64,000 nt of DNA from Candidatus Zhuqueibacterota bacterium (GCA_022616415.1 JAKEEU010000359.1:1-64000); one strand, 5' to 3'; positions 1 through 64,000 are shown, counted from the stretch's first letter. Notes: generated from the letters alone by a model not told the origin. Translations and numbers: made by a program.

Positions 1-500
1 GAGAACGTCGGCAAAGGCTTTTGATACCACGCGTCTTGCCGCACAGGCAGTTTGCCATCTTTAGCCAGTTGATGTGCCATCAACGTTACCAACGAAAACA
101 AACCTAAAATCGACGGCGTGCTGCGCGCAATTGCCAAATCCGACCACTGCCGTTGGGTTTCAAAACCCAAATGGGCGCGAACTTCTTCAAATGTGACTTC
201 GAGTCGCCAGCGCATCATGAACCACTTCACGATTTGGATAGGCTTGATCGTCAGGTCTGTACACAAGAGTGCTTGTGGATCGAATTTGTTTTTCGGATCG
301 CGGATCAGCACCCAACGCATCGGTAGCGCGGGTTCTCCGCTGTGATACCACACGGCGGTTGCCGAAGCAATCTCAATCACACGTCGGCCTTCGCTGTACC
401 ACTGTGGAAATGTCACCCGTGTCCATTTGGTTTTTGGATTTTTTAAAACCTCTTCCAAGGTCGGCAACCGTTTGCCTTTCACGCGTGGTCGTCCCATCAT
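1..500 (-). pseudogene. DDE transposase, C-terminal half (IS701/IS4-like), cut by window edge
   Basis: The minus strand reads continuously from a tandem ATG at 500-495 to the left edge. The translation is typical of the C-terminal half of DDE transposases annotated as IS701 or IS4-like, with blocks MGRPRVKGKRLPTLEEVL, RWVLIRDPKNKFDPQALLC, RWRLEVTFEEVRAHLGFETQ and SDLAIARSTPSILGLFSLVT. In full-length relatives the GRPRxKGKRLP block lies mid-protein. Here an in-frame TAA sits six codons before the first ATG, and no N-terminal half is visible between 500 and the next gene at 607, so the 5' half is missing. The 3' end is outside the window, so intactness there and the terminal inverted repeats cannot be judged. 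Family recognition is firm; the exact IS family is less sure. Confidence 0.75.
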
Positions 501-606
501 GTTATCGTTGTTATTTTAGGTGTGGGCCTCTTCTTAATTTCCATGATCTGAAACAATAGAAAGGGCATTCCACGAGGCCCTGCAATGAAAAAGACGTGGC
601 ACATTC

Positions 607-1149
607 ATGACTGACAAACCGGACGGCATTTACTTCCAAGCTCTATTGGAAGAATACAAAATGCTGCACAACGATAACCAGCAGCGTATCCAGTTCCGGG
701 TTCAGATTTTCGGTCTGTTGCTCATCGCCATGGGCGTGTTGTTTCCGCTGGGGCTGCAGGGAGAAACTCCTTCGCCCATGCCGCTCTTGATTTACCCGGT
801 TATCGCCACGTTTCTCGCGTTGAGTTGGACGCATCAGGGTGTGATCATGATAAAACTGGCGCGCTTTATCCTTAACAGCGAGGCATTCGAGCACCTGGTG
901 TTGCAGGGCGAAAAAGACCTCGATGGCAAGCGCTTTCCGTTCTTCGATGTCGTCGGCTGGATTTACACCAAAACGGCAGAGGGAAAAACCGACAAATTTT
1001 TCTTGGATGAATATCTTATCAACCCCGACGAATTCCGAGGCTGGATGGTGATCTCATACAAAGATGCCAAGTGGTTTTACGGAACGATGTTTGTGGTTTC
1101 ATTTGTGGTTTCAATAGTGTTGGGGGCTATTCACCTATTCGTTTTATAA
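607..1149 (+). CDS. Small integral membrane protein of unknown function
   Basis: The 180-residue protein has a charged amphipathic N-terminus (EEYKMLHNDNQQRIQFR) followed by two close hydrophobic segments at about residues 34-50 and 60-77, a soluble stretch of about 75 residues, and a last hydrophobic helix at about 156-178. An N-terminal E-Y-x-x-L ... R-I pattern followed by paired helices occurs in small bacterial membrane proteins of unknown role; I do not recognise a named family. No convincing ribosome binding site precedes the ATG at 607. It stands alone between the transposase remnant and the ClC-like gene, with 174 bases before the latter. The function is unknown. Confidence 0.7.
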   Translation: MTDKPDGIYFQALLEEYKMLHNDNQQRIQFRVQIFGLLLIAMGVLFPLGLQGETPSPMPLLIYPVIATFLALSWTHQGVIMIKLARFILNSEAFEHLVLQGEKDLDGKRFPFFDVVGWIYTKTAEGKTDKFFLDEYLINPDEFRGWMVISYKDAKWFYGTMFVVSFVVSIVLGAIHLFVL

Positions 1150-1323
1150 TGTAAAAACAGGCAAGCCATCCCTTTTTCGGTTTATACCCGTTAAGGGTTA
1201 TTTTGTAATCGGCATTCGTAATAAATCATGAATGCTCCAAAAAACAAATTGCAAAATGGCGGCAAGTTGATTATCTTATTTTTTAGGACAAACAGAAATC
1301 AACGAAGTTGAAGATTTTACAAA

Positions 1324-2910
1324 ATGGAAACAGAACCTCCGAAACAAATTTTTACTTGCCTCCTCAAAGCCTTCACGCCAACCATAGCCAAAAAGTTACG
1401 ATTATCCCACCTCGGGCCTCTCTTTCAGATTCGTTTGCAGCAGCTCATCAACCGGCTGGGCCTGCCGGAATATACGCTGTTTGCGCTCTCCGCGATTTTA
1501 ACCGGCGTTGCCGCGGGACTGGCGGCGGTGGCGTTCCACGATACGATCGTTTTTCTCTATGCGCTCTTGGGCCTCGCCGCCGGCTTTCTGGCGCTCGCTT
1601 TCATCCGCTATTCGGATTGGCTGCACAAATTTTTTCATCGAAAAAAGCCGAGGCGCCGGCGCCAAACCGTGGTAATGGCCGGCGTCGGGTTGCTCGTGGG
1701 AATCAGCGGCTTCTTTTTTCACGACATTTTGGGAATTGGCTACGAAGGCATCAACCGCGTGTTGGCGGGTGAAACCGTCTGGCACGCGGCTTTGATTCTT
1801 CTGCTGCTGAAATTCATTCTCGTGCCGATGGTATTGGAGTCCGGCGGCTTCGGCGGCGTCTTTGCGCCCTCGCTGTTTCTCGGCAGCATGTTGGGATTTC
1901 TCTATGCCTTCGCCGTCAATCTGGCTTCGGCCTATACCGGCGTCACGGTTTCGGCAACGACTTTCATTTTGGTGGGAATGGGCGCGGTGCTGGCGGCGGT
2001 CAACAGCATTCCGATGGCGGCGATCATGATCCTTTTTGAGATGACCAACAACTACAGCTTTATTTTGCCATTGATGCTCGGCGTCGTGTGCAGCACCATC
2101 GTCGTCCACGTCACCGTAAAGGATTCGGTGCATTCGCTGAAATTGCGGCAGGCCGGATACCGCCTGGCGGGTACGCGTGAGAAAACACTTTTGCAAAGCC
2201 TTTTGGTTAATGAAGCGATGCGGCGTGACGACATCGTGCTGCTGCCGGAAGAGCTGCGGCTGGAGGAAATGGTGAAAATTTGTGTGGCGTCGCCGCACGA
2301 GTGTTTTTACACGCAGGACAAAAACGGCAAATTGACCGGCACCATTACCACCAGCGAGTTGCGCCAAATCATCACCGAATACGAAACTTTGCGCCAAAGT
2401 GGATTGGTGGCCAAAGACCTGGCCGTGCCCAAGGTCATCACGGTAAAAGAAGACGACGATCTGGAAACGGTTATGCACCTGTTCGGGCAGGGCACAGCGG
2501 ACGAGTTTCCGGTGGTAGCCAGTGACGATCCCGATCGCGTCGTGGGTACGATTTGGCGGCAGGATTTGATCAACGCCTACAACAAGGCGAGCTTGAAACA
2601 CAATCTCGCCGACGGCATGGCGCGCAATCTGCGAACGCTGCAGAAGACCGGCTATGTCCGCATCGCGGATGGCTTTGTTTTGGCGGAAAAGGAAGCGCCC
2701 CCTTCCTTCATCGGCAAAACGCTCGCCGATCTGAAGCTGCGCTCACAATATGGCATCGAAGTATTGATGATCCGCCGGCCACAAGATCCGTATGATGACG
2801 AAGATGATAATGGTGATGCCAGGTTGCCCGACGTCAAATATAAGATTCAAGATGGCGACCTTCTCGTTTTGTTCGCACCGGACAAAAGCTTGGAGTCGGT
2901 AGAGTGGTAA
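1324..2910 (+). CDS. ClC-family chloride channel-like protein with CBS pair and TrkA-C domain, missing the filter helices
   Basis: The C-terminal half of a ClC transmembrane domain is clear: FLYALLGLAAGFLALAFIRY, a GYEGINRVL helix, and the helix-N motif GGFGGVFAPSLFLG near residue 180. It is followed by the subunit-interface helices, two CBS domains (about 290-345 and 365-425) and a TrkA-C-like domain (about 440-528). The family normally has helices C-H between helix B and the segment starting FLYALLG, carrying the GSGIP and GREGP chloride-site motifs. Here the helix-B-like segment (LTGVAAGLAAVAFHDTIV) joins straight to the later segment, so about 150-200 residues are absent and neither motif occurs. 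The 528-residue length still exceeds half a normal protein because of the regulatory tail. It is tail-to-tail with the next gene, two bases apart. Conductance or exchange is doubtful. Confidence 0.8.
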   Translation: METEPPKQIFTCLLKAFTPTIAKKLRLSHLGPLFQIRLQQLINRLGLPEYTLFALSAILTGVAAGLAAVAFHDTIVFLYALLGLAAGFLALAFIRYSDWLHKFFHRKKPRRRRQTVVMAGVGLLVGISGFFFHDILGIGYEGINRVLAGETVWHAALILLLLKFILVPMVLESGGFGGVFAPSLFLGSMLGFLYAFAVNLASAYTGVTVSATTFILVGMGAVLAAVNSIPMAAIMILFEMTNNYSFILPLMLGVVCSTIVVHVTVKDSVHSLKLRQAGYRLAGTREKTLLQSLLVNEAMRRDDIVLLPEELRLEEMVKICVASPHECFYTQDKNGKLTGTITTSELRQIITEYETLRQSGLVAKDLAVPKVITVKEDDDLETVMHLFGQGTADEFPVVASDDPDRVVGTIWRQDLINAYNKASLKHNLADGMARNLRTLQKTGYVRIADGFVLAEKEAPPSFIGKTLADLKLRSQYGIEVLMIRRPQDPYDDEDDNGDARLPDVKYKIQDGDLLVLFAPDKSLESVEW

Positions 2911-2912
2911 AG

Positions 2913-4013
2913 CTATTTTAAGGGCGGCGGAGGGTACCACGGTTTGGCGGCGACAAAATTCGGGTCGTTGAAAAGCTCGGTGATGAATGGATTCAAAATG
3001 GACGATTCAAGCGGTTCGTAGCGCTCGTCGACAGGATCCCAACAACTGATTTGGGAGTCTTGCACGATATATTCGTTAACGTGATAGGGCCGGATGTCGA
3101 AGGGCAGCATGGTGGTGTCGCCCTGCCGGCGCAGAACGATGAATTTTTTGCGCAAGACCATGAGCATCCCAAGCTCGATCATCACGTTGGGATTGAATCC
3201 GGTAACGTCGATAATGCCGAAATGTGAGGAGCGAATTTGCCTCATGATGTCTTCAATGACGATGCCCGTGCCGTGGCGGTAGACATAGTGCCGCGCCTGA
3301 ATTTGCCTTTGTTCCAGGAAATTTTTTACACAGGCTTCCACGCTGATAAATTCAGGTGTGAACGGCCTGGCGATAAATCCCGAGCGATACGGCGTGAGAA
3401 TTTCCTGGAAGCCGTATTCGAGGATGGAATCGGTAAAGAGGCGAATGGCTTCGGTCGTCTGCCTTTGGTTCAGGTCGAACGTATCGGCCTTCCATATAAT
3501 GAGCGCGATCGGCTTCGCAATGCGCTCCAGCAGATCCAAAACTTCCTCCGTGAATTTGCCGGAAATTGGCAGCTCGATGGAATAGATTCCCCACGTCACG
3601 TCTCTAAAGATCAAGGGGACGGCTATAATCGAGTCCGTCTCCTGAAAAATATTGAGGTACAGCGGATCGATGTCTCTCCCCGCCGCTTCATTTTTAACCG
3701 GCTTTTTCAAATCCTGGCTTTTGATATTCTCGATCCACACCGGCTGGCGGCAGCGATACACCCAGGTCCAGATGCTGTTTACACTTTCTCCGACTTGAAA
3801 TGGCTTGGCTCCACCCCGGCGGCTGGTGTCGTAGCTTGAAACAAAAGGCCGAAGAATGACGCCGTTTCTTCCCTCTTCCTTCCAGATCAGATCGATAATG
3901 TGAGGGTTGAGCATGTTGATGAGCACCTTGTTGATGGCATTGATAATTCGTTCTGCCTCCGGCTTGGTCAAGGTGTCCAGCGTCAGGCTCAGTTTTTCCA
4001 ATTCACTCAACAT
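2913..4013 (-). CDS. GAF domain fused to a TIR / nucleoside deoxyribosyltransferase-like domain
   Basis: Residues about 20-175 have the look of a GAF domain, including SIIAVPLIFRDVTWGIYSIE and the long closing helix. A linker leads to an alpha/beta domain (about 208-345) starting SGFIARPFTPEF. It contains IRSSHFGIIDVTGFNPNV at about 261-277, MIELG with a candidate catalytic Glu280, and a KKFIVLRRQG strand. The D-[VL]-T-G-x-N-P-N-V-x-x-E-[LI]-G signature is shared by nucleoside 2-deoxyribosyltransferase-like and TIR-like proteins, several of which cleave N-glycosidic bonds (NAD or nucleosides) in defence systems. Whether this one is an enzyme is inference. It is last of four minus-strand genes, 72 bases after the methylase, so it may be co-transcribed. 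A GAF domain could sense a small ligand such as a cyclic nucleotide. Confidence 0.6.
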   Translation of the reverse strand: MLSELEKLSLTLDTLTKPEAERIINAINKVLINMLNPHIIDLIWKEEGRNGVILRPFVSSYDTSRRGGAKPFQVGESVNSIWTWVYRCRQPVWIENIKSQDLKKPVKNEAAGRDIDPLYLNIFQETDSIIAVPLIFRDVTWGIYSIELPISGKFTEEVLDLLERIAKPIALIIWKADTFDLNQRQTTEAIRLFTDSILEYGFQEILTPYRSGFIARPFTPEFISVEACVKNFLEQRQIQARHYVYRHGTGIVIEDIMRQIRSSHFGIIDVTGFNPNVMIELGMLMVLRKKFIVLRRQGDTTMLPFDIRPYHVNEYIVQDSQISCWDPVDERYEPLESSILNPFITELFNDPNFVAAKPWYPPPPLK

Positions 4014-4085
4014 GATGGCCTCCTTTCTGAATCTGCCAATAACTTGCTGCGGATCCTTAGCAGTCAGCCCCTGATTGGTAGATGA

Positions 4086-4964
4086 TCAAACAAAACTTTG
4101 CAGCCAGTCAAGAGTACGACCGATCAACAACTCCGTTTTCTTTTCGTGATGGGTGCTTTTCATGGCCACGGTTTTCACTTCAAAATTGCAACGTTTAGCC
4201 AATGATCTGATTTCGCTTGCATCGTCATAAGTCATTAAGAAATCGCCGGCACAACGCGCCGCCAGTTCAAAGATGGCCGGATGATCGATTTCAGAATATT
4301 TGTAGAGCCGTCTTCCGGCTTTGGTGTAAGGCGGATCGATAAAAAACATCACGTCTTCACGGTTGGCATTTTCTTCCATGACCTTCAAGCCATCGCCCTC
4401 GATAAAATCAATTTTGTCCTTGACAAGCGCGATGGCCAAAATGCGCTTTTTCAACGTTTGTGGATACCAACGCGACAGAAGGCCTTTGCCATTCTCTCCA
4501 AATTTTAGCAACCCAGCTCCCGGTGCAAGGATACCGCCGCGATTAACGCGATTTTTTAAAATGGCAACAAAAGCTCTTTCGCGCGTTGACACTGACTCCT
4601 TCTCAAAAATCGCCTTTACACTTTCCTCTGTAACTTCAAACGAGGTGATGCGATTCGCCAGCCACTTTGCATCGTTGGACAGGATAATTTGCCACACTGC
4701 TGCAACATCTTCGTCCCGCTCAACCATCGTGGCTCGGCTCACCAATTTTTCAAAAACAGCAGTCAAGCTGACGATGCCACCGCCGGCAAAAGGCTCGATG
4801 AGTTCCTTCAATGCGGCACGTTTTCGGTTCAACCAAAGCCGAATATACGGGATGAGCCATGTTTTACCACCGGCATACCGAAAAGGACTGCGCATGGGAA
4901 TGACTGCCACATTGATTGCATTTCGTGGCACCGAGTTTTTGTCAGTTAGCGCCGTTTGTTGCAT
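4086..4964 (-). CDS. DNA adenine-N6 methyltransferase, D12 class (Dam-like)
   Basis: This 292-residue protein carries the D12-class motifs in canonical order: FRYAGGK (28-34) and EPFAGGG (57-63) for S-adenosylmethionine binding, and DPPYT (210-214), the catalytic DPPY motif for adenine N6 methylation. The length fits Dam/DpnM-type enzymes. It would methylate a short DNA sequence, not predictable here. The gene starts 12 bases after the PD-(D/E)XK-like gene ends and follows a ParB-like gene, so the three probably form one transcript. A solitary methylase would be a housekeeping or phage gene, but the nuclease-like neighbour suggests a restriction-modification or other defence role. The first ATG leaves a 24-residue extension before the first motif; the in-frame ATG at MRSPFRY is an alternative start. 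Confidence 0.9.
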   Translation of the reverse strand: MQQTALTDKNSVPRNAINVAVIPMRSPFRYAGGKTWLIPYIRLWLNRKRAALKELIEPFAGGGIVSLTAVFEKLVSRATMVERDEDVAAVWQIILSNDAKWLANRITSFEVTEESVKAIFEKESVSTRERAFVAILKNRVNRGGILAPGAGLLKFGENGKGLLSRWYPQTLKKRILAIALVKDKIDFIEGDGLKVMEENANREDVMFFIDPPYTKAGRRLYKYSEIDHPAIFELAARCAGDFLMTYDDASEIRSLAKRCNFEVKTVAMKSTHHEKKTELLIGRTLDWLQSFV

Positions 4965-4976
4965 AGAATGTCATCG

Positions 4977-5849
4977 CTATAGCACTGCCGGTATCACCGT
5001 CTTGCACCATTCCAGATATCGCCAATCGGCGAGAACCGCATGATTAGCCTGCCAAGCCCAATGGGCGATACGGCAACGATCAAACAATATCCCGGTTTTA
5101 CGTGCATAATATTGCCAGTTGTCGTGTGGAATTCGATGTGGAATGTAAAATGACCGGATTAGCGGGCTTGTCTTGGGATCAGCTATCCACTGCTCCCAAA
5201 AGATTTCCGGCTGCAACTCAGCAACTTTTTTATCCCAATTTTCACCTGCGGCACACTGCCCAAACATGAGTAATTTACTGGGCATTTTGTCGTTGAAGTC
5301 TTTCCATGCCACAAGATCGACTTTATCGTCTTTTCTTTGCAACGTCGGTTGTTGTCTGAAACCTTGACCTTCTCCCATTTGGCGACAAAATTCACTAATC
5401 GCGTCTCGAAACCCAGTGAAATCGCTTCTCTGCCGTGTGCCAAATTTAAAGACCTTCCCTTGAAGGTATTGCGCAGCCGCAATACAAGACAAATCCTCAA
5501 AGAGATGCCAAGGATTCACCAGTGCGCCAGGAACGGGCTTCCATCCAAAATAAGACAGGCAAAGACAAAAAATATAAGCGAGGCGATCTTCCCATTGGGG
5601 CTTGGCTTGAACGACGCGCGCGTTTTGCAAAACGAATGGATAGCCCTCGCCTGCCGCCTTTTCACGATGCTCGATTTCTCGCATAACTTCTAAAGACAAT
5701 TCTTCGTCCGCCTCGTCATTGCGTCCAATTTGTAGAGCACTTAGTAAATCGCCGGCGCTCGCATTTTTGTCACCGGCCTCGAGTGCGCTCAGCTCGAGCC
5801 AATCAGCAAGCTCAATGACATCCTTTAAATTGCTGGGCAAACGTGGCAT
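4977..5849 (-). CDS. Putative PD-(D/E)XK-fold nuclease, uncharacterised family
   Basis: I do not recognise a named family, but the C-terminal half has a restriction-endonuclease-like pattern: a helix with Glu118 (WHLFEDLSCIAAAQYLQG), a strand with Asp178 in DKVDLVAWKDF, then a strand ending MFGQCAAG (195-202) followed by NWDKK. The order E ... D ... [E/Q]-x-x, with conserved Gln in place of Glu, is typical of divergent PD-(D/E)XK nucleases. A later block (FYIPHRIP ... ILFDRCRIAHWA) also looks conserved rather than random. The N-terminal 70 residues are helical. It sits 7 bases after the ParB-like gene and 12 bases before a D12 methylase, which suits a restriction partner. The nuclease call is an inference from motif order and context. 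Confidence 0.5.
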   Translation of the reverse strand: MPRLPSNLKDVIELADWLELSALEAGDKNASAGDLLSALQIGRNDEADEELSLEVMREIEHREKAAGEGYPFVLQNARVVQAKPQWEDRLAYIFCLCLSYFGWKPVPGALVNPWHLFEDLSCIAAAQYLQGKVFKFGTRQRSDFTGFRDAISEFCRQMGEGQGFRQQPTLQRKDDKVDLVAWKDFNDKMPSKLLMFGQCAAGENWDKKVAELQPEIFWEQWIADPKTSPLIRSFYIPHRIPHDNWQYYARKTGILFDRCRIAHWAWQANHAVLADWRYLEWCKTVIPAVL

Positions 5850-5856
5850 ATCACTC

Positions 5857-6990
5857 CTATCTCCGACGAGCTTGCTTCGTGTACTTCGGTTTCATCTCGG
5901 CATGGATGGTTTTGGCGATCTCCTGGATGTCTTGCATCGTTTTATATGAATCGTCATCGCCGTTGTAGCCTGTGGTAACGGTTGCTTTGGCTTGCTGCAA
6001 TTCCGTCTTTGCGCTGGTTAACGCTTCTCGGAAACGGCGCTCATCGCCGATACTAATGTCATACGCTTTCTCCAGGGAGTATCCGGAACGTAGGGCATCC
6101 CTAGCTGCGGGTTTGCTAATGACGTCGCGCAGCCATTTGAGATGTGGATTCTGTTTTTGAACCACCGGCTCTTTGTTTTCTGATTTCTTGCCATATAGCC
6201 ATAACATCAACTCATTAAGATTTGACAAATGCTCCCTATCTTCAGGGACTGGCTTATCCTTTAAAAAGCTCTCTGAAGAGATACCGAGAAAATCTTGAAA
6301 TTCGGGATAATCCAAAGCGGTGTAGAGATGAGAAAAATAGAAGCGGTTACGAAAGCGATCTTCGACTTGAAAATCTGTTTGCTGTTCGGCTTGTTGAAGC
6401 ACCTTGTAACCACGATAGAGACGTTCTACGGTAGCATGCCTGTCGCCAATTCTTCGCGCGATTTCATCAAGAGAAAGGCCGGTCTCCTTGTGAACTTGGG
6501 CCACGTATCGGGCTTTACTAAAAGCGTCCCATGGCTTCGGGCTATTGATATGACGAAACGTGAGGAATGTCCATAGCTTAAAACGATCTTCATAGATCGA
6601 AACAGGCACTTCGCGAATTCCATCCTTGGCAGCCTCATCAATCGTCGGCATATTGGTGGCACGCAATTGCTCGCGCCAATCATCCCTAAGCAAAATTAAT
6701 ATTGCTGCCAAACGACGATTACCCTCAATAACAATAAACTCAGTTTTCTCGTCAGCAGGATTGTCATCCGGATTTTGAGGGATGACAAACATCGGTTCTT
6801 CCGGAAAATAACCGTTATAAGCAATGGAAAAAACCAGTTCATCCACAGCCATCTCAGTCCACAATACTTTTAAGATTTCAAACTGCGTTTTGGCAAGTGA
6901 ACCGGCCCCCGATGCCAACCTGGGATTATTCGCATCGAGAAGCAAGCGCTCAATCGGCTTGTATACGATTTTTTGTTGTCCGGTATCCAT
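5857..6990 (-). CDS. ParB/sulfiredoxin-like domain protein with helix-turn-helix
   Basis: The N-terminal domain begins with a ParB-type segment (KPIERLLLDANNPRLASG, residues 11-28) and holds FIVIEGNRRLAAI (85-97), matching the G-[EN]-R-R motif that binds nucleotide in ParB-like proteins. A helix-turn-helix follows at about 171-196 (GLSLDEIARRIGDRHATVER). The C-terminal 150 residues are charged and helical with no motif I know, ending in a basic KPKYTKQARRR tail. Partition ParBs are encoded with ParA and bind parS; no ParA is present. Stand-alone ParB-like proteins with EGNRR are common in defence and mobile loci, where they may act as DNA-sequence or NTP sensors. It is first of the putative minus-strand operon that continues with the nuclease-like gene 7 bases downstream. 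Confidence 0.75.
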   Translation of the reverse strand: MDTGQQKIVYKPIERLLLDANNPRLASGAGSLAKTQFEILKVLWTEMAVDELVFSIAYNGYFPEEPMFVIPQNPDDNPADEKTEFIVIEGNRRLAAILILLRDDWREQLRATNMPTIDEAAKDGIREVPVSIYEDRFKLWTFLTFRHINSPKPWDAFSKARYVAQVHKETGLSLDEIARRIGDRHATVERLYRGYKVLQQAEQQTDFQVEDRFRNRFYFSHLYTALDYPEFQDFLGISSESFLKDKPVPEDREHLSNLNELMLWLYGKKSENKEPVVQKQNPHLKWLRDVISKPAARDALRSGYSLEKAYDISIGDERRFREALTSAKTELQQAKATVTTGYNGDDDSYKTMQDIQEIAKTIHAEMKPKYTKQARRR

Positions 6991-7120
6991 TGAAGATTCG
7001 TCTTGGTTAGTAACGTGATGGTTTCATCATTGGGTGCGATTAAAGCAAATTACATAACTCAACTGTCTCAACGCTTATCTTGATTTATGATACAACCGAT
7101 TAGCGAGAAACCAACTCGTC

Positions 7121-7428
7121 TCATCCCGTCACACCAGCTTCTCCAACGCCCTTCTCACCATCACCTTCGTGATACGCGCGAATCCGTGCGCAAATGCGCT
7201 CCATTTCGGCCGGCGCAAAATCATTGCGATAGATGCAGCGAAAAGTTTCGACGAGCAGCTCGATGGGATCGATATCGGGATTTTTTGAAATAATGGCGCT
7301 CATGATACGGTTTTTGACGCTGTTCCAGAGCCGAAAACCGTGCAGGGCGCGCTCTCCTTCAGACTTGGCACGCCAAAGCCGCAGCAGGACTTCGCGAGTT
7401 TCGGGCGAGTATCATCGGCAAAAATCAT
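7121..7428 (-). pseudogene. Frameshifted small gene, partner of the 34-codon ORF upstream
   Basis: A start codon at 7428 overlaps the stop of the preceding small ORF as ATGA, the usual sign of a coupled pair. The reading frame opens MIFADDTR but must shift near position 7400 to continue as ETREVLLRLWRAKSEGER and RLWNSVKNRIMSAIISKNPD, which runs open to the TGA at 7121-7123. The span of 308 bases is not a multiple of three. The composite protein (about 100 residues) resembles small helical proteins beginning DDTSPE that are encoded next to nucleotidyltransferase-like genes; that resemblance is from memory and tentative. A sequencing error could also explain the shift. Confidence 0.4.
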
Positions 7429-7529
7429 AATAACGCCTCAAGCTCATTGTAGGGAATATTGCAGCGCTCGAGTCGTTCAATCACGATTTTGAGAAGTGCG
7501 TGCTGTTCATCAAGACCGAGGGCATTCAT
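7425..7529 (-). CDS. 34-codon ORF, probably the N-terminal stub of a longer gene
   Basis: A short ORF, MNALGLDEQHALLKIVIERL onward, ends LEALL then TGA. Its sequence resembles the first helix of small nucleotidyltransferase-like proteins (pattern LLxxVIERLE..IPY), after which such proteins continue with a G-S-x-A motif that is absent here. It overlaps the following frameshifted ORF by four bases (ATGA). The pair therefore looks like decayed remains of a two-gene unit. There is no independent proof that it is translated. Confidence 0.3.
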   Translation of the reverse strand: MNALGLDEQHALLKIVIERLERCNIPYNELEALL

Positions 7530-7688
7530 GATTAGATAATGACAGCTTGTCTAAACCGTCTACGGCTACGGGGGGCGCGACGTGCAAACCTGGAGTAAAA
7601 GGCGGCTTACTTTGCTCGCCAACAAAGCATATCAAAAAAAGCGGGGAAAGTCAAGAAAAAAAATCGACAATGCTATCGTAATTTGTGG

Positions 7689-8099
7689 CTATCCCTCGAT
7701 CTCCACGATCAACTGAATCTCCCGCAATATCCCGGCCACGCGAAAGCACTCGTCGAACTCGCCGCTGAATGCAATCGCCTTTCCCCTATTATGAGCCTCG
7801 AAGGCGATTTTCTCGGCGCGTTGCGCGCTGCATTTGAGGGCTTTTTGCAATTGCAAAATCACCTCGTCAAAGGTGTGGATGTCGTCGTTGTAAAGAATCA
7901 CCTTCCACGGCTCGCCGATGCGCGTGCCGATATCATCGTCGATAAGAACGTCTTCGTCTTCGTAGGGCGAAACGGCTGCGCTGAGGACAGAGGGCAGAGG
8001 GCAGAGGGCAAAGGGTATAGCGCATAGCGCATCAAAAAAATTGCCCTCTGCCCTCCGCCCTCCGCCCTCCGCAATTGCCAGATTTGTGACTTTAAGCAT
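7689..8099 (-). CDS. clpS: ATP-dependent Clp protease adaptor ClpS, with repeat-encoded N-terminus
   Basis: Residues about 62-136 are a complete ClpS domain: PWKVILYNDDIHTFDEVILQ, then HNRGKAIAFSGEFDECF and a final strand. ClpS binds the N-domain of ClpA/ClpC and delivers N-degron substrates. The start ATG (8099-8097) overlaps the mutY stop, implying translational coupling. Residues about 10-45 are unusual: they are encoded by a 7-base-period repeat tract (7982-8072) and read as AEGGGRRAEGN and FALCPLPSVLS, unlike the acidic linker normally found ahead of ClpS. The domain is therefore intact but carries a low-complexity extension of about 35 residues. A downstream non-ATG start that skips the tract is possible, but none with a good binding site is visible. 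Confidence 0.9.
   Translation of the reverse strand: MLKVTNLAIAEGGGRRAEGNFFDALCAIPFALCPLPSVLSAAVSPYEDEDVLIDDDIGTRIGEPWKVILYNDDIHTFDEVILQLQKALKCSAQRAEKIAFEAHNRGKAIAFSGEFDECFRVAGILREIQLIVEIEG
7982..8072. repeat. Two inverted heptamer arrays inside clpS
   Basis: Three to four units of CAGAGGG (7988-8013) are followed by a short spacer with TATAGCGCATAGCGCATC and then by complementary units (CCCTCTG / CCCTCCG, 8043-8072). The arms could pair as one long hairpin of about 25 bases. The tract lies inside the clpS frame and encodes residues about 10-45 of that protein. Confidence 0.8.
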
Positions 8100-9252
8100 A
8101 TTCAGCTTCTAACAAACGATCGATAATTCTGCGGTTCGCATTGGGAAAAGCCAATGACTTCAGCTCGGTTGGCCGAACCCAACGCCAATTCTGGCAAGCC
8201 AGCGCTTGCGGCTCGCCGCTCCGATAGAGACAGTGATAAACGTGCAGCGTCACCCGCAAGTGCGTGTAAGCGTGTTCGACGGCCATGAAATAGTCGCCCA
8301 CCTCGATTTCAACGCCAAGCGCTTCGCGAATTTCGCGGCGCAGGGCTTGCTCGTGCGTTTCGCCGTTTTCGATTTTGCCGCCGGGAAATTCCCACAAACC
8401 GCCGAGCAAACCGGTGTTGGGGCGTTGGTCGATGAGCAGATTGCCCCGATGTTCCTCTTTTTCTTTTGCAGGAAAATCGGCGTTCCAAACCAGCCCGACG
8501 GCGATTTGGTGATGAGGCAATAAGCGCCGTGGCAGCTTGACCGGAAGCGTTGCCGGATCGTCAAGTTCCTGCCAAGCGCGGCAATATTTTGCTGCAACGC
8601 AAAGCCGGCACTTTGGTGATCGCGGCGTGCAAATGCGCGCGCCCAGTTCCATCAGCGCTTGATTCCAATCACGCGCTTGGCGGGAAGGCAAAATCTGTTG
8701 CGCTAAATCGCGCAAAAGCTTTTTGGCGCCGGCCGTTTGGGGCGGCGCTGCGATTTTGAACCAGCGGCACAGCACGCGCTCAACGTTGCCATCGACCACG
8801 GCGTGATCGCGGTTGAAGGCGATGCTCGCAACGGCCGCCGCGGTGTACGGCCCGATGCCGGGAATCGACAGCAGCTTTTCATAATCTCGCGGCAAGCGTC
8901 CGCGAAAATGCTCGACGAGATGTTGGGCGGCGCGGTGCAGATTGCGGGCGCGCGCGTAATATCCCATGCCTTCCCACGCCTTTAAAACCTCATCCAGCGG
9001 CGCCCGCGCCAGCGTGGCCAGATCGGGGAAGCGCTCCAAAAAACGCGCGTAATATTCCAACACTTTAACGGTTTGCGTTTGCTGGAGCATGACTTCCGAA
9101 ACCCAAATGCGATACGGATCGCGCGTCCGCCGCCACGGCAGATCGCGGCGCTCGGCGCGATACCACGCCAGCAGGCGCTTCTGCAAATTTCCGCGCCGGC
9201 GCGGCGGCATGGGCTTGATGAAATCACGGAGATTCTCCGCAGGCTGTGGCAT
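8092..9252 (-). CDS. mutY: A/G-specific adenine DNA glycosylase MutY
   Basis: MutY removes adenine mispaired with 8-oxoguanine. From the ATG at 9252 the protein has the catalytic Glu53 (WVSEVMLQQTQ), the helix-hairpin-helix LLSIPGIGPYTAAA with catalytic Asp154 in VVDGNVERVL, and a 4Fe-4S loop C208-x6-C215-x2-C218-x5-C224. A C-terminal Nudix-like domain recognises 8-oxoG. Its Nudix box (GGKIENGE ... REIREALGV, 291-313) is nearly complete, with one Glu replaced by Ala, so hydrolase activity is unlikely. The reading frame is open 45 codons further upstream, but that extension is low quality and crosses the greA promoter region, so I prefer 9252. It overlaps clpS by 8 bases. Confidence 0.95.
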   Translation of the reverse strand: MPQPAENLRDFIKPMPPRRRGNLQKRLLAWYRAERRDLPWRRTRDPYRIWVSEVMLQQTQTVKVLEYYARFLERFPDLATLARAPLDEVLKAWEGMGYYARARNLHRAAQHLVEHFRGRLPRDYEKLLSIPGIGPYTAAAVASIAFNRDHAVVDGNVERVLCRWFKIAAPPQTAGAKKLLRDLAQQILPSRQARDWNQALMELGARICTPRSPKCRLCVAAKYCRAWQELDDPATLPVKLPRRLLPHHQIAVGLVWNADFPAKEKEEHRGNLLIDQRPNTGLLGGLWEFPGGKIENGETHEQALRREIREALGVEIEVGDYFMAVEHAYTHLRVTLHVYHCLYRSGEPQALACQNWRWVRPTELKSLAFPNANRRIIDRLLEAEYA

Positions 9253-9337
9253 AAATGCAAATTTAGCACTTTCAGAGCAATTCGCCAAGAGAAATTTCTT
9301 TGAATTTTCAATGGGATCAAAAAAATAAAAATTGGAG

Positions 9338-9366
9338 TTGAAACGTGTCGGGAAATTTTGTATATT
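9338..9366 (+). promoter_or_regulatory. Sigma-70-type promoter for greA
   Basis: TTGAAA (9338-9343) and TATATT (9361-9366) are separated by exactly 17 bases. Transcription would start near 9373, giving a leader of about 110 bases before the greA ATG at 9484. The predicted leader contains the strong hairpin at 9407-9429. The promoter lies in the divergent region between mutY and greA. Confidence 0.65.
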
Positions 9367-9406
9367 ATCATATCTGGTTCGAAACAATCCGGGTCATTTA
9401 AAAAGA

Positions 9407-9429
9407 AACGCCCCATTGCTTGGGGCGTT
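9407..9429 (-). terminator. Hairpin between mutY and greA, terminator-like on the minus strand
   Basis: AACGCCCC and GGGGCGTT form a perfect 8-bp stem around a 7-base loop. On the minus strand the stem is followed by TCTTTTT, as in a Rho-independent terminator; this would stop leftward transcripts from the Rhs genes entering mutY. On the plus strand it lies inside the predicted greA leader and has no T-run, so there it may act as a leader structure. Confidence 0.5.
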
Positions 9430-9483
9430 ATACATTTATTGCCCATCAGGCATCGCGGGAGCCAAAAAGCACAGGAGTTTTGC

Positions 9484-9966
9484 ATGAAGCAGTACTATTT
9501 TACCGAAGCCGGCTACGAAAAATTGCGCAAAGAAATCGAGAGTGTCGAGCGATATATCAAAAACGATATTGCCAAAGAGATTGCCACGGCGCGCGAGCAC
9601 GGAGATTTGCGGGAAAATGCCGAATACGAATCGGCCAAGAACAAGCAGGCGAATTACATGGCCAAGCTCGGCCTATTGCAGGAGCGTTTTCAACATGCCC
9701 GGATCATTCGCAAGAGCGATTTGCCCGAGGGCATCGTCACGCTCGGGAAAGTAGTGACGATAAAAGAGACGGCCTCGGGGCACGAGGAGAAATACACCAT
9801 CCTCGGCGACGGCGAAACGGATATTGATAACGGCATCATCAGCTATCAATCGCCGCTGGCGCGCGCCTTGATGAATCACATGATCGGCGACGTGATCGAA
9901 GTCAAGCTCCCGCGCGGGACCAAAAAATATGAAATTCAGAAGATTGGATTTTATGAGGAGGTTTGA
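9484..9966 (+). CDS. greA: Transcription elongation factor GreA
   Basis: The 160-residue protein matches GreA over its whole length: an N-terminal coiled coil with the acidic tip AREHGDLRENAEYESAK (about residues 33-49), whose Asp and Glu enter the RNA polymerase secondary channel, and a C-terminal FKBP-like domain ending SPLARALMNHMIGDVIEVKL. GreA stimulates cleavage of backtracked RNA. The start at 9484 is favoured over an upstream in-frame ATG (9358) because AGGAG lies 5 bases before it, the protein then has the canonical length, and the upstream part would cross the -10 element and the leader hairpin. Its stop is followed at once by a heptamer repeat tract (9968-10005) and the convergent end of an Rhs gene. 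Confidence 0.97.
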   Translation: MKQYYFTEAGYEKLRKEIESVERYIKNDIAKEIATAREHGDLRENAEYESAKNKQANYMAKLGLLQERFQHARIIRKSDLPEGIVTLGKVVTIKETASGHEEKYTILGDGETDIDNGIISYQSPLARALMNHMIGDVIEVKLPRGTKKYEIQKIGFYEEV

Positions 9967-10931
9967 GTACGGCGTAAAACAGTAAAACGTAAGGCGTAAA
10001 GTGAAAATTGATTTATCTGTCCCACAAGGCGGGAGCGGTTGCGTAAACGTCTTCCACCAGTCTCGCAAGCGTGACCATTGGCATCGTATTCGGCAATCGG
10101 CACCTCGCCGCTGTAAATATAATACGTCCGTTGTTGCTCGCCAAATGAAGAAACCGTCAAATTGTCGAATTTGGGATTCACCCCCATCGAGTAAAAAGCC
10201 ACGTAGCCGGTGGTGTACGGCGTTGATGACTCCGGATAATCAATAAAGAGTGCACCGTCCACATAGACTTTAATGCGGTCGGCCAACACCTCAATTTTGA
10301 CATGTCGCCAAACCGATAAATCTTTGCCGGTCTGAATGTACGTTAAATCGCCCTGATCACTACGATAAAGGTGAACCCGGCCATCTTGCCGGTAATAAAC
10401 CATATACCCGGAATATGTCGGAAAAGCCGGGTCGTATATATACCAATCACTTGGCGTGGTGCGTCGAAACGCAAAGGCGGCCCAATGCGCTGTGGTTTGA
10501 TAGGCGGTGATCTTGACATCAAATTCCGCAGTGAAATTGGCAAAGCGGAAATCGGGGTTGGAGGCCAACGTTGAAGCAAAGGTCGTGGCATTCAACGTTC
10601 CGCCGCTGGCGTTCCAATTCGCCGTGTTGTCGCGATACCAGTTGGTGGGTTTGCCGTCGGTGAGGTTCTGGTCGTTGAAGTCTTCCAAGTAATATCCCGG
10701 CGTCGTGGCGCCGGTAGTGCCGTTCACTTCGCCAATGTCAATGCCATTGATGCGGAGCTCGTCGGCATAGAAGACAAAAGTGGCCGCGCCGGTGGTGATA
10801 TCAGGATGATCATTCGTATGAAAAACCACTTCCGTAATGGTTTTGCCGACAAATGCATTCAAAGATACAACGCGCGTGTACCACTGGCCGACAAAGCGCG
10901 AGTTGAGATCCGTGCTCCATTTGTTGCTCAC
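9951..10931 (-). pseudogene. Rhs-type protein, C-terminal fragment after an in-frame stop
   Basis: This ORF continues the DNRLRE-Rhs gene in the same frame after a TAG at 10938-10940. The residues across the stop read smoothly (FTWNTDYDD, stop, NGVSNKWSTDLNSRFVGQWY). It carries a carbohydrate-binding-like or LamG-like jelly roll (FADFDVKI-type strand ANFTAEFDVKITAYQ, GRVHLYRSDQ, HVKIEVLADRIKVYVDG) and then the Rhs signature YYIYSGEVPIAEYDANG. In intact Rhs proteins this is followed by the HTDHLGS core and a variable tip. Here the sequence after YDANG degenerates and ends inside heptamer-repeat DNA (LYALRFTVLRR), overlapping the end of greA on the other strand. The core and tip are therefore missing. 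Confidence 0.7.
9968..10005. repeat. Heptamer-period repeat tract downstream of greA
   Basis: The tract reads in 7-base steps such as TAAAACG, TAAGGCG, TAAAGTG. The same family, in the opposite orientation, occurs at 18813-18848. It lies between the greA stop and the decayed end of the Rhs gene and is translated in the latter. Confidence 0.5.
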
Positions 10932-10937
10932 GCCGTT

Positions 10938-13388
10938 CTAATCATCATAATCGGTGTTCCAGGTAAATGTGCCGTCGCTGAACATGAGCTGAATGCTGGC
11001 GCGCATGTCGCTGGCTTGTTTCGCCCGAATGCTATAGGCCAGAAAAGATGACGGCGTCACGGGGATCGACAGCCCGGTGGCGATTTTGATCGCGCCATCA
11101 GTGCGATGGTTGCCGGCCACCGGATTGATGGTGACTTCCAGGCGGTACATCGTAGAACCCGATAACGGCGCAGCGGTTTCGATAGGCCCGGTAACGTCCA
11201 GGCGCCATTCATCGACATTTCCCCAAGTCGCTGCGCCGCGGCGGCGCAAGCCCTCGGTCTTCTTCACCCGCCAGTTGCCGGCATTGTAATCGTAATACTC
11301 CGACACCGGTCCGATCACGGTTTCAATCTGCCGGCGGTGATCGTAGGTCATGGTCTTGTTGCCGTAGGAAATCACATTGCCCAAATTGTCATACGTAAAA
11401 CCCGTGCCGCTAAAGTTGAACAGGCGATTATTGAGTTTGTTATTGCCGTTGTTCGGATCATTATAGCTGTAGGAATAGAGCATACCGTTAACGAACTTTT
11501 TGGTGAGGTTGCCGTTGCGGTCGTAGCGAAAGCCCAGGTCGTTGTAAGCGGAGCTGTTGGCCGAATCCAGGCGGCTGATGCTGTCGTAGGTGTAAGTCGA
11601 AACCTCGGAGCCGAGCGGGCTGGTGGTTTTAATGCGTTTGATGTTGCCAACGGCATCGTATTGGGTGAGCTCTTCTTTGAAAACCGTCACGGTGCCGCCG
11701 GCGGCCGAGGTTGAATAGTCAATCTTTTTCACCAAGCCGGAATCATTGTAAGTGTACGATCCGGAAATGACATCGCTGCCGAGCTGCACGCTCGCCAGGC
11801 TGCCGTCGCCGTTGTAAGTGTAACGGGCAACTTCGCTATATTGGTATTTGATGATGAGCTGGGGCGCGAGACTGGGTGGGCTCGACTCGCGGCTTGGAAA
11901 TATGTATTCCTGCCCATCCGGAAAGGCAACCTCATTGACCGCCCATAACAGAATACCATAATTTGAAGCGGAATTGGCGATCCATTTTTTGGCCAATGCG
12001 GTCAGATTGAATGGCACCCAAGTGCTGAGTGTGGTTGGCAATTCTCGCGTGTCCACCGGCACGGCGCGGGCATCTTGGCCGTTCAAGCCGACCCCGGCCT
12101 CGGTCCAATTCACGCCGTTTTGCGCTTGGAACCAGTTGACCTGCCCTTCATTCCAGCTCTTGAGCAGCTCGTGGACCTGGACAGGACGTTTGTATATCGT
12201 GCTGGTATTGCCGCCATAAAAACTCATCTGAGACAAATAGAGATGGCAAGTTGCGTCCACGATGCGAGCGGTATCCGGCAGACTGATTCCGCTCAAATCG
12301 AATTTTAGCAAAGTACGGTATGATGACCAAACCGATCCGATTTGGCCGCCGCCAATGCTCAATTGCGAACTATTGCCATTGAAGTCGCCTCCCTGATAGC
12401 GGATGCTGGCATCCTGACTCGGAGAAGTTATTTCCCATTGCGGATCGATGATGATGGGCCGCGGCGGCTGGCGCATGAGCCAGCTATAGGTGATGCCGGC
12501 CATCATAATCAAGTCCGGTCCGGACGGAAAAAAGCTGCGCAACACCTGTTCCGGCTCAGCCGGAGGCTGGCCCGAGCCATAAAAGGCAAAATCTTCGGGC
12601 ATATAAAAAAGCGCCCGGCCGTTTGGGGTTTTAAAATCGATGCGGCTTTTGCCCTCGTACTGAATAATGGGGAAACGGCCGGGCATGCGGCCGTGCGAAA
12701 TTTTGACGCCTTCCGCAAAGGCGAATAAGGTTGTATCCAAAATCACTTTGGCGAGAAAAACCAGGTGCGCGCGGTCATCCTTCATGCCGTAACGCTGCGG
12801 ATCGGGCAGACTGTCACGAAAGGATTGGCGCAGGCGGATTTCTTCTTTGAGGCGACCGGCGTCATACACGTATTGAATATCAACCCCGGGAAAGACATCG
12901 AGGAAAGTCAATAGATTTTCCGTGACGATCGGATTCTCCAGGCGAGCGCTATCCAGCAGCGCGACGCGCCGGGCAATGGGATCAAAATAACCCATGGCCA
13001 CGGGTGTAAGCTCGAAAAACTGTCCGCCGTTGATTTCAAAACGGATCGCGGCGCGTGCCGGGCCGGTTTTGCGGATGGAGCAGCGATAAAGGCCTTCGCT
13101 CCCGGCAAAATCGGTAGCGCTGCCGTTGATCGGCGCAAAATGGGGAGCAAGCTCGCGAAACTCGCCTTCCAGGGTGCGATAATGCCAGGGGGCGGCGCGC
13201 ACCACTTTGTAAAAATAGCCGTCGTCGCCGGCGTAGGTTTTGGAATGCTCGTCGCGCAGCTCGACGATTTCCCGGCGGGAATCGAAGCGGTGCGGATCGC
13301 TATCATCATCGACAAGCGCTTTTTCCTGGGCCGAGGCGAAGGCGCCGAGCCAAAGGAAAATCGCCAGACATGAAAAAGTTTTGCTCAT
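10938..13388 (-). CDS. Secreted DNRLRE-domain / Rhs YD-repeat protein (N-terminal part, interrupted by TAG)
   Basis: The start at 13388 gives a clear signal peptide (MSKTFSCLAIFLWLGAFASA); the 24 codons in front of it are discarded, and AGGGATGG precedes the chosen ATG. Residues about 30-330 are a secreted beta-rich region with no family I can name. A DNRLRE domain follows (about 335-520: YRTLLKFDLSGISLP ... VQVHELLKSWNEGQVNW ... YGILLW). YD repeats then run to about 720 (ARYTYNGDGSLASV, YDAVGNIKRI, FRYDRNGNLTKKF, FTYDNLGNVISYG). It stops at an in-frame TAG at 10938-10940, after which homology continues in the same frame. Such proteins are large secreted or surface-bound polymorphic toxins or adhesins. 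Product: probably truncated or a pseudogene. Confidence 0.8.
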   Translation of the reverse strand: MSKTFSCLAIFLWLGAFASAQEKALVDDDSDPHRFDSRREIVELRDEHSKTYAGDDGYFYKVVRAAPWHYRTLEGEFRELAPHFAPINGSATDFAGSEGLYRCSIRKTGPARAAIRFEINGGQFFELTPVAMGYFDPIARRVALLDSARLENPIVTENLLTFLDVFPGVDIQYVYDAGRLKEEIRLRQSFRDSLPDPQRYGMKDDRAHLVFLAKVILDTTLFAFAEGVKISHGRMPGRFPIIQYEGKSRIDFKTPNGRALFYMPEDFAFYGSGQPPAEPEQVLRSFFPSGPDLIMMAGITYSWLMRQPPRPIIIDPQWEITSPSQDASIRYQGGDFNGNSSQLSIGGGQIGSVWSSYRTLLKFDLSGISLPDTARIVDATCHLYLSQMSFYGGNTSTIYKRPVQVHELLKSWNEGQVNWFQAQNGVNWTEAGVGLNGQDARAVPVDTRELPTTLSTWVPFNLTALAKKWIANSASNYGILLWAVNEVAFPDGQEYIFPSRESSPPSLAPQLIIKYQYSEVARYTYNGDGSLASVQLGSDVISGSYTYNDSGLVKKIDYSTSAAGGTVTVFKEELTQYDAVGNIKRIKTTSPLGSEVSTYTYDSISRLDSANSSAYNDLGFRYDRNGNLTKKFVNGMLYSYSYNDPNNGNNKLNNRLFNFSGTGFTYDNLGNVISYGNKTMTYDHRRQIETVIGPVSEYYDYNAGNWRVKKTEGLRRRGAATWGNVDEWRLDVTGPIETAAPLSGSTMYRLEVTINPVAGNHRTDGAIKIATGLSIPVTPSSFLAYSIRAKQASDMRASIQLMFSDGTFTWNTDYDD

Positions 13389-13580
13389 TTTCCATCCCTT
13401 TGGTTTTGCCGAAATCGTATACTGTTCAGCGATGACTCCACGAAGGAGGTCGTTTGACAAGCATTTTTATCATGCCATTCCGGAGGAATCCTTTTGCAAA
13501 CCAGCACAGTGCGCAATTGGAAAAGGATGCTTCCAGCACAGCATTTTTCTTTGCTTTTGCAAACATCAAAAGCGGCGCAA

Positions 13581-13624
13581 CCCTTCTCTCCATCTCCCAC
13601 TCACCCTCTCACCCCTTCGCCCGC
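13581..13624. repeat. Heptamer-period repeat tract between the two Rhs genes
   Basis: A C/T-rich tract in 7-base steps (CTCCATC, TCCCACT, CACCCTC, TCACCCC) lies a few bases beyond the stop codon of the upstream Rhs fragment and precedes the signal-peptide start of the next Rhs gene. Confidence 0.45.
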
Positions 13625-13632
13625 TTCCAATT

Positions 13633-15375
13633 TCAGTTCTGCCTTCGCACCGTCGTCACCTGCCCCATCTCATCCATGCCATACGTAATAACCCGGCCGG
13701 AAGGGTAGGTTATCATCGTCGGATTGCCCAATAGATCGTATTGATAAGAGACCGTGCGCGTGATGCCGTCGATGGCATGTTGCACGGCGGTGACGTTGCC
13801 AAATTCGTCATAGCGGTAGAGGTAAGTGATTTCCGGCGCGGTATCGTTGTCGGAATTGATTTCTTCCTTGGCCAATCGACCGTAGTCAAAGCTGACCGTG
13901 CCGCCGCCAAAGTAGTTCCAGTTGTAATAACGACGGATTTTCCAGCGCACCTCCACCGAATCGCCCGTCGTTGGCCAAACCGTGCTATCGGCAAAGGATT
14001 GTGTAAACCGGCTGCTATTTATGCAAACGCCTTCCTCGGTAATGCGATTGAAAGCATCATAAAGATAATAGGTAAATTCGCCCCAGCCGGATTGCTTGCT
14101 ATTCCGCGTGAAACGGAGATTGCCGGCTTTGTCATATTTAAAATTTTGGTTGCCGCTCTCGTCGACCAGCTTTTGTGAGGTGAGCTGGCCAAGAGAGTTA
14201 TAAGTGAAGGTGGATTTGTTAAAATTGGGTTGGACATCCGTTGCATTGGGATATTCGCCGCTGTGATATTCCGGACTGCGCGACTCGATCTGGCGACCGA
14301 GAATATCGTAAAAGAAACGGCTGAACAAATCGTTGTTGCTGCCGGCAAGAATCGTCCAGTTCGCCACTTGATTGCCAAGCATGTCGGTGTAAGAGTACGT
14401 GACGGTGCCGGCCTCATCGGTTACTTTGGTGCGGAACAGCGTGTTGGCGCCATATCCGGGGACTTCGCTGGCGCTGTTGGCACCGTAAATGTATTCCCGA
14501 TAACGGCTTTTATCATTGGGTTTGTTAATAAGTTGAGCAGGATAATCTCTCTTCACGCGCTGCAGCGGCGTATCGTCATATTCGGTTTCCTGCACGAAGA
14601 TGTTGGTGTTGGTTTGCAGCGGCACCCAATCGAAAAAAGCCCAGGTATTGATTTTGGGATACTGGAACGTGTAGGTTTTGCTCGCAGCGCCGGCGGCATT
14701 ATACTCCGTGCCGGAAACGGAGATCGTGGCGCCCAGATGGGACTGAGTTTGAATTGGACGGCCCAAGCCATCTGAATACGTGATGGTGGAGCGGGATTTG
14801 CCCCGGTAGAAATTGGCCAGATAGTAAGGCTCGTTCGGTGTATTCGCCCACGAGCGTACTGAGGGTTGCCAGTTAGCAGGAAAACCCCCAAGCGAAAGGG
14901 AATCAGCCAAGTCAATCCCTCTGCCGCGAGGATAGACCCAGGCCCGGCAGCGCGTTTGATTTCCTGTGGTATATTTTTGGATCAGCACTGTATACCATTG
15001 GTTGATCGGAGCGCTCAGCTTGAAGCTGGCATACCAAGTCTGATTGAGGCCGTAGTGCACATGAAATTTGTGAGTATCCGCATAATACTTTATCGTGAAA
15101 CGATATTGGGGGCTGCTGACCGGGTCTTGCAGCACGAGAATGGGGGGTTGCGAGGTGCCGCCAGGCATTTTGAAATCCACCCGGACAAACGCATCTTCGG
15201 AGGACATGAGGGTTTTGCTCTTAATGCCGGGATTGATACCACTGGCATTGGAAATGATCGTCACGACCGCATCGCCATCCAATAGGTTGCCAAAAGTTGC
15301 CGGCGAGTTGACGTTTATTTGATCCCAATTTGTCGCATCCATAAACGTATCGTGCCCGGATTTTTCAAAAAACAC
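13633..15375 (-). pseudogene. Rhs YD-repeat protein, third fragment of the 18578-13633 gene
   Basis: It begins in a different frame from the preceding fragment. Removing one T from the six-T run at about 15365-15370 joins them as DNVRVFEKSGHDTFMDATNW. The first 200 residues form a second LamG-like jelly roll (AFVRVDFKMPGG ... QWYTVLIQKYTT). A GLGRPIQTQSHLGAT segment then opens the YD-repeat wall (VTYSYTDMLGNQVANW, FTYNSLGQLTSQKL, FKYDKAGNLRFTRN, YQYDLLGNPTMITY, GRVITYGMDEMGQVT). It stops at 13633 right after DEMGQVTTVRRQN, before any conserved Rhs core, next to a heptamer tract. No toxin tip is present. It would be translated only if the frameshift is a sequence error or is bypassed. Confidence 0.65.
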
Positions 15376-17611
15376 GAACGTTATCTATATCCATTGTTCC
15401 GCCGGCATCCGTCCAATACCGGATTTCGCTCAACCCATCATAGGCGGCATTGTTAAAAGTCAGGGACCCGCCGGACGGCGGAAGTTTTTGGCCATCAATG
15501 CGCACGCTATAGGTATTCGCGTTCATGTACGTTTCAATGCGCACGTGATACCACTTATTGGCAACATAGCTTGGCAACGGTGAAAAATCCTGGCCAGGTG
15601 AATTCCATTTGACCCGGCCGTCGGAGCTCCATTCGAGAATCGGGCCCTCGGTTGCAGAGACCAGGTCCCGCAGCGATACATAATGTTTGATAAAGTTTTC
15701 GCGAAGACGGATGTCAAATTCGATTGTGGCGTGCGTAGTGATGAAGCGGGTATTGGAAAGCCGATGATATTTGGCCGCCGGGCCGCTAATTTGCCAGAAT
15801 ATTCCGTCAAAAGGAGTCTCCGCGGGAGTATTAATATCGGAGCGGTAGGGGGTTACGCTCTGATTCTGTAATCCATCGCGCTCAAAATTGTCAAAGAACA
15901 CCGCATTGGTCCAACCATTCTCGACGCTTGCAATCGGTAAAGTTTTATTATGCGCCCAAATCGAAGCGCCGAAAATTTTATTGGCATTTTTGGTTTGCGT
16001 GAGATTGCCATTGGCATCGAAGGTGATCACGGAATTTGCAATCACCGAACCGGTAAGCGGGCCTGCCGGCGGCGAGCCTGTACCGTTCCAAACGTGAGTT
16101 GTGTCAGGCTGCCAATACCCGTTGGCATATTTCCAGGTCGTCCAGTTCTTGGTGAAATAAGTTGTTACGGTGGTGAGCTCGGAAACGGTGGTGGAATAGA
16201 TTTGAGAAAGCATGTTTTTGTCGTCCATGCCGTTGGCGCCGTTATAAGCGGATTGTTGAAAAGCGTAGGCGGTTTCCGTGACGCGGTCGCCATTATGACC
16301 GTGCGCGGTGACTTTGGAGACGAGGCCGTTGCTGTCATTATAATTGTAGGTCGTCGAAACCGTAACACCATTCAACGTTGTATATTGTTGGTACGGCCTG
16401 ATTTCGTAGCAGCCATTGGCGCCTTCGTAGATGGTCCAAACGTGATCAGTGGTCTCCAGAGGTGTCGAGCTGTTGCTTTCGGCGTATTTATCTATTTTAT
16501 CCGGCAACCCCCGAAACTTCCAGTTGAGGATCAAATCGTTAATAAAGGTCGTCGTGGTTTTACCGTAGGTGCCTTCGAGATCAACAGTTGCCGTGGTGTA
16601 ACCGGCAAAAGTCAAAGTCGGATCATATTTGGGCGTGACGTAAGAATAGTTTTCCACACTGGTTTGTGTGGAGAATCCGTCGCTGTGAATGATTTTTTCG
16701 ACGACGTAGTCGGTAATGGTGTTGCCCCATTCGTTGTTTCCATGAGTAAACTTAACCTTGATAACGCCTGATTCTGGGCGGTAGGCGCCGATGTAGTTGG
16801 CGCCGGCGAAAAGATAAAAACGATCCATTGATCGTCCATTTATATACGTGTTGTCTGCTGTAGATGAACCTCCACTAAAAATTCTTTGGAGATTACTCCA
16901 TCCAGTGCCATCATAATTATAGATATCTGTAAATGCATTGGGTGAGTGTAAAACCAACCTATTGCCAATTATCGCCAACTCTGAATTTCCCAAATCAGCC
17001 GTGGAATAGCTGGAATTATCTATGGAAGCAAGATTACTCCAACTTTCGGAACTTTGGTTCCATTTATACGTCTCGATTGGCCCGTAATTGCCAGGACTAT
17101 TCGCAGTTTTTTTGTAAGCTAAAAAACGATCATTGATGGATGTTGTGACGGTAATACCTGTAGAGTTGAATGAGGTTATGACATTTCCCCAACTCGTAAA
17201 ACCCGAGGTGGTCCGACGTCTGTCCATAATATTAGCTTGGCACGACGCGAGAGAACCTGTATATTCACAAACTAAAATATGATTTGTTGAAAACCTAAAG
17301 AAAGAAGGTTTTTGGTTAGGGGCTCCAACCCCTGCGCTCAAGTTTTGCGCATCATACCCATCAGGCAAAGAGTTCCCGGCTGGAAGCAATGTGAGTCTAA
17401 ATAAACCCGGTTCCCAGGTTGAAAAATAGCCGGAATTCATGACATTAACCGGCAACTGGCCCGCCGAACTTGTTGCGTCACCATCAGATACTTCTAGGAG
17501 TGCGTCAGCCCCGTTTACCTTTTCGAATACAAAAGCTTTTCTTTTCCACGTATCTAAAAAAGTTTTTGTTCCAAGGAATAAAGCATTCTCTGTTAGAAAA
17601 AGCTCAGGCAA
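15365..17611 (-). pseudogene. Rhs YD-repeat protein, second fragment of the 18578-13633 gene
   Basis: The frame is open upstream of the listed TTG to about 17705, reading GIQHSLYVYVWDSAVQNWHN before PELFLTENALFLG, so the real junction with the N-terminal fragment is near 17700. The middle (about residues 60-330) is a propeller-like or SpvB-like region with FLFAGANYIGAYRPESGVI. YD-like segments follow (VENYSYVTPKYD, STTYNYNDSNGLVSKVT, VITFDANGNLTQTKNAN), then a LamG-like jelly roll (FDIRLRENFIKHYVSL ... YHVRIETYMNANTYSVRID) ending MDIDNVRVF. It terminates at 15365 because of one extra T in a T6 run. It has no start or secretion signal of its own. Confidence 0.65.
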
Positions 17612-17678
17612 ATCAGAAACATCGTCGTCAAATGAGGGATGGTAATACTGGATAATATTATGCCAATTTTGAACAGCA

Positions 17679-18578
17679 CTATCCCAAACGTAAACATAAA
17701 GGCTGTGTTGAATACCGGCCTATTGTATCGATGATATAATCGAGATATGAAGCGCGTGTGTACTGGGTTGGGTTGCTATCTTGTCTGGTGAGAGTGTCTA
17801 ACTCCTGATAATAGGAAAATTGAATTTCATGTTTTCCGGTCACGTCGATTATTCTGGTTAAATCCCATTGATAAGCAATGGCGCTTTCATTCGTAGCCGC
17901 GCTGCTGCCAATCCAATTGCCATAACGATGGACACAATGATTGGCGCTGTGAATGGCGTCGCTGCCAAAACCTGCGACGAATTGCCCGTTTTGTATTTGT
18001 CCGAATTTATATGTTACACCATCAGGACTGATCAATGTCCATCCGGTAATTTCATTATTCGACATCGATCGCGTAACCAGCCAATATGGCGCTGTTTCAA
18101 GCTTGAAGTTGTTGGAGGTGTGGTCGCCAATACGAATCAGTTTGATGCGCTTGCCATCAGGCAGTATTGCCACGTATTCATCGTCCTTTACATCCATCGT
18201 GCCATGTTGATTTGCGATGATCGTCCCCCAAATCAAGCTCCAACCAGCGCCCACCCAGCTTGCCTGTTGAATGTAATTCTCGTTGTTCATGATGTAGGCT
18301 ACGTCACTGGAGTAGCTCAGAGCGATATTCAAATCCAACCCATTATGCCCCGGCAAGGAAACCAGAGGAACGGAGAGAGTGAGATCGCCCGTAAACTGAT
18401 TTACCGAGGCGTCGACCACCCCAAGCTTGTCAAATAAACCCAATGATCCCTTAGCATTGTTGGCAGCGCCACGAGAAGTTCCCGGGTCTTGGACGGCGGT
18501 TTCATCGGCAAAAATGAGAATCAACCCAAAACCGATCACTGACGCCATAGCCACCAATGGAACAATGAGCTTTTTCAT
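17679..18578 (-). CDS. N-terminal fragment of a secreted Rhs/SpvB-like protein
   Basis: The N-terminus is a signal sequence (MKKLIVPLVAMASVIGFGLI). It is followed by the typical start of secreted Rhs/SpvB-like proteins: LGVVDASVNQFTGDLTLSVP, LPGHNGLDLNIALSYSSDVA, ASWVGAGWSLIWG, and a strand-rich block with DGKRIKLIRIG, SPDGVTYKFG and HEIQFSYYQELD. The natural frame reaches YLDYIIDTIGR near 17700 and then reads out of frame to a stop at 17679 (YSTQPLCLRLG). The homologous continuation is in another frame, and joining the two appears to leave material missing, so this is probably a frameshift plus a deletion. Together with the next two fragments the ancestral protein exceeded 1,600 residues. 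Confidence 0.75.
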   Translation of the reverse strand: MKKLIVPLVAMASVIGFGLILIFADETAVQDPGTSRGAANNAKGSLGLFDKLGVVDASVNQFTGDLTLSVPLVSLPGHNGLDLNIALSYSSDVAYIMNNENYIQQASWVGAGWSLIWGTIIANQHGTMDVKDDEYVAILPDGKRIKLIRIGDHTSNNFKLETAPYWLVTRSMSNNEITGWTLISPDGVTYKFGQIQNGQFVAGFGSDAIHSANHCVHRYGNWIGSSAATNESAIAYQWDLTRIIDVTGKHEIQFSYYQELDTLTRQDSNPTQYTRASYLDYIIDTIGRYSTQPLCLRLG

Positions 18579-18812
18579 ATACTTTTCTCCAAGGAAACTG
18601 AATAAACAACCGTTCGCCTCACACTCGAATTTGACCTAAGGAAAAAGCATTTTACCGGAAAGAAGGACGAGAGAAGACCCCGATGCCAAGGCGTGATGCG
18701 TTATATCGCTCCTCCTGGTATCCTGGTTATTCTTTATTGCCACACTAGAAGAATATACTTTTCACAAAATTTAGTTCCAAATCATGTTACAAAATCTTAA
18801 CAAAAGATCACC

Positions 18813-18848
18813 AAATAAAAACTTGCGCCTTACGCCTCTCGTTTTACG
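18813..18848. repeat. Heptamer-period repeat tract overlapping a stop codon
   Basis: Seven-base steps of the family CGTAAAA / CGTAAGG / CGCAAGT (minus-strand reading) run across the 3' end of the nucleotidyltransferase gene and supply its TAA stop codon. It is the same family as 9968-10005. Confidence 0.45.
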
Positions 18849-21417
18849 CACTTGCCGCCCGCCATCTTGCCAAACGCCGGCGAACGGCGACATTCAATGA
18901 TGGGGTGCTGCCGTTTTCCTCCCAATAAATTTCCAGCGCTTGCATGCCGGCGCAGGGGCGAATCACCACCCAGTTCGGCGAAGATCGATCCGTCGTCTCC
19001 TCCAGCCTGATACCGTCACTGAAAGCAAAATACAGGTTATCGTAAACTTCCACGAAGCGGCGCATGAGATAAGCCTTGGTTTCATCCGGGCAGGGCATTA
19101 GGCGATAGCCGAGCCTCGTGCTCGGCAACAGCGCTTCTAATTCCGCGCGAGTAGTTTTTGATAAGATTGACAGCAGATGAGCCATTGCCATCAAGGCATC
19201 CGCACAAGCAATGCCGTGGCGAGCGCCGGTTATGGCCTCATTCGCCGGGATCGGAAAGGCGATAGCGCCGCGGCCGTCAAAGCCAATGATGCGCGAGCCG
19301 TTTTTTGCGGCCCGCAAGCTGGCAGCCGTCAGCAAACATCCTTCGTATCGCCGCACCGCCGTCTCCGCCGGTTGGCCGAGATACGGAAACAACCATCCGG
19401 CCACGACCTGAAGATGAGGGTCGTGCCCGGTGAGCAGCCGCGCCATCACGGCATCGCTGCTGCCGCGCGGCAGCACGCCGTGTTGCGGCAGCGCCAATTG
19501 GATTCTTTCGCAGACGCCGCCGAGCCAAATCCCGACGCCGACTTCGGAAGTGAGCGACTGCGCAAATATTTTTTGCGCGCTGCGCGTGTGCCGGCGAAAA
19601 TCCCGAGACATGTCTACCGGAAACGCCTCGATCTGCGCCGGCCAGCCGAGCATAGCAAAGAATTGTGATACGATTTGCTCGGTTGCTGCGCCGACAACGC
19701 CGACGCGAGCCGGTATCGGCCGATCGAGAATGGTTTGAGGAAGCGGTGCAAACGCCGGCGGTGATTTATCTATAGAAGTACCCCACACGCCATTCAGCAC
19801 CATGCGCAAATAGTCTTCGCGTACCATCGCCGTCTCGAGCAAGTGCAAATTGCCGGCCTTAGGCGCGTCGATCAAATCAATGCGCTCCAACGAGCAAGAT
19901 TCCTCGGTGGTGAAATCCTCGGCGGAAGGATGCATCAAAGCCAGCCGGATGAGCGCGGCGTGGCGATCGGCGCCCAAATAAATGCCGCCGAGATAACGGC
20001 GCATTTGCAAAGCCCAGCGCGCGGCCGGCAGCGTGACCGACTCGAGCAAATAAACTTCGCAGCCGGCCGAGAGCATGCCCTGCGCCAGCGCCAGCGTTAA
20101 CGCCGAAAAGCGATCTTCTTCTTGTGTGGCCAAGAGCAGCGCCGGCGGCCGGTCGGATTCGGCATGCGCTTTCAGTTGCCGCAGCGCGAAGGATTTTCCC
20201 ACCCAGCGCATCAAATCCGTGCTCATGCCGCCGCCAACCGAACCCAACAAGTTGCCGCCGTCGACAAAACGGCGGATGTAGCCGGTCGGCAAAACCCGCT
20301 TCGCCGGAACGGTTTCACCGGCGGCGATTTGCTGCTCGTTGCGAACTACCGCATTGGCCGCAACGATGGCCGCCGCGCCAACGCACCCGCGCTCGGCGAT
20401 CACTGCGTGATGATGAACTTCCGCCTTTGCTTCGATCGTGGCGCCGCGCATAATGATGGCCTCGTTCACCTGCGCCCCCGGTCCGACATGAACCTCGTCG
20501 AAAATCACCGCACTGCGAATTTTGGCGTGCGACTCGATGCGGCTGTTGGCGCCGATTACCGAAGCTTCGAGATGCGCGTCGGGCGCAATCGTACACCCCG
20601 CGCCGATGAGTGAAGTCGAATCCACAAGGCGCTGTTTCTCTTCCGGCGCCAACATAAGCGGTGCAAGCTCGCCGCGCAAATAATCGAGATTGGCCATGCG
20701 CAGATCTTCCGGCGTGCCCACGTCGCGCCAATAACCCTCGAGCGGAAAACCGAAAATTGCGGCTTTGGCCGCGGCCAGCGGCGGAAAAACTTCCTGCTCG
20801 AAAAAAATCGGCCGGGCCTCATCCGGAATATGATCGAGCAGCTCCGGCTCGATGAGATAAATGGCCGCGTTGATCCAATCGCTGAAGACTTGCGGCCACG
20901 TCGGCTTTTCAAAAAAGCGGCGAATGCGCCCATCGCTCTCTCGCAGCACCAGCCCGTAAGGCAGCGGCGTGGTGATGGGATGCAGCGCCAGCGTCGCCAT
21001 GGCGCGCCGGCGCTGGTGAAACGCCAGCATCCGCCGCAGCGGCAAGTCGGCGAGAATGTCGGCAGAATAAATCAGCGTGGTCTCGTTGATGTGGCTGCGG
21101 GCGAATTTCACGCTGCCTGCCGTGCTCAAATCCTTGTCCATCACCACGTAGTCAAAAACGGCGTCGTGCGCTTTGCCGTCGCCGAGCGTCCGGATAAATC
21201 GCTCCGGCTGATAGTGCAGCAGGAAAACGAACTCTTTGACGCCTTGTGCGCGGAGATTCAAAACAATCCGTTGCATGATGGGCAAATTGCCGACGGGCAG
21301 CAGCGGCTTCGGGCAGGTTAATGTAATCGGGCGCAGGCGGGTACCAAGGCCTCCGGCAAGTAGTAGGGCTTTCACAGATGAATGCGCAGTAAATCCTAAC
21401 GCGGACGGTATTGACAA
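18844..21417 (-). CDS. Mannose-1-phosphate guanylyltransferase-like protein fused to a degenerate phosphomannomutase-like domain
   Basis: Residues about 15-250 are a sugar-phosphate nucleotidyltransferase: KALLLAGGLGTRLRPIT (nucleotide loop), KPLLPVGN, and GYWRDVGTPEDL. A left-handed beta-helix of hexapeptide repeats follows (about 270-370). The last 470 residues resemble an alpha-phosphohexomutase fold (LPTGYIRRFVDGGNLLG onward), but the phosphoserine loop (TASHNP in active enzymes) is replaced by LGGIYLGADRHAA, and the metal-binding DxDxDR is KNGSR. The mutase part is therefore probably non-catalytic or regulatory. Fused proteins of this type are known in several phyla. The likely product is GDP-mannose or a related nucleotide sugar. 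A GTG at 21375 (VKALLLAGG) is an alternative start that fits the family better than 21417. Confidence 0.85.
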   Translation of the reverse strand: MSIPSALGFTAHSSVKALLLAGGLGTRLRPITLTCPKPLLPVGNLPIMQRIVLNLRAQGVKEFVFLLHYQPERFIRTLGDGKAHDAVFDYVVMDKDLSTAGSVKFARSHINETTLIYSADILADLPLRRMLAFHQRRRAMATLALHPITTPLPYGLVLRESDGRIRRFFEKPTWPQVFSDWINAAIYLIEPELLDHIPDEARPIFFEQEVFPPLAAAKAAIFGFPLEGYWRDVGTPEDLRMANLDYLRGELAPLMLAPEEKQRLVDSTSLIGAGCTIAPDAHLEASVIGANSRIESHAKIRSAVIFDEVHVGPGAQVNEAIIMRGATIEAKAEVHHHAVIAERGCVGAAAIVAANAVVRNEQQIAAGETVPAKRVLPTGYIRRFVDGGNLLGSVGGGMSTDLMRWVGKSFALRQLKAHAESDRPPALLLATQEEDRFSALTLALAQGMLSAGCEVYLLESVTLPAARWALQMRRYLGGIYLGADRHAALIRLALMHPSAEDFTTEESCSLERIDLIDAPKAGNLHLLETAMVREDYLRMVLNGVWGTSIDKSPPAFAPLPQTILDRPIPARVGVVGAATEQIVSQFFAMLGWPAQIEAFPVDMSRDFRRHTRSAQKIFAQSLTSEVGVGIWLGGVCERIQLALPQHGVLPRGSSDAVMARLLTGHDPHLQVVAGWLFPYLGQPAETAVRRYEGCLLTAASLRAAKNGSRIIGFDGRGAIAFPIPANEAITGARHGIACADALMAMAHLLSILSKTTRAELEALLPSTRLGYRLMPCPDETKAYLMRRFVEVYDNLYFAFSDGIRLEETTDRSSPNWVVIRPCAGMQALEIYWEENGSTPSLNVAVRRRLARWRAASA

Positions 21418-21453
21418 GCAAAGTTCAGATAGGCAACGATTCAGCTATTTTTT

Positions 21454-21536
21454 GTAAGCGGATTGAGCGGATAAAGCAGATTTCAAAAGTTCGTTTGTCA
21501 GAAGCCTTATCTGCTCAATCCGTTTTATCCGCTTAC
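21454..21536. repeat. Imperfect inverted repeat with heptamer character
   Basis: GTAAGCGGAT at 21454 pairs with ATCCGCTTAC ending at 21536. Between them the arms contain shuffled CGGAT and AGCAGA blocks. It fills the gap between glgC and the downstream nucleotidyltransferase gene and could act as a weak terminator or an mRNA-stabilising hairpin. Confidence 0.5.
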
Positions 21537-21554
21537 AGCTTTTGCTTTTTATGG

Positions 21555-22823
21555 CTATGAAACGGTTTCGCCGTCGGCAATCTCTGCCGCGCGAAAAGCG
21601 CTCGCGCCGGCTTGCGGATAAATGATGCAGTTCGTTCCGACAACGAGGTTGGGTGGAATTTGCGCGCCTTTGCCGATGATCGTGAGGCCCTCGCGCAAAT
21701 GGTCGGAGAAACGCTGATTCGGCTTGCCGGCGTCGCCAATGCCGATCCGGCTGCGGCGGCCAGTGATGATTTCCTTGTCGGCAATGACGTGATCGAGCAC
21801 CGCGTCCGGCTCGATCAGTGCATCGTGCATCACCACCGAATGCGCCACTTTGGCGCCGTGCAAAACTTTGACGCCGGGCGAGAGAACGCAGTTCGTCACT
21901 TCGCCTTCGATGACGCAGCCTTGCGAGATGAAGCTGTTGCTGACTTTAGCAGTGGGCAAAATACGCGTCGGCTGCCGATCACCGCGACGCCCCTCTTCTT
22001 CAAGGTTGGTATACACCTTCCAAGCGCTGAGGCGCAGCCCCGACTGCTCGGGGCGGAGCAAATCCATATTGGTGTGCCAATACGCGTGCAGCGTCCCGAC
22101 ATCCCGCCAATACCCGTCAAAAATATATGCGTAGACCTTGTGCGTGCGCAGGACGCGGGCGATAATATTCTTGCCAAAATCGTGCTCCGGAATTTCTTGC
22201 AAGCAATAAGAGAGAAAATCCGTATTGAACACGTAAATTCCCATTGAAGCCAGGTTGCTCCTGGCCTGCCTGGGCTTCTCCTCCCATTCCAACAGGCGGA
22301 AGTCGCCCTCCACGATGGCGGTGCCGAAGTGATGCGTTTGATCCCACGGCACGCGCATCATGCCGATGGTGAGATCGGCCTTCCGGCTTTTGTGGTAGGC
22401 CACCATCGCGCTGTAATCCATGTAATAAATGTGGTCGCCGGAAAGAATGAGCACGCGCTCCGAATCGTGGGTGCCGATGTAATCCATGTTTTGGCGGATC
22501 GCATCGGCCGTGCCTTTGTACCAATCCGAATCTTTCTCGCCGGTGCGCGGCGGCAAAATTTTCGCGCCGCGCATCCGGCCGATGAAATCCCACGCCTCGC
22601 CGTCGCCGATATGCTCCATCAGCGACAGCGGCTTGTATTGCGTCAGCACGCCGAGGTTGCTCAATCCGGAATTGCTCGCATTGCTCAACGTGAAATCGAT
22701 GATGCGATACAAGCCGCCGAACGGCACCGCCGGCTTCGCGCGCGCCTGCGCTAAAATATTCAGCCGGCTGCCGACGCCTCCGGCGAGGAGCATGCCGAGT
22801 GTTTTTCTCATGGGTTTTTTCAA
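21555..22823 (-). CDS. glgC: Glucose-1-phosphate adenylyltransferase
   Basis: GlgC makes ADP-glucose from ATP and glucose-1-phosphate for glycogen synthesis. Visible family motifs are MLLAGGVGSRLNILAQARAK near the N-terminus, KPAVPFGGLYRIIDFTLSN, WYKGTADAIRQN, the catalytic-site block VLILSGDHIYYMDY, and DGYWRDVGTLHAYW, with a C-terminal left-handed beta-helix containing IPPNLVVGTNCIIYP. The length of 422 residues is normal. Two ATGs four codons apart are possible starts. Upstream is a plausible promoter (22895-22922) and a GC-rich hairpin followed by a T-rich run just before the gene (about 22835-22870), which might attenuate transcription. Glycogen synthase is not in the window. Confidence 0.95.
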   Translation of the reverse strand: MKKPMRKTLGMLLAGGVGSRLNILAQARAKPAVPFGGLYRIIDFTLSNASNSGLSNLGVLTQYKPLSLMEHIGDGEAWDFIGRMRGAKILPPRTGEKDSDWYKGTADAIRQNMDYIGTHDSERVLILSGDHIYYMDYSAMVAYHKSRKADLTIGMMRVPWDQTHHFGTAIVEGDFRLLEWEEKPRQARSNLASMGIYVFNTDFLSYCLQEIPEHDFGKNIIARVLRTHKVYAYIFDGYWRDVGTLHAYWHTNMDLLRPEQSGLRLSAWKVYTNLEEEGRRGDRQPTRILPTAKVSNSFISQGCVIEGEVTNCVLSPGVKVLHGAKVAHSVVMHDALIEPDAVLDHVIADKEIITGRRSRIGIGDAGKPNQRFSDHLREGLTIIGKGAQIPPNLVVGTNCIIYPQAGASAFRAAEIADGETVS

Positions 22824-22894
22824 GCTGGGTTTTAAAAAATAAACGCCGCCGCCCGGCTGGAGCGGCCGTTATGAATGCGTTTTTGCCATCTTTC

Positions 22895-22922
22895 AATATA
22901 ACACAAAGTAAGTCTATTGCAA
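22895..22922 (-). promoter_or_regulatory. Candidate promoter for glgC
   Basis: On the minus strand TTGCAA (22922-22917) and TATATT (22900-22895) are 16 bases apart, about 75 bases before the glgC start. This is a fair but not perfect sigma-70 match. Confidence 0.4.
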
Positions 22923-22968
22923 GTGTTTAATTTGGCAAGGTTGGGAAAATTGAAAGGCAACATGAAAC

Positions 22969-22999
22969 ACAACACCCCAGGAGCCAGCTCCCGGGGTGT
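22969..22999 (-). terminator. Hairpin downstream of the MATE gene
   Basis: AACACCCC-A-GGAGC and GCTCC-C-GGGGTGTT form a 13-bp stem with one mismatch and a two-base loop, 70-100 bases beyond the MATE stop. The following minus-strand bases (GTGTTTCATG) are only moderately T-rich, so termination may be weak. Confidence 0.5.
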
Positions 23000-23067
23000 T
23001 CGTGCCCACCGTGTGCTGGAAAAAGTCTCAAAGCATTTTATTGTAAATCAGACAAAATTGCCACGCC

Positions 23068-24516
23068 TCACACTTGCTTCTCCTTCCATTTGCCGCGGCG
23101 AAAAATCAGGATGCCCACCACGGCGAGCAGCGATTCCGCAACGGTGATGGCGATGAAAACGCCGGTGGCGCCGATTTGCAATGGTATTGCCAGCAAGTAA
23201 GCCAAAGGAATCTGCACGAGCCAGTAGCACACCAAATTGATCAGCGTCGGCGTGTACGTGTCGCCGGCGCCGTTGAACGCCTGCACGATGACCATGCCGT
23301 AGGCGTAAAACAGATAACCGTAGCTGACGATACGCAGACAGTCGACGGCGTAAGGCACGACGTTGGGATCGTTCGTGAAGATGACCACGAGCCGCTCGGC
23401 GAACAAAATAAAAACCAGCCCGACGCCGATGAGGAACAGCATGTTGCTGAAACCGGTGAGCCACACCGATTTCTCCGCCCGTTCGGGCTTTTTCGCGCCG
23501 AGATTTTGTCCCACCAGCGTGGCCGCGGCATTGCTCAATCCCCACGAGGGCAAAATTGAAAACACGATGATGCGGATGGCGATGGTGTAGCCGGCCAACG
23601 CCGCGCTGCCGAACATCGCCACGAGGCGCGTCAGTCCAACCCAGCTCGCGGTCGCAATCAGAATCTGAAAAACGCCGCCAAGCGATACGCGCAGCAATTG
23701 CAGCATCACCGCCGGGGAAAGTCTCAGCGCGGTGCGATCGAGCAGGACGCGGCCTTGGCCGCGAAACAACACGTGAAGCTGATAGAGCACGCCGAGGCCT
23801 CGGCCAATGTTAGTCGCGACCGCTGCGCCCGTGACGCCAAGCTCCGGAAAGGGTCCGAGGCCAAGTATGAGGCACGGGTCGAGCACGATGTTTAAGGCGT
23901 TGGCGATCCATAACACGCGCATGGCAATGGCCGCGTCGCCGGCGCCGCGAAAAATCGCGTTGATCAAAAATAGCAGCATGATGGTGGCGTTGCCGGCGAG
24001 CATAATCCTGGTGTACCCGGCGCCGGTCTCGACAATGCTTTCCGAGGCGCCCATCAGCGCAAGAATTTTTGGCGCGAAGATAATGCCAACTGCCGTAATC
24101 GGCAGCGACATGAAGATACCGATGGCGATGGCCTGCACGACCGCCACGACCGCGCCGGGGCGGTCTTTTTCGCCGATGCGGCGCGCCACCAAAGCAGTGG
24201 TACCCATGCTCAGCCCGATCGCCACCGCGTAAACCAGCGTGATGACCGATTCGGTCAAACCAACCGTCGCCACGGCATCGGCGCCGAGCTTGGCAACGAA
24301 GAAGACGTCGACAACGGCGAACACGGATTCCAGCACCATTTCCAAAACCATGGGAATGGCGAGAAGGATGATCGCCCGTCCGAATCTTCCTTCGGTGAAT
24401 TCCTGTTCCGATCCCCTAATGGCTTCGCGCAAATCTTTCCATAAAACCGCGAGCTTGCTTGAGCTCGACTGCGCCGGATAGGGTAAAGCCATTTCGTTTT
24501 CGATAGATTGACTCAT
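23068..24516 (-). CDS. MATE-family multidrug/sodium antiporter
   Basis: The protein has about twelve hydrophobic segments arranged as two MATE halves: ILLAIPMVLEMVLESVFAVV, FFVAKLGADAVATVGLTESV, LINAIFRGAGDAAIAMRVLW, NALNIVLDPCLIL, and in the second half WGLSNAAATLVGQNLGAKKPERAEK and VQAFNGAGDTYTPTLINLVC. MATE proteins export drugs or metabolites, or flip lipid-linked sugars, using H+ or Na+ gradients. The start at 24516 (MSQSIENEMALP) is chosen because AAGGG lies upstream and the 54 extra codons in front have no family character. The cytosolic N-terminus of about 45 residues is polar. It is separated from glgC by a hairpin and seems to be a single-gene unit. Confidence 0.93.
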   Translation of the reverse strand: MSQSIENEMALPYPAQSSSSKLAVLWKDLREAIRGSEQEFTEGRFGRAIILLAIPMVLEMVLESVFAVVDVFFVAKLGADAVATVGLTESVITLVYAVAIGLSMGTTALVARRIGEKDRPGAVVAVVQAIAIGIFMSLPITAVGIIFAPKILALMGASESIVETGAGYTRIMLAGNATIMLLFLINAIFRGAGDAAIAMRVLWIANALNIVLDPCLILGLGPFPELGVTGAAVATNIGRGLGVLYQLHVLFRGQGRVLLDRTALRLSPAVMLQLLRVSLGGVFQILIATASWVGLTRLVAMFGSAALAGYTIAIRIIVFSILPSWGLSNAAATLVGQNLGAKKPERAEKSVWLTGFSNMLFLIGVGLVFILFAERLVVIFTNDPNVVPYAVDCLRIVSYGYLFYAYGMVIVQAFNGAGDTYTPTLINLVCYWLVQIPLAYLLAIPLQIGATGVFIAITVAESLLAVVGILIFRRGKWKEKQV

Positions 24517-24981
24517 GATAAAGCCCTTAAATGACGTATGGGCGCTTTGCTGAATAGCCACCAATGCCTTGGTGAAAAGCTTCATGCAAAACGCGAAAAA
24601 ATTCTTTGGGTTGATTGTGCCGCTAAATGGGAAATCGGAGAGAGTTTTGGGGCGTGAACGAAGGGAGAGGAAAAACAAAAATTCAATACGGGCTTACAAA
24701 GCCCGAGACTGAGAAATCTTTCTCAGCAAATCTCATATCGTCCCGCCGCCTGCGCTCTCCTCCCAAAAATGAAATCGCGAAAATACGGCGTCATCAGTTT
24801 GATCGAGACCCCGACTACAAATGCGGTTTTCATCGTTCATTCCTTATTATTATTGATTGTGTAAAATTGAAGCTCAACAGCCTTTTGGATTTATCCCAAA
24901 GAAGCTGCTGTTAAATTTTTCATTATACGTCAGACAGCCCCAAAAAGTTCACGGCATTTTGAAAAAATTTATTTGGTTTCC
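24517..24981. other. Intergenic region with two tandem hairpins, no gene seen
   Basis: I see no coding sequence here. Two perfect hairpins stand 3 bases apart: CGGGCTT-ACA-AAGCCCG (24689-24705) and CTGAGAAA-TC-TTTCTCAG (24709-24726). On the minus strand the first is followed by a T-rich stretch (GTATTGAATTTTTGTTTTT), so it may terminate leftward transcripts before the MATE promoter. Confidence 0.5.
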
Positions 24982-25296
24982 TTACAGCGCGAAAAGCGGC
25001 CAGATCAACAGCGGCGACGCCGCGAGTGCGAATCCGGTATAAACGACGGCGAAGATGAGAAAGCCAAGCCGCATGACGCGGCGGCGTCCGAGCCGATCCG
25101 AAAGTATGCCGGCGGGAGCGGCAAGCGCCGCGAAGGCGAGATTGTAGACGACGTAAGCGAAAATTGCCAAAGAGATCAAAAAAACTTTACTCGCGACCGG
25201 TAATTCCTGGCCATCTTGCTCGGCGCGCCGGGAATAATTCCGGATTTTAAAAAATCCGTTATAAAAAGTATTCCCCTTCGTCGCTCTTTGATTCAA
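24982..25296 (-). pseudogene. MFS transporter fragment
   Basis: The central part is a recognisable major facilitator segment: AYVVYNLAFAALAAPAGILS followed by DRLGRRRVMRLGFLIFAVVY, the cytoplasmic loop motif after TM8 or TM2, then FALAASPLLIWPLFAL. Only three helices are present. Nothing similar to the missing N-terminal part is seen upstream, where a lipoprotein gene ends 64 bases away. The first 30 residues read as unrelated sequence. It is almost certainly the remnant of a deleted transporter gene. Confidence 0.6.
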
Positions 25297-25360
25297 AAAA
25301 AAGCGACGCCGAACGAGATTGTAATCGCAAAACGTTCAAACTTTGCGCTCCGAGAATCGC

Positions 25361-26089
25361 TCAACGAGAACCGGAACGGCTGGTGTAGGCAGCCACGGGC
25401 GCCGGTGTTTCGGTCGTTGCTTTGCTGCTCGCGACTTTATCCGGTATCGAGGCCGATCCCGTCAAGCTGGCCAAAGATTGTTTGACCTGGAACTGGAGGC
25501 GCGCGCTTCTTTGCAGGGCCGTGGGAAAATCCTGTTGGGCCATGAGTTTGTGCAGAATGTCCAGTTCTTCTCGATAGCGGCGCACACGATGGGTGTAGAT
25601 GTCGTACCGGTTCTGGTCGATATAGCTCTGGCGCGGCAGGCCGGCCATCATGCCACCGAGGTTGTTGATATCGGTGAGCAGCGTCGCCACCTGGTGCTGG
25701 CATTCTTGCTGCGCTGCCTGGCGTTTTTGCAAAAAGGCAACACTGCAACTGTCCAGCGTTTGGCTGATGCTGTTCAGATATTGGCTTGCCATCTCGAAGC
25801 GGTTTTTGCGAATAAATTTGCGCGCCTCTTCAAGCTGGCGCCGGGCATTGGCAAGCTCGTAAGTGAGATAGGCATCGGCCCCACTGCTTTCCAGCTTGGA
25901 CAGCAGACTCTCAGCCTGGTTCAATTGTTCACTTGGTGAAGTGGCACAAGCGACAACGAACAGGGTCAAGAGCGCCCAAAGGGCCTTGAGCGCCCACCAA
26001 CCCCCGACTTTCCACAGCGTTTTTCGGAAGGGAAATCGGCGCCGGCGAGCGGCACGGAATAATTCTGCACGCATGATTTGATCCTCCAT
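25361..26089 (-). CDS. Coiled-coil lipoprotein, DUF4398-like
   Basis: The N-terminus carries a basic stretch and a hydrophobic helix ending LLTLFVVAC, a lipobox-like LVVAC-type site, so the mature protein would be a lipid-anchored periplasmic protein. Then comes SPSEQLNQAESLLSKLESSG and ADAYLTYELANARRQLEEA, the helical repeat typical of DUF4398-like lipoproteins, followed by long charged helices (QQECQHQVATLLTD, RVRRYREELDILHKLM) and a low-complexity Ser/Thr/Ala tail. The 35-residue basic leader before the helix is long for a lipoprotein signal; starting at the second Met (MRAELFRAARR) shortens it slightly. The role is unknown, probably structural at the envelope. Confidence 0.65.
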   Translation of the reverse strand: MEDQIMRAELFRAARRRRFPFRKTLWKVGGWWALKALWALLTLFVVACATSPSEQLNQAESLLSKLESSGADAYLTYELANARRQLEEARKFIRKNRFEMASQYLNSISQTLDSCSVAFLQKRQAAQQECQHQVATLLTDINNLGGMMAGLPRQSYIDQNRYDIYTHRVRRYREELDILHKLMAQQDFPTALQRSARLQFQVKQSLASLTGSASIPDKVASSKATTETPAPVAAYTSRSGSR

Positions 26090-27033
26090 ACCTCATGGTT
26101 CACAATACCTCCGTTTAACCTATAACCCCAGCTCACTCCGGAATGATGTCCACCTTCCTCGTCACCCGTTTGATTCATCAATGCGGTCGATCGGGTTTTG
26201 ACCAAATCGTACATTTGTGAATAAAACGGCTTAGATAGCCAGCCCTCCGGCAGGCTGGCGCGGTCGAGTCCGGCAGACAGTCCACAAGCAACTCCACAGG
26301 CCGCCCAGTCAAAAGCCTTTCGGTCACGGCATGGGCATGCCTCGAGTTTCCTGGGATGGCACAGGTTGTTTGAATAAAAACAATCGTCCGGAAGCGCTAC
26401 CCTTGACTTCTCAAGACGATTTCCCGGCTTTTCCTCCTCTAAGAAAAACCGGCGTTTCCTCTGGGAAAGATAAGCAAATCGACAGGAAAGTGGGTTGGAT
26501 GAAGTGGAAGGGAAAACGTTGGCAGTGCAACCCTCGTTTTAGCAGAAACGGCTCCAAATGGTGACGAAAGCTTTCCAGATTAAAACGAAGGATCCAACCC
26601 TTTTGTTTTTTAAAAACTTATATCAGCGTTCGTCCCATTGGAAAAGATCGGAACGAACACCATCAACAGAGGCGCTGGCGAAAGAGCGCCACGTGCGCTT
26701 TGTCTGGCAAAACCGGCACACAAAATCCCCCTTTGGTGCAAAACCTTACCGCACCATTATGTAATTTTAAAAAGAAACGATTCAGTTTTGAAAAAAAGAG
26801 GTCCTGATAACAGAGGAGAGAACTCTTCACTCCGAAATTCCCCAACCCAAGCAGTGTTGGCTGGATATTTCTTCGTGTCATCGAACTCCGCGATTTGTCA
26901 ACGAGGACACCTGCATGAGAATTTTTTGGTCAAAACGACTGAAAGTTTCGCAATATAATAAATTCTTTTAAAAAATGCAATAGAAAAATGTTCAAAAATT
27001 GAAAAATTTTCAATTCTCCTGAGAAGCTGACCG
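26090..27033. other. Long region without a recognisable gene
   Basis: No open frame of good coding character is present on either strand. The part near 26220-26380 is GC-rich and contains a short palindrome (CCAGCCCTCCGGCAGGCTGG, 26239-26258), so it may encode a structured 5' leader for the minus-strand lipoprotein gene. I could not match it to a known riboswitch. The part from about 26940 is very A/T-rich (runs such as AAAAATTGAAAAATTTTCAA). Confidence 0.4.
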
Positions 27034-28158
27034 CTATGGCCAGTTTTCGGCCACAACGGTAAACGTTGGTAGGCGGCGTACCGCATCGTTCGCGCCAGCT
27101 TGTTGGTGCAAACTTCGCGGCGTCGCCGAAGTGACGAGCGTACTAATCATCTTATCGATCAAACTATCAGGCACACCGTCATGATGCTCCGACTGCGGCC
27201 GCATATCACAAACGTCGTTGACGTAATCAATCACGACAAACCGCCCGTCATCCGTAAGTGCGACCTCGGCAGAGAAAAAATCCAATTCGGAAAGTGCGGC
27301 AATGGTGCGAATAATTTGCCGCATTGGTGCCAACCCAAGATCGGCTTCTTCTTCAGATTTGACGGCGCGATACAAATGGGTGACGTCATTCCACCAAGTC
27401 AAAAATGTGCGTCCGAAGACATAAAACACACGGAACCAAGCGCGCTCGTTGCCGAGCATGGCCGGCTCGATCTTTTCCTGCAAAAGGAACTTCTGGTCGT
27501 TTTGACTTTTGCGCGCCAGCAAAACATCCGCCAAAGTTTCGGCGCCCACGACCACGCCGGTGCCGCCGGAGCCCATCGCCGGCTTGATGATGAACGACCG
27601 GCCAAGCTTCGCCAAATCGGTGATTCTAATTTCCGGTTCGTATTTGTAAGGAGAAAGAATAATCGTATAGGGCACTTGCAAACCGGCGGTGAGAAACTCC
27701 AGATGCATCGTGGCTTTGTCGAGACAGCGCTTGAGATGGCGGTAGTGGTTGATAATTCTGGCGCCGCCGCTGGCAACCAACCTGGCGAGTGGCTCAAACT
27801 CTTTCAGCGCGTCCGAGCCGCGATCAAGATAATGACGGAAATAGAGCTTTCCGGCACGATATTTGAAAGTTGCATCGTCTATCTCGGCAGGATTGATTAA
27901 ACACGTCGAGAGCCCATGGGCTTTACAAGCCTGCGCCAGTTTAAAAACGAAACTTTTGTCATATTCCCATTCCCAAGCGATGCCAAGGTCGATGACCTGT
28001 GTGTCGGAAGACTCGAAGGCGTCGTTTGCTGTGGCAGTTTGGCTCGCAGTCGTCACGAGTGTTTTTGAAAATCCATTTGCAAAACCGGTCAAGGTCTCAT
28101 TCCTAACGAGGTTAATCCTTAATTTTGCACATATAAAAGCCAAACCCCGATTTTCCAT
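27034..28158 (-). CDS. ATP-grasp family protein
   Basis: The ATP-grasp core is visible from about residue 150: LDKATMHLEFLTAGLQVPYT, then FIIKPAMGSGGTGVVVGAE (the glycine-rich loop over ATP), LLQEKIEPAMLG, RVFYVFGRTF, and the metal-site segment VVIDYVNDVCDMRP. The fold ligates a carboxylate to an amine or thiol through an acyl phosphate. The closest type seems to be RimK/glutathione synthetase-like, but the substrate cannot be told. The N-terminal 45 residues (LTGFANGFSKTLVTTASQTA) look unrelated to the family, and an internal start would be possible. No partner gene is adjacent; it reads away from the polysaccharide locus. Confidence 0.8.
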   Translation of the reverse strand: MENRGLAFICAKLRINLVRNETLTGFANGFSKTLVTTASQTATANDAFESSDTQVIDLGIAWEWEYDKSFVFKLAQACKAHGLSTCLINPAEIDDATFKYRAGKLYFRHYLDRGSDALKEFEPLARLVASGGARIINHYRHLKRCLDKATMHLEFLTAGLQVPYTIILSPYKYEPEIRITDLAKLGRSFIIKPAMGSGGTGVVVGAETLADVLLARKSQNDQKFLLQEKIEPAMLGNERAWFRVFYVFGRTFLTWWNDVTHLYRAVKSEEEADLGLAPMRQIIRTIAALSELDFFSAEVALTDDGRFVVIDYVNDVCDMRPQSEHHDGVPDSLIDKMISTLVTSATPRSLHQQAGANDAVRRLPTFTVVAENWP

Positions 28159-28735
28159 GAGTTGCTAAAACCAATTGGGTGAGGGTTGCAGCTTTAAAAA
28201 GGTAAAATCGGGGTAATCCGAATGAACAAGGTAAAGAATCTTATGGCGAGATGCAACACCTTTTTTGAACGAATCTTACTTTCTCACCCGTGCAAGTAAA
28301 AGTTTTTTCGTTGCGGCTCAAAAACCCTTCGGGGTTCTCTTTTCGTGGCAAATAGTTTCTTTAAAGTGAAATCTTTGCATAAAAAGCAAAAAGCTTAGGC
28401 CACAAAAACAGAACTGGAAAATTTTTTCTGTGGCAGTTCCGTTTCTGTGGGCGATAATTTTTTAACCTGTTTGGATCCGGCTCGTCCGGGTTGGGGGTTA
28501 TACGAGATGTAATACCTCAAGACAATGTCATTCAGGATGAATCCTTTTTCATTCCAGCACTATACTTGACAATAAAAAGATGCCTTCTGCATGACATGGC
28601 TTGTAGCTGCCAATAATCTGAGGCATTACTATGGGATAAAGATTTCTGTTGCGATTCTTGGCGCGGCTGGTTATATTACATTTTGTGTTGAACGTGTGCG
28701 CTTTGTTTCCATATTAGATTAGGAGTTGCAAAATC
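28159..28735. other. Upstream region of the polysaccharide locus with three palindromes
   Basis: No gene is seen. The region holds AACCC-TTCG-GGGTT (28323-28336, followed by CTCTTTT), an inverted pair CCACAAAAACAGAACTG / CAGTTCCGTTTCTGTGG (28400-28416 and 28434-28450) and a palindrome of the TGTCATTC family (28525-28597). It separates the divergent ATP-grasp gene from the export gene, so promoters for both should lie here; I found no convincing -35/-10 pair. AGGAG at 28721-28725 is the ribosome binding site of the next gene. Confidence 0.5.
28525..28597. repeat. Palindromic element, TGTCATTC family, copy 1
   Basis: The left arm, beginning ATGTCATTCAG and ending in a TTTTT run, pairs imperfectly with the right arm, AAAAAGATGCC ... 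ATGACAT. Its arms resemble those of the longer element at 48397-48506. Confidence 0.5.
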
Positions 28736-30547
28736 ATGCGGCAGTTTTTAATTGTCGTTGCCAGTGTCGTTTTGTTCATAGTTTCTCTTCCGCCCGCTTC
28801 CGCTCAAATTCCCGAAGAAAAGAAGACCGACACCGACAGGACCAATCCTTTCCTCAACAGTGAATCATCCGAGCAATTGGATTTGCTGCAGCGCTACTAC
28901 CAACGCATTTTTTCTCAGCAAGGCAAGTCGAGCTTATCCCGCCTCGGCACGGAGTCACAAAATGATCCGGCCAGATTTTTCAGCCAGGCGCAAGCCATCG
29001 GCATGGAAGGCCCGATCAATCCGGCCGAATATGTCGTCGGCCCGTTTGATCTCTTGACCATTATCGTCTGGGGAATAGCGCCATTCAATTATACCGGCCC
29101 GGTCACGCCGGAAGGCGCCCTGCTCATCCCCACCGTTGGCGAGCTGGCTGTCGCCGGCAACACACTGGCTGAAGCAAAAGAACAAATCCGGCAGGCAGTC
29201 CGCAAGAAATATACTGCGGGTGACATCAGCGTAAATTTGGTGTCGTTGCGCACGTTCAAAGTTACCGTCGCCGGCGCGGTGGCCAACCCCGGTGCATACA
29301 CGGTGAGTCCGGTTGATCGCGTCGATCGCGTGGTGTATTTGGCCAATCTCGCCGCCACTCCCCAAGCACCTCCCGTCGACCAAAATCGCGAGTCATCAAT
29401 GGTGACTTTTCGGACCCCGGAAACCAAGCCGGCGCCCGCTATTTCTTTGCGCAATATCAAGCTCTACCGCGGCCATCGCGACACCGTTGACGTCGATCTC
29501 GTGCGGTATTATGCCGGCGGCGAAACGCGGTTCAATCCCTATTTGCGCGACGGCGATGTCGTCTTCGTTCCCGCGGAAAACCTCGCCGGCAACCGCGTCA
29601 GCATTTATGGCGGCGTGCGCATGCCCGGCGCGTTTGAATTTCATCCCGGCGACAGCTTGCAAACGTTGCTGAAAATAGCCCAAGGCCCAACGGCGCTGGC
29701 CGACCTCGAAAAAGTCGAAGTGGCGCGTTTTCTGCCGGATGGCCGGCAGGTGCAAATTTTAACGGTGAATCTGCTTTCAGGGCAAAATGGGCACTCACCG
29801 GACATGGCGCTGCAGCCCAACGACCGCGTTTTCATTCGGGAAAATCCGGAGCTGCGAAAAGAGCGCACGGTCTCCGTTAAAGGCGCGGTGTCTCGGCCCG
29901 GCGAGTATGCGATTGTACACGGCCAAACCATGCTCTCCGACATCATCGGTCAAGCTGGCGGCTTCACGCCGGAAGCTTCAATAGCAGAAGCAAAACTGAT
30001 TCGCAATTACGACAATCCCGACGAGCTGCAGAGCAACCCGGATTATGCCCGCCTGGTCGATATTCGCTTGACCGACCTCAAGCCGGAAGACCGGCAATAC
30101 TTCAATTACGAGACCGCCATTAAACGCGGCTTCGTCGCGGTCGATTTTCTCAAGCTGTTCAATCATCACAATGAGGCCGCCGACGTTCCCCTGCGAGATG
30201 GCGACGAGATTTACGTGCCCTTGCTCCGCCACACCGTGAATGTGTTTGGCCAAGTCATCAATCCCGGCTACGTGACTTACGTTGAGGGCATGGATCATCG
30301 TTATTATTTGGAAAGGGCCGGCGGCTTGAGCAAAGAAGCGGATCGCGGCAAAGTCCGCATTCTCAAGCGCGATACCAAAGCCTGGATGGAACCGGGCGAC
30401 ACCAAAATCGAGCCCGGCGATGAGATTTTTGTCTCGCGCAAAGCGCGGCGGCCGGCTTCGGTTTTTTTGAGCGCGACGCGCGATATTTTGCAAACGGCGA
30501 CGGGGCTGGCGACCGTCGTTCTGCTCATTATTCAAGTACAAAAATAA
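28736..30547 (+). CDS. Polysaccharide export protein, Wza-like, with several SLBB domains
   Basis: A signal peptide (MRQFLIVVASVVLFIVSLPP, cleavage after ASA) precedes a helical spacer. A Poly_export domain follows at about 95-175 (YVVGPFDLLTIIVWG, GPVTPEGALLIPTVGELAVA, EQIRQAVRKKYTAGDISVNL), then about four SLBB beta-grasp domains (for example VTVAGAVANPGAYTVSP, VSIYGGVRMPGAFEFHPGDS, VSVKGAVSRPGEYAIVHGQT, VNVFGQVINPGYVTYVEGMD). A C-terminal hydrophobic helix (TATGLATVVLLIIQV) can insert in the outer membrane, as in Wza. No lipobox Cys is visible at the cleavage site, unlike Wza. Length (603) is at the long end of the family because of the extra SLBB units. It should form the outer-membrane channel for the polysaccharide of this locus. 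Confidence 0.93.
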   Translation: MRQFLIVVASVVLFIVSLPPASAQIPEEKKTDTDRTNPFLNSESSEQLDLLQRYYQRIFSQQGKSSLSRLGTESQNDPARFFSQAQAIGMEGPINPAEYVVGPFDLLTIIVWGIAPFNYTGPVTPEGALLIPTVGELAVAGNTLAEAKEQIRQAVRKKYTAGDISVNLVSLRTFKVTVAGAVANPGAYTVSPVDRVDRVVYLANLAATPQAPPVDQNRESSMVTFRTPETKPAPAISLRNIKLYRGHRDTVDVDLVRYYAGGETRFNPYLRDGDVVFVPAENLAGNRVSIYGGVRMPGAFEFHPGDSLQTLLKIAQGPTALADLEKVEVARFLPDGRQVQILTVNLLSGQNGHSPDMALQPNDRVFIRENPELRKERTVSVKGAVSRPGEYAIVHGQTMLSDIIGQAGGFTPEASIAEAKLIRNYDNPDELQSNPDYARLVDIRLTDLKPEDRQYFNYETAIKRGFVAVDFLKLFNHHNEAADVPLRDGDEIYVPLLRHTVNVFGQVINPGYVTYVEGMDHRYYLERAGGLSKEADRGKVRILKRDTKAWMEPGDTKIEPGDEIFVSRKARRPASVFLSATRDILQTATGLATVVLLIIQVQK

Positions 30548-30587
30548 CGCCGCTCGCGGTCGCGGCTTTATGGAGATACGGCACCTC

Positions 30588-31868
30588 ATGACGAACGAAA
30601 CGCTCAAGCTGGATGAGCAGGCCAACGGTCAACTAAGCGGAGGGCATCTGTTTGACTATCTTTACATTTTAGTGAAGCGGCGGAAATTTATTCTCACCAC
30701 GGTTTTTGGAGTCGGAATTATCGCTGCCGCCTTGAGTTTGCTCATGCCCAACTGGTATGCGGCCACGGCCTCCGTGCTTCCTCCGAAACGCCCGGGAGGA
30801 TTGTTGAGCTTGCTGGAAGGCACAGGCTTTTCCTCGATTTTAAGAAATCTTCCCGGCGTCGGCGGCAGATTGGGCGGTGGACAAGACACCTACAGTTACC
30901 TTGCCATTTTGCATAGTCGTATGGCCATGGAAAAAGTGGTTCGCCGGTTTGATCTGATGGAGGCATACGACATCCAGGACAGCTCAATGGAAAAGGCGCT
31001 GCGGGCGTTGCGGAACAACGCCGAATTTGATTTTGCAACCGAAGGCAACATCACGATTACGGTTTTTGACAAGGAGCCGCAACGCGCCGCGGCCATGGCG
31101 AACTATTTTGTCGAATTGCTCAACGAGCTTAGCGTGCAGCTCGGAACGCAAGAGGCGCGAAACAATCGTGAATTCATCGAGCGGCGGTACCTGCAAAATC
31201 AGCGCGAGCTCAAAAATGCCGAGGACAGCTTGAAAGTGTTTCAGCAGCGCTACGGCATTTATGCGCTGCCGGAGCAAACCGCCGGCGCCGTCAAAGCCGC
31301 CGGAGAGTTGAAAGCGGAGGCGGTGGCCAAAGAAATCGAGCTGGGCATTATGCGGCGCAGCTTTGGCGCCGAAAATCCGCGCACGCAGGCGCTGCAAATG
31401 GCGCTCTCGGAGCTCAACAAGAAGCTCGATGAGATGAAATACGGCGACGCCGATTGGCGCAATGATCAATCGTTGAGCTTGTTCGTGCCTTTCAAGGACG
31501 TCCCCGAGATCGGCGTCGAATATATCCGGCGCTATCGTGATTTTGAGATTCAAAACCGCATGATGGAATTTTTAGTGCCGCTGTACGAACAGGCCAAAAT
31601 CGACGAGCAAAAAGACACGCCGGTGGTGCTGGTGCTCGACAGCGCCGTGCCGCCGGAGCGCAAAGCCAGACCGCGCCGAAGTCTTTACGTGCTGGTCTTC
31701 ATGGCGCTGGCTGGCATGTTCAGCACCACCTGGGTTTTTGTGCGCGAGATTTATAATCGCGAGAAGGAGCGCAATGGGAAAGTGTCTGCCATCACTGAGG
31801 AATTGAAGCGAGGAGTCTTCTATCGGAAAGTTGTACGGCGAATAAAAAAATTTTCTTCAGTTTCATAA
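30588..31868 (+). CDS. Chain-length determinant / Wzz-like protein (GNVR type)
   Basis: It is a Wzz-fold protein with two transmembrane helices: an N-terminal one (KRRKFILTTVFGVGIIAAAL) and a C-terminal one (SLYVLVFMALAGMFSTTWVF), flanking a periplasmic domain with long coiled coils (NREFIERRYLQNQRELKNAE, AEAVAKEIELGIMRRSFGAE). The P-P-E-R-K-A-R-P-R-R segment before the second helix is the usual proline-rich motif. No tyrosine-kinase domain is fused, so it is the plain co-polymerase type. Start: the ATG at 30588 is preferred over one at 30570, because GGAG lies in front of it; spacing is a little long. It follows the Wza-like gene by 40 bases and is probably co-transcribed. Confidence 0.9.
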   Translation: MTNETLKLDEQANGQLSGGHLFDYLYILVKRRKFILTTVFGVGIIAAALSLLMPNWYAATASVLPPKRPGGLLSLLEGTGFSSILRNLPGVGGRLGGGQDTYSYLAILHSRMAMEKVVRRFDLMEAYDIQDSSMEKALRALRNNAEFDFATEGNITITVFDKEPQRAAAMANYFVELLNELSVQLGTQEARNNREFIERRYLQNQRELKNAEDSLKVFQQRYGIYALPEQTAGAVKAAGELKAEAVAKEIELGIMRRSFGAENPRTQALQMALSELNKKLDEMKYGDADWRNDQSLSLFVPFKDVPEIGVEYIRRYRDFEIQNRMMEFLVPLYEQAKIDEQKDTPVVLVLDSAVPPERKARPRRSLYVLVFMALAGMFSTTWVFVREIYNREKERNGKVSAITEELKRGVFYRKVVRRIKKFSSVS

Positions 31869-32014
31869 GAGTGGTGCACATGAAAGATCGTCACCTGCTG
31901 CTGTTATTGCACGCATTTCAAACGTGAGACGAAAATTCAAAAATTTGTCTTTCAAACAAATTTCATTCTTCGCTGCCGCCGCTCAACATTGTCTGTTTTT
32001 TAAGAGAAGATGGC

Positions 32015-33502
32015 ATGAAAAGGGTGAAACGACTGTTTTGCGTGATTGGTACTATCTTATTTATTTCAAACCAGAGCTTTACTCAGCATGTGGTTTGGAC
32101 AGTAAATAGCATAAATGATAGTGGCCCTGGTTCGCTTCGTGAGACTATAAGTAAAGCAAATAACAGTGATACTCTTGTTTTTAATATTGGCTTACCCAAC
32201 GCCATTGTGCTCACCTCAGGGCCAATTGTTATTGATAAGAATCTTGTGTTGAATGGTCCTGGCGCAAGCAGTTTGAGCATAATCAGAAGTGAGAACATAA
32301 ATCCTTTTTATAGGATTTTTACAATCACCCATGGCGTTGCAGTTTTGATTTCTGGTCTTACTATTGCAAAGGGAAAGATTTACAACGATAGTGGTGGCGG
32401 TATTAATAACAGTGGCATGCTGACGTTATTAAATTGTGCTCTCATTGGTAATATGGCGATGGGCTTCCCAGGTAATTCGGGAGGTTCTGCCTCCGGTGGT
32501 GGAATTTACAACGACGGCTTTCTTGCGATAAACAGCTGTACTTTCAGTAGCAATCAGGCTCTTGGTGGCGACTATAATGGTGGTGGCAACGCAGGCGGTT
32601 CAGGCGGAATCGGCAAGGGTGGTGGCATATGCAATTCGGGGACACTCGTGTTCACTAATTGTACATTTAGTGAAAATGAAGCAACAGGTGGCTATGGCTA
32701 TCTTAGAAGTTATGGCGCAGCAAGAGAGTCAGGTTTAGGCGGGGGCATTTATAATGAGGGTCAAATAACAATCACAAATTGTACATTGGCTAGGAACACA
32801 GCTAACGGCGGTTTCAGAGGTCCTGGCGTTGGTGGAGGCATCTACAACAGCGGCGCAGTTAATATTAAGAATAGCATTGTTGCTTTGAATAGCGTTACGA
32901 TAGGGGCCGGTCCTGATGTATTAGGTTTCTTTATCAGTGAGGGACACAATTTAATTCAGGGAGTTGTAGATAGTAGTAACGGTTTCATTGATGGAATAAA
33001 TGGAGATATAATAGGCACAACAGATAATCCAATTGACGCCAGGCTCGACACTCTTGCACATAATGGCGGTCAAACGCAAACAATTGCGCTTTTAAGTGAC
33101 AGCCCGGCTATCGATGCGGGAACCAGCGTGGGTGCCCCTCCAACAGACCAGCGTGGGTTCCTACGTGATTCAAAACCGGATATAGGCTCATTTGAATTTA
33201 GTGCAGCTTTGTCAGTTGATCTCGATATTGATTTGCAATTAAGAACAGAGTTATCGCAGAATTATCCAAATCCGTTCAATCCAACCACAACGATTGGCTT
33301 CACCTTGCCGCGTGCAACAATTGTCACTCTCAAAGTTTTCACCCTGCTTGGAGAAGAAGTGGCACTGCTTGTCAATGAACATCGACTGGCAGGCCAGCAT
33401 CGCATACAGTGGCAAGCCATCGGCTTGCCCAGCGGTATTTATTTGTATCGCATGCAAGCCGGTGAATTCGTCGAAACCAAAAAGCTTGTCTTGTTGAAAT
33501 AA
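32015..33502 (+). CDS. Secreted right-handed beta-helix protein with type IX sorting domain
   Basis: A signal peptide (MKRVKRLFCVIGTILFISNQ) is followed by NSINDSGPGSLRETISKANN, the usual opening of the CSLREA / choice-of-anchor Q class. A parallel beta-helix rich in Gly/Asn/Ser follows, with repeated GGGIYN and CTFSxN turns (GGGINNSGMLTLLNC, GGGIYNDGFLAINSC, GGGICNSGTLVFTNC, GGGIYNEGQITITNC). A SPAIDAGTS block closes the helix. The last 80 residues (NYPNPFNPTTTIGFTLPRAT ... SGIYLYRMQAGEFVETKKLV) are a type IX secretion C-terminal domain. It is probably secreted through the outer membrane and may be surface-attached. A role in polysaccharide modification (lyase-like fold) is possible but no catalytic residues can be named. 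Confidence 0.85.
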   Translation: MKRVKRLFCVIGTILFISNQSFTQHVVWTVNSINDSGPGSLRETISKANNSDTLVFNIGLPNAIVLTSGPIVIDKNLVLNGPGASSLSIIRSENINPFYRIFTITHGVAVLISGLTIAKGKIYNDSGGGINNSGMLTLLNCALIGNMAMGFPGNSGGSASGGGIYNDGFLAINSCTFSSNQALGGDYNGGGNAGGSGGIGKGGGICNSGTLVFTNCTFSENEATGGYGYLRSYGAARESGLGGGIYNEGQITITNCTLARNTANGGFRGPGVGGGIYNSGAVNIKNSIVALNSVTIGAGPDVLGFFISEGHNLIQGVVDSSNGFIDGINGDIIGTTDNPIDARLDTLAHNGGQTQTIALLSDSPAIDAGTSVGAPPTDQRGFLRDSKPDIGSFEFSAALSVDLDIDLQLRTELSQNYPNPFNPTTTIGFTLPRATIVTLKVFTLLGEEVALLVNEHRLAGQHRIQWQAIGLPSGIYLYRMQAGEFVETKKLVLLK

Positions 33503-33606
33503 TGCCTCGGAGATGCAAACGCACAGTTTCTACTGATGGCTTTCCGTGGCGAGAATCTCATTTTGTAGCCGTTAACTTTACAGTATTTTCAAGAAAGGAT
33601 CAATAT

Positions 33607-34443
33607 ATGGTGGATCACAGAGTGATCGATTATCCTCTGACGCTTCTACCCCTTGAGCACATGAGTAGAATCGTGAAAGAAAAAACACAAGCTTATCGAA
33701 CGGCAGAGCCATTTCCTCACATTGTCATTGACAATTTTTTTGACGACACCGGCATACTCGACAAAGTATTGGAAGAATTCCCCGGCAAAGATCAAATCAA
33801 CTGGACGCGCTTCAACGACTATCACGAAATCAAGCTGGCGTCGAAGCGCGAAGATCAGCTTGGGCCGTTCACGCGGCACTTGATCTATCACCTCAACTCG
33901 TCCTTCTTCATTAATTTTCTTGAAGAATTGACCGGCATCAAAGGCCTTATTCCCGACCCGCATTTGGAAGGCGGCGGCCTGCACCAAATTCTGCGCGGCG
34001 GCAAATTGGGCATCCACGCCGATTTCAACCGGCATGTGAAATTGAACCTCGATCGCCGGCTCAATTTGATTATTTATCTCAACAAAGATTGGCAGGAAGA
34101 GTACGGCGGCCACATCGAGCTTTGGGATCGTGCGATGAAACGCTGGGTCAAAAAAATTTTGCCAATCTTCAACCGCGCCGTCATTTTCAATACCACGGAT
34201 TTTGCGTTTCACGGCCACCCTGAGCCGCTGACGTGCCCGGAAGACAGATCGAGAAAATCGTTGGCTTTATATTATTATAGCAATGGCCGGCCCGAAGAAG
34301 AACTTTCTGGCGCCCATTCAACCCTTTATAAGCTGCGGCCGAATGAAAGAGCGGTGCGGTCGGTTAAACACGTCGTCAACAAGTTTATTCCACCGATTGT
34401 TCACGACTTTAGGTTCTTGTTGAAATCAAAAAAGCATGGTTGA
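33607..34443 (+). CDS. 2-oxoglutarate/Fe(II)-dependent oxygenase
   Basis: The fold is that of prolyl-4-hydroxylase-like dioxygenases. The iron ligands are H and D in KLGIHADFNRH, and a later His in FAFHGHPEP, with the 2OG-binding Arg in DRSRKSLALYYYS; the core strands RRLNLIIYLNKDW and EYGGHIELWD lie between. Length (278 residues) fits. The start at 33607 follows AAGGA in GAAAGGATCAATATATG. The earlier open codons (from 33502) are not used because they are unlike the family and overlap the previous gene's stop. In a polysaccharide locus such an enzyme might hydroxylate a sugar-bound group or a carrier protein; the substrate is unknown. Confidence 0.85.
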   Translation: MVDHRVIDYPLTLLPLEHMSRIVKEKTQAYRTAEPFPHIVIDNFFDDTGILDKVLEEFPGKDQINWTRFNDYHEIKLASKREDQLGPFTRHLIYHLNSSFFINFLEELTGIKGLIPDPHLEGGGLHQILRGGKLGIHADFNRHVKLNLDRRLNLIIYLNKDWQEEYGGHIELWDRAMKRWVKKILPIFNRAVIFNTTDFAFHGHPEPLTCPEDRSRKSLALYYYSNGRPEEELSGAHSTLYKLRPNERAVRSVKHVVNKFIPPIVHDFRFLLKSKKHG

Positions 34444-34500
34444 TGGAGCAAGCAACTTTATTTTGTAGTCATTAACCAATAACCTCGTTTTTAAATAGCC

Positions 34501-36639
34501 ATGAAATCGTGGAGATTCACACTGTGGCTGAAGTTGAGCCTTTATCTTTTAGCTTGTACACAAGTTGGTTTTTCACAAACCGACTTCTGGGAACCGGCAG
34601 AACTGCCGCCAGTCATTGTGGAGGCCAGTGCTTTTGCTATCGATGCCAACGGGAATATTTTTGCCGGGACTTTAGGGGCGGGGATGTTCATTTCCAAAGA
34701 TAATGGCGAGACGTGGGAAAAAACAGGCGGTCTATTTAACGTCCGCGTTGTCTCTCTCTCGATTAATTCCCGAGGTCATTTTTTTGTCGGAGCCGTAAAC
34801 AATTTTCGCGGCGGCGGTGGCGGTGTCTATCGTTCTACAGACAACGGCCAGACCTGGACCTTTGTCGGCCCTAACGGGCTCGATGTCAATTTTCTCATCA
34901 TTGACACGAATGATCAAATATATTTGGGAGACAGCGGATACGGCATCTCGCGCTCAATAGACAACGGTGAAACCTGGACGCCAATCAATACTGGCTTGGT
35001 CAACCTGAACGTCAGCTCTCTCACCGTCAATAAAACCGGATATCTCTTTGCCGGCACAAACGGTAGCGGCGTCTTTCGTTCCACAGATAATGGCGAATCG
35101 TGGGTTCCAATGAATGTTGGACTGAATGATGAATTCAGCCATAATATTGCTGCTCTTATTGTCGCTCCGAATAATCATCTTTTTGCTGCAACAGGTATGG
35201 GCATTTATCGCTCCATAGACAACGGTGAGACATGGAACTCACTCAATAGCGGAATGAGAATTCCGGCGTCAGCTTTTGCCATCAATTCGATTGGTCATAT
35301 TTTTGTGTGGAACGTTTTTGGCGATATCCATCGCTCGACTGACAATGGCGATAACTGGACGGCAATTAATGCAGGGCTCGCTGGCAATTCCGTTCGTGCT
35401 CTCGTCATCAATGCCAGCGGACATTTGTTTGCCGGAACCGGCGCCGGCATCTTCCGCTCAGTTGATAACGGCAACACATGGATACTCAGTGCCATAAATA
35501 ATCCTGCCTTGCTCAACACGACTGTGTCCATTCTTGCAATTAATTCGATCGGCCATCTTTTTGCCGGCACTTCACACAAAGGCTTATTCCGCTCGACGGA
35601 CAACGGCAGCCACTGGACTTCTATTCATGTGAGCCAAACAGATTCGATGATCGCTTTTATATCTCTTAATTCAAGAGGGCATCTCTTCGTCAGCACAGGT
35701 GACAGCCTTTTTCGCTCTGAAGATAATGGCGCAATCTGGATACCCTTGAATATTGGATTCACAAATACAAAGATTGGCGCTTTTGCCGTCAGTACAAACG
35801 GGCATCTCTTTACCGGGACTTCCGGCCGAGGTATTTTTCGCTCCGAAGATAATGGAGAGCATTGGATACCAATCAATACCGGTTTAACCGATCATTTCAT
35901 CATTTCGCTAGGCGCCAATTTAAACGGCCACATTTTTGCCGGTACATTGGCCGGCATTTTCCGTTCGACAGACAATGGCAACCACTGGGCTCCAATAAAC
36001 CAGGGCTTGACTTCCCCCTCGGTTTTTGCCTTTGCTATCACTGCGAGTGGATATATCTTTGCCGGAACCGGTGCCGGTATCTTCCGTTCCGCTGACAATG
36101 GCGATCATTGGAACTCTGTTAACACCGGCTCAAGTATCAACTCTCTCACTATCAACTTGAGCAACCATCTCTTCGCCGGCACTGCCGGTAGTGGAGTTTT
36201 TCGCTCTACAGACAACGGTGAGCGCTGGTTGCCGATCAATACGGGTTTGCCATTTTCATTTGTTTTTGCTCTCGCCGTCAACTCGGATGGGGTCATTTTC
36301 GCCGGGACTGAAGGCGGTGTATATCGGAGCACACGATCAACCACATCCGTAAAAGAACTTTCTATTGAACCGCCTACGTTCTTTACATTAGAGCAAAACT
36401 TTCCTAACCCCTTCAATCCGACCACGACCATTCAATATTTTTTACCTCGTTCCGGCTTTGTAACATTGAAAGTTTACAACGTGGCCGGGGAAGAAGTGGA
36501 AACATTAGTGGCAGAGTTCAAGATGGTGGGAAGAAATCGTATTGAGTGGAATGCTAGCGAATTCCCTAGCGGTGTGTATTTTTATCGCTTGCAAGCCAGC
36601 AACTCAATTTTAACGAAAAAAATGATTTTAGTAAAATAA
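34501..36639 (+). CDS. Secreted Asp-box beta-propeller protein with type IX sorting domain
   Basis: After a signal peptide (LWLKLSLYLLACTQVGFS) come thirteen copies of an Asp-box motif, S-x-D-N-G-x-x-W, each about 45 residues apart, in a repeated unit of the form FAGTxGxGxFRSTDNGxxW followed by PINTGL and a strand ending INSxGHLF. A final, degenerate copy (GGVYRSTRSTTS) closes the array. Asp boxes cap blades of sialidase- and Vps10-like propellers; catalytic sialidase residues are not evident. The C-terminal 80 residues (NFPNPFNPTTTIQYFLPRSG ... GVYFYRLQASNSILTKKMIL) are the type IX secretion domain. The repeat number and Ser/Thr-rich loops suggest a surface adhesin or carbohydrate-binding role. 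Confidence 0.88.
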   Translation: MKSWRFTLWLKLSLYLLACTQVGFSQTDFWEPAELPPVIVEASAFAIDANGNIFAGTLGAGMFISKDNGETWEKTGGLFNVRVVSLSINSRGHFFVGAVNNFRGGGGGVYRSTDNGQTWTFVGPNGLDVNFLIIDTNDQIYLGDSGYGISRSIDNGETWTPINTGLVNLNVSSLTVNKTGYLFAGTNGSGVFRSTDNGESWVPMNVGLNDEFSHNIAALIVAPNNHLFAATGMGIYRSIDNGETWNSLNSGMRIPASAFAINSIGHIFVWNVFGDIHRSTDNGDNWTAINAGLAGNSVRALVINASGHLFAGTGAGIFRSVDNGNTWILSAINNPALLNTTVSILAINSIGHLFAGTSHKGLFRSTDNGSHWTSIHVSQTDSMIAFISLNSRGHLFVSTGDSLFRSEDNGAIWIPLNIGFTNTKIGAFAVSTNGHLFTGTSGRGIFRSEDNGEHWIPINTGLTDHFIISLGANLNGHIFAGTLAGIFRSTDNGNHWAPINQGLTSPSVFAFAITASGYIFAGTGAGIFRSADNGDHWNSVNTGSSINSLTINLSNHLFAGTAGSGVFRSTDNGERWLPINTGLPFSFVFALAVNSDGVIFAGTEGGVYRSTRSTTSVKELSIEPPTFFTLEQNFPNPFNPTTTIQYFLPRSGFVTLKVYNVAGEEVETLVAEFKMVGRNRIEWNASEFPSGVYFYRLQASNSILTKKMILVK

Positions 36640-36709
36640 GCCTTTATTAAATAATAAATTTTTTGAAAGCTTTATTTTGAATGTTATTTACAAAAAAACG
36701 CCTGCAAGA

Positions 36710-37540
36710 ATGCCAAGCTGCAAAATTTGCGATTCGCAAAACACGGCGTTGCAACGGCTCGATGACACGGAAGTTGTTTTATGTAAGGACTGTGAAGCAA
36801 CATTTTTAGCGAATATTCCGCCCGAGCAGGAATTGGCGGAGTATTATGAAGGCAATTATCGGATAACGGCACAAGAATATATTGCGACGGAAAAGCGGCG
36901 TCTTTTTCGTTTTCCCGAGCAAATCAAGCTCATTGCAAAGCTGGCGCAATTGAAGCCGCCGCCGGCATCCGTATTGGATATTGGCTGTGACAAAGGCTAT
37001 TTTCTGGATGAGATACGCCGATACGGATATGCGGTCATGGGTGTGGAGCCGTCATCTGCAGCAAGACTATATTGTACAAATATCGGGATCGAGGTCAAAA
37101 ATAGTACTGATGAGTTGAATGGAACTTACGATATAATTACGATGTGGCATACGCTGGAGCACATTGGCGATCCCGTCGGATTTCTAAATCGTGTTCAGAA
37201 TCATCTTGCTGCCAAAGGACTCATGGCAATTCGAGTTCCTGATTACGGGTGTTTGTGGCGTAAAATTTTTAGAGACCATTGGGTATGGTTCCAGCCGCGG
37301 AATCATTACTTTCATTATACGGAAAAGGCATTGCGCCAACTTTTGCAGGTGGTTGGCTTTGAAGTTATTCAAATCCAATCACAACGTCCGAACGATAGTT
37401 TGACGGATAAGGCCTATCGTTTGGCTGCCAGGACGTTTGGAAAATACTGGAATGATAGAATATCACTAAAGAAAAAAATAGGAAAAATATATGAAGGTGT
37501 GACGGGAATCGAGTTGTACGCCTTGGCCATCAAGAAATGA
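36710..37540 (+). CDS. Class I SAM-dependent methyltransferase with N-terminal zinc-ribbon-like knuckle
   Basis: The N-terminus has two Cys pairs (SCKICDSQN and LCKDCEATF), a small zinc-binding knuckle common in polysaccharide-cluster methyltransferases. The Rossmann core follows: SVLDIGCDKGYFLDEIRRYG (motif I), VMGVEPSS (motif II), YDIITMWHTLEHIGDP (motif IV), and MAIRVPDYG. It probably methylates a sugar of the polysaccharide. The start is placed at the ATG at 36710; the frame opens 11 codons earlier at a TTG with no better ribosome binding site. It sits after the propeller gene and 52 bases before the Wzy-like gene. Confidence 0.88.
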   Translation: MPSCKICDSQNTALQRLDDTEVVLCKDCEATFLANIPPEQELAEYYEGNYRITAQEYIATEKRRLFRFPEQIKLIAKLAQLKPPPASVLDIGCDKGYFLDEIRRYGYAVMGVEPSSAARLYCTNIGIEVKNSTDELNGTYDIITMWHTLEHIGDPVGFLNRVQNHLAAKGLMAIRVPDYGCLWRKIFRDHWVWFQPRNHYFHYTEKALRQLLQVVGFEVIQIQSQRPNDSLTDKAYRLAARTFGKYWNDRISLKKKIGKIYEGVTGIELYALAIKK

Positions 37541-37592
37541 AAACCGAGGTTTAGAATCCTTTATCTTTAATCGAGAGCTACAAGAAGATACG

Positions 37593-38927
37593 ATGCACTT
37601 TCCTCCTTTGTTTTTGGCAAGCATGGGCCTTGTAGGCGTGATCACCGGGCGCCTTCTTTTTGGCCGATGGTTTAATCATCTTTCACTCTATTCGCTGATT
37701 TGGGGCACCGGTTTGGCATTGTTCGAGCTGAGATTAATTGACTATACCCCTCTGGAGGCAGAGGTCTGGATGTTGATCGGTTATTCCTGGATCGCATTTG
37801 CTGCAGGGGCGGTAACATTGATTCTGGCTAGAGTTGCCGTTGGCGCCTCGCTTGGCACACACGCGACGGCATTACCGGTTCAATATGCTGTTTGGGAGAG
37901 ACGATTTTTCGTCATCGCCATTATGGTTATATCAAGCATAGCCTTGGCAACCGTCGTGCAGCACTGGCTGGTCTTACTCAAAATGTTCGGCAGCATCGTG
38001 GGTATTCTGGCAAATGGTTATAAGATTTATCGACTAAGAATCGAAAATCAAATTCCGGGCTTGGTCCCGTATTTTGATTCACTCGCTTTGACTGCCGCCT
38101 ATCTCGCCGGCTTGTATACTGCCCGTACCAGGAAGATTAAGCTGTTAGCGTTATTTCCTTTAATTGTCATCGTTTTGGCAGATGTCGCCTTTCTGGGCAG
38201 GGCGAGAATGTTCATTGCGGGGATTCTTTTTGCGAGCGCTTATTTTCTCGCCGGAATCAAATCCGAACCGCGGAAGCGATTCCAAGCTATTGACAAAGGA
38301 AAACGACTTTTGATGCTTGGGCTTGTTCTAACAATGTTTCTTGTTGCCGCTGAATACGTCCGCACTTTTCGAGGGGCTTTTGAGGGTTTTTATGGAACAA
38401 CTAAAGAATTGCGCCAGTTTGAGCGTTCTGCATTCTTAACGCCTTCGCTGTACTTGTATCTCAGTTCACATCCTGGCGTTTTCAATGCTTATTGGAAAGC
38501 GGGAGGCGAGCATCCCTTTCCAGGATCGAATACCTTTGCTCCTGTTTTCAGAATTCTAGCGCGGCTCCGCCTTGCAGACAACGTGTCCTATTATACAAAA
38601 TTTTACAATATCCCGATCAGTACGAATACAGGCACGTATCTTCGCGAGCTACACGCCGATTTTGGGATCGCCGGAATCTTGGCGATGCCCTATGTGCTCG
38701 GTTTTTTTTGTACGGCGCTTTGGCTCCGCATCAGAAATCAATACCGGCTGACGACCATCGCTTGGCTGACACATCTCTACGTGATTGTCGCCTTCTCTTA
38801 TTTCTATCAGGCGACTCGTCTTGGATATTGGGCTGTAAGCTTAATCACTGCGCTTGCAGTCAGCAGCTTCATCGACCATCAATGTCATGCGAGAGTAGCA
38901 GACAAAAAACACGATAGGAATGAGTAA
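37593..38927 (+). CDS. O-antigen/oligosaccharide repeat-unit polymerase (Wzy-like)
   Basis: The protein is almost entirely hydrophobic, with ten or more predicted helices (LFLASMGLVGVITGRLLFGR, LNLFV-type segments later on) and one large periplasmic loop at about 275-350. In that loop, TNTGTYLRELHADFGIAGIL resembles the conserved T-Y-x-x-x-x-x-D-F-G-I-x-G segment of Wzy polymerases. Such enzymes join lipid-linked repeat units at the periplasmic face. Sequence conservation in the family is low, so the call rests on topology, this loop motif and location between methyltransferases and the flippase gene. Confidence 0.78.
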   Translation: MHFPPLFLASMGLVGVITGRLLFGRWFNHLSLYSLIWGTGLALFELRLIDYTPLEAEVWMLIGYSWIAFAAGAVTLILARVAVGASLGTHATALPVQYAVWERRFFVIAIMVISSIALATVVQHWLVLLKMFGSIVGILANGYKIYRLRIENQIPGLVPYFDSLALTAAYLAGLYTARTRKIKLLALFPLIVIVLADVAFLGRARMFIAGILFASAYFLAGIKSEPRKRFQAIDKGKRLLMLGLVLTMFLVAAEYVRTFRGAFEGFYGTTKELRQFERSAFLTPSLYLYLSSHPGVFNAYWKAGGEHPFPGSNTFAPVFRILARLRLADNVSYYTKFYNIPISTNTGTYLRELHADFGIAGILAMPYVLGFFCTALWLRIRNQYRLTTIAWLTHLYVIVAFSYFYQATRLGYWAVSLITALAVSSFIDHQCHARVADKKHDRNE

Positions 38928-38985
38928 GAAGACATTAAAGTTGCATTGACATGCCGCGCCATAACCCAAAATCAAATGAATTGAC

Positions 38986-39747
38986 ATGAATCACACGATC
39001 GTACCGCTCGACCCGCTGGAACGTCTTCCTCAAAAGTTCTTCGTCGATCCCGGGCATGAGTCGTTAGTGGCGGAACACTATAATCGCTATCGCTTTTGTG
39101 CGCCGTTTGTTGCCGGCAAAAAGGTTGTCGATGCGGCATGCGGTATAGGGTATGGAGCATTTTTGCTTGCGCAAGCAGGTGCTGAACATGTTGATGCGAT
39201 CGACATTTCACCGGAAGCTATAGCCGCGGCGCGCCGGCACTACGCGCATCCGAGAGTCCGATTTGAAGCTCGCGATCTTCTCTCTCTATCCCCGACAGGC
39301 GACCACGATGTCGTTGTGAGCTTTGAGACAATTGAACACCTCGCGGATACAAAAAGATATTTGCAAGTGATGTGCAATTTCCTGAAATCAGGAGGACTTT
39401 ATTTTGTGTCAACGCCGAATCGAAACGTCTCGAATTGGGAAGCTGCAAGTTTTGACAGAGGGAAAAATCCCTTCCATGTTTTTGAATGGACGCTGGAGGA
39501 ATTAGTGCGACTATTAAGGGTCTATTTTGTCGTTGAAGACGTATATTGTCAACGTCCTTATTATTACAAAGGTACAAAAATCCGAACCGTTGAATCGATT
39601 TTCATGAGCAAACGGCTGCGTCACTTGCTGCATTTGCCCGAAGCAAATTATGAGAAGCTCAGCCGAGTCAGTCGAATCAAATCATACCATGAGCCGGTTT
39701 TCTTCATCGTTCGCTGTCGCAAAGAATGCAAAGGATCCAGGAATTAG
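38986..39747 (+). CDS. Class I SAM-dependent methyltransferase
   Basis: The Rossmann motifs are in order: KKVVDAACGIGYGAFLLAQA (motif I), VDAIDISPEAIAAARRHY (motif II), DHDVVVSFETIEHLADTKRY (motif IV), and LYFVSTPNRN (motif V). A start region, FVDPGHESLVAEHYNRY, is the typical lead-in of methyltransferases in O-antigen clusters. The C-terminal segment (IRTVESIFMSKRLRHLLHL) is a basic helical tail. Its 3' end overlaps the flippase gene by 22 bases, so the two are translationally linked. Probably a sugar O- or N-methyltransferase; the acceptor is unknown. Confidence 0.9.
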   Translation: MNHTIVPLDPLERLPQKFFVDPGHESLVAEHYNRYRFCAPFVAGKKVVDAACGIGYGAFLLAQAGAEHVDAIDISPEAIAAARRHYAHPRVRFEARDLLSLSPTGDHDVVVSFETIEHLADTKRYLQVMCNFLKSGGLYFVSTPNRNVSNWEAASFDRGKNPFHVFEWTLEELVRLLRVYFVVEDVYCQRPYYYKGTKIRTVESIFMSKRLRHLLHLPEANYEKLSRVSRIKSYHEPVFFIVRCRKECKGSRN

Positions 39748-41252
39748 AAAAATATTTGCCAGCCGACGATCCGGAAGCCTTGCCCAGCCTATCTCACCGA
39801 GTTGCGAAGAATAGCACGGTTATATTTTTAGGCCAGGTGTTTTCCTTGGCGGCGAATTTGGTCGTCACCGTGCTTCTTGCCCGGCATCTGGGCAAAGCAG
39901 GTTTCGGGCTTTTTTCCTATGCCCTCGTTTTTGTGAGCGTCTTCGCCATATTCGCCGATTTTGGCATGCCGGCAATCCTGGTCCGCGAATTCTCCCGCCG
40001 CCAGTGGAACCCGGTTGAGTTATTGGGAAATGCCTTTATCTTTAGAACCGTTTTGTCGATCGGCGCCATTGTTTTGATCATCCTTTCAGCCTGGATAGCC
40101 GGTTACTCCGCGACCCTGTTCAAGATAATCACCATTCTGGCGTTGAACATTTTGGTTACTTCCAAGCTCTCAACGGTGCGAGCCGTTTTTGAAGCGCCCT
40201 TTAATGCTTCATTGCAAATGCAAGTGCCCATGCTATTGCAATTGCTTGACAGTCTGCTTCTAGTTGGTATCACATTCGCCCTCAGTCAGTCTGGCGCCAA
40301 TTTACAAGCGTTGATCATCGGATATTCCGTTTCCAATTTGCCGGGTTTCCTTCTGATCATTTTTTCAACCGTGCGGCAAATTCCTTTGCGCTTGGCGATC
40401 AATCATAACCTGATCCGGTTTTTAATCAAGGAATCTTTTCCACTCTTGATTTACACGATCCTGACGACTTTATTCGTTAGTGTCGATATCCTGCTTCTGA
40501 AAGAACTACGAGGAGAAGATGACGTAGGACTTTATTCCGCTGCTCTTCGCCTGGCCTCGCCTCTCCTGTTCATTCCGCAGGGAATCGCGGTATCGCTTTT
40601 TCCCCTGCTCTCGCGTTATTACGAACAGTCGAAGGAGAAATTATCGATGGTTTTCCGCCTCGGAATGAAAGTCATCCTGGTTGTTGCCCTCGTGCTCGCG
40701 ATTGTCACGACTTTCTTTGCATCGGAAATAATCCATATGCTTTATTCACAGGAGTACCATGCTTCAGCGAGACTTTTGATCATTCTAATGTGGAGCCAGG
40801 TTTTTGTTCTGCTGAATTTCTATTTTGCGAATGCGTTGACCTCGGTAAATCGACAGCAAATCACTCTCTATGCCGCCACAGCCATGCTGCTGATAAATGG
40901 CCTCGCCAGTTGGATCCTGATTCAGGTGTTGGAAGTTCAAGGCGCGGCCATTGCAAGATTCATTTCCTCGGTTGTAGGGGCTTCCATGCAGTTGGTTGCT
41001 ATCAACAGAGTTTTTGTATTTCAATTCGGCCGGCTTTTTCTACGGTTGGCCGTTTTCGGAGTTCTCTTTGGAGGCGTATTGACTCTACTGAGCCGTGCTC
41101 CTATCAGTATCTTTCTTTTCGGGCCCATAGTATTTCTCCTGATACTGGCAATAATTTGGCGCTTCTTTAATAAGGATGAGCGTATGATGATTTTATCTTT
41201 GATCCGCGCTTCGAGTCGTGCATCATCTCCCAGACGAATAAATAGGCCTTGA
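39726..41252 (+). CDS. Oligosaccharide flippase, Wzx-like
   Basis: Twelve to fourteen hydrophobic helices follow a short polar N-terminus. The opening KNSTVIFLGQVFSLAANLVV and LLARHLGKAGFGLFSYALVF is typical of Wzx/MATE-like flippases, as are YSAALRLASPLLFIPQGIAV and the ALNILV-type helices. Wzx flips undecaprenyl-linked repeat units to the periplasmic side. The gene overlaps the methyltransferase before it by 22 bases and the GT2 gene after it (TTGA), so it sits in a tight operon. Confidence 0.92.
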   Translation: MQRIQELEKYLPADDPEALPSLSHRVAKNSTVIFLGQVFSLAANLVVTVLLARHLGKAGFGLFSYALVFVSVFAIFADFGMPAILVREFSRRQWNPVELLGNAFIFRTVLSIGAIVLIILSAWIAGYSATLFKIITILALNILVTSKLSTVRAVFEAPFNASLQMQVPMLLQLLDSLLLVGITFALSQSGANLQALIIGYSVSNLPGFLLIIFSTVRQIPLRLAINHNLIRFLIKESFPLLIYTILTTLFVSVDILLLKELRGEDDVGLYSAALRLASPLLFIPQGIAVSLFPLLSRYYEQSKEKLSMVFRLGMKVILVVALVLAIVTTFFASEIIHMLYSQEYHASARLLIILMWSQVFVLLNFYFANALTSVNRQQITLYAATAMLLINGLASWILIQVLEVQGAAIARFISSVVGASMQLVAINRVFVFQFGRLFLRLAVFGVLFGGVLTLLSRAPISIFLFGPIVFLLILAIIWRFFNKDERMMILSLIRASSRASSPRRINRP

Positions 41253-42187
41253 GTTCATCCGTGCAATTCTCCGTTATAGTCGTTAATTATAATACCTGCG
41301 ACCTTCTGCGCTCCTGTTTGCAGTCGATATTCTGGCAGACAAGGGAAGTAAGCTTTGAGGTGATTGTGGTTGATAATGCCTCCACGGACGGCAGCCGCAG
41401 GATGCTCGAGCAAGAATTTCCGCAAGTCAAACGCATCAACAACTCTGAAAACCGGGGATTCGCGGCGGCAAATAATCAAGGGATCGTAAAAGCCGCCGGC
41501 AAATATGTATTATTGCTGAATTCCGACACGGTAATTCTCAATGGCGCGATTCAGAAAACGGCCGAATTTATGGAGCAACATCCCAAAGCTGCCATCGTCG
41601 GGTGCAAGCTTCTAAACCTTGACGGGACATTGCAGCCTTCGTGCCGAAGCTTCCCCTCGATTTGGAATATTTTCACGGAAAGTTTTTTTTTATACAAGCT
41701 ATTCAAGCGCAGCAAGCTTTTCGGTCAATACTACATGAGCCACTTTGACCACAATGCCCTCCGCGAAGTCGATGTCGTCATGGGCGCCTTTATGTTGATT
41801 CGGCGGGAGGTTTTCGAGAAAATCGGCCTGTTGGACGAAGGCTATTTTATGTACGCCGAAGAAACCGATTTTTGTTATCGCGCGCATCGCGCCGGCTTCA
41901 AGACCTTTTTTTTTCCGGAAGCGGCAATCATTCACATTGGCGGCGGCTCGACCACTGATAGCCGGATGCTGTTCGAGCAGCTTCATTCCACTTCATTGCT
42001 TTTTCTTAAAAAGCATTTCACCGGAATCAGGCTTTGGGCTGCAGTTAGCTTAAAAAATTTGGGCATTGTCATAAGAGTTGCCGCCTTTTTTTTGCTGGGC
42101 ATCTTGAGTTTTAATACGCAAATGATCAAAAAAGCGCTTTACTATTTTTACAGCTTGACACAAGCCGGAACCCAAAAGGCAAAATGA
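41249..42187 (+). CDS. GT2-family glycosyltransferase, rhamnosyltransferase-like
   Basis: A GT-A glycosyltransferase with the family-2 signature: FSVIVVNYNTCDLLRSCLQS, FEVIVVDNASTDGSRRMLEQ, LLLNSDTVI (the metal-binding NSD in place of DxD), and GAFMLIRREVFEKIG and GYFMYAEETDFCYRAHRAG near the acceptor site. It resembles WbbL-type rhamnosyltransferases. C-terminal hydrophobic residues suggest membrane association. It starts with TTG within the stop codon of the flippase gene (TTGA overlap); a GTG four codons later is the alternative. Confidence 0.92.
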   Translation: MSSSVQFSVIVVNYNTCDLLRSCLQSIFWQTREVSFEVIVVDNASTDGSRRMLEQEFPQVKRINNSENRGFAAANNQGIVKAAGKYVLLLNSDTVILNGAIQKTAEFMEQHPKAAIVGCKLLNLDGTLQPSCRSFPSIWNIFTESFFLYKLFKRSKLFGQYYMSHFDHNALREVDVVMGAFMLIRREVFEKIGLLDEGYFMYAEETDFCYRAHRAGFKTFFFPEAAIIHIGGGSTTDSRMLFEQLHSTSLLFLKKHFTGIRLWAAVSLKNLGIVIRVAAFFLLGILSFNTQMIKKALYYFYSLTQAGTQKAK

Positions 42188-42292
42188 TCCCGGGCAAAAT
42201 CGCTCAACGGCTTTTAAGCAGTTTACTCAAAAATTTTTCTTTCAAAATTTTTATTTTTTGCGCACAGTTTACTGGTTAACGACTGCGACTAG

Positions 42293-42934
42293 ATGTCGAT
42301 CCTGATTCCGACAAAATTTCGATTGTTGCCGAAAAGCTTGCGGAACCTCCCATTCAATTTTTTAGATGCCGGCTCCGGCAGCCATTCGGCCACCTTGACA
42401 AAAAAATGGTTCCCGTTTTGTAATTACTATGGCATTGACCGCACCAAGGATTATGAAAACGATGAAATCGATTTTGCTCTAATGAAAGAATTTTACGAGA
42501 TGGATCTCACAAAATTGCAGTTTAGCAACATCCCCGACAATCATTTCGAAGTTTTGATGATGTCCCACATCATTGAGCATCTGCCAAACGGCGACAAAGT
42601 GATCGAAGCGCTCCTGCCCAAACTAAAAACAGGAGGCCTCGTTTACCTGGAATTTCCTTCAACGCGCAGCACCAGATTTCCCAGCAAAAAAGGAACGTTG
42701 AATTTTTATGACGATCCGACCCATTGCCGGCTTTATTCGGTGAATGAAGTGTCCAATATTCTCGTTCAAAATGGCTGCAAAATTTTGCGATCGGGCGTCC
42801 GCCGTGATTGGATAAATATCCTATTGCTGCCCTTCGCGATGATAAAATCGAAAGTCGTGCTTGGTTATGTTGCTGGCGGCGTGTTTTGGGATCTGTTGGG
42901 CTTTGCAGATTTTGTTTACGCTGAAAAAAGATGA
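42293..42934 (+). CDS. Class I SAM-dependent methyltransferase
   Basis: The compact protein (213 residues) reads FNFLDAGSGSHSATLTKKWF at the SAM-binding loop, YYGIDRTKDY at motif II and VLMMSHIIEHLPNGDKVIEA at motif IV, followed by LVYLEFPSTRSTRFPSKKGT. The P-S-x-R-S motif after strand 5 is common in sugar methyltransferases of exopolysaccharide loci. The adjacent GT4 gene begins four bases before this gene's stop (ATGA overlap at 42931). The acceptor is unknown. Confidence 0.85.
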   Translation: MSILIPTKFRLLPKSLRNLPFNFLDAGSGSHSATLTKKWFPFCNYYGIDRTKDYENDEIDFALMKEFYEMDLTKLQFSNIPDNHFEVLMMSHIIEHLPNGDKVIEALLPKLKTGGLVYLEFPSTRSTRFPSKKGTLNFYDDPTHCRLYSVNEVSNILVQNGCKILRSGVRRDWINILLLPFAMIKSKVVLGYVAGGVFWDLLGFADFVYAEKR

Positions 42935-44112
42935 AAATTCTCCAAATCTGCCCTCGCGTCCCCTATCCGCTTCACGACGGCGGAGCGATCGGCATCTTTA
43001 ATATCACAAAACACCTTGCCTTGCGAGGCCATCAAGTTAAAATGGTTGCTTTTGGAACGGAAACCAGCGCTGCCGCGGCAAGCCTGCGTCAATTTTGCGA
43101 ATTGTTCATCGTTCAACACCAGACCAGCAGCAACCGGATTGAGGCGCTGCGGAGCTTAGCCTCCAAAGTTCCCTACACAATGTCCAAATACCACACGCCA
43201 GCCATGTTCGCGAAACTTGTCGAGCTTGTTGAGCACTATCAGATTGAAGTGGTTCACGTTGATCTCTTGCACATGGCGATTTATGGAATTTTTTTGAAAG
43301 AACGGTATGGTCTCCCGATCGTATTGCGAGAGCACAATGTCGAACTGACGATCATGGAGCGTTTCACCGAAAATCAAAAGAATCCATTGCTGCGCTGGTA
43401 TGCCACTCTTCAACACCAAAAACTCTTGCGATACGAGCCCGAAATTTGCGCGCAATTCGATTATTGTGCCATGATTACACGCGAAGACGAACAGCGCATT
43501 CGCGCGTTGTCCAACCAGGCGCGAACAACGATCATTCCTGCCGGTGTCGATCTCCCTGCTCTCGCTGATTCTACGCCTGAAGAATCCAGGAGTATTCTCT
43601 TTCTTGCCTCACTCGATTGGTTGCCCAATGTCGACGGTTTTTTTTGGTTCTACAAAAATGTTCTCCCCCAAATATTGCGTGAAGAACCTGAAGTCCGCGT
43701 TTCGATTGTCGGCAAAGGGTATTCAGCGCGGCTTCAAAATCTCCGGCACCCGAACATTCGATTCATTGGCTTCGTTGAAGATGTAACCCCTCATCTCCAA
43801 GCTGCTCAGGTCTGTATCGTGCCGCTCTTTGCCGGCGGCGGAATGCGAATAAAAATTCTCGAAATGTTCTCTCATCGAAAGAGTGTGGTTTCAACTTCGG
43901 TGGGATGTGAAGGAATTGCGGCTGCGCATGGACAAGATCTGCTCGTTGCGGATGAAGCTTCGGAATTTGCTCGGAGCGTTGTCCGCGCTCTACGCGATAA
44001 AGAGCTGCGCCTGTCTCTCGGAAACAATGCCCGGAGACTCGTCGAGCGGAAATATGATTGGAAGCAAATCGGCGCGGCATTTGAAAAGGTTTACCATGAA
44101 ATCATCCACTAA
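42931..44112 (+). CDS. GT4-family glycosyltransferase
   Basis: A GT-B enzyme: N-terminal MKILQICPRVPYPLHDGGAI with KHLALRGHQVKMVAFG, then a C-terminal nucleotide-sugar domain with SILFLASLDWLPNVDGFFWF, VRVSIVGKGYSARLQNL, IRFIGFVEDVTPHLQAAQVC, and the acidic E of IKILEMFSHRKSVVSTSVGC, as in group 1 transferases. It transfers one sugar to the growing lipid-linked oligosaccharide in the cytosol. Its ATG overlaps the stop of the preceding methyltransferase gene, and its 3' end overlaps the next one by 17 bases. Confidence 0.92.
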   Translation: MKILQICPRVPYPLHDGGAIGIFNITKHLALRGHQVKMVAFGTETSAAAASLRQFCELFIVQHQTSSNRIEALRSLASKVPYTMSKYHTPAMFAKLVELVEHYQIEVVHVDLLHMAIYGIFLKERYGLPIVLREHNVELTIMERFTENQKNPLLRWYATLQHQKLLRYEPEICAQFDYCAMITREDEQRIRALSNQARTTIIPAGVDLPALADSTPEESRSILFLASLDWLPNVDGFFWFYKNVLPQILREEPEVRVSIVGKGYSARLQNLRHPNIRFIGFVEDVTPHLQAAQVCIVPLFAGGGMRIKILEMFSHRKSVVSTSVGCEGIAAAHGQDLLVADEASEFARSVVRALRDKELRLSLGNNARRLVERKYDWKQIGAAFEKVYHEIIH

Positions 44113-44836
44113 AGAAAACTGGCGGGAGGTGTATGCCGATCTTTCGCGTTACCAAAATTTATATTTGTATCAGCAGCAGTTGGTGGAAATCATTGGCCAG
44201 CAATTTGCCGATTTGCGCGGCAAACACATTCTCGAGGTGGGATGTGGCAAGGGGAATGAAATTGTCCAGCTTGCGAAAAGAGGCGCAGCGTGTGTCGGCT
44301 TGGATTTCTCCGAATCCGCCATGGAATTGATGCAGCAGCGTTTGGCAAAAGAAAGCCTGACCATGCCGTTGGCGCGCGGCGATGCCCGCCGCCTCCCATT
44401 TCAGGCCGGCACGTTCGATCTGGTGTATTCGCAAGGCGTTCTCGAGCATTTTACGCAACCCGGCGAGGTTTTGCAAGAGCAATGCCGAGTCTTGCGTGAG
44501 GGGGCGATTATCGTCGTCGAGCTCCCCAACAAGTGGACGCTTTACACCATTTATAAAAAAATACTCATGGCGGCGAATAAATGGCTGCCGGGATGGGAAA
44601 CTCAATATTCGCCACGAGAGTTAAAATCCTTGTTGGAGCAAAATGGGTTCCGCATTCTTGACTGTGTAGGCTGGGATTTCTTGGTTTTGAAGATTCTGCG
44701 AAAATTGCGCAAGAAATTGGGATGGCGCGATAAAGCGGAAAGTGCTTTTGTGCGCACGGTGCGCGAAAAACTGCAACGAAATCCAATCTTGCTCAACTTT
44801 TTTGTCAGCATCACCGTGGTGGGCAAAAAAATATGA
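44096..44836 (+). CDS. Class I SAM-dependent methyltransferase
   Basis: The ORF is open from 43883, but that part overlaps the GT4 gene. The methyltransferase begins at MKSSTKENWREVYADLSRYQ (44096). Motifs: HILEVGCGKGNEIVQLAKRG (I), CVGLDFSESAMELMQQRL (II), FDLVYSQGVLEHFTQPGEVL (IV), and IIVVELPNKWT (V). It is a UbiE/Methyltransf_11-like enzyme. It probably acts on a sugar of the polysaccharide repeat. The 17-base overlap with the GT4 gene indicates coupled translation. Confidence 0.9.
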   Translation: MKSSTKENWREVYADLSRYQNLYLYQQQLVEIIGQQFADLRGKHILEVGCGKGNEIVQLAKRGAACVGLDFSESAMELMQQRLAKESLTMPLARGDARRLPFQAGTFDLVYSQGVLEHFTQPGEVLQEQCRVLREGAIIVVELPNKWTLYTIYKKILMAANKWLPGWETQYSPRELKSLLEQNGFRILDCVGWDFLVLKILRKLRKKLGWRDKAESAFVRTVREKLQRNPILLNFFVSITVVGKKI

Positions 44837-44878
44837 TTGGACAATAAAGCGTTGGCGCCAAATTTTTTGCCATTGGAC

Positions 44879-44906
44879 TTGACAAAAAAATTGCTTTATT
44901 TAAAAT
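44879..44906 (+). promoter_or_regulatory. Sigma-70-type promoter inside the polysaccharide locus
   Basis: A perfect TTGACA (44879-44884) and TAAAAT (44901-44906) are 16 bases apart, giving a predicted start near 44913 and a leader of about 50 bases for the GT4 gene at 44963. It breaks the tightly overlapping gene series, so the second half of the locus may be transcribed separately. Confidence 0.6.
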
Positions 44907-44962
44907 ATGCGCAACCATGATGTTGACGAGTGAATGATGAACGAGCAACAGAAACTTTCAAT

Positions 44963-46189
44963 ATGCGAATACTTTTGATCACCCCCCGCCTGCCGTATCC
45001 GCCGTACCGGGGAGACAAATTAAAAATATTTAACCTGCTCAAAAGGCTCGCGAAGCGCCATGCGATACACTTGATATCTTTTGTCGAGGGCCAGCGCGAG
45101 CTGGAATATATTCAATTTTTGCAACCCTACTGCGCAGCGATTGAGACGGTGCCGCTGCCGCGCTGGCGTTCTTATTTGCAATGCCTGTTCGGCCTCTTTT
45201 CCGCGTTGCCGCTGCAGGTGCATTATTTTAAGTCTGAAAAAATGCGCCGGCGGATCGATGAAATCTGCAGCCGCAACCATTTTGATGTCATCCACACGCA
45301 TCTCATCCGTATGGCGCAGTATACCGCTCACTACGGCCATCAATTAAGGGCGCTTGATTTGACGGACGCCGTCTCGCTGTATCTCAACCGCTTTTTGTCG
45401 CGGGAAAAGAACTTGATCAAGAAGCTGATCCTGAAAATCGAATTGGAGCGTATCAAGCGTTATGAAAATATTCTCGAACAATTTCATGCTTGTTTCGTTT
45501 GCTCCGAGCCGGACAAGGAACAGTTGCTGCAAGCCGCGCCGGAAGCGAATATCCGGATCATTCCCAACGGCGTTGACTTGGCGTATTTTTCCAGCAACGG
45601 AACCACCCAATATGACCCGGAGAAGATCGTTTTCACCGGCAACCTGACGTACCATCCCAACATTGACGGCATCTTTTATTTTGTCAACGAGATTTTCCCG
45701 CTCGTCAAAAAAGAAGCGCCGGCAGCGAAATTCTACATCGTCGGCCAGTCGCCGCCGGCAAAAGTGCGGGCGTTGGCGTCCAACGACGTGATCGTCACCG
45801 GCTTCGTCGAAGACATTAAACAGTATTACTTGAACAGCGCCGTTGCCGTCTCGCCGATCCGCTTCGGCGCCGGAACGCTCAACAAAATTCTCGAGCCGCT
45901 GGCGCTGGGTGTGCCGGTGGTGGCAACTTCGATGGGAACCGAAGGCTTTGATTTGACCAACGGCAAGGAAATTTTGATTGCCGATGGCCCCCACACGTTT
46001 GCGCGCCACGTCGTGCGCGTCATGAAAGAACCGGCCTATCGTGACAGCCTCGGCCAGGAAGGCATGGCGATCGTTCGGCGTCTATATAATTGGGATGCGA
46101 TCGTCCAAGCGCTGGAAAATGTCTATCAGGAAATGATTGAGGAGCGCAGTTTAGCGCGACATGCGAAGTATCGGACCTCAGTTGAATGA
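44963..46189 (+). CDS. GT4-family glycosyltransferase, TIGR03087/stp1-like
   Basis: A GT-B enzyme with N-terminal MRILLITPRLPYPPYRGDKL and RLAKRHAIHLISFVEGQREL. A basic helical core follows, and the C-terminal domain includes IIPNGVDLAYFS, KIVFTGNLTYHPNIDGIFYF, AKFYIVGQSPPAKVRALASN, DVIVTGFVEDIKQYYLNSAV, and the conserved acidic-loop LNKILEPLALGVPVVATSMG. The opening P-R-L-P-Y-P-P-Y-R-G-D-K is the usual start of the sugar transferases classed with PEP-CTERM/stp1 systems, so I place the start at 44963 rather than the ATG at 44930. It lies behind the promoter at 44879. Confidence 0.9.
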   Translation: MRILLITPRLPYPPYRGDKLKIFNLLKRLAKRHAIHLISFVEGQRELEYIQFLQPYCAAIETVPLPRWRSYLQCLFGLFSALPLQVHYFKSEKMRRRIDEICSRNHFDVIHTHLIRMAQYTAHYGHQLRALDLTDAVSLYLNRFLSREKNLIKKLILKIELERIKRYENILEQFHACFVCSEPDKEQLLQAAPEANIRIIPNGVDLAYFSSNGTTQYDPEKIVFTGNLTYHPNIDGIFYFVNEIFPLVKKEAPAAKFYIVGQSPPAKVRALASNDVIVTGFVEDIKQYYLNSAVAVSPIRFGAGTLNKILEPLALGVPVVATSMGTEGFDLTNGKEILIADGPHTFARHVVRVMKEPAYRDSLGQEGMAIVRRLYNWDAIVQALENVYQEMIEERSLARHAKYRTSVE

Positions 46190-46608
46190 ACGGCTTGGCC
46201 AGGCCAACAACCTAAAACCAAACGCGAGCCCGTAACCCAAAAGATTATTGCTCACGGAATGTCCCGCCTTGCGGGATCGCAGAAATTTTTCATTCATTCT
46301 ATTTCCGCGAGAGTTCATTTCCGTGAGCGAAAAATTTCAGAACTTTTTTCTGAGTTTTGCTGCGCAATGGCCTACGCCATATTTTGGGACAAGCTCAAAA
46401 CTGGAGCCCTTCGGGCGGCATTGATTTTAAAAAATTTTCCCAACGGATAGATGAACCCAACGGATGAATCTTTTATCAGTTGGGTTCATCTATCCGTTGG
46501 CGGCAAAAAAGTTTAGAACCTTTTATTCTAAAGTCTGAGTGTCAAAGGCTTAATGGGGACAAACGATGAAACTCTTTTTTCTGTTGTGGTTTTGTTTTCG
46601 TTTTTGAC
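46190..46608. other. Intergenic region dominated by inverted repeats
   Basis: I see no gene. It contains GCTCACGGAAT (46250-46260) paired with ATTTCCGTGAGC (46317-46328), a small hairpin CCCGCCTTGCGGG between them, and the perfect 22-bp hairpin at 46440-46500. It ends at the decayed glycosylphosphotransferase fragment on the minus strand. Confidence 0.55.
46440..46500. repeat. Perfect 22-bp inverted repeat
   Basis: The arm 46440-46461 (CCAACGGATAGATGAACCCA and two more bases) is exactly complementary to 46479-46500, with a 17-base loop that repeats part of the arm (GGATGAATC). No T-run follows on the plus strand (GCGGCAAAAAA), but on the minus strand the stem is followed by AAAATTTTTTAAAA-like sequence, so it may act as a weak terminator either way. 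Confidence 0.7.
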
Positions 46609-46791
46609 TTACTGGCCTTTGCCTGCCAGCATCACATAAGCCGTGTGCAGCGGAATCATGAAATCCTTCGCCAGCGACATGTTCTCGACGTAGAAAAAGT
46701 TGCCCCGGAGTTTTTGCTTGACGCTTTCGCTGGTTTTGGTTTTCATAAGTGAGCTGGAACCCGGCTGATATGACAGAAAAAGGTGGACCAT
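46609..46791 (-). pseudogene. C-terminal fragment of a polyprenyl glycosylphosphotransferase
   Basis: The last 40 residues, VKQKLRGNFFYVENMSLAKD and then FMIPLHTAYVMLAGKGQ, match the C-terminus of the intact fusion gene at 50188-52497 (VKQKLQYDFFYVENMSLAMD, FKILLNTVYVMLAGRGQ) at most positions, including the stop. Before this, only QPG resembles the upstream QPGITGWAQVKG motif, and the rest is missing. It is a remnant of an older initiating-transferase gene or a partial duplication. It lies antisense to, and just before, the small membrane-protein gene at 46790. Confidence 0.65.
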
Positions 46792-47026
46792 GAATCATTG
46801 CACTCGCCTGGCTGTTTGTCTCGTTTTTCTTATTTTGCTCGGTTTGATCATCCCGTCAAACGCTTATGCCTATCTTGATCCGGGAACCGGTAGCTACATT
46901 TTTCAGTTGATCGTAGCCGCTTTAATTGGAGCCTTGTTCACTGTCAAGCAATATTGGCAAAAAATCAAGACATTTTCAAAAGCCTTCTTTCCGGAAAAAA
47001 CAAAAAAGAAAAAAGATGAAGATTGA
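46790..47026 (+). CDS. Small membrane protein of polysaccharide loci
   Basis: The 78-residue protein has a signal-like N-terminus (TRLAVCLVFLILLGLIIPSN) and a second hydrophobic helix (YIFQLIVAALIGALFTVKQY), separated by AYLDPGTGSYI. The Y-L-D-P-G-T-G-S motif is widely seen in small proteins encoded next to polysaccharide-biosynthesis methyltransferases; no function is established. A Lys-rich tail (KTKKKKDED) ends the protein. The next gene begins 11 bases before this stop, indicating coupling. Confidence 0.8.
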   Translation: MNHCTRLAVCLVFLILLGLIIPSNAYAYLDPGTGSYIFQLIVAALIGALFTVKQYWQKIKTFSKAFFPEKTKKKKDED

Positions 47027-48404
47027 CGGAAATATTCCAGGCTCGTTTCGAGATCCAAGCGGGTTCCTCTTTTGGCAAGACGGCTCAATTTATCGCCAGG
47101 TAAACAAGGCTTATCGAGAAAACTACGAGCATCTCCTCGACTCCGGCTTATATCGGGCACTTGTAGATTCCGAATTGTTGATTCCCCACGAAGAAGTTGA
47201 TATGGCACACGCCAGATCCGATCAGGCCTATAAAGTCATCAAGCCTGAAATCGTGCCCTTTGTATCGTATCCGTATGAATGGTGTTTCAGCCAATTAAAA
47301 GCTGCGGCCCTGGCCACGCTTCACATTCAGAAAAAAGCGCTGGACTTCGGCATGTCCCTGAAAGATTGCAGCGCGTACAATATTCAATTCAGAAAAAACA
47401 AGCCTACGCTCATTGATTCCCTGTCGTTCGAGAAGTATCGCGAGGGCGAACCTTGGGTTGCCTATAGACAGTGCTGCCAACATTTCCTTGCGCCTTTGGC
47501 AGTTATATGCTACAGGGATATCCGGCTCAGTCAATTGCTTCGCGCTTATGTGGACGGCCTCCCTTTGGATTTGGCCGGCTCGCTTCTCCCGTTGCGCACA
47601 CGTTTCAGATTCTCCTTGCTGACTCACATTCATCTGCATGCCAAAAGCCAGGCGTACTTTGCCGACAAGATTGTCAACAAAAGCTCTCATAAAATGGGGC
47701 GCCAGGCGTTTATGGGCCTGATTGACAATTTGGAATCTGCCATTGAAAAATTGCAGTGGCAACCGAAAAGCACGGCGTGGGCCGATTACTATGAAACGAT
47801 TCATTACTCGCCGGAGGCGCTCGCTCACAAAAAACAGCTTGCGGCGGAATTTCTGGAGCGAATTCATCCGAAGATCGTTTGGGACCTCGGCGCCAACCTC
47901 GGTTTATTCAGCCGCATTGCCGGCGAGCGGGGGATTCAAACAATTGCTTTTGACAGCGATCCCGCCTGTGTCGAAAAGAATTATCTTGAATGTGTCAGAA
48001 CGGGCCAAACCAATATTCTCCCTTTATGGCTCGATTTGACCAACCCCAGTCCGGGCCTCGGCTGGGAGAATGAAGAAAGAAACTCGTTGCCGGAGCGCGG
48101 CCCCGCCGATGCCGTGCTGGCTCTGGCTTTGATTCATCATCTGGCCATCGCCAACAATCTGCCGCTGCACAAAATCGCCGGCTTCTTCGGCAAAATTTGT
48201 CTTGCACTCATCATTGAATTCGTTCCTAAAAGTGATCTGCAGGTCCGGAAACTCCTATCCACGCGGGAGGATATTTTTCCGGATTATACCCGGGAGATTT
48301 TCGAGCAGGAATTCGGGAAAAATTTCACGATACAATGCGCGGCGAGAATCAAGGATTCCGCAAGAACTTTGTATCTGATGCGAAAAAAAGTAAAAGTTCA
48401 GTAA
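47016..48404 (+). CDS. Class I SAM-dependent methyltransferase with N-terminal kinase-like region
   Basis: Residues about 1-260 carry the pattern MSLKDCSAYNIQFRKNKPTL, IDSLSFEKYREGEPWVAYRQ and QHFLAPLAV, typical of the N-terminal half of a family of large methyltransferases. The C-terminal domain has KIVWDLGANLGLFSRIAGER (SAM loop), IAFDSDPACVEKNY (motif II) and ADAVLALALIHHLAIANNLP (motif IV). The start at 47016 overlaps the preceding small gene; open codons from 46926 lie in the other gene. The product probably modifies a glycan or lipid-linked intermediate. Its last codons (VQ-stop) lie in the palindrome at 48397-48506. Confidence 0.85.
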   Translation: MKIDGNIPGSFRDPSGFLFWQDGSIYRQVNKAYRENYEHLLDSGLYRALVDSELLIPHEEVDMAHARSDQAYKVIKPEIVPFVSYPYEWCFSQLKAAALATLHIQKKALDFGMSLKDCSAYNIQFRKNKPTLIDSLSFEKYREGEPWVAYRQCCQHFLAPLAVICYRDIRLSQLLRAYVDGLPLDLAGSLLPLRTRFRFSLLTHIHLHAKSQAYFADKIVNKSSHKMGRQAFMGLIDNLESAIEKLQWQPKSTAWADYYETIHYSPEALAHKKQLAAEFLERIHPKIVWDLGANLGLFSRIAGERGIQTIAFDSDPACVEKNYLECVRTGQTNILPLWLDLTNPSPGLGWENEERNSLPERGPADAVLALALIHHLAIANNLPLHKIAGFFGKICLALIIEFVPKSDLQVRKLLSTREDIFPDYTREIFEQEFGKNFTIQCAARIKDSARTLYLMRKKVKVQ

Positions 48405-48506
48405 ACCCTTCATTAGGCTGTCATTCTGAAAGAATCTTTTTTCGCACGAGCACTGTGCTCGATATTAAAAAAGATTCCTCCGGAATGACAAAGTGGTTTA
48501 CTGAAC
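48397..48506. repeat. 110-base nested palindrome, TGTCATTC family, copy 2
   Basis: The outer arms GTTCAGTAAACC / GGTTTACTGAAC flank TGTCATTCTGAAAGAATCTT at 48419 and its near-complement ending GGAATGACA at 48490. At the centre is CGAGCAC-T-GTGCTCG. The left outer arm starts within the last codons of the methyltransferase gene and contains its TAA stop. Size and symmetry suggest a non-autonomous mobile or REP-like element; a transcription terminator is the alternative. Confidence 0.6.
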
Positions 48507-48584
48507 ATTTATCCGTTGGCCGCTTTTATCCGTTGGGAATATTTTTTTAAAATGGTTTGGTGAACAGTTGCGATCGCACGGCAC

Positions 48585-50138
48585 ATGAAGAAACCGCGAA
48601 TCATTCATCCCTTTCTATTTGCGCTATTCCCCATTCTTTTTCTTTTTGCTCACAATGCGGGAAGGACTGCGTTTATTGAAATTTTGGCCCCGGCAGCGGT
48701 GGCGCTGGGCATTGCCGCGCTGCCGCTGCTGTTATCGGGATTGATGCTTCGGGATAATATAAAAGCCGGGATCATCGTATCCATTTTTTTGGTTTTGATG
48801 TTTTCGTATGGCCACGTTTTTGGCCTGCTCATGGGCTGGCAAATCCGGCATAGACACCTCATGCTGGCTTGGGGGCTGCTTTTTGTTGTGAGCGCTTATT
48901 TTATCATCAAAACACGCAAATCTTTGCATCAATTTACGAATATTTTAAATGTCGCGGCTGCCTCGTTGGTTGCCATGTCTCTATTTCATCTTGCTGCTTA
49001 CGAGCTTGAAGCCAGGCTGGCGGGGCGGGAGGTGAAACGCGCCGAAGAGATGAAAACTCAGCTAACGGAATATGGCGCCAAAGACAATTTGCCGGATATT
49101 TACTACATTATCCTGGATCGCTATGCCGCCGCGAGCACGCTCAAGGAAATTTATCATTTCGACAACAGCGAATTCACCGATTACTTGTCGAAGCGAGGAT
49201 TTTACGTGGCGTCCGAAAGCCGGTCGAATTATCTGACCACTGCCCACTCGCTGGCCTCGTCTTTGAATATGCAGTTTCTGGACCACTTAAGCGACAAGGC
49301 CGGCAAAGAATCGAATGATTGGACCTTGCTCAATCCATTGTTGCAAGATCATCAAGTGTGCCGCGTGCTGAAAGCGAAAGGCTATAAATATTTCCATTTC
49401 GGCGACCTGTGGACCCCGACGGCTTACAATAGAAACGCCGAGGTGAATGTCAATCAGTATTGGCTGCCGCAATTTTCCGCCGCATTGTTTAAAACCACGA
49501 TGTTTTGCATTATCGGCCTCGAGTTAGGCATTTATGATTACCGCCGGGAGCATTGGCAAAGAATTCTGTACAAGTTCGACAAGCTGGCTGAGATGCCTGC
49601 CGTCAAAGAACCCACTTTTGTTTTTGCCCACATGCTCATTCCCCACGATCCGTTTGTATTCGACAAGAATGGCGAGTTTCTGACCGAAGCAGAAGTTGGC
49701 AGGAGAAGCGCAAAGGAGAATTACGTCAATCAAGTGATCTTTGCCAATAAAAAGCTTCAGGCGCTTATTGACAAATTATTGTCAAGCTCGGAAGCTCACC
49801 CAATTATCATTGTGCAAGCGGATGAAGGCCCGTACCCGGCAAGAAGCGAGCTCGATCTTCGCCATTTCAACTGGAAACAGGCGAGCCAGCAGGAGCTGAA
49901 AGAAAAACTGAGGATATTGAACGCCTATTATCTGCCCAAAGTCGATAAAAAATTTTTGTATCCATCCATCACACCGGTGAATTCTTTTCGGCTCATTTTT
50001 AACCTTTACTTTAATGCCAATTTTGAGTTGCTGCCGGATGAGAGTTATGCCTTTGTAGACGAAGACCATTTATACGAGTTTTTTAATGTGACGGATCAAG
50101 TCGAACATGAAAACGAGCATAGCACTGAAAAAAAGTGA
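48585..50138 (+). CDS. Membrane protein with alkaline-phosphatase/sulfatase-fold domain
   Basis: The N-terminal 150 residues hold about five hydrophobic helices (FLFALFPILFLFAHNAG, AAVALGIAALPLLLSGLML, AGIIVSIFLVLMFSYGHVF, LAWGLLFVVSAYFIIKTR, VAAASLVAMSLFHLAAYEL). The C-terminal periplasmic part reads DIYYIILDRYAAASTLKEIY, TFVFAHMLIPHDPFVFDKNG and IIIVQADEGP, the beta-strand/metal-site pattern of alkaline-phosphatase superfamily transferases (sulfatase, phosphoethanolamine transferase). Here D-R-Y replaces the usual nucleophile region, so the reaction is uncertain. Such proteins often occur in exopolysaccharide loci and may add or remove a charged group on the exported glycan. Confidence 0.75.
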   Translation: MKKPRIIHPFLFALFPILFLFAHNAGRTAFIEILAPAAVALGIAALPLLLSGLMLRDNIKAGIIVSIFLVLMFSYGHVFGLLMGWQIRHRHLMLAWGLLFVVSAYFIIKTRKSLHQFTNILNVAAASLVAMSLFHLAAYELEARLAGREVKRAEEMKTQLTEYGAKDNLPDIYYIILDRYAAASTLKEIYHFDNSEFTDYLSKRGFYVASESRSNYLTTAHSLASSLNMQFLDHLSDKAGKESNDWTLLNPLLQDHQVCRVLKAKGYKYFHFGDLWTPTAYNRNAEVNVNQYWLPQFSAALFKTTMFCIIGLELGIYDYRREHWQRILYKFDKLAEMPAVKEPTFVFAHMLIPHDPFVFDKNGEFLTEAEVGRRSAKENYVNQVIFANKKLQALIDKLLSSSEAHPIIIVQADEGPYPARSELDLRHFNWKQASQQELKEKLRILNAYYLPKVDKKFLYPSITPVNSFRLIFNLYFNANFELLPDESYAFVDEDHLYEFFNVTDQVEHENEHSTEKK

Positions 50139-50187
50139 CCATTTTTGTTTTAGCTTTTTAGTTACGGCTTTTTTTTCATTTTTTGTC

Positions 50188-52497
50188 TCACTGCCCTCTC
50201 CCCGCCAGCATCACATAAACCGTATTGAGCAGAATCTTGAAATCCATCGCCAGCGACATGTTCTCGACATAGAAAAAGTCGTATTGGAGTTTCTGTTTCA
50301 CGTCTTCGATGGTGTTATCGTACGAGCCTTTCACTTGCGCCCAACCGGTGATGCCGGGCTGCACTTTGAGCCGGCGCATATAAAACGGGACTTCTTTCTT
50401 CAGCTTTTCGACGAAATACGGCCGCTCCGGGCGTGGACCCACCAAGCTCATCTCGCCACGCAGTACGTTGATAAATTGGGGAAATTCGTCCAAGTGCCAT
50501 TTGCGCATAAAACGCCCCACTCTGGTGATGCGGGGATCGTCTTTTTCCGCCCACTTTGGTCCGGTGATTTGCTCGGCGTTTTGCACCATCGTGCGGAATT
50601 TGATGATCGTAAAAACGCGGCCGTCCCGGCCGACTCTTTCCTGCCGATAAAAAACCGGCCCCGGCGAATCCAGCTTGATGATCAACGCCAAAATCAGCCA
50701 AAACGGCAAGCCAAGAACGATGATGGTTAATGCCGCCGCACTATCGAGCAGGCGCTTGAAACGCCGCTCCCACAGCGGCATGATTTGCGGGAAAATCTCG
50801 ATGAGCGGAAACCCATAAATCTGATTCGTGCGCGCCTGCCCCATCACGATGCTGTAGAGATCCGGAATGATTTTGATGGTGACGGGAAAACCGGTGCATT
50901 GATTGACTGCCTCGGTCATCTCGCGCCGCTGAAAAATATCGAGCGCGATCAGCACGTTTTCCACCTGCTCGCTGCGGATAATCCAGCTCAAATCGTGAAT
51001 GGAGCCGAGCACCGGCACGTCGCCATAAGCCCTCCGGGCTTTGAGCGTGCGCACATCGACAAAACCGACGACACGGTAACCGAGCGCGGGGAAGCGGTTG
51101 ACTTTGTCGAGCAGCGCGCGCGCTTTGCCATTCCAGCCGACGATCACGGTTTGGCGCATGCCAATGCCGGCTTCGAGCAAGCGCCGCTGGATGGTGCGCA
51201 AAATCATGCGCCCGTTGGCGACCATGAAGGTCATTAAAACCCAGTAGCTGACAAACAGCAAACGGCTGAACTTGGGCGGGGTGGTCAGGTCTTGCGGTTC
51301 GGCGGTGAACAAAAAGATCAAAATCGCGCCGAAGAAAACGGTTTTAATCAGAGTAACCAATTCGTCAAAACGCGAATAGGCGTACCAGGTGCGATAAAGG
51401 CCGAAAAAAAGAAATAAAAGAAACCAGTAAGCAAAAATAACGACGGCGGTGGTGAGCACCTCCAACGGTTCCGAGGGGGCATAGAGCGCCAGTTTGCCGC
51501 GCAGCCAGATCCAGATAAAATACGATCCGACGACCGCCACAAAATCGCTGACGAAGAGCAGCGTCCGCTCGATGGCGCGCGGCATGATGATGGCGTAATC
51601 GCGGCTTTTGGCGTTGAAAAGATAGCCGTGCTTTTGGAAAAAATAAAAAACCGCCCATAATTGTGTCCAATTGAGCAGCCGAAAAAAATCGCCGGTGCGG
51701 CGCCGCTTGTCGTGGATGGCGGTCGCGTGCGGATAATAAAAAATCTTCCAACCGTGCGCTTGCGCGCGCAGACAATAATCCGCGTCCTCCGGCCCGTAAA
51801 AAAAATTTTCGTCCAACAGTCCGACTTCCTGGATCACCTCGCGGCGGATGAGCTGGCACGTGCCAACGACGTAATCCACCTCGCGAACCGAGTTGTGATC
51901 CCAATCCGCCATCGCCTGGTCGCGGAGCGTGCGGTTATTGCGAAAAAAGGGAATGAATTGCAACCGGCGCAGGAAGGGCGTAAAAATCGTGGGAAAGCGC
52001 CGGCAAGAGAGCAGAAGCTTGCCGGTCGGGTCGACGATTTTCGCGCCAACGACGCCGGCCTCCGGCGTATTTTTCGCGAACGCCACCAGCTCGTCGATGG
52101 CGCCGGATGATAGGCGCGCATTGGCATCGAGCAGCAGCACAAAATCACCGGCGGCCGCTTTTATCGCTTGATTGCGCGCCGGGGCCACGCCCTGATTTTT
52201 GGCATTGGTGAGGCGCCGCACCTGGGGAAATTGGCGGCGCAGCATTTCTCCGGTTCCGTCGGTCGAGCCGTTGTCAACCACGATAACTTCGAACTCAACT
52301 TGGCTCGCGCCGGCATAAATGGATTCCAGGCAGCTTTCGAGAAGCTGGCGCGAGTTCCAGGCAATGATTGCAATGGACACTTCCGGCGGCTTTGGTGCGG
52401 CAGTCGTGCCACGGCGGCCGTTGGGTGGGATTTCCAAAACGTGATTGCGCTGCTTATCGTCCATGAAATTGTTCGTAGTAACGCTTTCAGGCGTCAA
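50188..52497 (-). CDS. Fusion of GT2 glycosyltransferase and polyprenyl glycosylphosphotransferase
   Basis: Residues about 40-285 are a GT2 enzyme: VSIAIIAWNSRQLLESCLES, FEVIVVDNGSTDGTGEMLRR, and NFFYGPEDADYCLRAQAHGW; the usual NSD after LLL is DAN (LLLDANARL). After a linker (about 290-310) come four to five helices (LLFVSDFVAVVGSYFIWIWL, AVVIFAYWFLLFLFFGLYRT), a Rossmann-like domain (TVIVGWNGKARALLDKVNRF, DVPVLGSIHDLSWII) and the bacterial sugar-transferase domain (RFKRLLDSAAALTIIVLGLP, FYRQERVGRDGRVFTIIKFR, QPGITGWAQVKGSYDN). The second part moves a sugar-1-phosphate to undecaprenyl phosphate and starts repeat-unit assembly; the first would add a sugar. The two activities are usually on separate proteins. 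Confidence 0.93.
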   Translation of the reverse strand: MTPESVTTNNFMDDKQRNHVLEIPPNGRRGTTAAPKPPEVSIAIIAWNSRQLLESCLESIYAGASQVEFEVIVVDNGSTDGTGEMLRRQFPQVRRLTNAKNQGVAPARNQAIKAAAGDFVLLLDANARLSSGAIDELVAFAKNTPEAGVVGAKIVDPTGKLLLSCRRFPTIFTPFLRRLQFIPFFRNNRTLRDQAMADWDHNSVREVDYVVGTCQLIRREVIQEVGLLDENFFYGPEDADYCLRAQAHGWKIFYYPHATAIHDKRRRTGDFFRLLNWTQLWAVFYFFQKHGYLFNAKSRDYAIIMPRAIERTLLFVSDFVAVVGSYFIWIWLRGKLALYAPSEPLEVLTTAVVIFAYWFLLFLFFGLYRTWYAYSRFDELVTLIKTVFFGAILIFLFTAEPQDLTTPPKFSRLLFVSYWVLMTFMVANGRMILRTIQRRLLEAGIGMRQTVIVGWNGKARALLDKVNRFPALGYRVVGFVDVRTLKARRAYGDVPVLGSIHDLSWIIRSEQVENVLIALDIFQRREMTEAVNQCTGFPVTIKIIPDLYSIVMGQARTNQIYGFPLIEIFPQIMPLWERRFKRLLDSAAALTIIVLGLPFWLILALIIKLDSPGPVFYRQERVGRDGRVFTIIKFRTMVQNAEQITGPKWAEKDDPRITRVGRFMRKWHLDEFPQFINVLRGEMSLVGPRPERPYFVEKLKKEVPFYMRRLKVQPGITGWAQVKGSYDNTIEDVKQKLQYDFFYVENMSLAMDFKILLNTVYVMLAGRGQ

Positions 52498-52586
52498 ATG
52501 CTCAAAATGAATAAAAAGTTCTGAAGCGTCAAGCTTTTTCTACATTGCTAACATCCGCGCCTAAAGGCACCACTACGAACTATCAT

Positions 52587-53942
52587 TTACTCGTGCGGGG
52601 TGCGCAGCTCCGCCGGAATGGTGTTGGTGCCGCAGCCGAGCCGGACGATTTTCTTGCGGCCGTTTTTCACATCTTTCGTGGCGTTGCGCGTGTCGACCAC
52701 CAGCTTGGAGTGCTTCACGATCATCTCGTAATCGTAATCATCGTGGTTGGTGGCGATGATCACGCAATCCGCCGACTCGAGCAGCTTGACATCGAGCTTT
52801 TTGGAGTGATAAGCCTTGCCGCACACGCGCAGCGACGGCACGTAAGGATCGTTGTACATCAAATACCGGCCGCCGCGGTTGTACAGCAGTTCCATGACTT
52901 TGATCGCCGGCGAGTTGCGCGTGTCATCGACGTTTTTCTTGAAGGCGACGCCGAGCATGAGAATCTTGGAATTGGTGATGGCGGCGCCGTGCAGGCTCAA
53001 GGAGCGGATGATGAGATCCAAAACATAATACGGCATGTTCTCATTGGTCATTGCCGCCAGCTCGATGAAGTTGGTGTGGAAATCGTACTCTTTGGCTTTC
53101 CACGACAAGTAGTACGGATCGACGAGAATGCAATGGCCGCCGATGCCGGGACCGGGGAAAAACGGCATGAAGCCGAACGGCTTGGTGGCGGCGGCTTCGA
53201 CCACTTCCCAAATGTCGATGCCTTCCATGCGATCGCAAAGCTGCGCCAGCTCGTTCACCAACGCGATGTTTACCGAGCGGAAAATGTTTTCGAGCAGCTT
53301 GGTCATCTCGGCGGCTTTGGGCGAGGAGAGCTCCTTGACTTCGACGATGACTTGGCGGGAAATCGCCGAGGCGAGTCTGGTGCATTTTTTCGTCACGCCG
53401 CCGACGACGATCGGGGTGTTGGCCGTGGTAAATTTTCTGTTGCCCGGGTCGATGCGCTCCGGCGAGAAGGCCAGATAGAAATCCTTGCCCACCTTCAAGC
53501 CCGTCTCTTCCAAAATCGGCTGCAACACTTTTTCGGTGGTCTCCGGGTAGGTGGTGGATTTCAGAATGACGAGCTGCTCCCGGCGCAACCCGCCGGCGAT
53601 GCCTTTGGCGGAATCGACGATGTAAGAGACGTCCGGCTCTTTGTTGTCGGTGAACGGCGTCGGCACGCAAATGTAGACGACGTCGCAGGCGCCGATGCGA
53701 TCGTAGTTGGTGGCGCCGGAAAGCTTGCCGGCCCTCACCAGCTCGCGCAAATTGTTGCCGTCAACGTCGGCGATGTAGTTTTCGCCGTGATTGAGCTTGA
53801 CGATTTTTTCTTGGCTCACGTCAATGCCGAGCACTTCGTAGCCGGCCGCGGCATATTCCACGGACAGAGGCAGGCCGACGTAGCCCAAGCCGATCACACC
53901 GACCTTTGCGGTTTTGTCTTCGATTTTAATTTCAAGACTCAC
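52587..53942 (-). CDS. UDP-N-acetylhexosamine 6-dehydrogenase (WbpA-like)
   Basis: The NAD-binding N-terminal domain is VGVIGLGYVGLPLSVEYAAA with the acidic D of LGIDVSQEKI. The catalytic core has TNMI-type loops FSPERIDPGNRKFTTANTPI, the helical dimer core with LVNELAQLCDR, and the catalytic Cys in GPGIGGHCILVDPYYLSWKA (Pro of HCIP is replaced by Leu). The C-terminal UDP-sugar domain has VAFKKNVDDTRNSPAIKVME and VDTRNATKDVK. The overall pattern fits WbpA-type enzymes converting UDP-GlcNAc to UDP-GlcNAcA rather than UDP-glucose. It supplies the acidic sugar of the polysaccharide. It lies between the transferase fusion and rfbB on the minus strand. Confidence 0.93.
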   Translation of the reverse strand: MSLEIKIEDKTAKVGVIGLGYVGLPLSVEYAAAGYEVLGIDVSQEKIVKLNHGENYIADVDGNNLRELVRAGKLSGATNYDRIGACDVVYICVPTPFTDNKEPDVSYIVDSAKGIAGGLRREQLVILKSTTYPETTEKVLQPILEETGLKVGKDFYLAFSPERIDPGNRKFTTANTPIVVGGVTKKCTRLASAISRQVIVEVKELSSPKAAEMTKLLENIFRSVNIALVNELAQLCDRMEGIDIWEVVEAAATKPFGFMPFFPGPGIGGHCILVDPYYLSWKAKEYDFHTNFIELAAMTNENMPYYVLDLIIRSLSLHGAAITNSKILMLGVAFKKNVDDTRNSPAIKVMELLYNRGGRYLMYNDPYVPSLRVCGKAYHSKKLDVKLLESADCVIIATNHDDYDYEMIVKHSKLVVDTRNATKDVKNGRKKIVRLGCGTNTIPAELRTPHE

Positions 53943-54030
53943 AGGAGGTCTCCTTGAAACTTAGTCCTAGTGCAAGAAGCAGATGGTTGATCTCTTTAAA
54001 TTGAAATCTTTACGGAAAAATAAAACTTTA

Positions 54031-54108
54031 GCTCACGGAATAGAACTCACACGGAAGTAAAAGATTTTTTTATAATTCATTTCCGTGAGCCGTTCCACTT
54101 CCGTGAGC
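54031..54108. repeat. Inverted repeat with GCTCACGGAA / TTCCGTGAGC arms
   Basis: GCTCACGGAA (54031-54040) is complementary to TTCCGTGAGC at both 54081-54090 and 54099-54108, with intervening ACTCACACGGAAGT. The same arms, at a similar distance, occur at 46250-46328, and the small CCCGCCTTGCGG motif lies nearby in both. It separates the two dehydrogenase/dehydratase genes. Confidence 0.6.
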
Positions 54109-54157
54109 GATTTTTTCCTTTTAATTATCCCGCCTTGCGGAATCAACGTTGGGCTTT

Positions 54158-55162
54158 TTATAGAGCCATCTTGTAGTTTTTTTTGTAAAACTCGAGATAC
54201 TCGCCGCTTTTCAATTTTTCCCACCACCAACGGTTTTGGGCATACCAGCCAATGGTAAATTCGAGCGCGGTTTTAAAATCGTGTTTCGGTTTCCAGCCGA
54301 GCGCCGCCAGCTTGCTCGTGTCCAGTGAATAACGCCGGTCGTGGCCCAGGCGGTCATTCACAAAAGTCATTAGGTTCTTGGGTTTGTTCAAAGCCGCGAG
54401 AATCATCTCGGTGATTTCGAGATTATTGTGCTCGTTGCCGCCGCCGATGTTATAAACTTCACCGTCCTTGCCGTGCGCTAAAAGAAAATCGATGGCGTCG
54501 CAATGATCTTCAACGTAAATCCAATCGCGGACATTTTTGCCGTCGCCGTAAATGGGCAGCGGCTTGTCCTCGAGCGCATTGGTGACAAAAAGCGGAATCA
54601 GTTTTTCCGGATATTGGTACGGCCCGAAATTGTTCGAGCCGCGCGTGATGATGACCGGCAGGCCATAAGTCACAAAATACGAATAGGCCAATCGATCCGC
54701 TCCTGCTTTCGAGGCCGAGTACGGGCTGGACGGCATCAGTGCAGCGGTTTCCCTGAACGCGCCTTGCTCGATGCTGCCGTAAACTTCGTCGGTCGAAATT
54801 TGGATGAATTTTTTGACGCGGTGCCAGCGCGCCGCCTCGAGCAGCAAGAACGCGCCAAAAACGTCGGTGCGGATGAAAGCATCCGGTGCGCCGATCGATC
54901 GATCCACGTGGCTCTCCGCGGCAAAATTCACCACGGCGTCGATTCCGGCCATATACTGATCCACCAGCATGGCGTCGCAAATATCGCCTTGCACGAAGCG
55001 ATGGCGCGGATTATTCTCCACGTCGCGCAAGTTGTCGAGGTTGCCGGCATACGTCAGCTTGTCGAAATTAATGATGGAGATGTCATGATATTTTTGCAGG
55101 AGATGGCGAATATAATTGCTGCCAATGAAACCGGCCCCGCCGGTTACCAAAAATCTTTGCAT
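54158..55162 (-). CDS. rfbB: dTDP-glucose 4,6-dehydratase
   Basis: The SDR motifs are complete: MQRFLVTGGAGFIGSNYIRH (NAD loop), the catalytic STDEVYGS (Thr-Asp-Glu), and the YSASKAG (Tyr-x3-Lys), with RGSNNFGPYQYPEKLIPLFV and YGDGKNVRDWIYVEDHCDAI. It converts dTDP-glucose to dTDP-4-keto-6-deoxyglucose, the precursor of dTDP-rhamnose and other deoxysugars. Length (334) is usual. The other rml genes (rfbA, rfbC, rfbD) are not in the window. The presence of rfbB here supports a deoxyhexose in the polysaccharide, in line with the WbbL-like GT2. Confidence 0.95.
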   Translation of the reverse strand: MQRFLVTGGAGFIGSNYIRHLLQKYHDISIINFDKLTYAGNLDNLRDVENNPRHRFVQGDICDAMLVDQYMAGIDAVVNFAAESHVDRSIGAPDAFIRTDVFGAFLLLEAARWHRVKKFIQISTDEVYGSIEQGAFRETAALMPSSPYSASKAGADRLAYSYFVTYGLPVIITRGSNNFGPYQYPEKLIPLFVTNALEDKPLPIYGDGKNVRDWIYVEDHCDAIDFLLAHGKDGEVYNIGGGNEHNNLEITEMILAALNKPKNLMTFVNDRLGHDRRYSLDTSKLAALGWKPKHDFKTALEFTIGWYAQNRWWWEKLKSGEYLEFYKKNYKMAL

Positions 55163-55441
55163 AATGGCTCCACAGTTGTCAATCAGAATTTCTCATCGGG
55201 TTTGGAGTTAAACATCCCTTGATTTCCGTGTCCGTTCATCCAGTCCACGCTCATCCGCCCCCCTAATCCGTGGATATTAGCCTTAAATTTACGGAATAAG
55301 AAAATGAAAGTCAACCTTTTATCCCTCTGTGAAGTAAACTAAATACCTGCAGCAGTTTTATTGCGGGCATAAAATTTGTGAAACAATCATTTAGTAGCCT
55401 CTTTAAAGATTCGGCGAAACTCGGTGCAGCCCGGCGGAAAA

Positions 55442-56470
55442 TTATGTCCGCCGCTTCCAAGCTCGTGCAGCGATTGCTGCCAAGCCCGCCATGCCATATT
55501 CCACCCATTTCACCCAAGCCGATTCTTGCCATAGGCCGGTGCGCGCGTAGCCGTCCAAAATCCAATAAGCCAGAAATATTGTGGCACTCCAGGTAATCCA
55601 ACCGGGTTGGCGCGCGAGGCACAAAAGCGGCAAAATCCACAACAGATACCACGGCTGCACGGTCGGCGAGAGCAAAAAAAACACGCCGAGCACGTTGAGA
55701 GCGAGGGCGGGCCAGGCGAGGACAAAGGGCGGAGGGCAAAGAGCCGAGGGCTGAGGGCAGGGGGCGGAGGGCAATGCTTTTATGGCTTGCCAATAGTTTC
55801 GCCATTGTATGACGACAAAGCTCAAAAACATGCCGGCCATCAGCAGTTTGGTGATGAGTAACGCGAGATCGACGCGGCGGGTGGTGAGCACTTCGTTGGT
55901 AATTTCCCAATCCGCTGGAATCATGAGCATTTTGACCAAGCCCTCCGGCAGCAGCGCGTGAATCGGCTCGTAAAACAGCGCGAAGACCGAGTCATTGAAA
56001 CGCCATTTCGCTGCATACACCGCCAGTCCGGAAATGAGATTGCCGCCGGCGAAAGGCAAATACGAAAAAAAAGCGAAGATCGCCCATACGAGCGGGCGAT
56101 TGTATGTGGTTTGGGAAATCTCAATTTGAGTTCGATGATCCGCCAATCTCCGGATGACCACGGCGAAAATCAAGAATTGCACTGTAATGCCAAGAAAAAA
56201 AGTCACCAGTTGCTGGCGGAAGCTTGTCAAGACGAGATCGAGCTGCGTTAACGGCAAGAGGGTGAGGCGCTTGCTCGCGGCGAGGGCGCCGGTTGGCTGC
56301 ACGGCGCTCGCAGCCGGGCCGCCAAGCTGCGCGAGCACGAAGCACAGCCACAAGGTGAATAGACCTCCGGCGATGCAAAGAATGGCGGGAAAGTTAATCG
56401 TTGCCGTTTGTTTCTTCTCCTCTGCCCGGTTTGACGCAGACACGGATAAGAGGGATTGGCTTTTTTTCAT
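55442..56470 (-). CDS. Multi-spanning membrane protein, GT87/DUF2029-like C-terminus, with repeat-encoded insertion
   Basis: Eight or so hydrophobic segments are present. The C-terminal LSPTVQPWYLLWILPLLCLA is typical of GT87/DUF2029-type polyprenyl-phosphate mannosyltransferases (the P-W-Y-L-L-W loop), but the N-terminal catalytic Asp region of such enzymes is not seen; at 342 residues it is shorter than the usual 400-450. Residues about 232-252 (KALPSAPCPQPSALCPPPFV) are encoded by the 7-base-period tract at 55722-55774 and lie in a loop between two helices, as a low-complexity insertion. The protein is either a truncated or reduced enzyme. It is followed by no obvious partner and ends the polysaccharide locus. 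Confidence 0.65.
   Translation of the reverse strand: MKKSQSLLSVSASNRAEEKKQTATINFPAILCIAGGLFTLWLCFVLAQLGGPAASAVQPTGALAASKRLTLLPLTQLDLVLTSFRQQLVTFFLGITVQFLIFAVVIRRLADHRTQIEISQTTYNRPLVWAIFAFFSYLPFAGGNLISGLAVYAAKWRFNDSVFALFYEPIHALLPEGLVKMLMIPADWEITNEVLTTRRVDLALLITKLLMAGMFLSFVVIQWRNYWQAIKALPSAPCPQPSALCPPPFVLAWPALALNVLGVFFLLSPTVQPWYLLWILPLLCLARQPGWITWSATIFLAYWILDGYARTGLWQESAWVKWVEYGMAGLAAIAARAWKRRT
55722..55774. repeat. Heptamer-period repeat tract inside a reading frame
   Basis: Seven-base units of the form CNNRGGG (CAAAGGG, CGGAGGG, CCGAGGG, CTGAGGG, CAGGGGG, CGGAGGG) continue for about 52 bases within the membrane-protein gene without breaking its frame. It is the same family as the tract in clpS at 7982-8072. 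Confidence 0.75.
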
Positions 56471-56682
56471 GCAAAGGTTTCGACACGTGTCATTAAAAAT
56501 TCGCTAATTCTTTCGATTAACGTTTGCGCCGGGCAAATCATTCCCATACGGTGCTGTCACAATCTGCTTGCATCTTATGACGGTTTTGCTTATCCTATTT
56601 TTGCATGAATCTATCACGGTGGAATGGTGACCAGACGCGGAGGACGCACGTGATCGTGCCGCCACCGCCTTCGTCGAGCACG

Positions 56683-57405
56683 ATGATGGCCGTCATCATC
56701 GCCGGCCTGCTCTGCAATCTAAATTTTTTGATGGCGCAAGAGCGGACGGGCCATTTGCGCGGCCGCGTGGAACTGAAGCAGCCGGTGATGGGTGACAGCC
56801 GCATCATCAGTAAAGACATTAGCGGCGTTTATCAAAAAACGGCGACGTTGGCGCCTTCGGCTTACGAGCCGCCGAGCTTCGTCGTCTATATTGAGAATGC
56901 GCCGTTCACTCGTCGTGGCCAGCCCTCCGAAAGATCGGCTAAAATCAGCCAGGACAGCTCTGCCAAAAAAGGAGTTTTGGCGCGTCCCCGCTTCGTTATG
57001 GATCAACGCGATCTGACCTTTGCGCCCCACGTGCTGCCGATCCTGGCCGGCTCGACGGTGGAGTTTCCCAACAGCGACCCGGTTTATCACAACGTTTTTT
57101 CGTTCAGCAAAACCAAAATTTTCGATTTGGGCCGATACCCCACCGGCCGCACCAAAGCCGTGACGTTCAACGAACCCGGGCTGGTCAAAGTGTATTGCGA
57201 CATGCACTCACAAATGAACGCGTTCATTTTGGTGCTGGCAAACCCGTATTTTACGCTCACCGACGAGCAGGGCAATTATTGGATTCGTGAGGTCCCGGCC
57301 GGAACCTATCAAGTGAAGGCATGGTTTGCGCGCTTGCCGGAAAAAACCGCCGGTGTTACGATTCGCGGCGGCGAGACCGCAACGTTGAATTTTGAATTTC
57401 CCTAA
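56683..57405 (+). CDS. Secreted cupredoxin-like protein
   Basis: The start at 56683 gives a signal peptide (MMAVIIAGLLCNLNFLMAQ); open codons to 56605 are Pro/Ser-rich and unlike a signal. The domain at about 125-205 has VLPILAGSTVEFPNSDPVYH and VKVYCDMHSQMNAFILVLAN. The His of VYHN with the Cys, His and Met of YCDMHSQM form a type-1 copper site pattern (H...C-x2-H-x2-M), as in plastocyanin-like domains. The last 60 residues (DEQGNYWIREVPAGTYQVKA, TIRGGETATLNFEF) form a carboxypeptidase-regulatory-like sandwich. It may carry electrons or bind copper in the periplasm. It sits 258 bases before the porin-like gene. Confidence 0.78.
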   Translation: MMAVIIAGLLCNLNFLMAQERTGHLRGRVELKQPVMGDSRIISKDISGVYQKTATLAPSAYEPPSFVVYIENAPFTRRGQPSERSAKISQDSSAKKGVLARPRFVMDQRDLTFAPHVLPILAGSTVEFPNSDPVYHNVFSFSKTKIFDLGRYPTGRTKAVTFNEPGLVKVYCDMHSQMNAFILVLANPYFTLTDEQGNYWIREVPAGTYQVKAWFARLPEKTAGVTIRGGETATLNFEFP

Positions 57406-57662
57406 CGCGGACGGTGTGAACGAACGCGGGCGATGGGTCTTGCATTGGCGGGGCGCAACCCTGCGAGTGTAGCCCAACAAAGCACAAAGTCTTCGCTTGC
57501 AGAATTAAAAATCCCGCTGAATTGATAACGCTGAAAAAGTCTGATTACTGCATGAGAACCGCAACGAACGAAAAACTTGGTCTTTTTAAAGTTAAACTTT
57601 TGCTTTTTCGGCAAATATTTTTCCTGTTTGGTTGTCCCGCGTTGCGGGATCAAGGGAAAGCC

Positions 57663-58991
57663 ATGGTTTCCGCGTTTGTCCATGCCGTCCGCGTTAGTGT
57701 TTGCCGTTTGCCTTTTTCTTTTTTCTTTTTGTTTTTTGCTGCAAGCGCCGCGAGCCAACCCACCATCGATTTGGGCGGCATTATCACGGTTAATTACCTT
57801 GATGGCGGTGACGGCAAAAGCCCGCTTGTCCACAACGACGGGCTGCCCGGCTTCGAGCTGGTGGGCGATTTATTCATGAATGTGCGCGTGAGCGAAGAGG
57901 CCTCGGCTTTTGTCGAGCTGGAAACCGTGCGCGGCTGGAACGTGCAGTTGTACAGCGGCTCGCTTACTTATAAAATTTCCCGAGACCGCCTGAAAATTGA
58001 AGCCGGAAAATTCGTTGCGCCGTTTGGAAACTTTCTTCCCCGGCGTTTTGCGCCGCAAAATTTTTTGTACGGCTTTCCTCTGCACTACGAGTATCGCACC
58101 GGCCTCGTCACCAACGACGTTCCCGACAATAATCAAGACCTGCTCAAGGCGCGGGGCGCCGGACGAGGAGATTACAACCAACCGAGCGCAAACGCTCATA
58201 TCGATTTTTCAGCATCCGAGCGAACGATGAGCAAACCTTTTCTTACCGTGGCGAACGGACAAGCGGCTGCGCCGGCACAACTGCTGACCGGACACATCGT
58301 TAGTGGCAACGACGGCGTCAAAGTGATTGCCAAGGAAAGTTATATCACCGGCGTGCAATTTTTTGGCAGCTTTAGCGGGTTCGGTTATAGTGTAGGGCTG
58401 GCGAACGGCGCGCTTTCCAATCCGGCCGATTTGAACGTCAGCAAAAGGCCGATGATATTCGGTCGCCTGCACGTGCAGCCGGCGATCGGCCTCAAGATCG
58501 GCGTCTCGGCGGCGAGCGGCGGTTATTTGAATCACCAGCTCGTCAAAAGCCAGCATTCGGATTTGCAGCCGGAAAAATATGCTCAACACGTTGCCGGCCT
58601 CGATGTCGAATACAGCCGGGGCTATTTGGTGTTTTTCGGCGAGGGCGTCTTCAGCCGTTGGCAAAGCCCGTTTATCAGCGGCGATCTGGACGCGCTGGCT
58701 TTCTCCGTGGAGGTGCGCTATAAAATTTTGCCGCGCCTGTTTGTGGCCGCGCGTTACGGCCGCCTTGATTTTTCCGAAATTGCCGATGCGCAAGACGTGG
58801 ATGCCGACGGGAAGCTGACGGAGCCGTGGGAATTTCCGGTTTGGCGCTTGGAATCGGGCGCCGGTTATTATCTCTCGCGCCACGCGCTTTTAAAAGCGGT
58901 TTGGCAAATCAACCGCACCCAGGAGCTGAACCCCGGCAGCGACGATCCGGCCGACGACCTCGTTGCAGTTCAAATGACCGTGTTCTATTAA
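57663..58991 (+). CDS. Outer-membrane porin-like beta-barrel protein
   Basis: With the ATG at 57663 (preceded by AAGGGAAAG) the protein has a signal peptide (LPFSFFFLFFAASAASQ) and about 400 residues of alternating hydrophobic/polar strands: DLFMNVRVSEEASAFVELET, GSLTYKISRDRLKIEAGKFV, VQFFGSFSGFGYSVGLANGA, RLHVQPAIGLKIGVSAASGG and RLFVAARYGRLDF, ending in an aromatic (VQMTVFY), as outer-membrane barrels do. The closest type is a phosphate-selective or general porin; the substrate is unknown. Upstream in-frame codons (to 57522) cross a palindrome and are unlikely to be translated. Confidence 0.75.
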   Translation: MVSAFVHAVRVSVCRLPFSFFFLFFAASAASQPTIDLGGIITVNYLDGGDGKSPLVHNDGLPGFELVGDLFMNVRVSEEASAFVELETVRGWNVQLYSGSLTYKISRDRLKIEAGKFVAPFGNFLPRRFAPQNFLYGFPLHYEYRTGLVTNDVPDNNQDLLKARGAGRGDYNQPSANAHIDFSASERTMSKPFLTVANGQAAAPAQLLTGHIVSGNDGVKVIAKESYITGVQFFGSFSGFGYSVGLANGALSNPADLNVSKRPMIFGRLHVQPAIGLKIGVSAASGGYLNHQLVKSQHSDLQPEKYAQHVAGLDVEYSRGYLVFFGEGVFSRWQSPFISGDLDALAFSVEVRYKILPRLFVAARYGRLDFSEIADAQDVDADGKLTEPWEFPVWRLESGAGYYLSRHALLKAVWQINRTQELNPGSDDPADDLVAVQMTVFY

Positions 58992-59046
58992 CACACGGAC
59001 GGAACACGGATGGGATGGACGACAGCGGACTAACGACGGGCGGGAT
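58991..59046. repeat. Heptamer-like tract between porin and kinase genes
   Basis: The sequence reads in about 7-base steps with CGG (CACGGAC, GGAACACGG, GGATGGACG, CAGCGGAC), directly after the porin stop codon. It separates the porin gene from the histidine kinase gene at 59082. Confidence 0.4.
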
Positions 59047-59081
59047 GAACAAAAGTTGCATCATTCAAAAGAAGTCTTTCG

Positions 59082-61106
59082 ATGAGCACACGCAGGTGGC
59101 CACAACTTTTTTTGCCGAAAGCGCTCAGGACGTCGCGCAGCCTGAAGGGAAAAATATTTTTGGCGCTGGCGGCGACGGTTTTGCTTGCCATCATCTCGAT
59201 CTTTTTGGTGCTCAATTATTTTTTGCGCCGGCAGATTTTCGAGACGCTCCACGACGAAGTGCGGCGGGCGGCGCGCTTGTTCGTTTTGCTGCAGCAGCGC
59301 GAGAGCGTGCATCAGATGCTGGAAAGAAGCCGGCTGTTGACGAGCGCGCCGCAGCTCAAAGCGGCGCTCGATACAGGCCATCCCCTGACCGTGCAGGATG
59401 TGCTGGAACCACTTTTTCAGAGCGTCTTCATTGCCACGGAAGAAAACAATTTCTTTTTCTCACACGACAATCAGGTCAACGGCGGGCCGGCGCCGCGGCC
59501 CGACCTTCAAATCGCGGATAACAACTCGCGGGCGCTTTCGGAAAACACGCCGGAACGATTCAGCGATCTTTGTGTGATCTACAACCGCGAGGGGAAGATG
59601 GTGACGGCCATGGTGCGCTTTTCACCGAGCAGCCGGATCAGCAGCGAAGCCTCGTCCCGATTTATCCTGCCCGATTCGTTGTTGCTCCCGGCCTTGCAAG
59701 GGCGCGAACGCGTGGCGATCTGGCAGAATCAACATGGCGCTTGGTGGGGCGTGCTGGTGCCAATCTGGGCTGGGGGATCGCCGCTTGGCCCCTCGCTGCT
59801 TGGCGCGCTGGCTTTGGGCATGCGCCTGGATGATGCTTATGCGCTGCGCATGAAAGCGTTGGTGGGGAGCGAAGTCGCTGTTGTATTAGCCGGCGAGGTG
59901 GTCGCCGTTTCGCGCTCCGATCTCGAGCGCGGACAATTGGCGGCGGCCAAGACGCACGACTTCTCATCCGACCGCCTGAAAGAGTTCGCTATTAACGATG
60001 AAAGATTTTTGGCAACCAGCTTGCCGTGGTTTGAAGAGGAATCCGACGACGACGTGATTTTGTTTCGCTCGATTGACAGCTCCATTCAGCCGCTGCTGCG
60101 CCCGGTGCAAGGCACGCTTTCCATCGTCGGCCTCGGCGCTTTTCTCGCGGCGTTGGTGATCAGCCTTTTGGTCTCTCGAACCATCACCCAGCCCATCGCC
60201 AAGCTTGTCGATGCCGCGCACGCGGCCAGCGCCGGGCAGCTCGATCAACCCATTCAAATCTCTTCGGCCGATGAAATCGGCTATCTGGCGCGCCGCTTCG
60301 AGGCGATGCGCCAATCGCTCAAGCTGCAAATGGAAAAGCTGACCGAGCTTAACGCCGATCTCAGCGAGCGCAATCTCGAGCTCGAGAGCGCGCTCGACCA
60401 ATTGCGCCGCGCCCAGGAGGAGCTGGTGAAATCCGAAAAACTGGCCGCCGCCGGCAAACTGACCGCGCAGCTCTCGCACGAGATCAACAATCCCATTCAC
60501 AACATCCGCAGTTGCCTGGAGACGGCGCTGAAGAAAATGCCGGAGCAGCTTGCAGGGCGGCAATTCGTGCAACTGGCGCACGACGAGATTCTCCGCATCG
60601 GCAAGCTGGTGCGGCAAATGCTGGATTTTTACCGCTTCGGGAAAACCGAGCTGCAGGCGATTGACCTCAACCAGGCAATCGTCGAAGTGCTCGACAGCTC
60701 GCAGCGCCGATTCGAAGAGCACAAAATTGCCGTCGAGCGCCGGCTCACTGCCGGGCTGCCGGCGGTGCGCGCCTCGCGCGATCAGATGAAGCAGGTGTTT
60801 CTCAACCTCATTCTCAACGCCGTCGAAGCGATGCCATGCGGCGGCAAATTAAAAGTGCAAACCTTGAAAGAGAACGGCTTCGTGCAGATTGCCATTGGCG
60901 ACACCGGCTGCGGCATTCCGCCGGAGAATTTGCCGAAAATTTTCGATACCTTTTTTACGACCAAACGTGCGGTGCACGGCGTCGGCCTCGGCTTGTCGGT
61001 GTGCTACAATATCGTGCACCAGCACGGCGGCACGATCGCGGTGGAAAGCGAGGTGGGAAAGGGGAGCACGTTTACGGTGAAGCTGCCGCTGGCGGAGAAG
61101 GAATAA
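59082..61106 (+). CDS. Sensor histidine kinase, NtrB-like, with HAMP domain
   Basis: A transmembrane helix at about 24-47 and another at about 344-365 bracket an extracytoplasmic sensor domain of about 300 residues. A HAMP domain (TITQPIAKLVDAAHAASAGQ, about 366-420) and a coiled coil (LTELNADLSERNLELESALD) follow. The kinase core has an H-box with His466 (LTAQLSHEINNPIHNIRSCL), an N-box (NLILNAVEAMP), G1 (IGDTGCGIPPE), F (IFDTFFTTK) and G2 (GVGLGLSVCYNIV). The H-box resembles those of NtrB-type kinases that pair with sigma-54 regulators. The cognate regulator is probably the NtrC-like protein at 62578, although a PIN cassette on the other strand lies between. The signal sensed is unknown. 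Confidence 0.93.
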   Translation: MSTRRWPQLFLPKALRTSRSLKGKIFLALAATVLLAIISIFLVLNYFLRRQIFETLHDEVRRAARLFVLLQQRESVHQMLERSRLLTSAPQLKAALDTGHPLTVQDVLEPLFQSVFIATEENNFFFSHDNQVNGGPAPRPDLQIADNNSRALSENTPERFSDLCVIYNREGKMVTAMVRFSPSSRISSEASSRFILPDSLLLPALQGRERVAIWQNQHGAWWGVLVPIWAGGSPLGPSLLGALALGMRLDDAYALRMKALVGSEVAVVLAGEVVAVSRSDLERGQLAAAKTHDFSSDRLKEFAINDERFLATSLPWFEEESDDDVILFRSIDSSIQPLLRPVQGTLSIVGLGAFLAALVISLLVSRTITQPIAKLVDAAHAASAGQLDQPIQISSADEIGYLARRFEAMRQSLKLQMEKLTELNADLSERNLELESALDQLRRAQEELVKSEKLAAAGKLTAQLSHEINNPIHNIRSCLETALKKMPEQLAGRQFVQLAHDEILRIGKLVRQMLDFYRFGKTELQAIDLNQAIVEVLDSSQRRFEEHKIAVERRLTAGLPAVRASRDQMKQVFLNLILNAVEAMPCGGKLKVQTLKENGFVQIAIGDTGCGIPPENLPKIFDTFFTTKRAVHGVGLGLSVCYNIVHQHGGTIAVESEVGKGSTFTVKLPLAEKE

Positions 61107-61154
61107 TTCCCAATAAAATGGAGTCAATTCGCTTTACAAGAATTTAAGCTTTGG

Positions 61155-61430
61155 TTATTTGCGGGGAATTGTTCTGCGGCGTTTTGCAGCGGTTTTGTAC
61201 TTGACGTGCTTCTTTTTAGAATGCGGCTTGATTTCATACATAAAAATTCGATCGCCACGTTTAACCATGCGGAAGCCATCTTCAGCAAGAGATTTGCGAA
61301 AATCTTTTTCCGTCGCTTCCAGCCATTCCAAAATGGATAATCCGCTTTCTTGTTGTTGGCGCTCCATCTCTTCCTGAATGCGATGTATCTCCCGCATGGT
61401 CGAGTCTTCTTTATAATTGTTACCGGTCAT
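61155..61430 (-). CDS. Small basic protein, duplicate partner of a PIN-domain gene
   Basis: The 91-residue protein (start at 61430, MTGNNYKEDSTMREIHRIQE) has a helical N-terminus (IQEEMERQQQ) and the core ILEWLEATEKDFRKSLAEDG / FRMVKRGDRIFMYEIKP, ending in a strongly basic tail (KYKTAAKRRRTIPRK). About two-thirds of its residues are shared with its neighbour at 61559-62002. It follows a PIN-domain gene, so it could be a duplicated antitoxin-like or accessory protein. I recognise no named family. The basic tail suggests nucleic-acid or membrane binding. Confidence 0.55.
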   Translation of the reverse strand: MTGNNYKEDSTMREIHRIQEEMERQQQESGLSILEWLEATEKDFRKSLAEDGFRMVKRGDRIFMYEIKPHSKKKHVKYKTAAKRRRTIPRK

Positions 61431-61558
61431 TATAGTAGGCACTGGGAATGGAGGTGTCGAGATATAACCGGGGTAATGAGTTTGCCATGTAAAGGCCTTC
61501 GAATGCACGCACGTTACGATCAACCTAATTTTCTGCATAACAAAATTGGTGCTGCCTT

Positions 61559-62002
61559 TTACGATGCTTGCTTTTTGCGGGCAGCCGTCTTGTTGCGTTT
61601 CGAAGCTGTTTTATATTTGACTATCTCTTCGCGGATTTGATGGATTTCCTGCATGGTCGAATCTTCGAAATATTCGTCATAATTCTTATGCTTGATCATT
61701 TTAGTCTTAGGAGATGGTGAGACGACGACAGAATCTTGCTCCCCGCCTTTAGGCAATGTTTCAAAAGTGTTATCGTTTTTCTTTGAACTTGGCTTGATTT
61801 CATACAAATAGAAGCGGTCACCGCGGATAACCATGCGATAGCCGATTTCGGATAGAGATTGCCGGAGATCCTTTTCGGTTGCTTGCAGCCATTCCTCATA
61901 GGAAGAGAGGCCGCTTTTTTCGTATTGCTGCTCCATCTCCTCCTGGATGCGATGTATTTCCTGCATGGTTGGCGATTCGTTGTTATCTTTGTAGCGAGCC
62001 AT
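61559..62002 (-). CDS. Small protein next to the PIN-domain gene, antitoxin-like
   Basis: The start at 62002 lies 8 bases after the PIN gene's stop and has GAGG in front. The N-terminal 75 residues match the neighbouring 61155-61430 protein (TMQEIHRIQEEMEQQ, SGLSSYEEWLQATEKDLRQS, YRMVIRGDRFYLYEIKP). The C-terminus repeats the beginning and end of that protein (FEDSTMQEIHQIREEI joined to VKYKTASKRNKTAARKKQA), skipping the middle, as if a third copy had been partly deleted and fused. It is a candidate antitoxin for the PIN protein, but family membership is not established. Confidence 0.55.
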   Translation of the reverse strand: MARYKDNNESPTMQEIHRIQEEMEQQYEKSGLSSYEEWLQATEKDLRQSLSEIGYRMVIRGDRFYLYEIKPSSKKNDNTFETLPKGGEQDSVVVSPSPKTKMIKHKNYDEYFEDSTMQEIHQIREEIVKYKTASKRNKTAARKKQAS

Positions 62003-62010
62003 AACGGGCC

Positions 62011-62463
62011 TCAAAGTTGATTTGGACTGATGATGGTTATCGTTTTGTAGCCCTTGTTCAGGTTGATGTCGTTAATTCTTTTCTTATTGCTGTCATTCAC
62101 CAGATGCGTAAAATTCCAACTAAGCAAAACTTCACAATAATTTATTGTCGCAATGGCGATGTGGAAAGCATCATTCTTTGGGATTTTTAGATCCTTCAAA
62201 TATTCATACGCTAAAGCTATACACGTTGGTGTCAGCATGCGCTTATCGAGACGATCTACAAGAGCAACGAGCTTTTTCCTTCTCTTGCGGTTTTTAGTTG
62301 CGCCGAGTTCTTTAAGCGTTATATTGGAAATTATCAGATGATAATTCGGCAACTTTTGATGCCAGACTTGTTGCGTAACAATTTGTCTTTCACGATCGTG
62401 ATCATTATAATAAGCGCTGGGAACAGATGAATCCAAATACAGAAGAGGCAACGAATTTGCCAT
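62011..62463 (-). CDS. PIN-domain protein, VapC-like putative ribonuclease
   Basis: The protein (150 residues) begins LPLLYLDSSVPSAYYNDHDR, with the first PIN Asp in YLDSS; other acidic positions are the D of KIPKNDAFHIAIATINY and the polar site in VLLSWNFTHLVND. The ending YKTITIISPNQL is usual for this group. PIN proteins of toxin-antitoxin pairs cleave RNA with Mg2+. Normally the antitoxin gene is upstream or adjacent; here the small gene at 62002 follows by 8 bases, giving a reversed toxin-first order. It lies between a histidine kinase and its likely regulator, on the opposite strand. Confidence 0.75.
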   Translation of the reverse strand: MANSLPLLYLDSSVPSAYYNDHDRERQIVTQQVWHQKLPNYHLIISNITLKELGATKNRKRRKKLVALVDRLDKRMLTPTCIALAYEYLKDLKIPKNDAFHIAIATINYCEVLLSWNFTHLVNDSNKKRINDINLNKGYKTITIISPNQL

Positions 62464-62577
62464 ATAAAAACTCTCGAGTATGTCCTAACCGGATAAAAGA
62501 ATTGCTGCAGCCAAAATAAGCAAAAACCTTTTAAAAAGCAAGCACAAGTTTGAACCATGAATCAATCTTCAATCATC

Positions 62578-63942
62578 ATGAAACCCACCATCCTCGTCGT
62601 CGATGACGACGCCGCCTTTCGCGCCGTGACCTCCGCGCTGTTGGAAGACGAAGGGTACGGCGTCACCTGCGCGGCCGATGGCAACGAGGCCATCGCGCTC
62701 TTGCGCGAGCGCCATTTTGATCTCGTGCTCTCCGACCTTGTCATGACCGAGGTCAGCGGCTTGCAGGTTTTGGAAACCGCCAAAACGCTCAGCCCGCGTA
62801 CTATCGTGATTATGGTCACCGGCTTTGCCTCCGTCGAATCCGCGGTGGAGGCGATCAAGCGCGGCGCCGAAGATTATCTCACCAAGCCGTGCGGCAACGC
62901 TGAGCTATTGCTGAAAGTGGAGCGGGCTTTGGTTCAACGCCAGAAGGATGAAGAGTTGGCCCGACTGCGCGACGTGGTGACGCAAAGCCACAGCTTCGGC
63001 AATCTCATCGGCAAAAGCCCGCGCATGCAACAGGTTTTCCGCCTCGCGCAGCAAGTGGCGGGCACCGACGCTACGGTTCTGCTGCTCGGTGAAACCGGCA
63101 CGGGCAAGGAGCTGCTGGCGCGCGCCATTCATTTCAACAGCCCGCGGCGCCACGGGCCGTTTGTCGCCGTCAACTGCGCCGCCATTGCGGAGACGCTTTT
63201 GGAAAGCGAGCTGTTCGGCCACGAAAGAGGGGCGTTCACCGGCGCGATTCGCCAAAAGCCGGGGCGTTTCGAGATGGCGGAAAAAGGCACGCTCTTTCTC
63301 GATGAAATCGGCGACATCCCGATGGCGACGCAGATCAAATTGCTGCGGGTTTTACAGGAGCGCGAATTTGAGCGCGTCGGCGGCAATGAAACGATTCGCT
63401 GCGATATCCGGCTCATCTCCGCCACCAATCACAATCTCGAGCAGGCCATTCAGGAGAAAAAATTTCGTGAAGATCTTTATTACCGCCTCAACGTCGTGCC
63501 GATTCGGCTGCCGGCGTTGCGCGAGCGACCGGAGGATATTCCGTTGTTGGCACGGCATTTCCTGCAAAAGTACGTGCAAGCGCTGAACAAGCCGGTCGCC
63601 AAAATTTCTGAGGCCGCTCTGAACCTGCTCTTGCAGCACAAGTGGCCGGGCAACGTGCGCGAATTAGAGAACCTCATCGAGCGCGCCATCGTTTTGTGCA
63701 CCGGCGAAGTCATCGACGTCGAGCATTTGCTGATGCTGCAGGATCGTCCGGAAGCCGATCTTTTGAGCCAGGCGCGCAGTCGGCACCTGACTGAACGCCA
63801 GCTTACGCAGCTTTACGCGCGCATTATTCTCGACGTGGCCGCCGGCAACAAAAAAGAAGCCTGCCGCATTCTCGACATCAATTTCCGCACGCTGCAGAAC
63901 CGGCTGGAGGGCTTGGCGGCGGACGCAACGAACGAATCGTAA
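62578..63942 (+). CDS. NtrC-family sigma-54-dependent response regulator
   Basis: The receiver domain has the acidic pocket VDDD (9-11), phospho-acceptor Asp53 (LVLSDLVMTE) and Lys103 (YLTKPCG). The AAA+ domain has Walker A GETGTGKE (171-178), the sigma-54 contact loop GAFTGA (218-223), Walker B LFLDEIGD and the sensor motif FREDLYYRLNVVPIRLPALR. The C-terminus carries a Fis-type helix-turn-helix (AACNKK-type AAGNKKEACRILDINFRTLQ). It would activate sigma-54 promoters when phosphorylated, probably by the kinase at 59082. The start at 62578 (MKPTILVVDDD) is preferred over 62557; the two ATGs are 7 codons apart. A palindrome (CCAGACA-GCT-TGTCTGG, 63944-63960) lies right after the stop. Confidence 0.95.
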   Translation: MKPTILVVDDDAAFRAVTSALLEDEGYGVTCAADGNEAIALLRERHFDLVLSDLVMTEVSGLQVLETAKTLSPRTIVIMVTGFASVESAVEAIKRGAEDYLTKPCGNAELLLKVERALVQRQKDEELARLRDVVTQSHSFGNLIGKSPRMQQVFRLAQQVAGTDATVLLLGETGTGKELLARAIHFNSPRRHGPFVAVNCAAIAETLLESELFGHERGAFTGAIRQKPGRFEMAEKGTLFLDEIGDIPMATQIKLLRVLQEREFERVGGNETIRCDIRLISATNHNLEQAIQEKKFREDLYYRLNVVPIRLPALRERPEDIPLLARHFLQKYVQALNKPVAKISEAALNLLLQHKWPGNVRELENLIERAIVLCTGEVIDVEHLLMLQDRPEADLLSQARSRHLTERQLTQLYARIILDVAAGNKKEACRILDINFRTLQNRLEGLAADATNES

Positions 63943-63943
63943 C

Positions 63944-63960
63944 CCAGACAGCTTGTCTGG
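63944..63960 (+). terminator. Short perfect hairpin after the sigma-54 regulator gene
   Basis: CCAGACA and TGTCTGG form a 7-bp stem with a 3-base loop directly after the TAA stop. No T-run follows, so termination is only possible. The inner GACAGCTTGTC also occurs at 7541-7551. Confidence 0.35.
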
Positions 63961-64000
63961 AAATGGCTTGCAAAGAAGCAAGAGAGCTTGATTACTTGCA

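What the first reader, a model, noticed from the sequence alone, without database searches (positions are those of the whole stretch)
2913..6990. Candidate four-gene defence or modification cassette: ParB-like, PD-(D/E)XK-like, D12 methylase, GAF-TIR/NDT-like
Four minus-strand genes with 7-, 12- and 72-base gaps encode a ParB/Srx protein with EGNRR and an HTH, an uncharacterised nuclease-like protein, an N6-adenine methylase and a GAF protein fused to a TIR/deoxyribosyltransferase-like domain. The methylase motifs are certain. The nuclease reading is an inference from the order Glu118, Asp178 and GQCAAG. I know of no described system with exactly this composition; the cassette is flanked by decayed genes and a transposase remnant, as defence islands often are. 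The last gene could be an abortive-infection effector triggered by a small ligand through GAF.
Basis: partly seen in the sequence, partly recalled or inferred. Interest (0 to 1): 0.8.

Follow-up and report, generated by a model that had tools for sequence, protein, structure and literature searches.

The report
ParB-type restriction-modification system
Three of the four genes belong to a widespread but apparently undescribed bacterial anti-DNA defence system in which a ParB-like protein (normally a chromosome-sorting clamp) is paired with a DNA-cutting enzyme, plus a DNA-marking enzyme that different lineages swap for unrelated types; the fourth gene is probably just a neighbour.

Summary
The four ORFs exist exactly as described. 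The cassette is best read as a three-gene restriction-modification (R-M) system. A scan anchored only on the ParB-like gene returned 160 loci (80 genome contigs from at least 14 phyla, 80 viral contigs). In 155 the 290-aa family follows immediately, usually with overlapping ends. In 135 of 136 untruncated loci with the pair, exactly one class of DNA methyltransferase lies beside it (m6A D12, m5C, or N4/N6), and the class has been swapped repeatedly on the tree. The 290-aa protein is a PD-(D/E)XK nuclease: its confident AlphaFold model matches MspJI best, and all 112 aligned members carry a lysine at one of two alternative catalytic positions. The ParB-like protein has the ParB NTP-binding and HTH domains (nearest ParB-CDP, Noc, KorB). 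The closest known system is PD-λ-5 (ParB-like A + D12 B): the D12 gene matches B, but the ParB gene lacks A's C-terminal half, and the nuclease is in no Pfam or PADLOC model. I found no description of the pair in the papers searched. The GAF-TIR/NDT gene is not a conserved partner. Restriction itself, the recognised motif and nucleotide dependence are inferred, not shown.

The parts
5857..6990 (-). ParB-like protein, 377 aa: ParB/Srx NTP-binding domain (NPR box, EGNRRLAA box), ParB-type HTH domain, long helical C-terminus; proposed DNA-site sensor of the restriction complex
   Evidence: AlphaFold pLDDT 93; Foldseek best hits ParB-CDP, Noc, KorB, E down to 2e-5, prob 1.00; profile matches ParB sequences at the GERR box; invariant P23, R24, S55, E89-L94, H147, W154, K159 over 108 sequences
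4977..5849 (-). PD-(D/E)XK nuclease subunit, 290 aa (called REA here): E118, D178, Q198, K208 as predicted active site
   Evidence: AlphaFold pLDDT 91.4, pTM 0.90; best PDB fold match MspJI; D178 in 112/112, Q198 in 110/112, E/Q118 in 111/112, Lys at 200 or 208 in 112/112; same family as phrog_14650/phrog_3984, unknown function
4086..4964 (-). D12-class N6-adenine DNA methyltransferase, 292 aa; proposed modification subunit
   Evidence: Pfam MethyltransfD12 1.7e-11; PADLOC PD-Lambda-5_B 1e-43; motifs EPFAGGG and DPPY in the translation
2913..4013 (-). GAF domain plus C-terminal NDT/TIR-like domain, 366 aa; neighbour, not part of the conserved core; possible effector
   Evidence: Pfam GAF_2 2.3e-7, NDT and CAP12-TIR sub-threshold; PADLOC TIR effector 8.9e-8; only one weak homologue (L037) in the other loci

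Best explanation
Genes 1-3 are a restriction-modification system whose restriction half is a two-protein module, a ParB-like NTP-binding DNA-binding protein plus a PD-(D/E)XK nuclease. Its modification half is an exchangeable DNA methyltransferase (here D12 m6A). Proposed working: the methyltransferase marks one short motif in host DNA; the ParB-like protein binds that motif when unmodified, through its HTH; binding (and probably NTP loading, as in ParB clamps) recruits or licenses the nuclease, which cuts the incoming DNA. Shown here: gene order, predicted folds, active-site pattern, near-obligatory linkage, methyltransferase swapping, presence on prophages and plasmids. Inferred: restriction activity, the motif, the ParB-nuclease complex, nucleotide dependence. 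The GAF-TIR/NDT gene is an accessory or unrelated neighbour.
For: (1) Scans anchored on the ParB gene only gave 160 loci; 155 carry the nuclease family, directly downstream, all but two gaps being 28 bases or less. (2) In untruncated loci with the pair, a methyltransferase lies within 2.5 kb in 62/63 genome and 73/73 viral loci, never two classes at once; background is 13 hits in 1012 kb of far flank. The 3 untruncated loci that lack the nuclease also lack a methyltransferase. (3) Three classes serve the role: D12, C5, N4/N6 (Pfam confirmed), with at least 11 changes of class on the nuclease tree by parsimony; D12 cassettes L026/L035 lie inside an N4/N6 clade at about 62-63% nuclease identity. 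Protection by unrelated enzymes is what an R-M system would show. (4) Nuclease fold: MspJI top, BsmI and HindIII also listed. The catalytic lysine is at QxK (K200) or displaced to K208, with 0 of 112 having neither. (5) ParB-type fold. (6) Mobile contexts: P2-like prophage slot between replication endonuclease and portal, including 12 E. coli genomes; plasmids. (7) PD-λ-5, with related ParB and D12 parts, is experimentally anti-phage (PMC9519451).
Against: No experiment tests this pair. MspJI similarity is at fold level with low TM (0.36) and no Foldseek E below 1e-3. K200 is confined to one clade, so the mutual exclusion is not many independent events. Two plasmid loci have the pair without a recognised methyltransferase nearby (L003, L006), and L031 likewise. 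If the ParB-nuclease pair fixes the site, each swapped-in methyltransferase must recognise the same site, which is untested. The ENxQR-type motif of ParB seems replaced (H147), so nucleotide hydrolysis may be lost or different. ParB-fold proteins bind CTP, ATP or GTP unpredictably (PMC12704722).
Confidence: 0.8

Rival explanations
1. It is simply a divergent PD-λ-5 system (ParB-like A plus D12 B), with the nuclease gene as a passenger.
For: The D12 gene matches PD-Lambda-5_B at 1e-43 and the ParB gene matches PD-Lambda-5_A models at up to 4.5e-15. PD-λ-5_A-type genes stand beside the pair in about 11-16 loci, sharing one D12 gene.
Against: The A match covers only the N-terminal ~170 of ~466 positions in the window, whereas true A genes match full length. 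The nuclease is nearly as constant as the ParB bait (155/160) and matches no PADLOC model convincingly. Loci with C5 or N4/N6 methyltransferases have no PD-λ-5_B beside the pair.
Confidence: 0.08
2. A four-component system in which the GAF-TIR/NDT protein is the abortive-infection effector, backing up the R-M genes or triggered by them, taking the place of the PD-λ-5_A Abi arm seen in other loci.
For: Same strand, 72-base gap; TIR-effector match 8.9e-8; one other cassette (L037) has a TIR/NDT-like gene immediately after its methyltransferase; other cassettes carry PD-λ-5_A in a comparable slot.
Against: No GAF-TIR homologue in the other ParB loci apart from the weak TIR-only match in L037. The C-terminal domain recurs in many other proteins of this phylum away from the cassette. 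The gap is longer than inside the core and holds weak promoter-like matches, which may be chance.
Confidence: 0.15
3. A type IV-like, modification-dependent or general anti-plasmid nuclease (GmrSD/SspE style, ParB/Srx NTPase sensing DNA), with the methyltransferase acting in regulation or anti-restriction.
For: Weak GmrSD_N match (8e-4, below cut-off); ParB/Srx-type NTPases are used in GmrSD, SspE and BrxU (established knowledge; papers listed). MspJI, the nearest nuclease fold, is itself modification-dependent (established knowledge).
Against: A near-obligatory, class-exchangeable methyltransferase is not a feature of type IV systems; no HNH domain; structural matches are to ParB/Noc/KorB, not GmrSD.
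Confidence: 0.1
4. A DNA partition or replication module of mobile elements (true ParB) rather than defence.
For: ParB fold with HTH; frequent on prophages and plasmids.
Against: Only 2 of 165 neighbourhoods have a ParA-like Walker motif gene; a nuclease partner and methyltransferase have no known role in partition; chromosomal copies are common.
Confidence: 0.03

Closest known systems
PD-λ-5 (Vassallo et al. 2022, PMC9519451; PADLOC PD-Lambda-5_A/B)
   Same: ParB-like protein beside a D12 methyltransferase; prophage setting; authors call it a compacted RM+Abi system
   Different: PD-λ-5_A models are mostly 430-510 aa with a C-terminal half that the window protein lacks; PADLOC models contain no nuclease of this family; modelled methyltransferase is D12 only
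MspJI family (modification-dependent restriction enzyme)
   Same: PD-(D/E)XK fold with a D...QxK-type active site (from memory); best PDB fold match
   Different: Low overall TM-score (0.36); no sequence match in PDB; MspJI is a single chain that recognises modified cytosine and has no ParB partner
ParB/Noc/KorB CTP-dependent DNA clamps
   Same: N-terminal NTP-binding fold and HTH domain
   Different: GERR box is GNRR, ENxQR motif apparently replaced by a sequence with invariant His147, C-terminus unlike; no ParA
Type II restriction-modification systems
   Same: Dedicated nuclease plus separate methyltransferase, on mobile DNA, methyltransferase class interchangeable
   Different: Two-protein restriction half including a putative NTP-binding ParB-fold subunit
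phrog_14650 / phrog_3984
   Same: The nuclease family itself: 108 and 99 of 112 members match
   Different: Both are annotated 'unknown function'
PDC-M38A (PADLOC candidate)
   Same: Window ParB matches positions 60-353 of its 715-position model at 4e-19
   Different: Candidate model with a further ~360 positions unmatched; no paper found

Membership tests
PD-λ-5 | PD-λ-5_B: D12 methyltransferase | tested here: met
   PDLC04018 1e-43
PD-λ-5 | PD-λ-5_A: full-length ParB-like protein with its C-terminal half | tested here: not met
   Window protein matches only about residues 12-180 of the A models; bona fide A genes in other loci match end to end
Restriction-modification (type II-like) | Nuclease with PD-(D/E)XK fold and catalytic residues | tested here: met
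   Model and fold search; D178, Q198, Lys200/208; prediction, not activity
Restriction-modification (type II-like) | Closely linked DNA methyltransferase, replaceable by other classes | tested here: met
   135 of 136 loci, three classes, repeated swaps
Restriction-modification (type II-like) | Nuclease and methyltransferase share one recognition motif; methylation protects | not testable with these tools
   Needs methylome and cleavage assays
ParB-CTPase fold | ParB/Srx NTP-binding fold plus HTH | tested here: met
   Foldseek to ParB-CDP, Noc, KorB
ParB-CTPase fold | CTP binding and clamp formation | not testable with these tools
   Nucleotide cannot be predicted from sequence (PMC12704722)
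ParABS partition | ParA partner | tested here: not met
   ParA-like motif in 2 of 165 neighbourhoods, none in the window's
GmrSD / DUF262 type IV | DUF262 domain with HNH nuclease domain | tested here: not met
   GmrSD_N below cut-off, no HNH; structure matches ParB instead
Conserved four-gene cassette incl. GAF-TIR/NDT | GAF-TIR/NDT gene recurrently linked | tested here: not met
   One weak TIR-only homologue among the other loci

The most novel reading that the evidence does not exclude
A restriction enzyme gated by a ParB-type nucleotide (CTP or other NTP) clamp: the ParB-like subunit recognises the unmodified motif, closes on DNA in an NTP-dependent way and delivers the PD-(D/E)XK nuclease, giving a new mechanistic class of R-M whose methyltransferase is freely exchanged among m6A, m5C and N4/N6 enzymes.
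Probability: 0.3. Interest if true: 0.88.

Novelty: new variant of a known kind. Interest (0 to 1): 0.74.

Why it matters
It gives a predicted function and active site to a phage-borne family labelled 'unknown function' (phrog_14650/phrog_3984), found in at least 14 phyla and in P2-like prophages of E. coli, where it can be tested directly. If right, it adds ParB clamps, so far known mainly from DNA segregation and regulation, to restriction enzymes, and it supplies a restriction partner for loci where PD-λ-5_A and its D12 methyltransferase stand beside this pair. Swapping of three methyltransferase classes against one restriction module makes the question of how R-M modification enzymes are exchanged without self-destruction accessible.

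Tried and rejected
Single-sequence searches with the 290-aa protein found nothing in genome contigs, viral contigs or its own phylum; the family is too divergent, and plasmid tblastn opened it up. Pfam, NCBIfam and PADLOC have no model for it. PD-λ-5 membership rejected on the A component. GmrSD rejected by structure. Partition rejected for lack of ParA. GAF-TIR as a conserved partner rejected. One D12 hit in L042 was a 72-aa chance ORF and was removed by stricter limits. The C5-type pair of L161 is not found in complete E. coli genomes at megablast level. The Fisher p for K200/K208 is not used as evidence because K200 is confined to one clade. The C-terminal half of PD-λ-5_A matched no Pfam family, so a HEPN nature is not claimed from my data. 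Promoter and terminator scans were uninformative.

Full report
OBSERVATION. The D12 and GAF assignments pass Pfam cut-offs; the NDT/TIR part is sub-threshold in Pfam but E 9e-8 to a PADLOC TIR effector. The 290-aa protein matches nothing in Pfam, NCBIfam, PADLOC or the PDB by sequence. PADLOC places the D12 gene in PD-Lambda-5_B (1e-43) and the N-terminal part of the ParB-like gene near PD-Lambda-5_A and PDC-M38A.

FINDING THE FAMILY. The window genome holds one copy, and none of 81 other genomes of its phylum has the 290-aa gene, so it was probably acquired horizontally. Plasmid tblastn showed the ParB and 290-aa genes adjacent in Mesorhizobium and Neorhizobium, and Vibrio and Persicobacter plasmids carry the same pair. 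I then used only the ParB alignment (A2) as bait, so that nuclease and methyltransferase linkage are unbiased: 80 genome and 80 viral loci.

LINKAGE. The 290-aa family (called REA) directly follows ParB in 155 of 160 loci; of the five exceptions two are cut by the contig end. Gaps cluster around -4 to +4 bases. The genome loci span at least 14 named phyla. A DNA methyltransferase lies within 2.5 kb in 62/63 genome and 73/73 viral untruncated REA-bearing loci, one class per locus; three untruncated loci without REA also have none; far flanks hold 13 hits per 1012 kb. Classes: D12 m6A (42 genome, 26 viral), C5 (1, 48), N4/N6 (29, 3), confirmed by Pfam on representatives. The methyltransferase may lie upstream, downstream or convergent, normally within a few bases. 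On the REA tree the class changes at least 11 times by parsimony, with starred branches forcing at least 7 for D12 and 7 for N4/N6; D12 loci L026 and L035 are nested in an N4/N6 clade at 62-63% REA identity. The tree was made before the stricter methyltransferase limits, so single placements are less sure than the overall count. This is what an R-M system with an exchangeable modification enzyme looks like.

THE NUCLEASE. AlphaFold with 112 aligned members gave pLDDT 91.4, pTM 0.90. Its best PDB match is MspJI (E 3e-3, prob 1.00, TM 0.36); BsmI and HindIII also appear. These are fold-level, not family-level, matches. Conservation: D178 112/112, Q198 110/112, E or Q at 118 in 111/112. The lysine expected two residues after Q198 is present in 14 members (GQCKTG). 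In the other 98, including the window, another residue stands there and a lysine stands at 208. Two members have both, none has neither. K200 is confined to one clade on the tree, so this is one migration of the catalytic lysine with intermediates, not many independent events; that no member lacks both is the telling part.

THE ParB-LIKE PROTEIN. AlphaFold pLDDT 93. The first 31 Foldseek hits are all ParB, Noc, KorB or Spo0J, best ParB with CDP; a sequence profile also finds ParB at the GERR box. Box I NPR, S55, the EGNRRLAA box, H147, W154 and K159 are invariant or nearly so. I read H147 as lying where ParB has its ENxQR motif (from the order of motifs, not a superposition), so nucleotide chemistry may differ. 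A 2025 survey of the ParB fold shows CTP, ATP or GTP binding that cannot be predicted from sequence; in the passages I searched it discusses fusions, not this two-gene system (PMC12704722).

RELATION TO PD-λ-5. In 16 loci a second, mostly longer ParB-like gene stands beside the pair, usually sharing its single D12 gene; most of those tested match PD-Lambda-5_A full length (L019-type genes match only N-terminally; in L124 the second hit is a fragment of a split ParB gene). Vassallo et al. [quoted passage not shown] Anantharaman et al. 2013 noted HEPN-ParB fusions and a HEPN gene in operon with a ParB and a methylase (PMC3710099). My reading (inference): the full arrangement is methyltransferase + ParB-nuclease restriction module + ParB-Abi arm; PD-λ-5 keeps the first and last, the window keeps the first two.

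THE FOURTH GENE. No GAF-TIR homologue occurs beside the other cassettes; only L037 has a TIR/NDT-like gene after its methyltransferase. The C-terminal domain is common elsewhere in the phylum on unrelated proteins. It may be an effector, but is not a defining part.

MOBILITY. 41 of 80 viral loci sit beside P2-like replication, portal or terminase genes. Twelve of 5,426 complete E. coli genomes have the pair; in the one inspected it is the D12 version in that slot, annotated only as 'ParB N-terminal domain-containing protein' and 'hypothetical protein'.

LIMITS. No activity, motif or nucleotide dependence is shown. The viral loci include near-copies. Loci were ranked by similarity to the window ParB. 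Literature search covers open-licence papers only; REBASE and subscription papers could not be checked, so a description elsewhere is possible.

Noticed in passing
window 1324-2910 (+): CLC-type chloride channel with CBS and TrkA_C domains whose Voltage_CLC match starts only at profile position 139, so the N-terminal part of the channel appears lost.
   Followed up: partly
window 3-500 (-): Open frame running off the window start that resembles a transposase by eye, but no Pfam match at 1e-3.
   Followed up: partly
window 10938-13460 (-): Large protein with disaggregatase-related and RHS repeat matches.
   Followed up: no
L082, L084, L085 (Actinomycetota); L026, L035, L038, L057, L079, L008: Composite cassettes that hold a PD-λ-5_A-type gene, one D12 methyltransferase and the ParB-nuclease pair together, suggesting that PD-λ-5 is a reduced form of a larger system.
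   Followed up: partly
L009:3347-6373, L011:5110-8130: Type I restriction HsdR-like gene directly after the nuclease gene in L009, and a similar-looking gene in L011, as if the cassette sits inside another R-M operon.
   Followed up: no
L003 (Neorhizobium plasmid): ParB-nuclease pair without a recognised methyltransferase, beside Z1, PD-(D/E)XK motif, DUF262 and TniB/Mu-type transposition genes.
   Followed up: no
phylum of the window genome (G005, G032, G048, G007 and others): The NDT/TIR-like C-terminal domain of 2913-4013 recurs on proteins of many lengths in this phylum, an effector-like domain shuffle.
   Followed up: no
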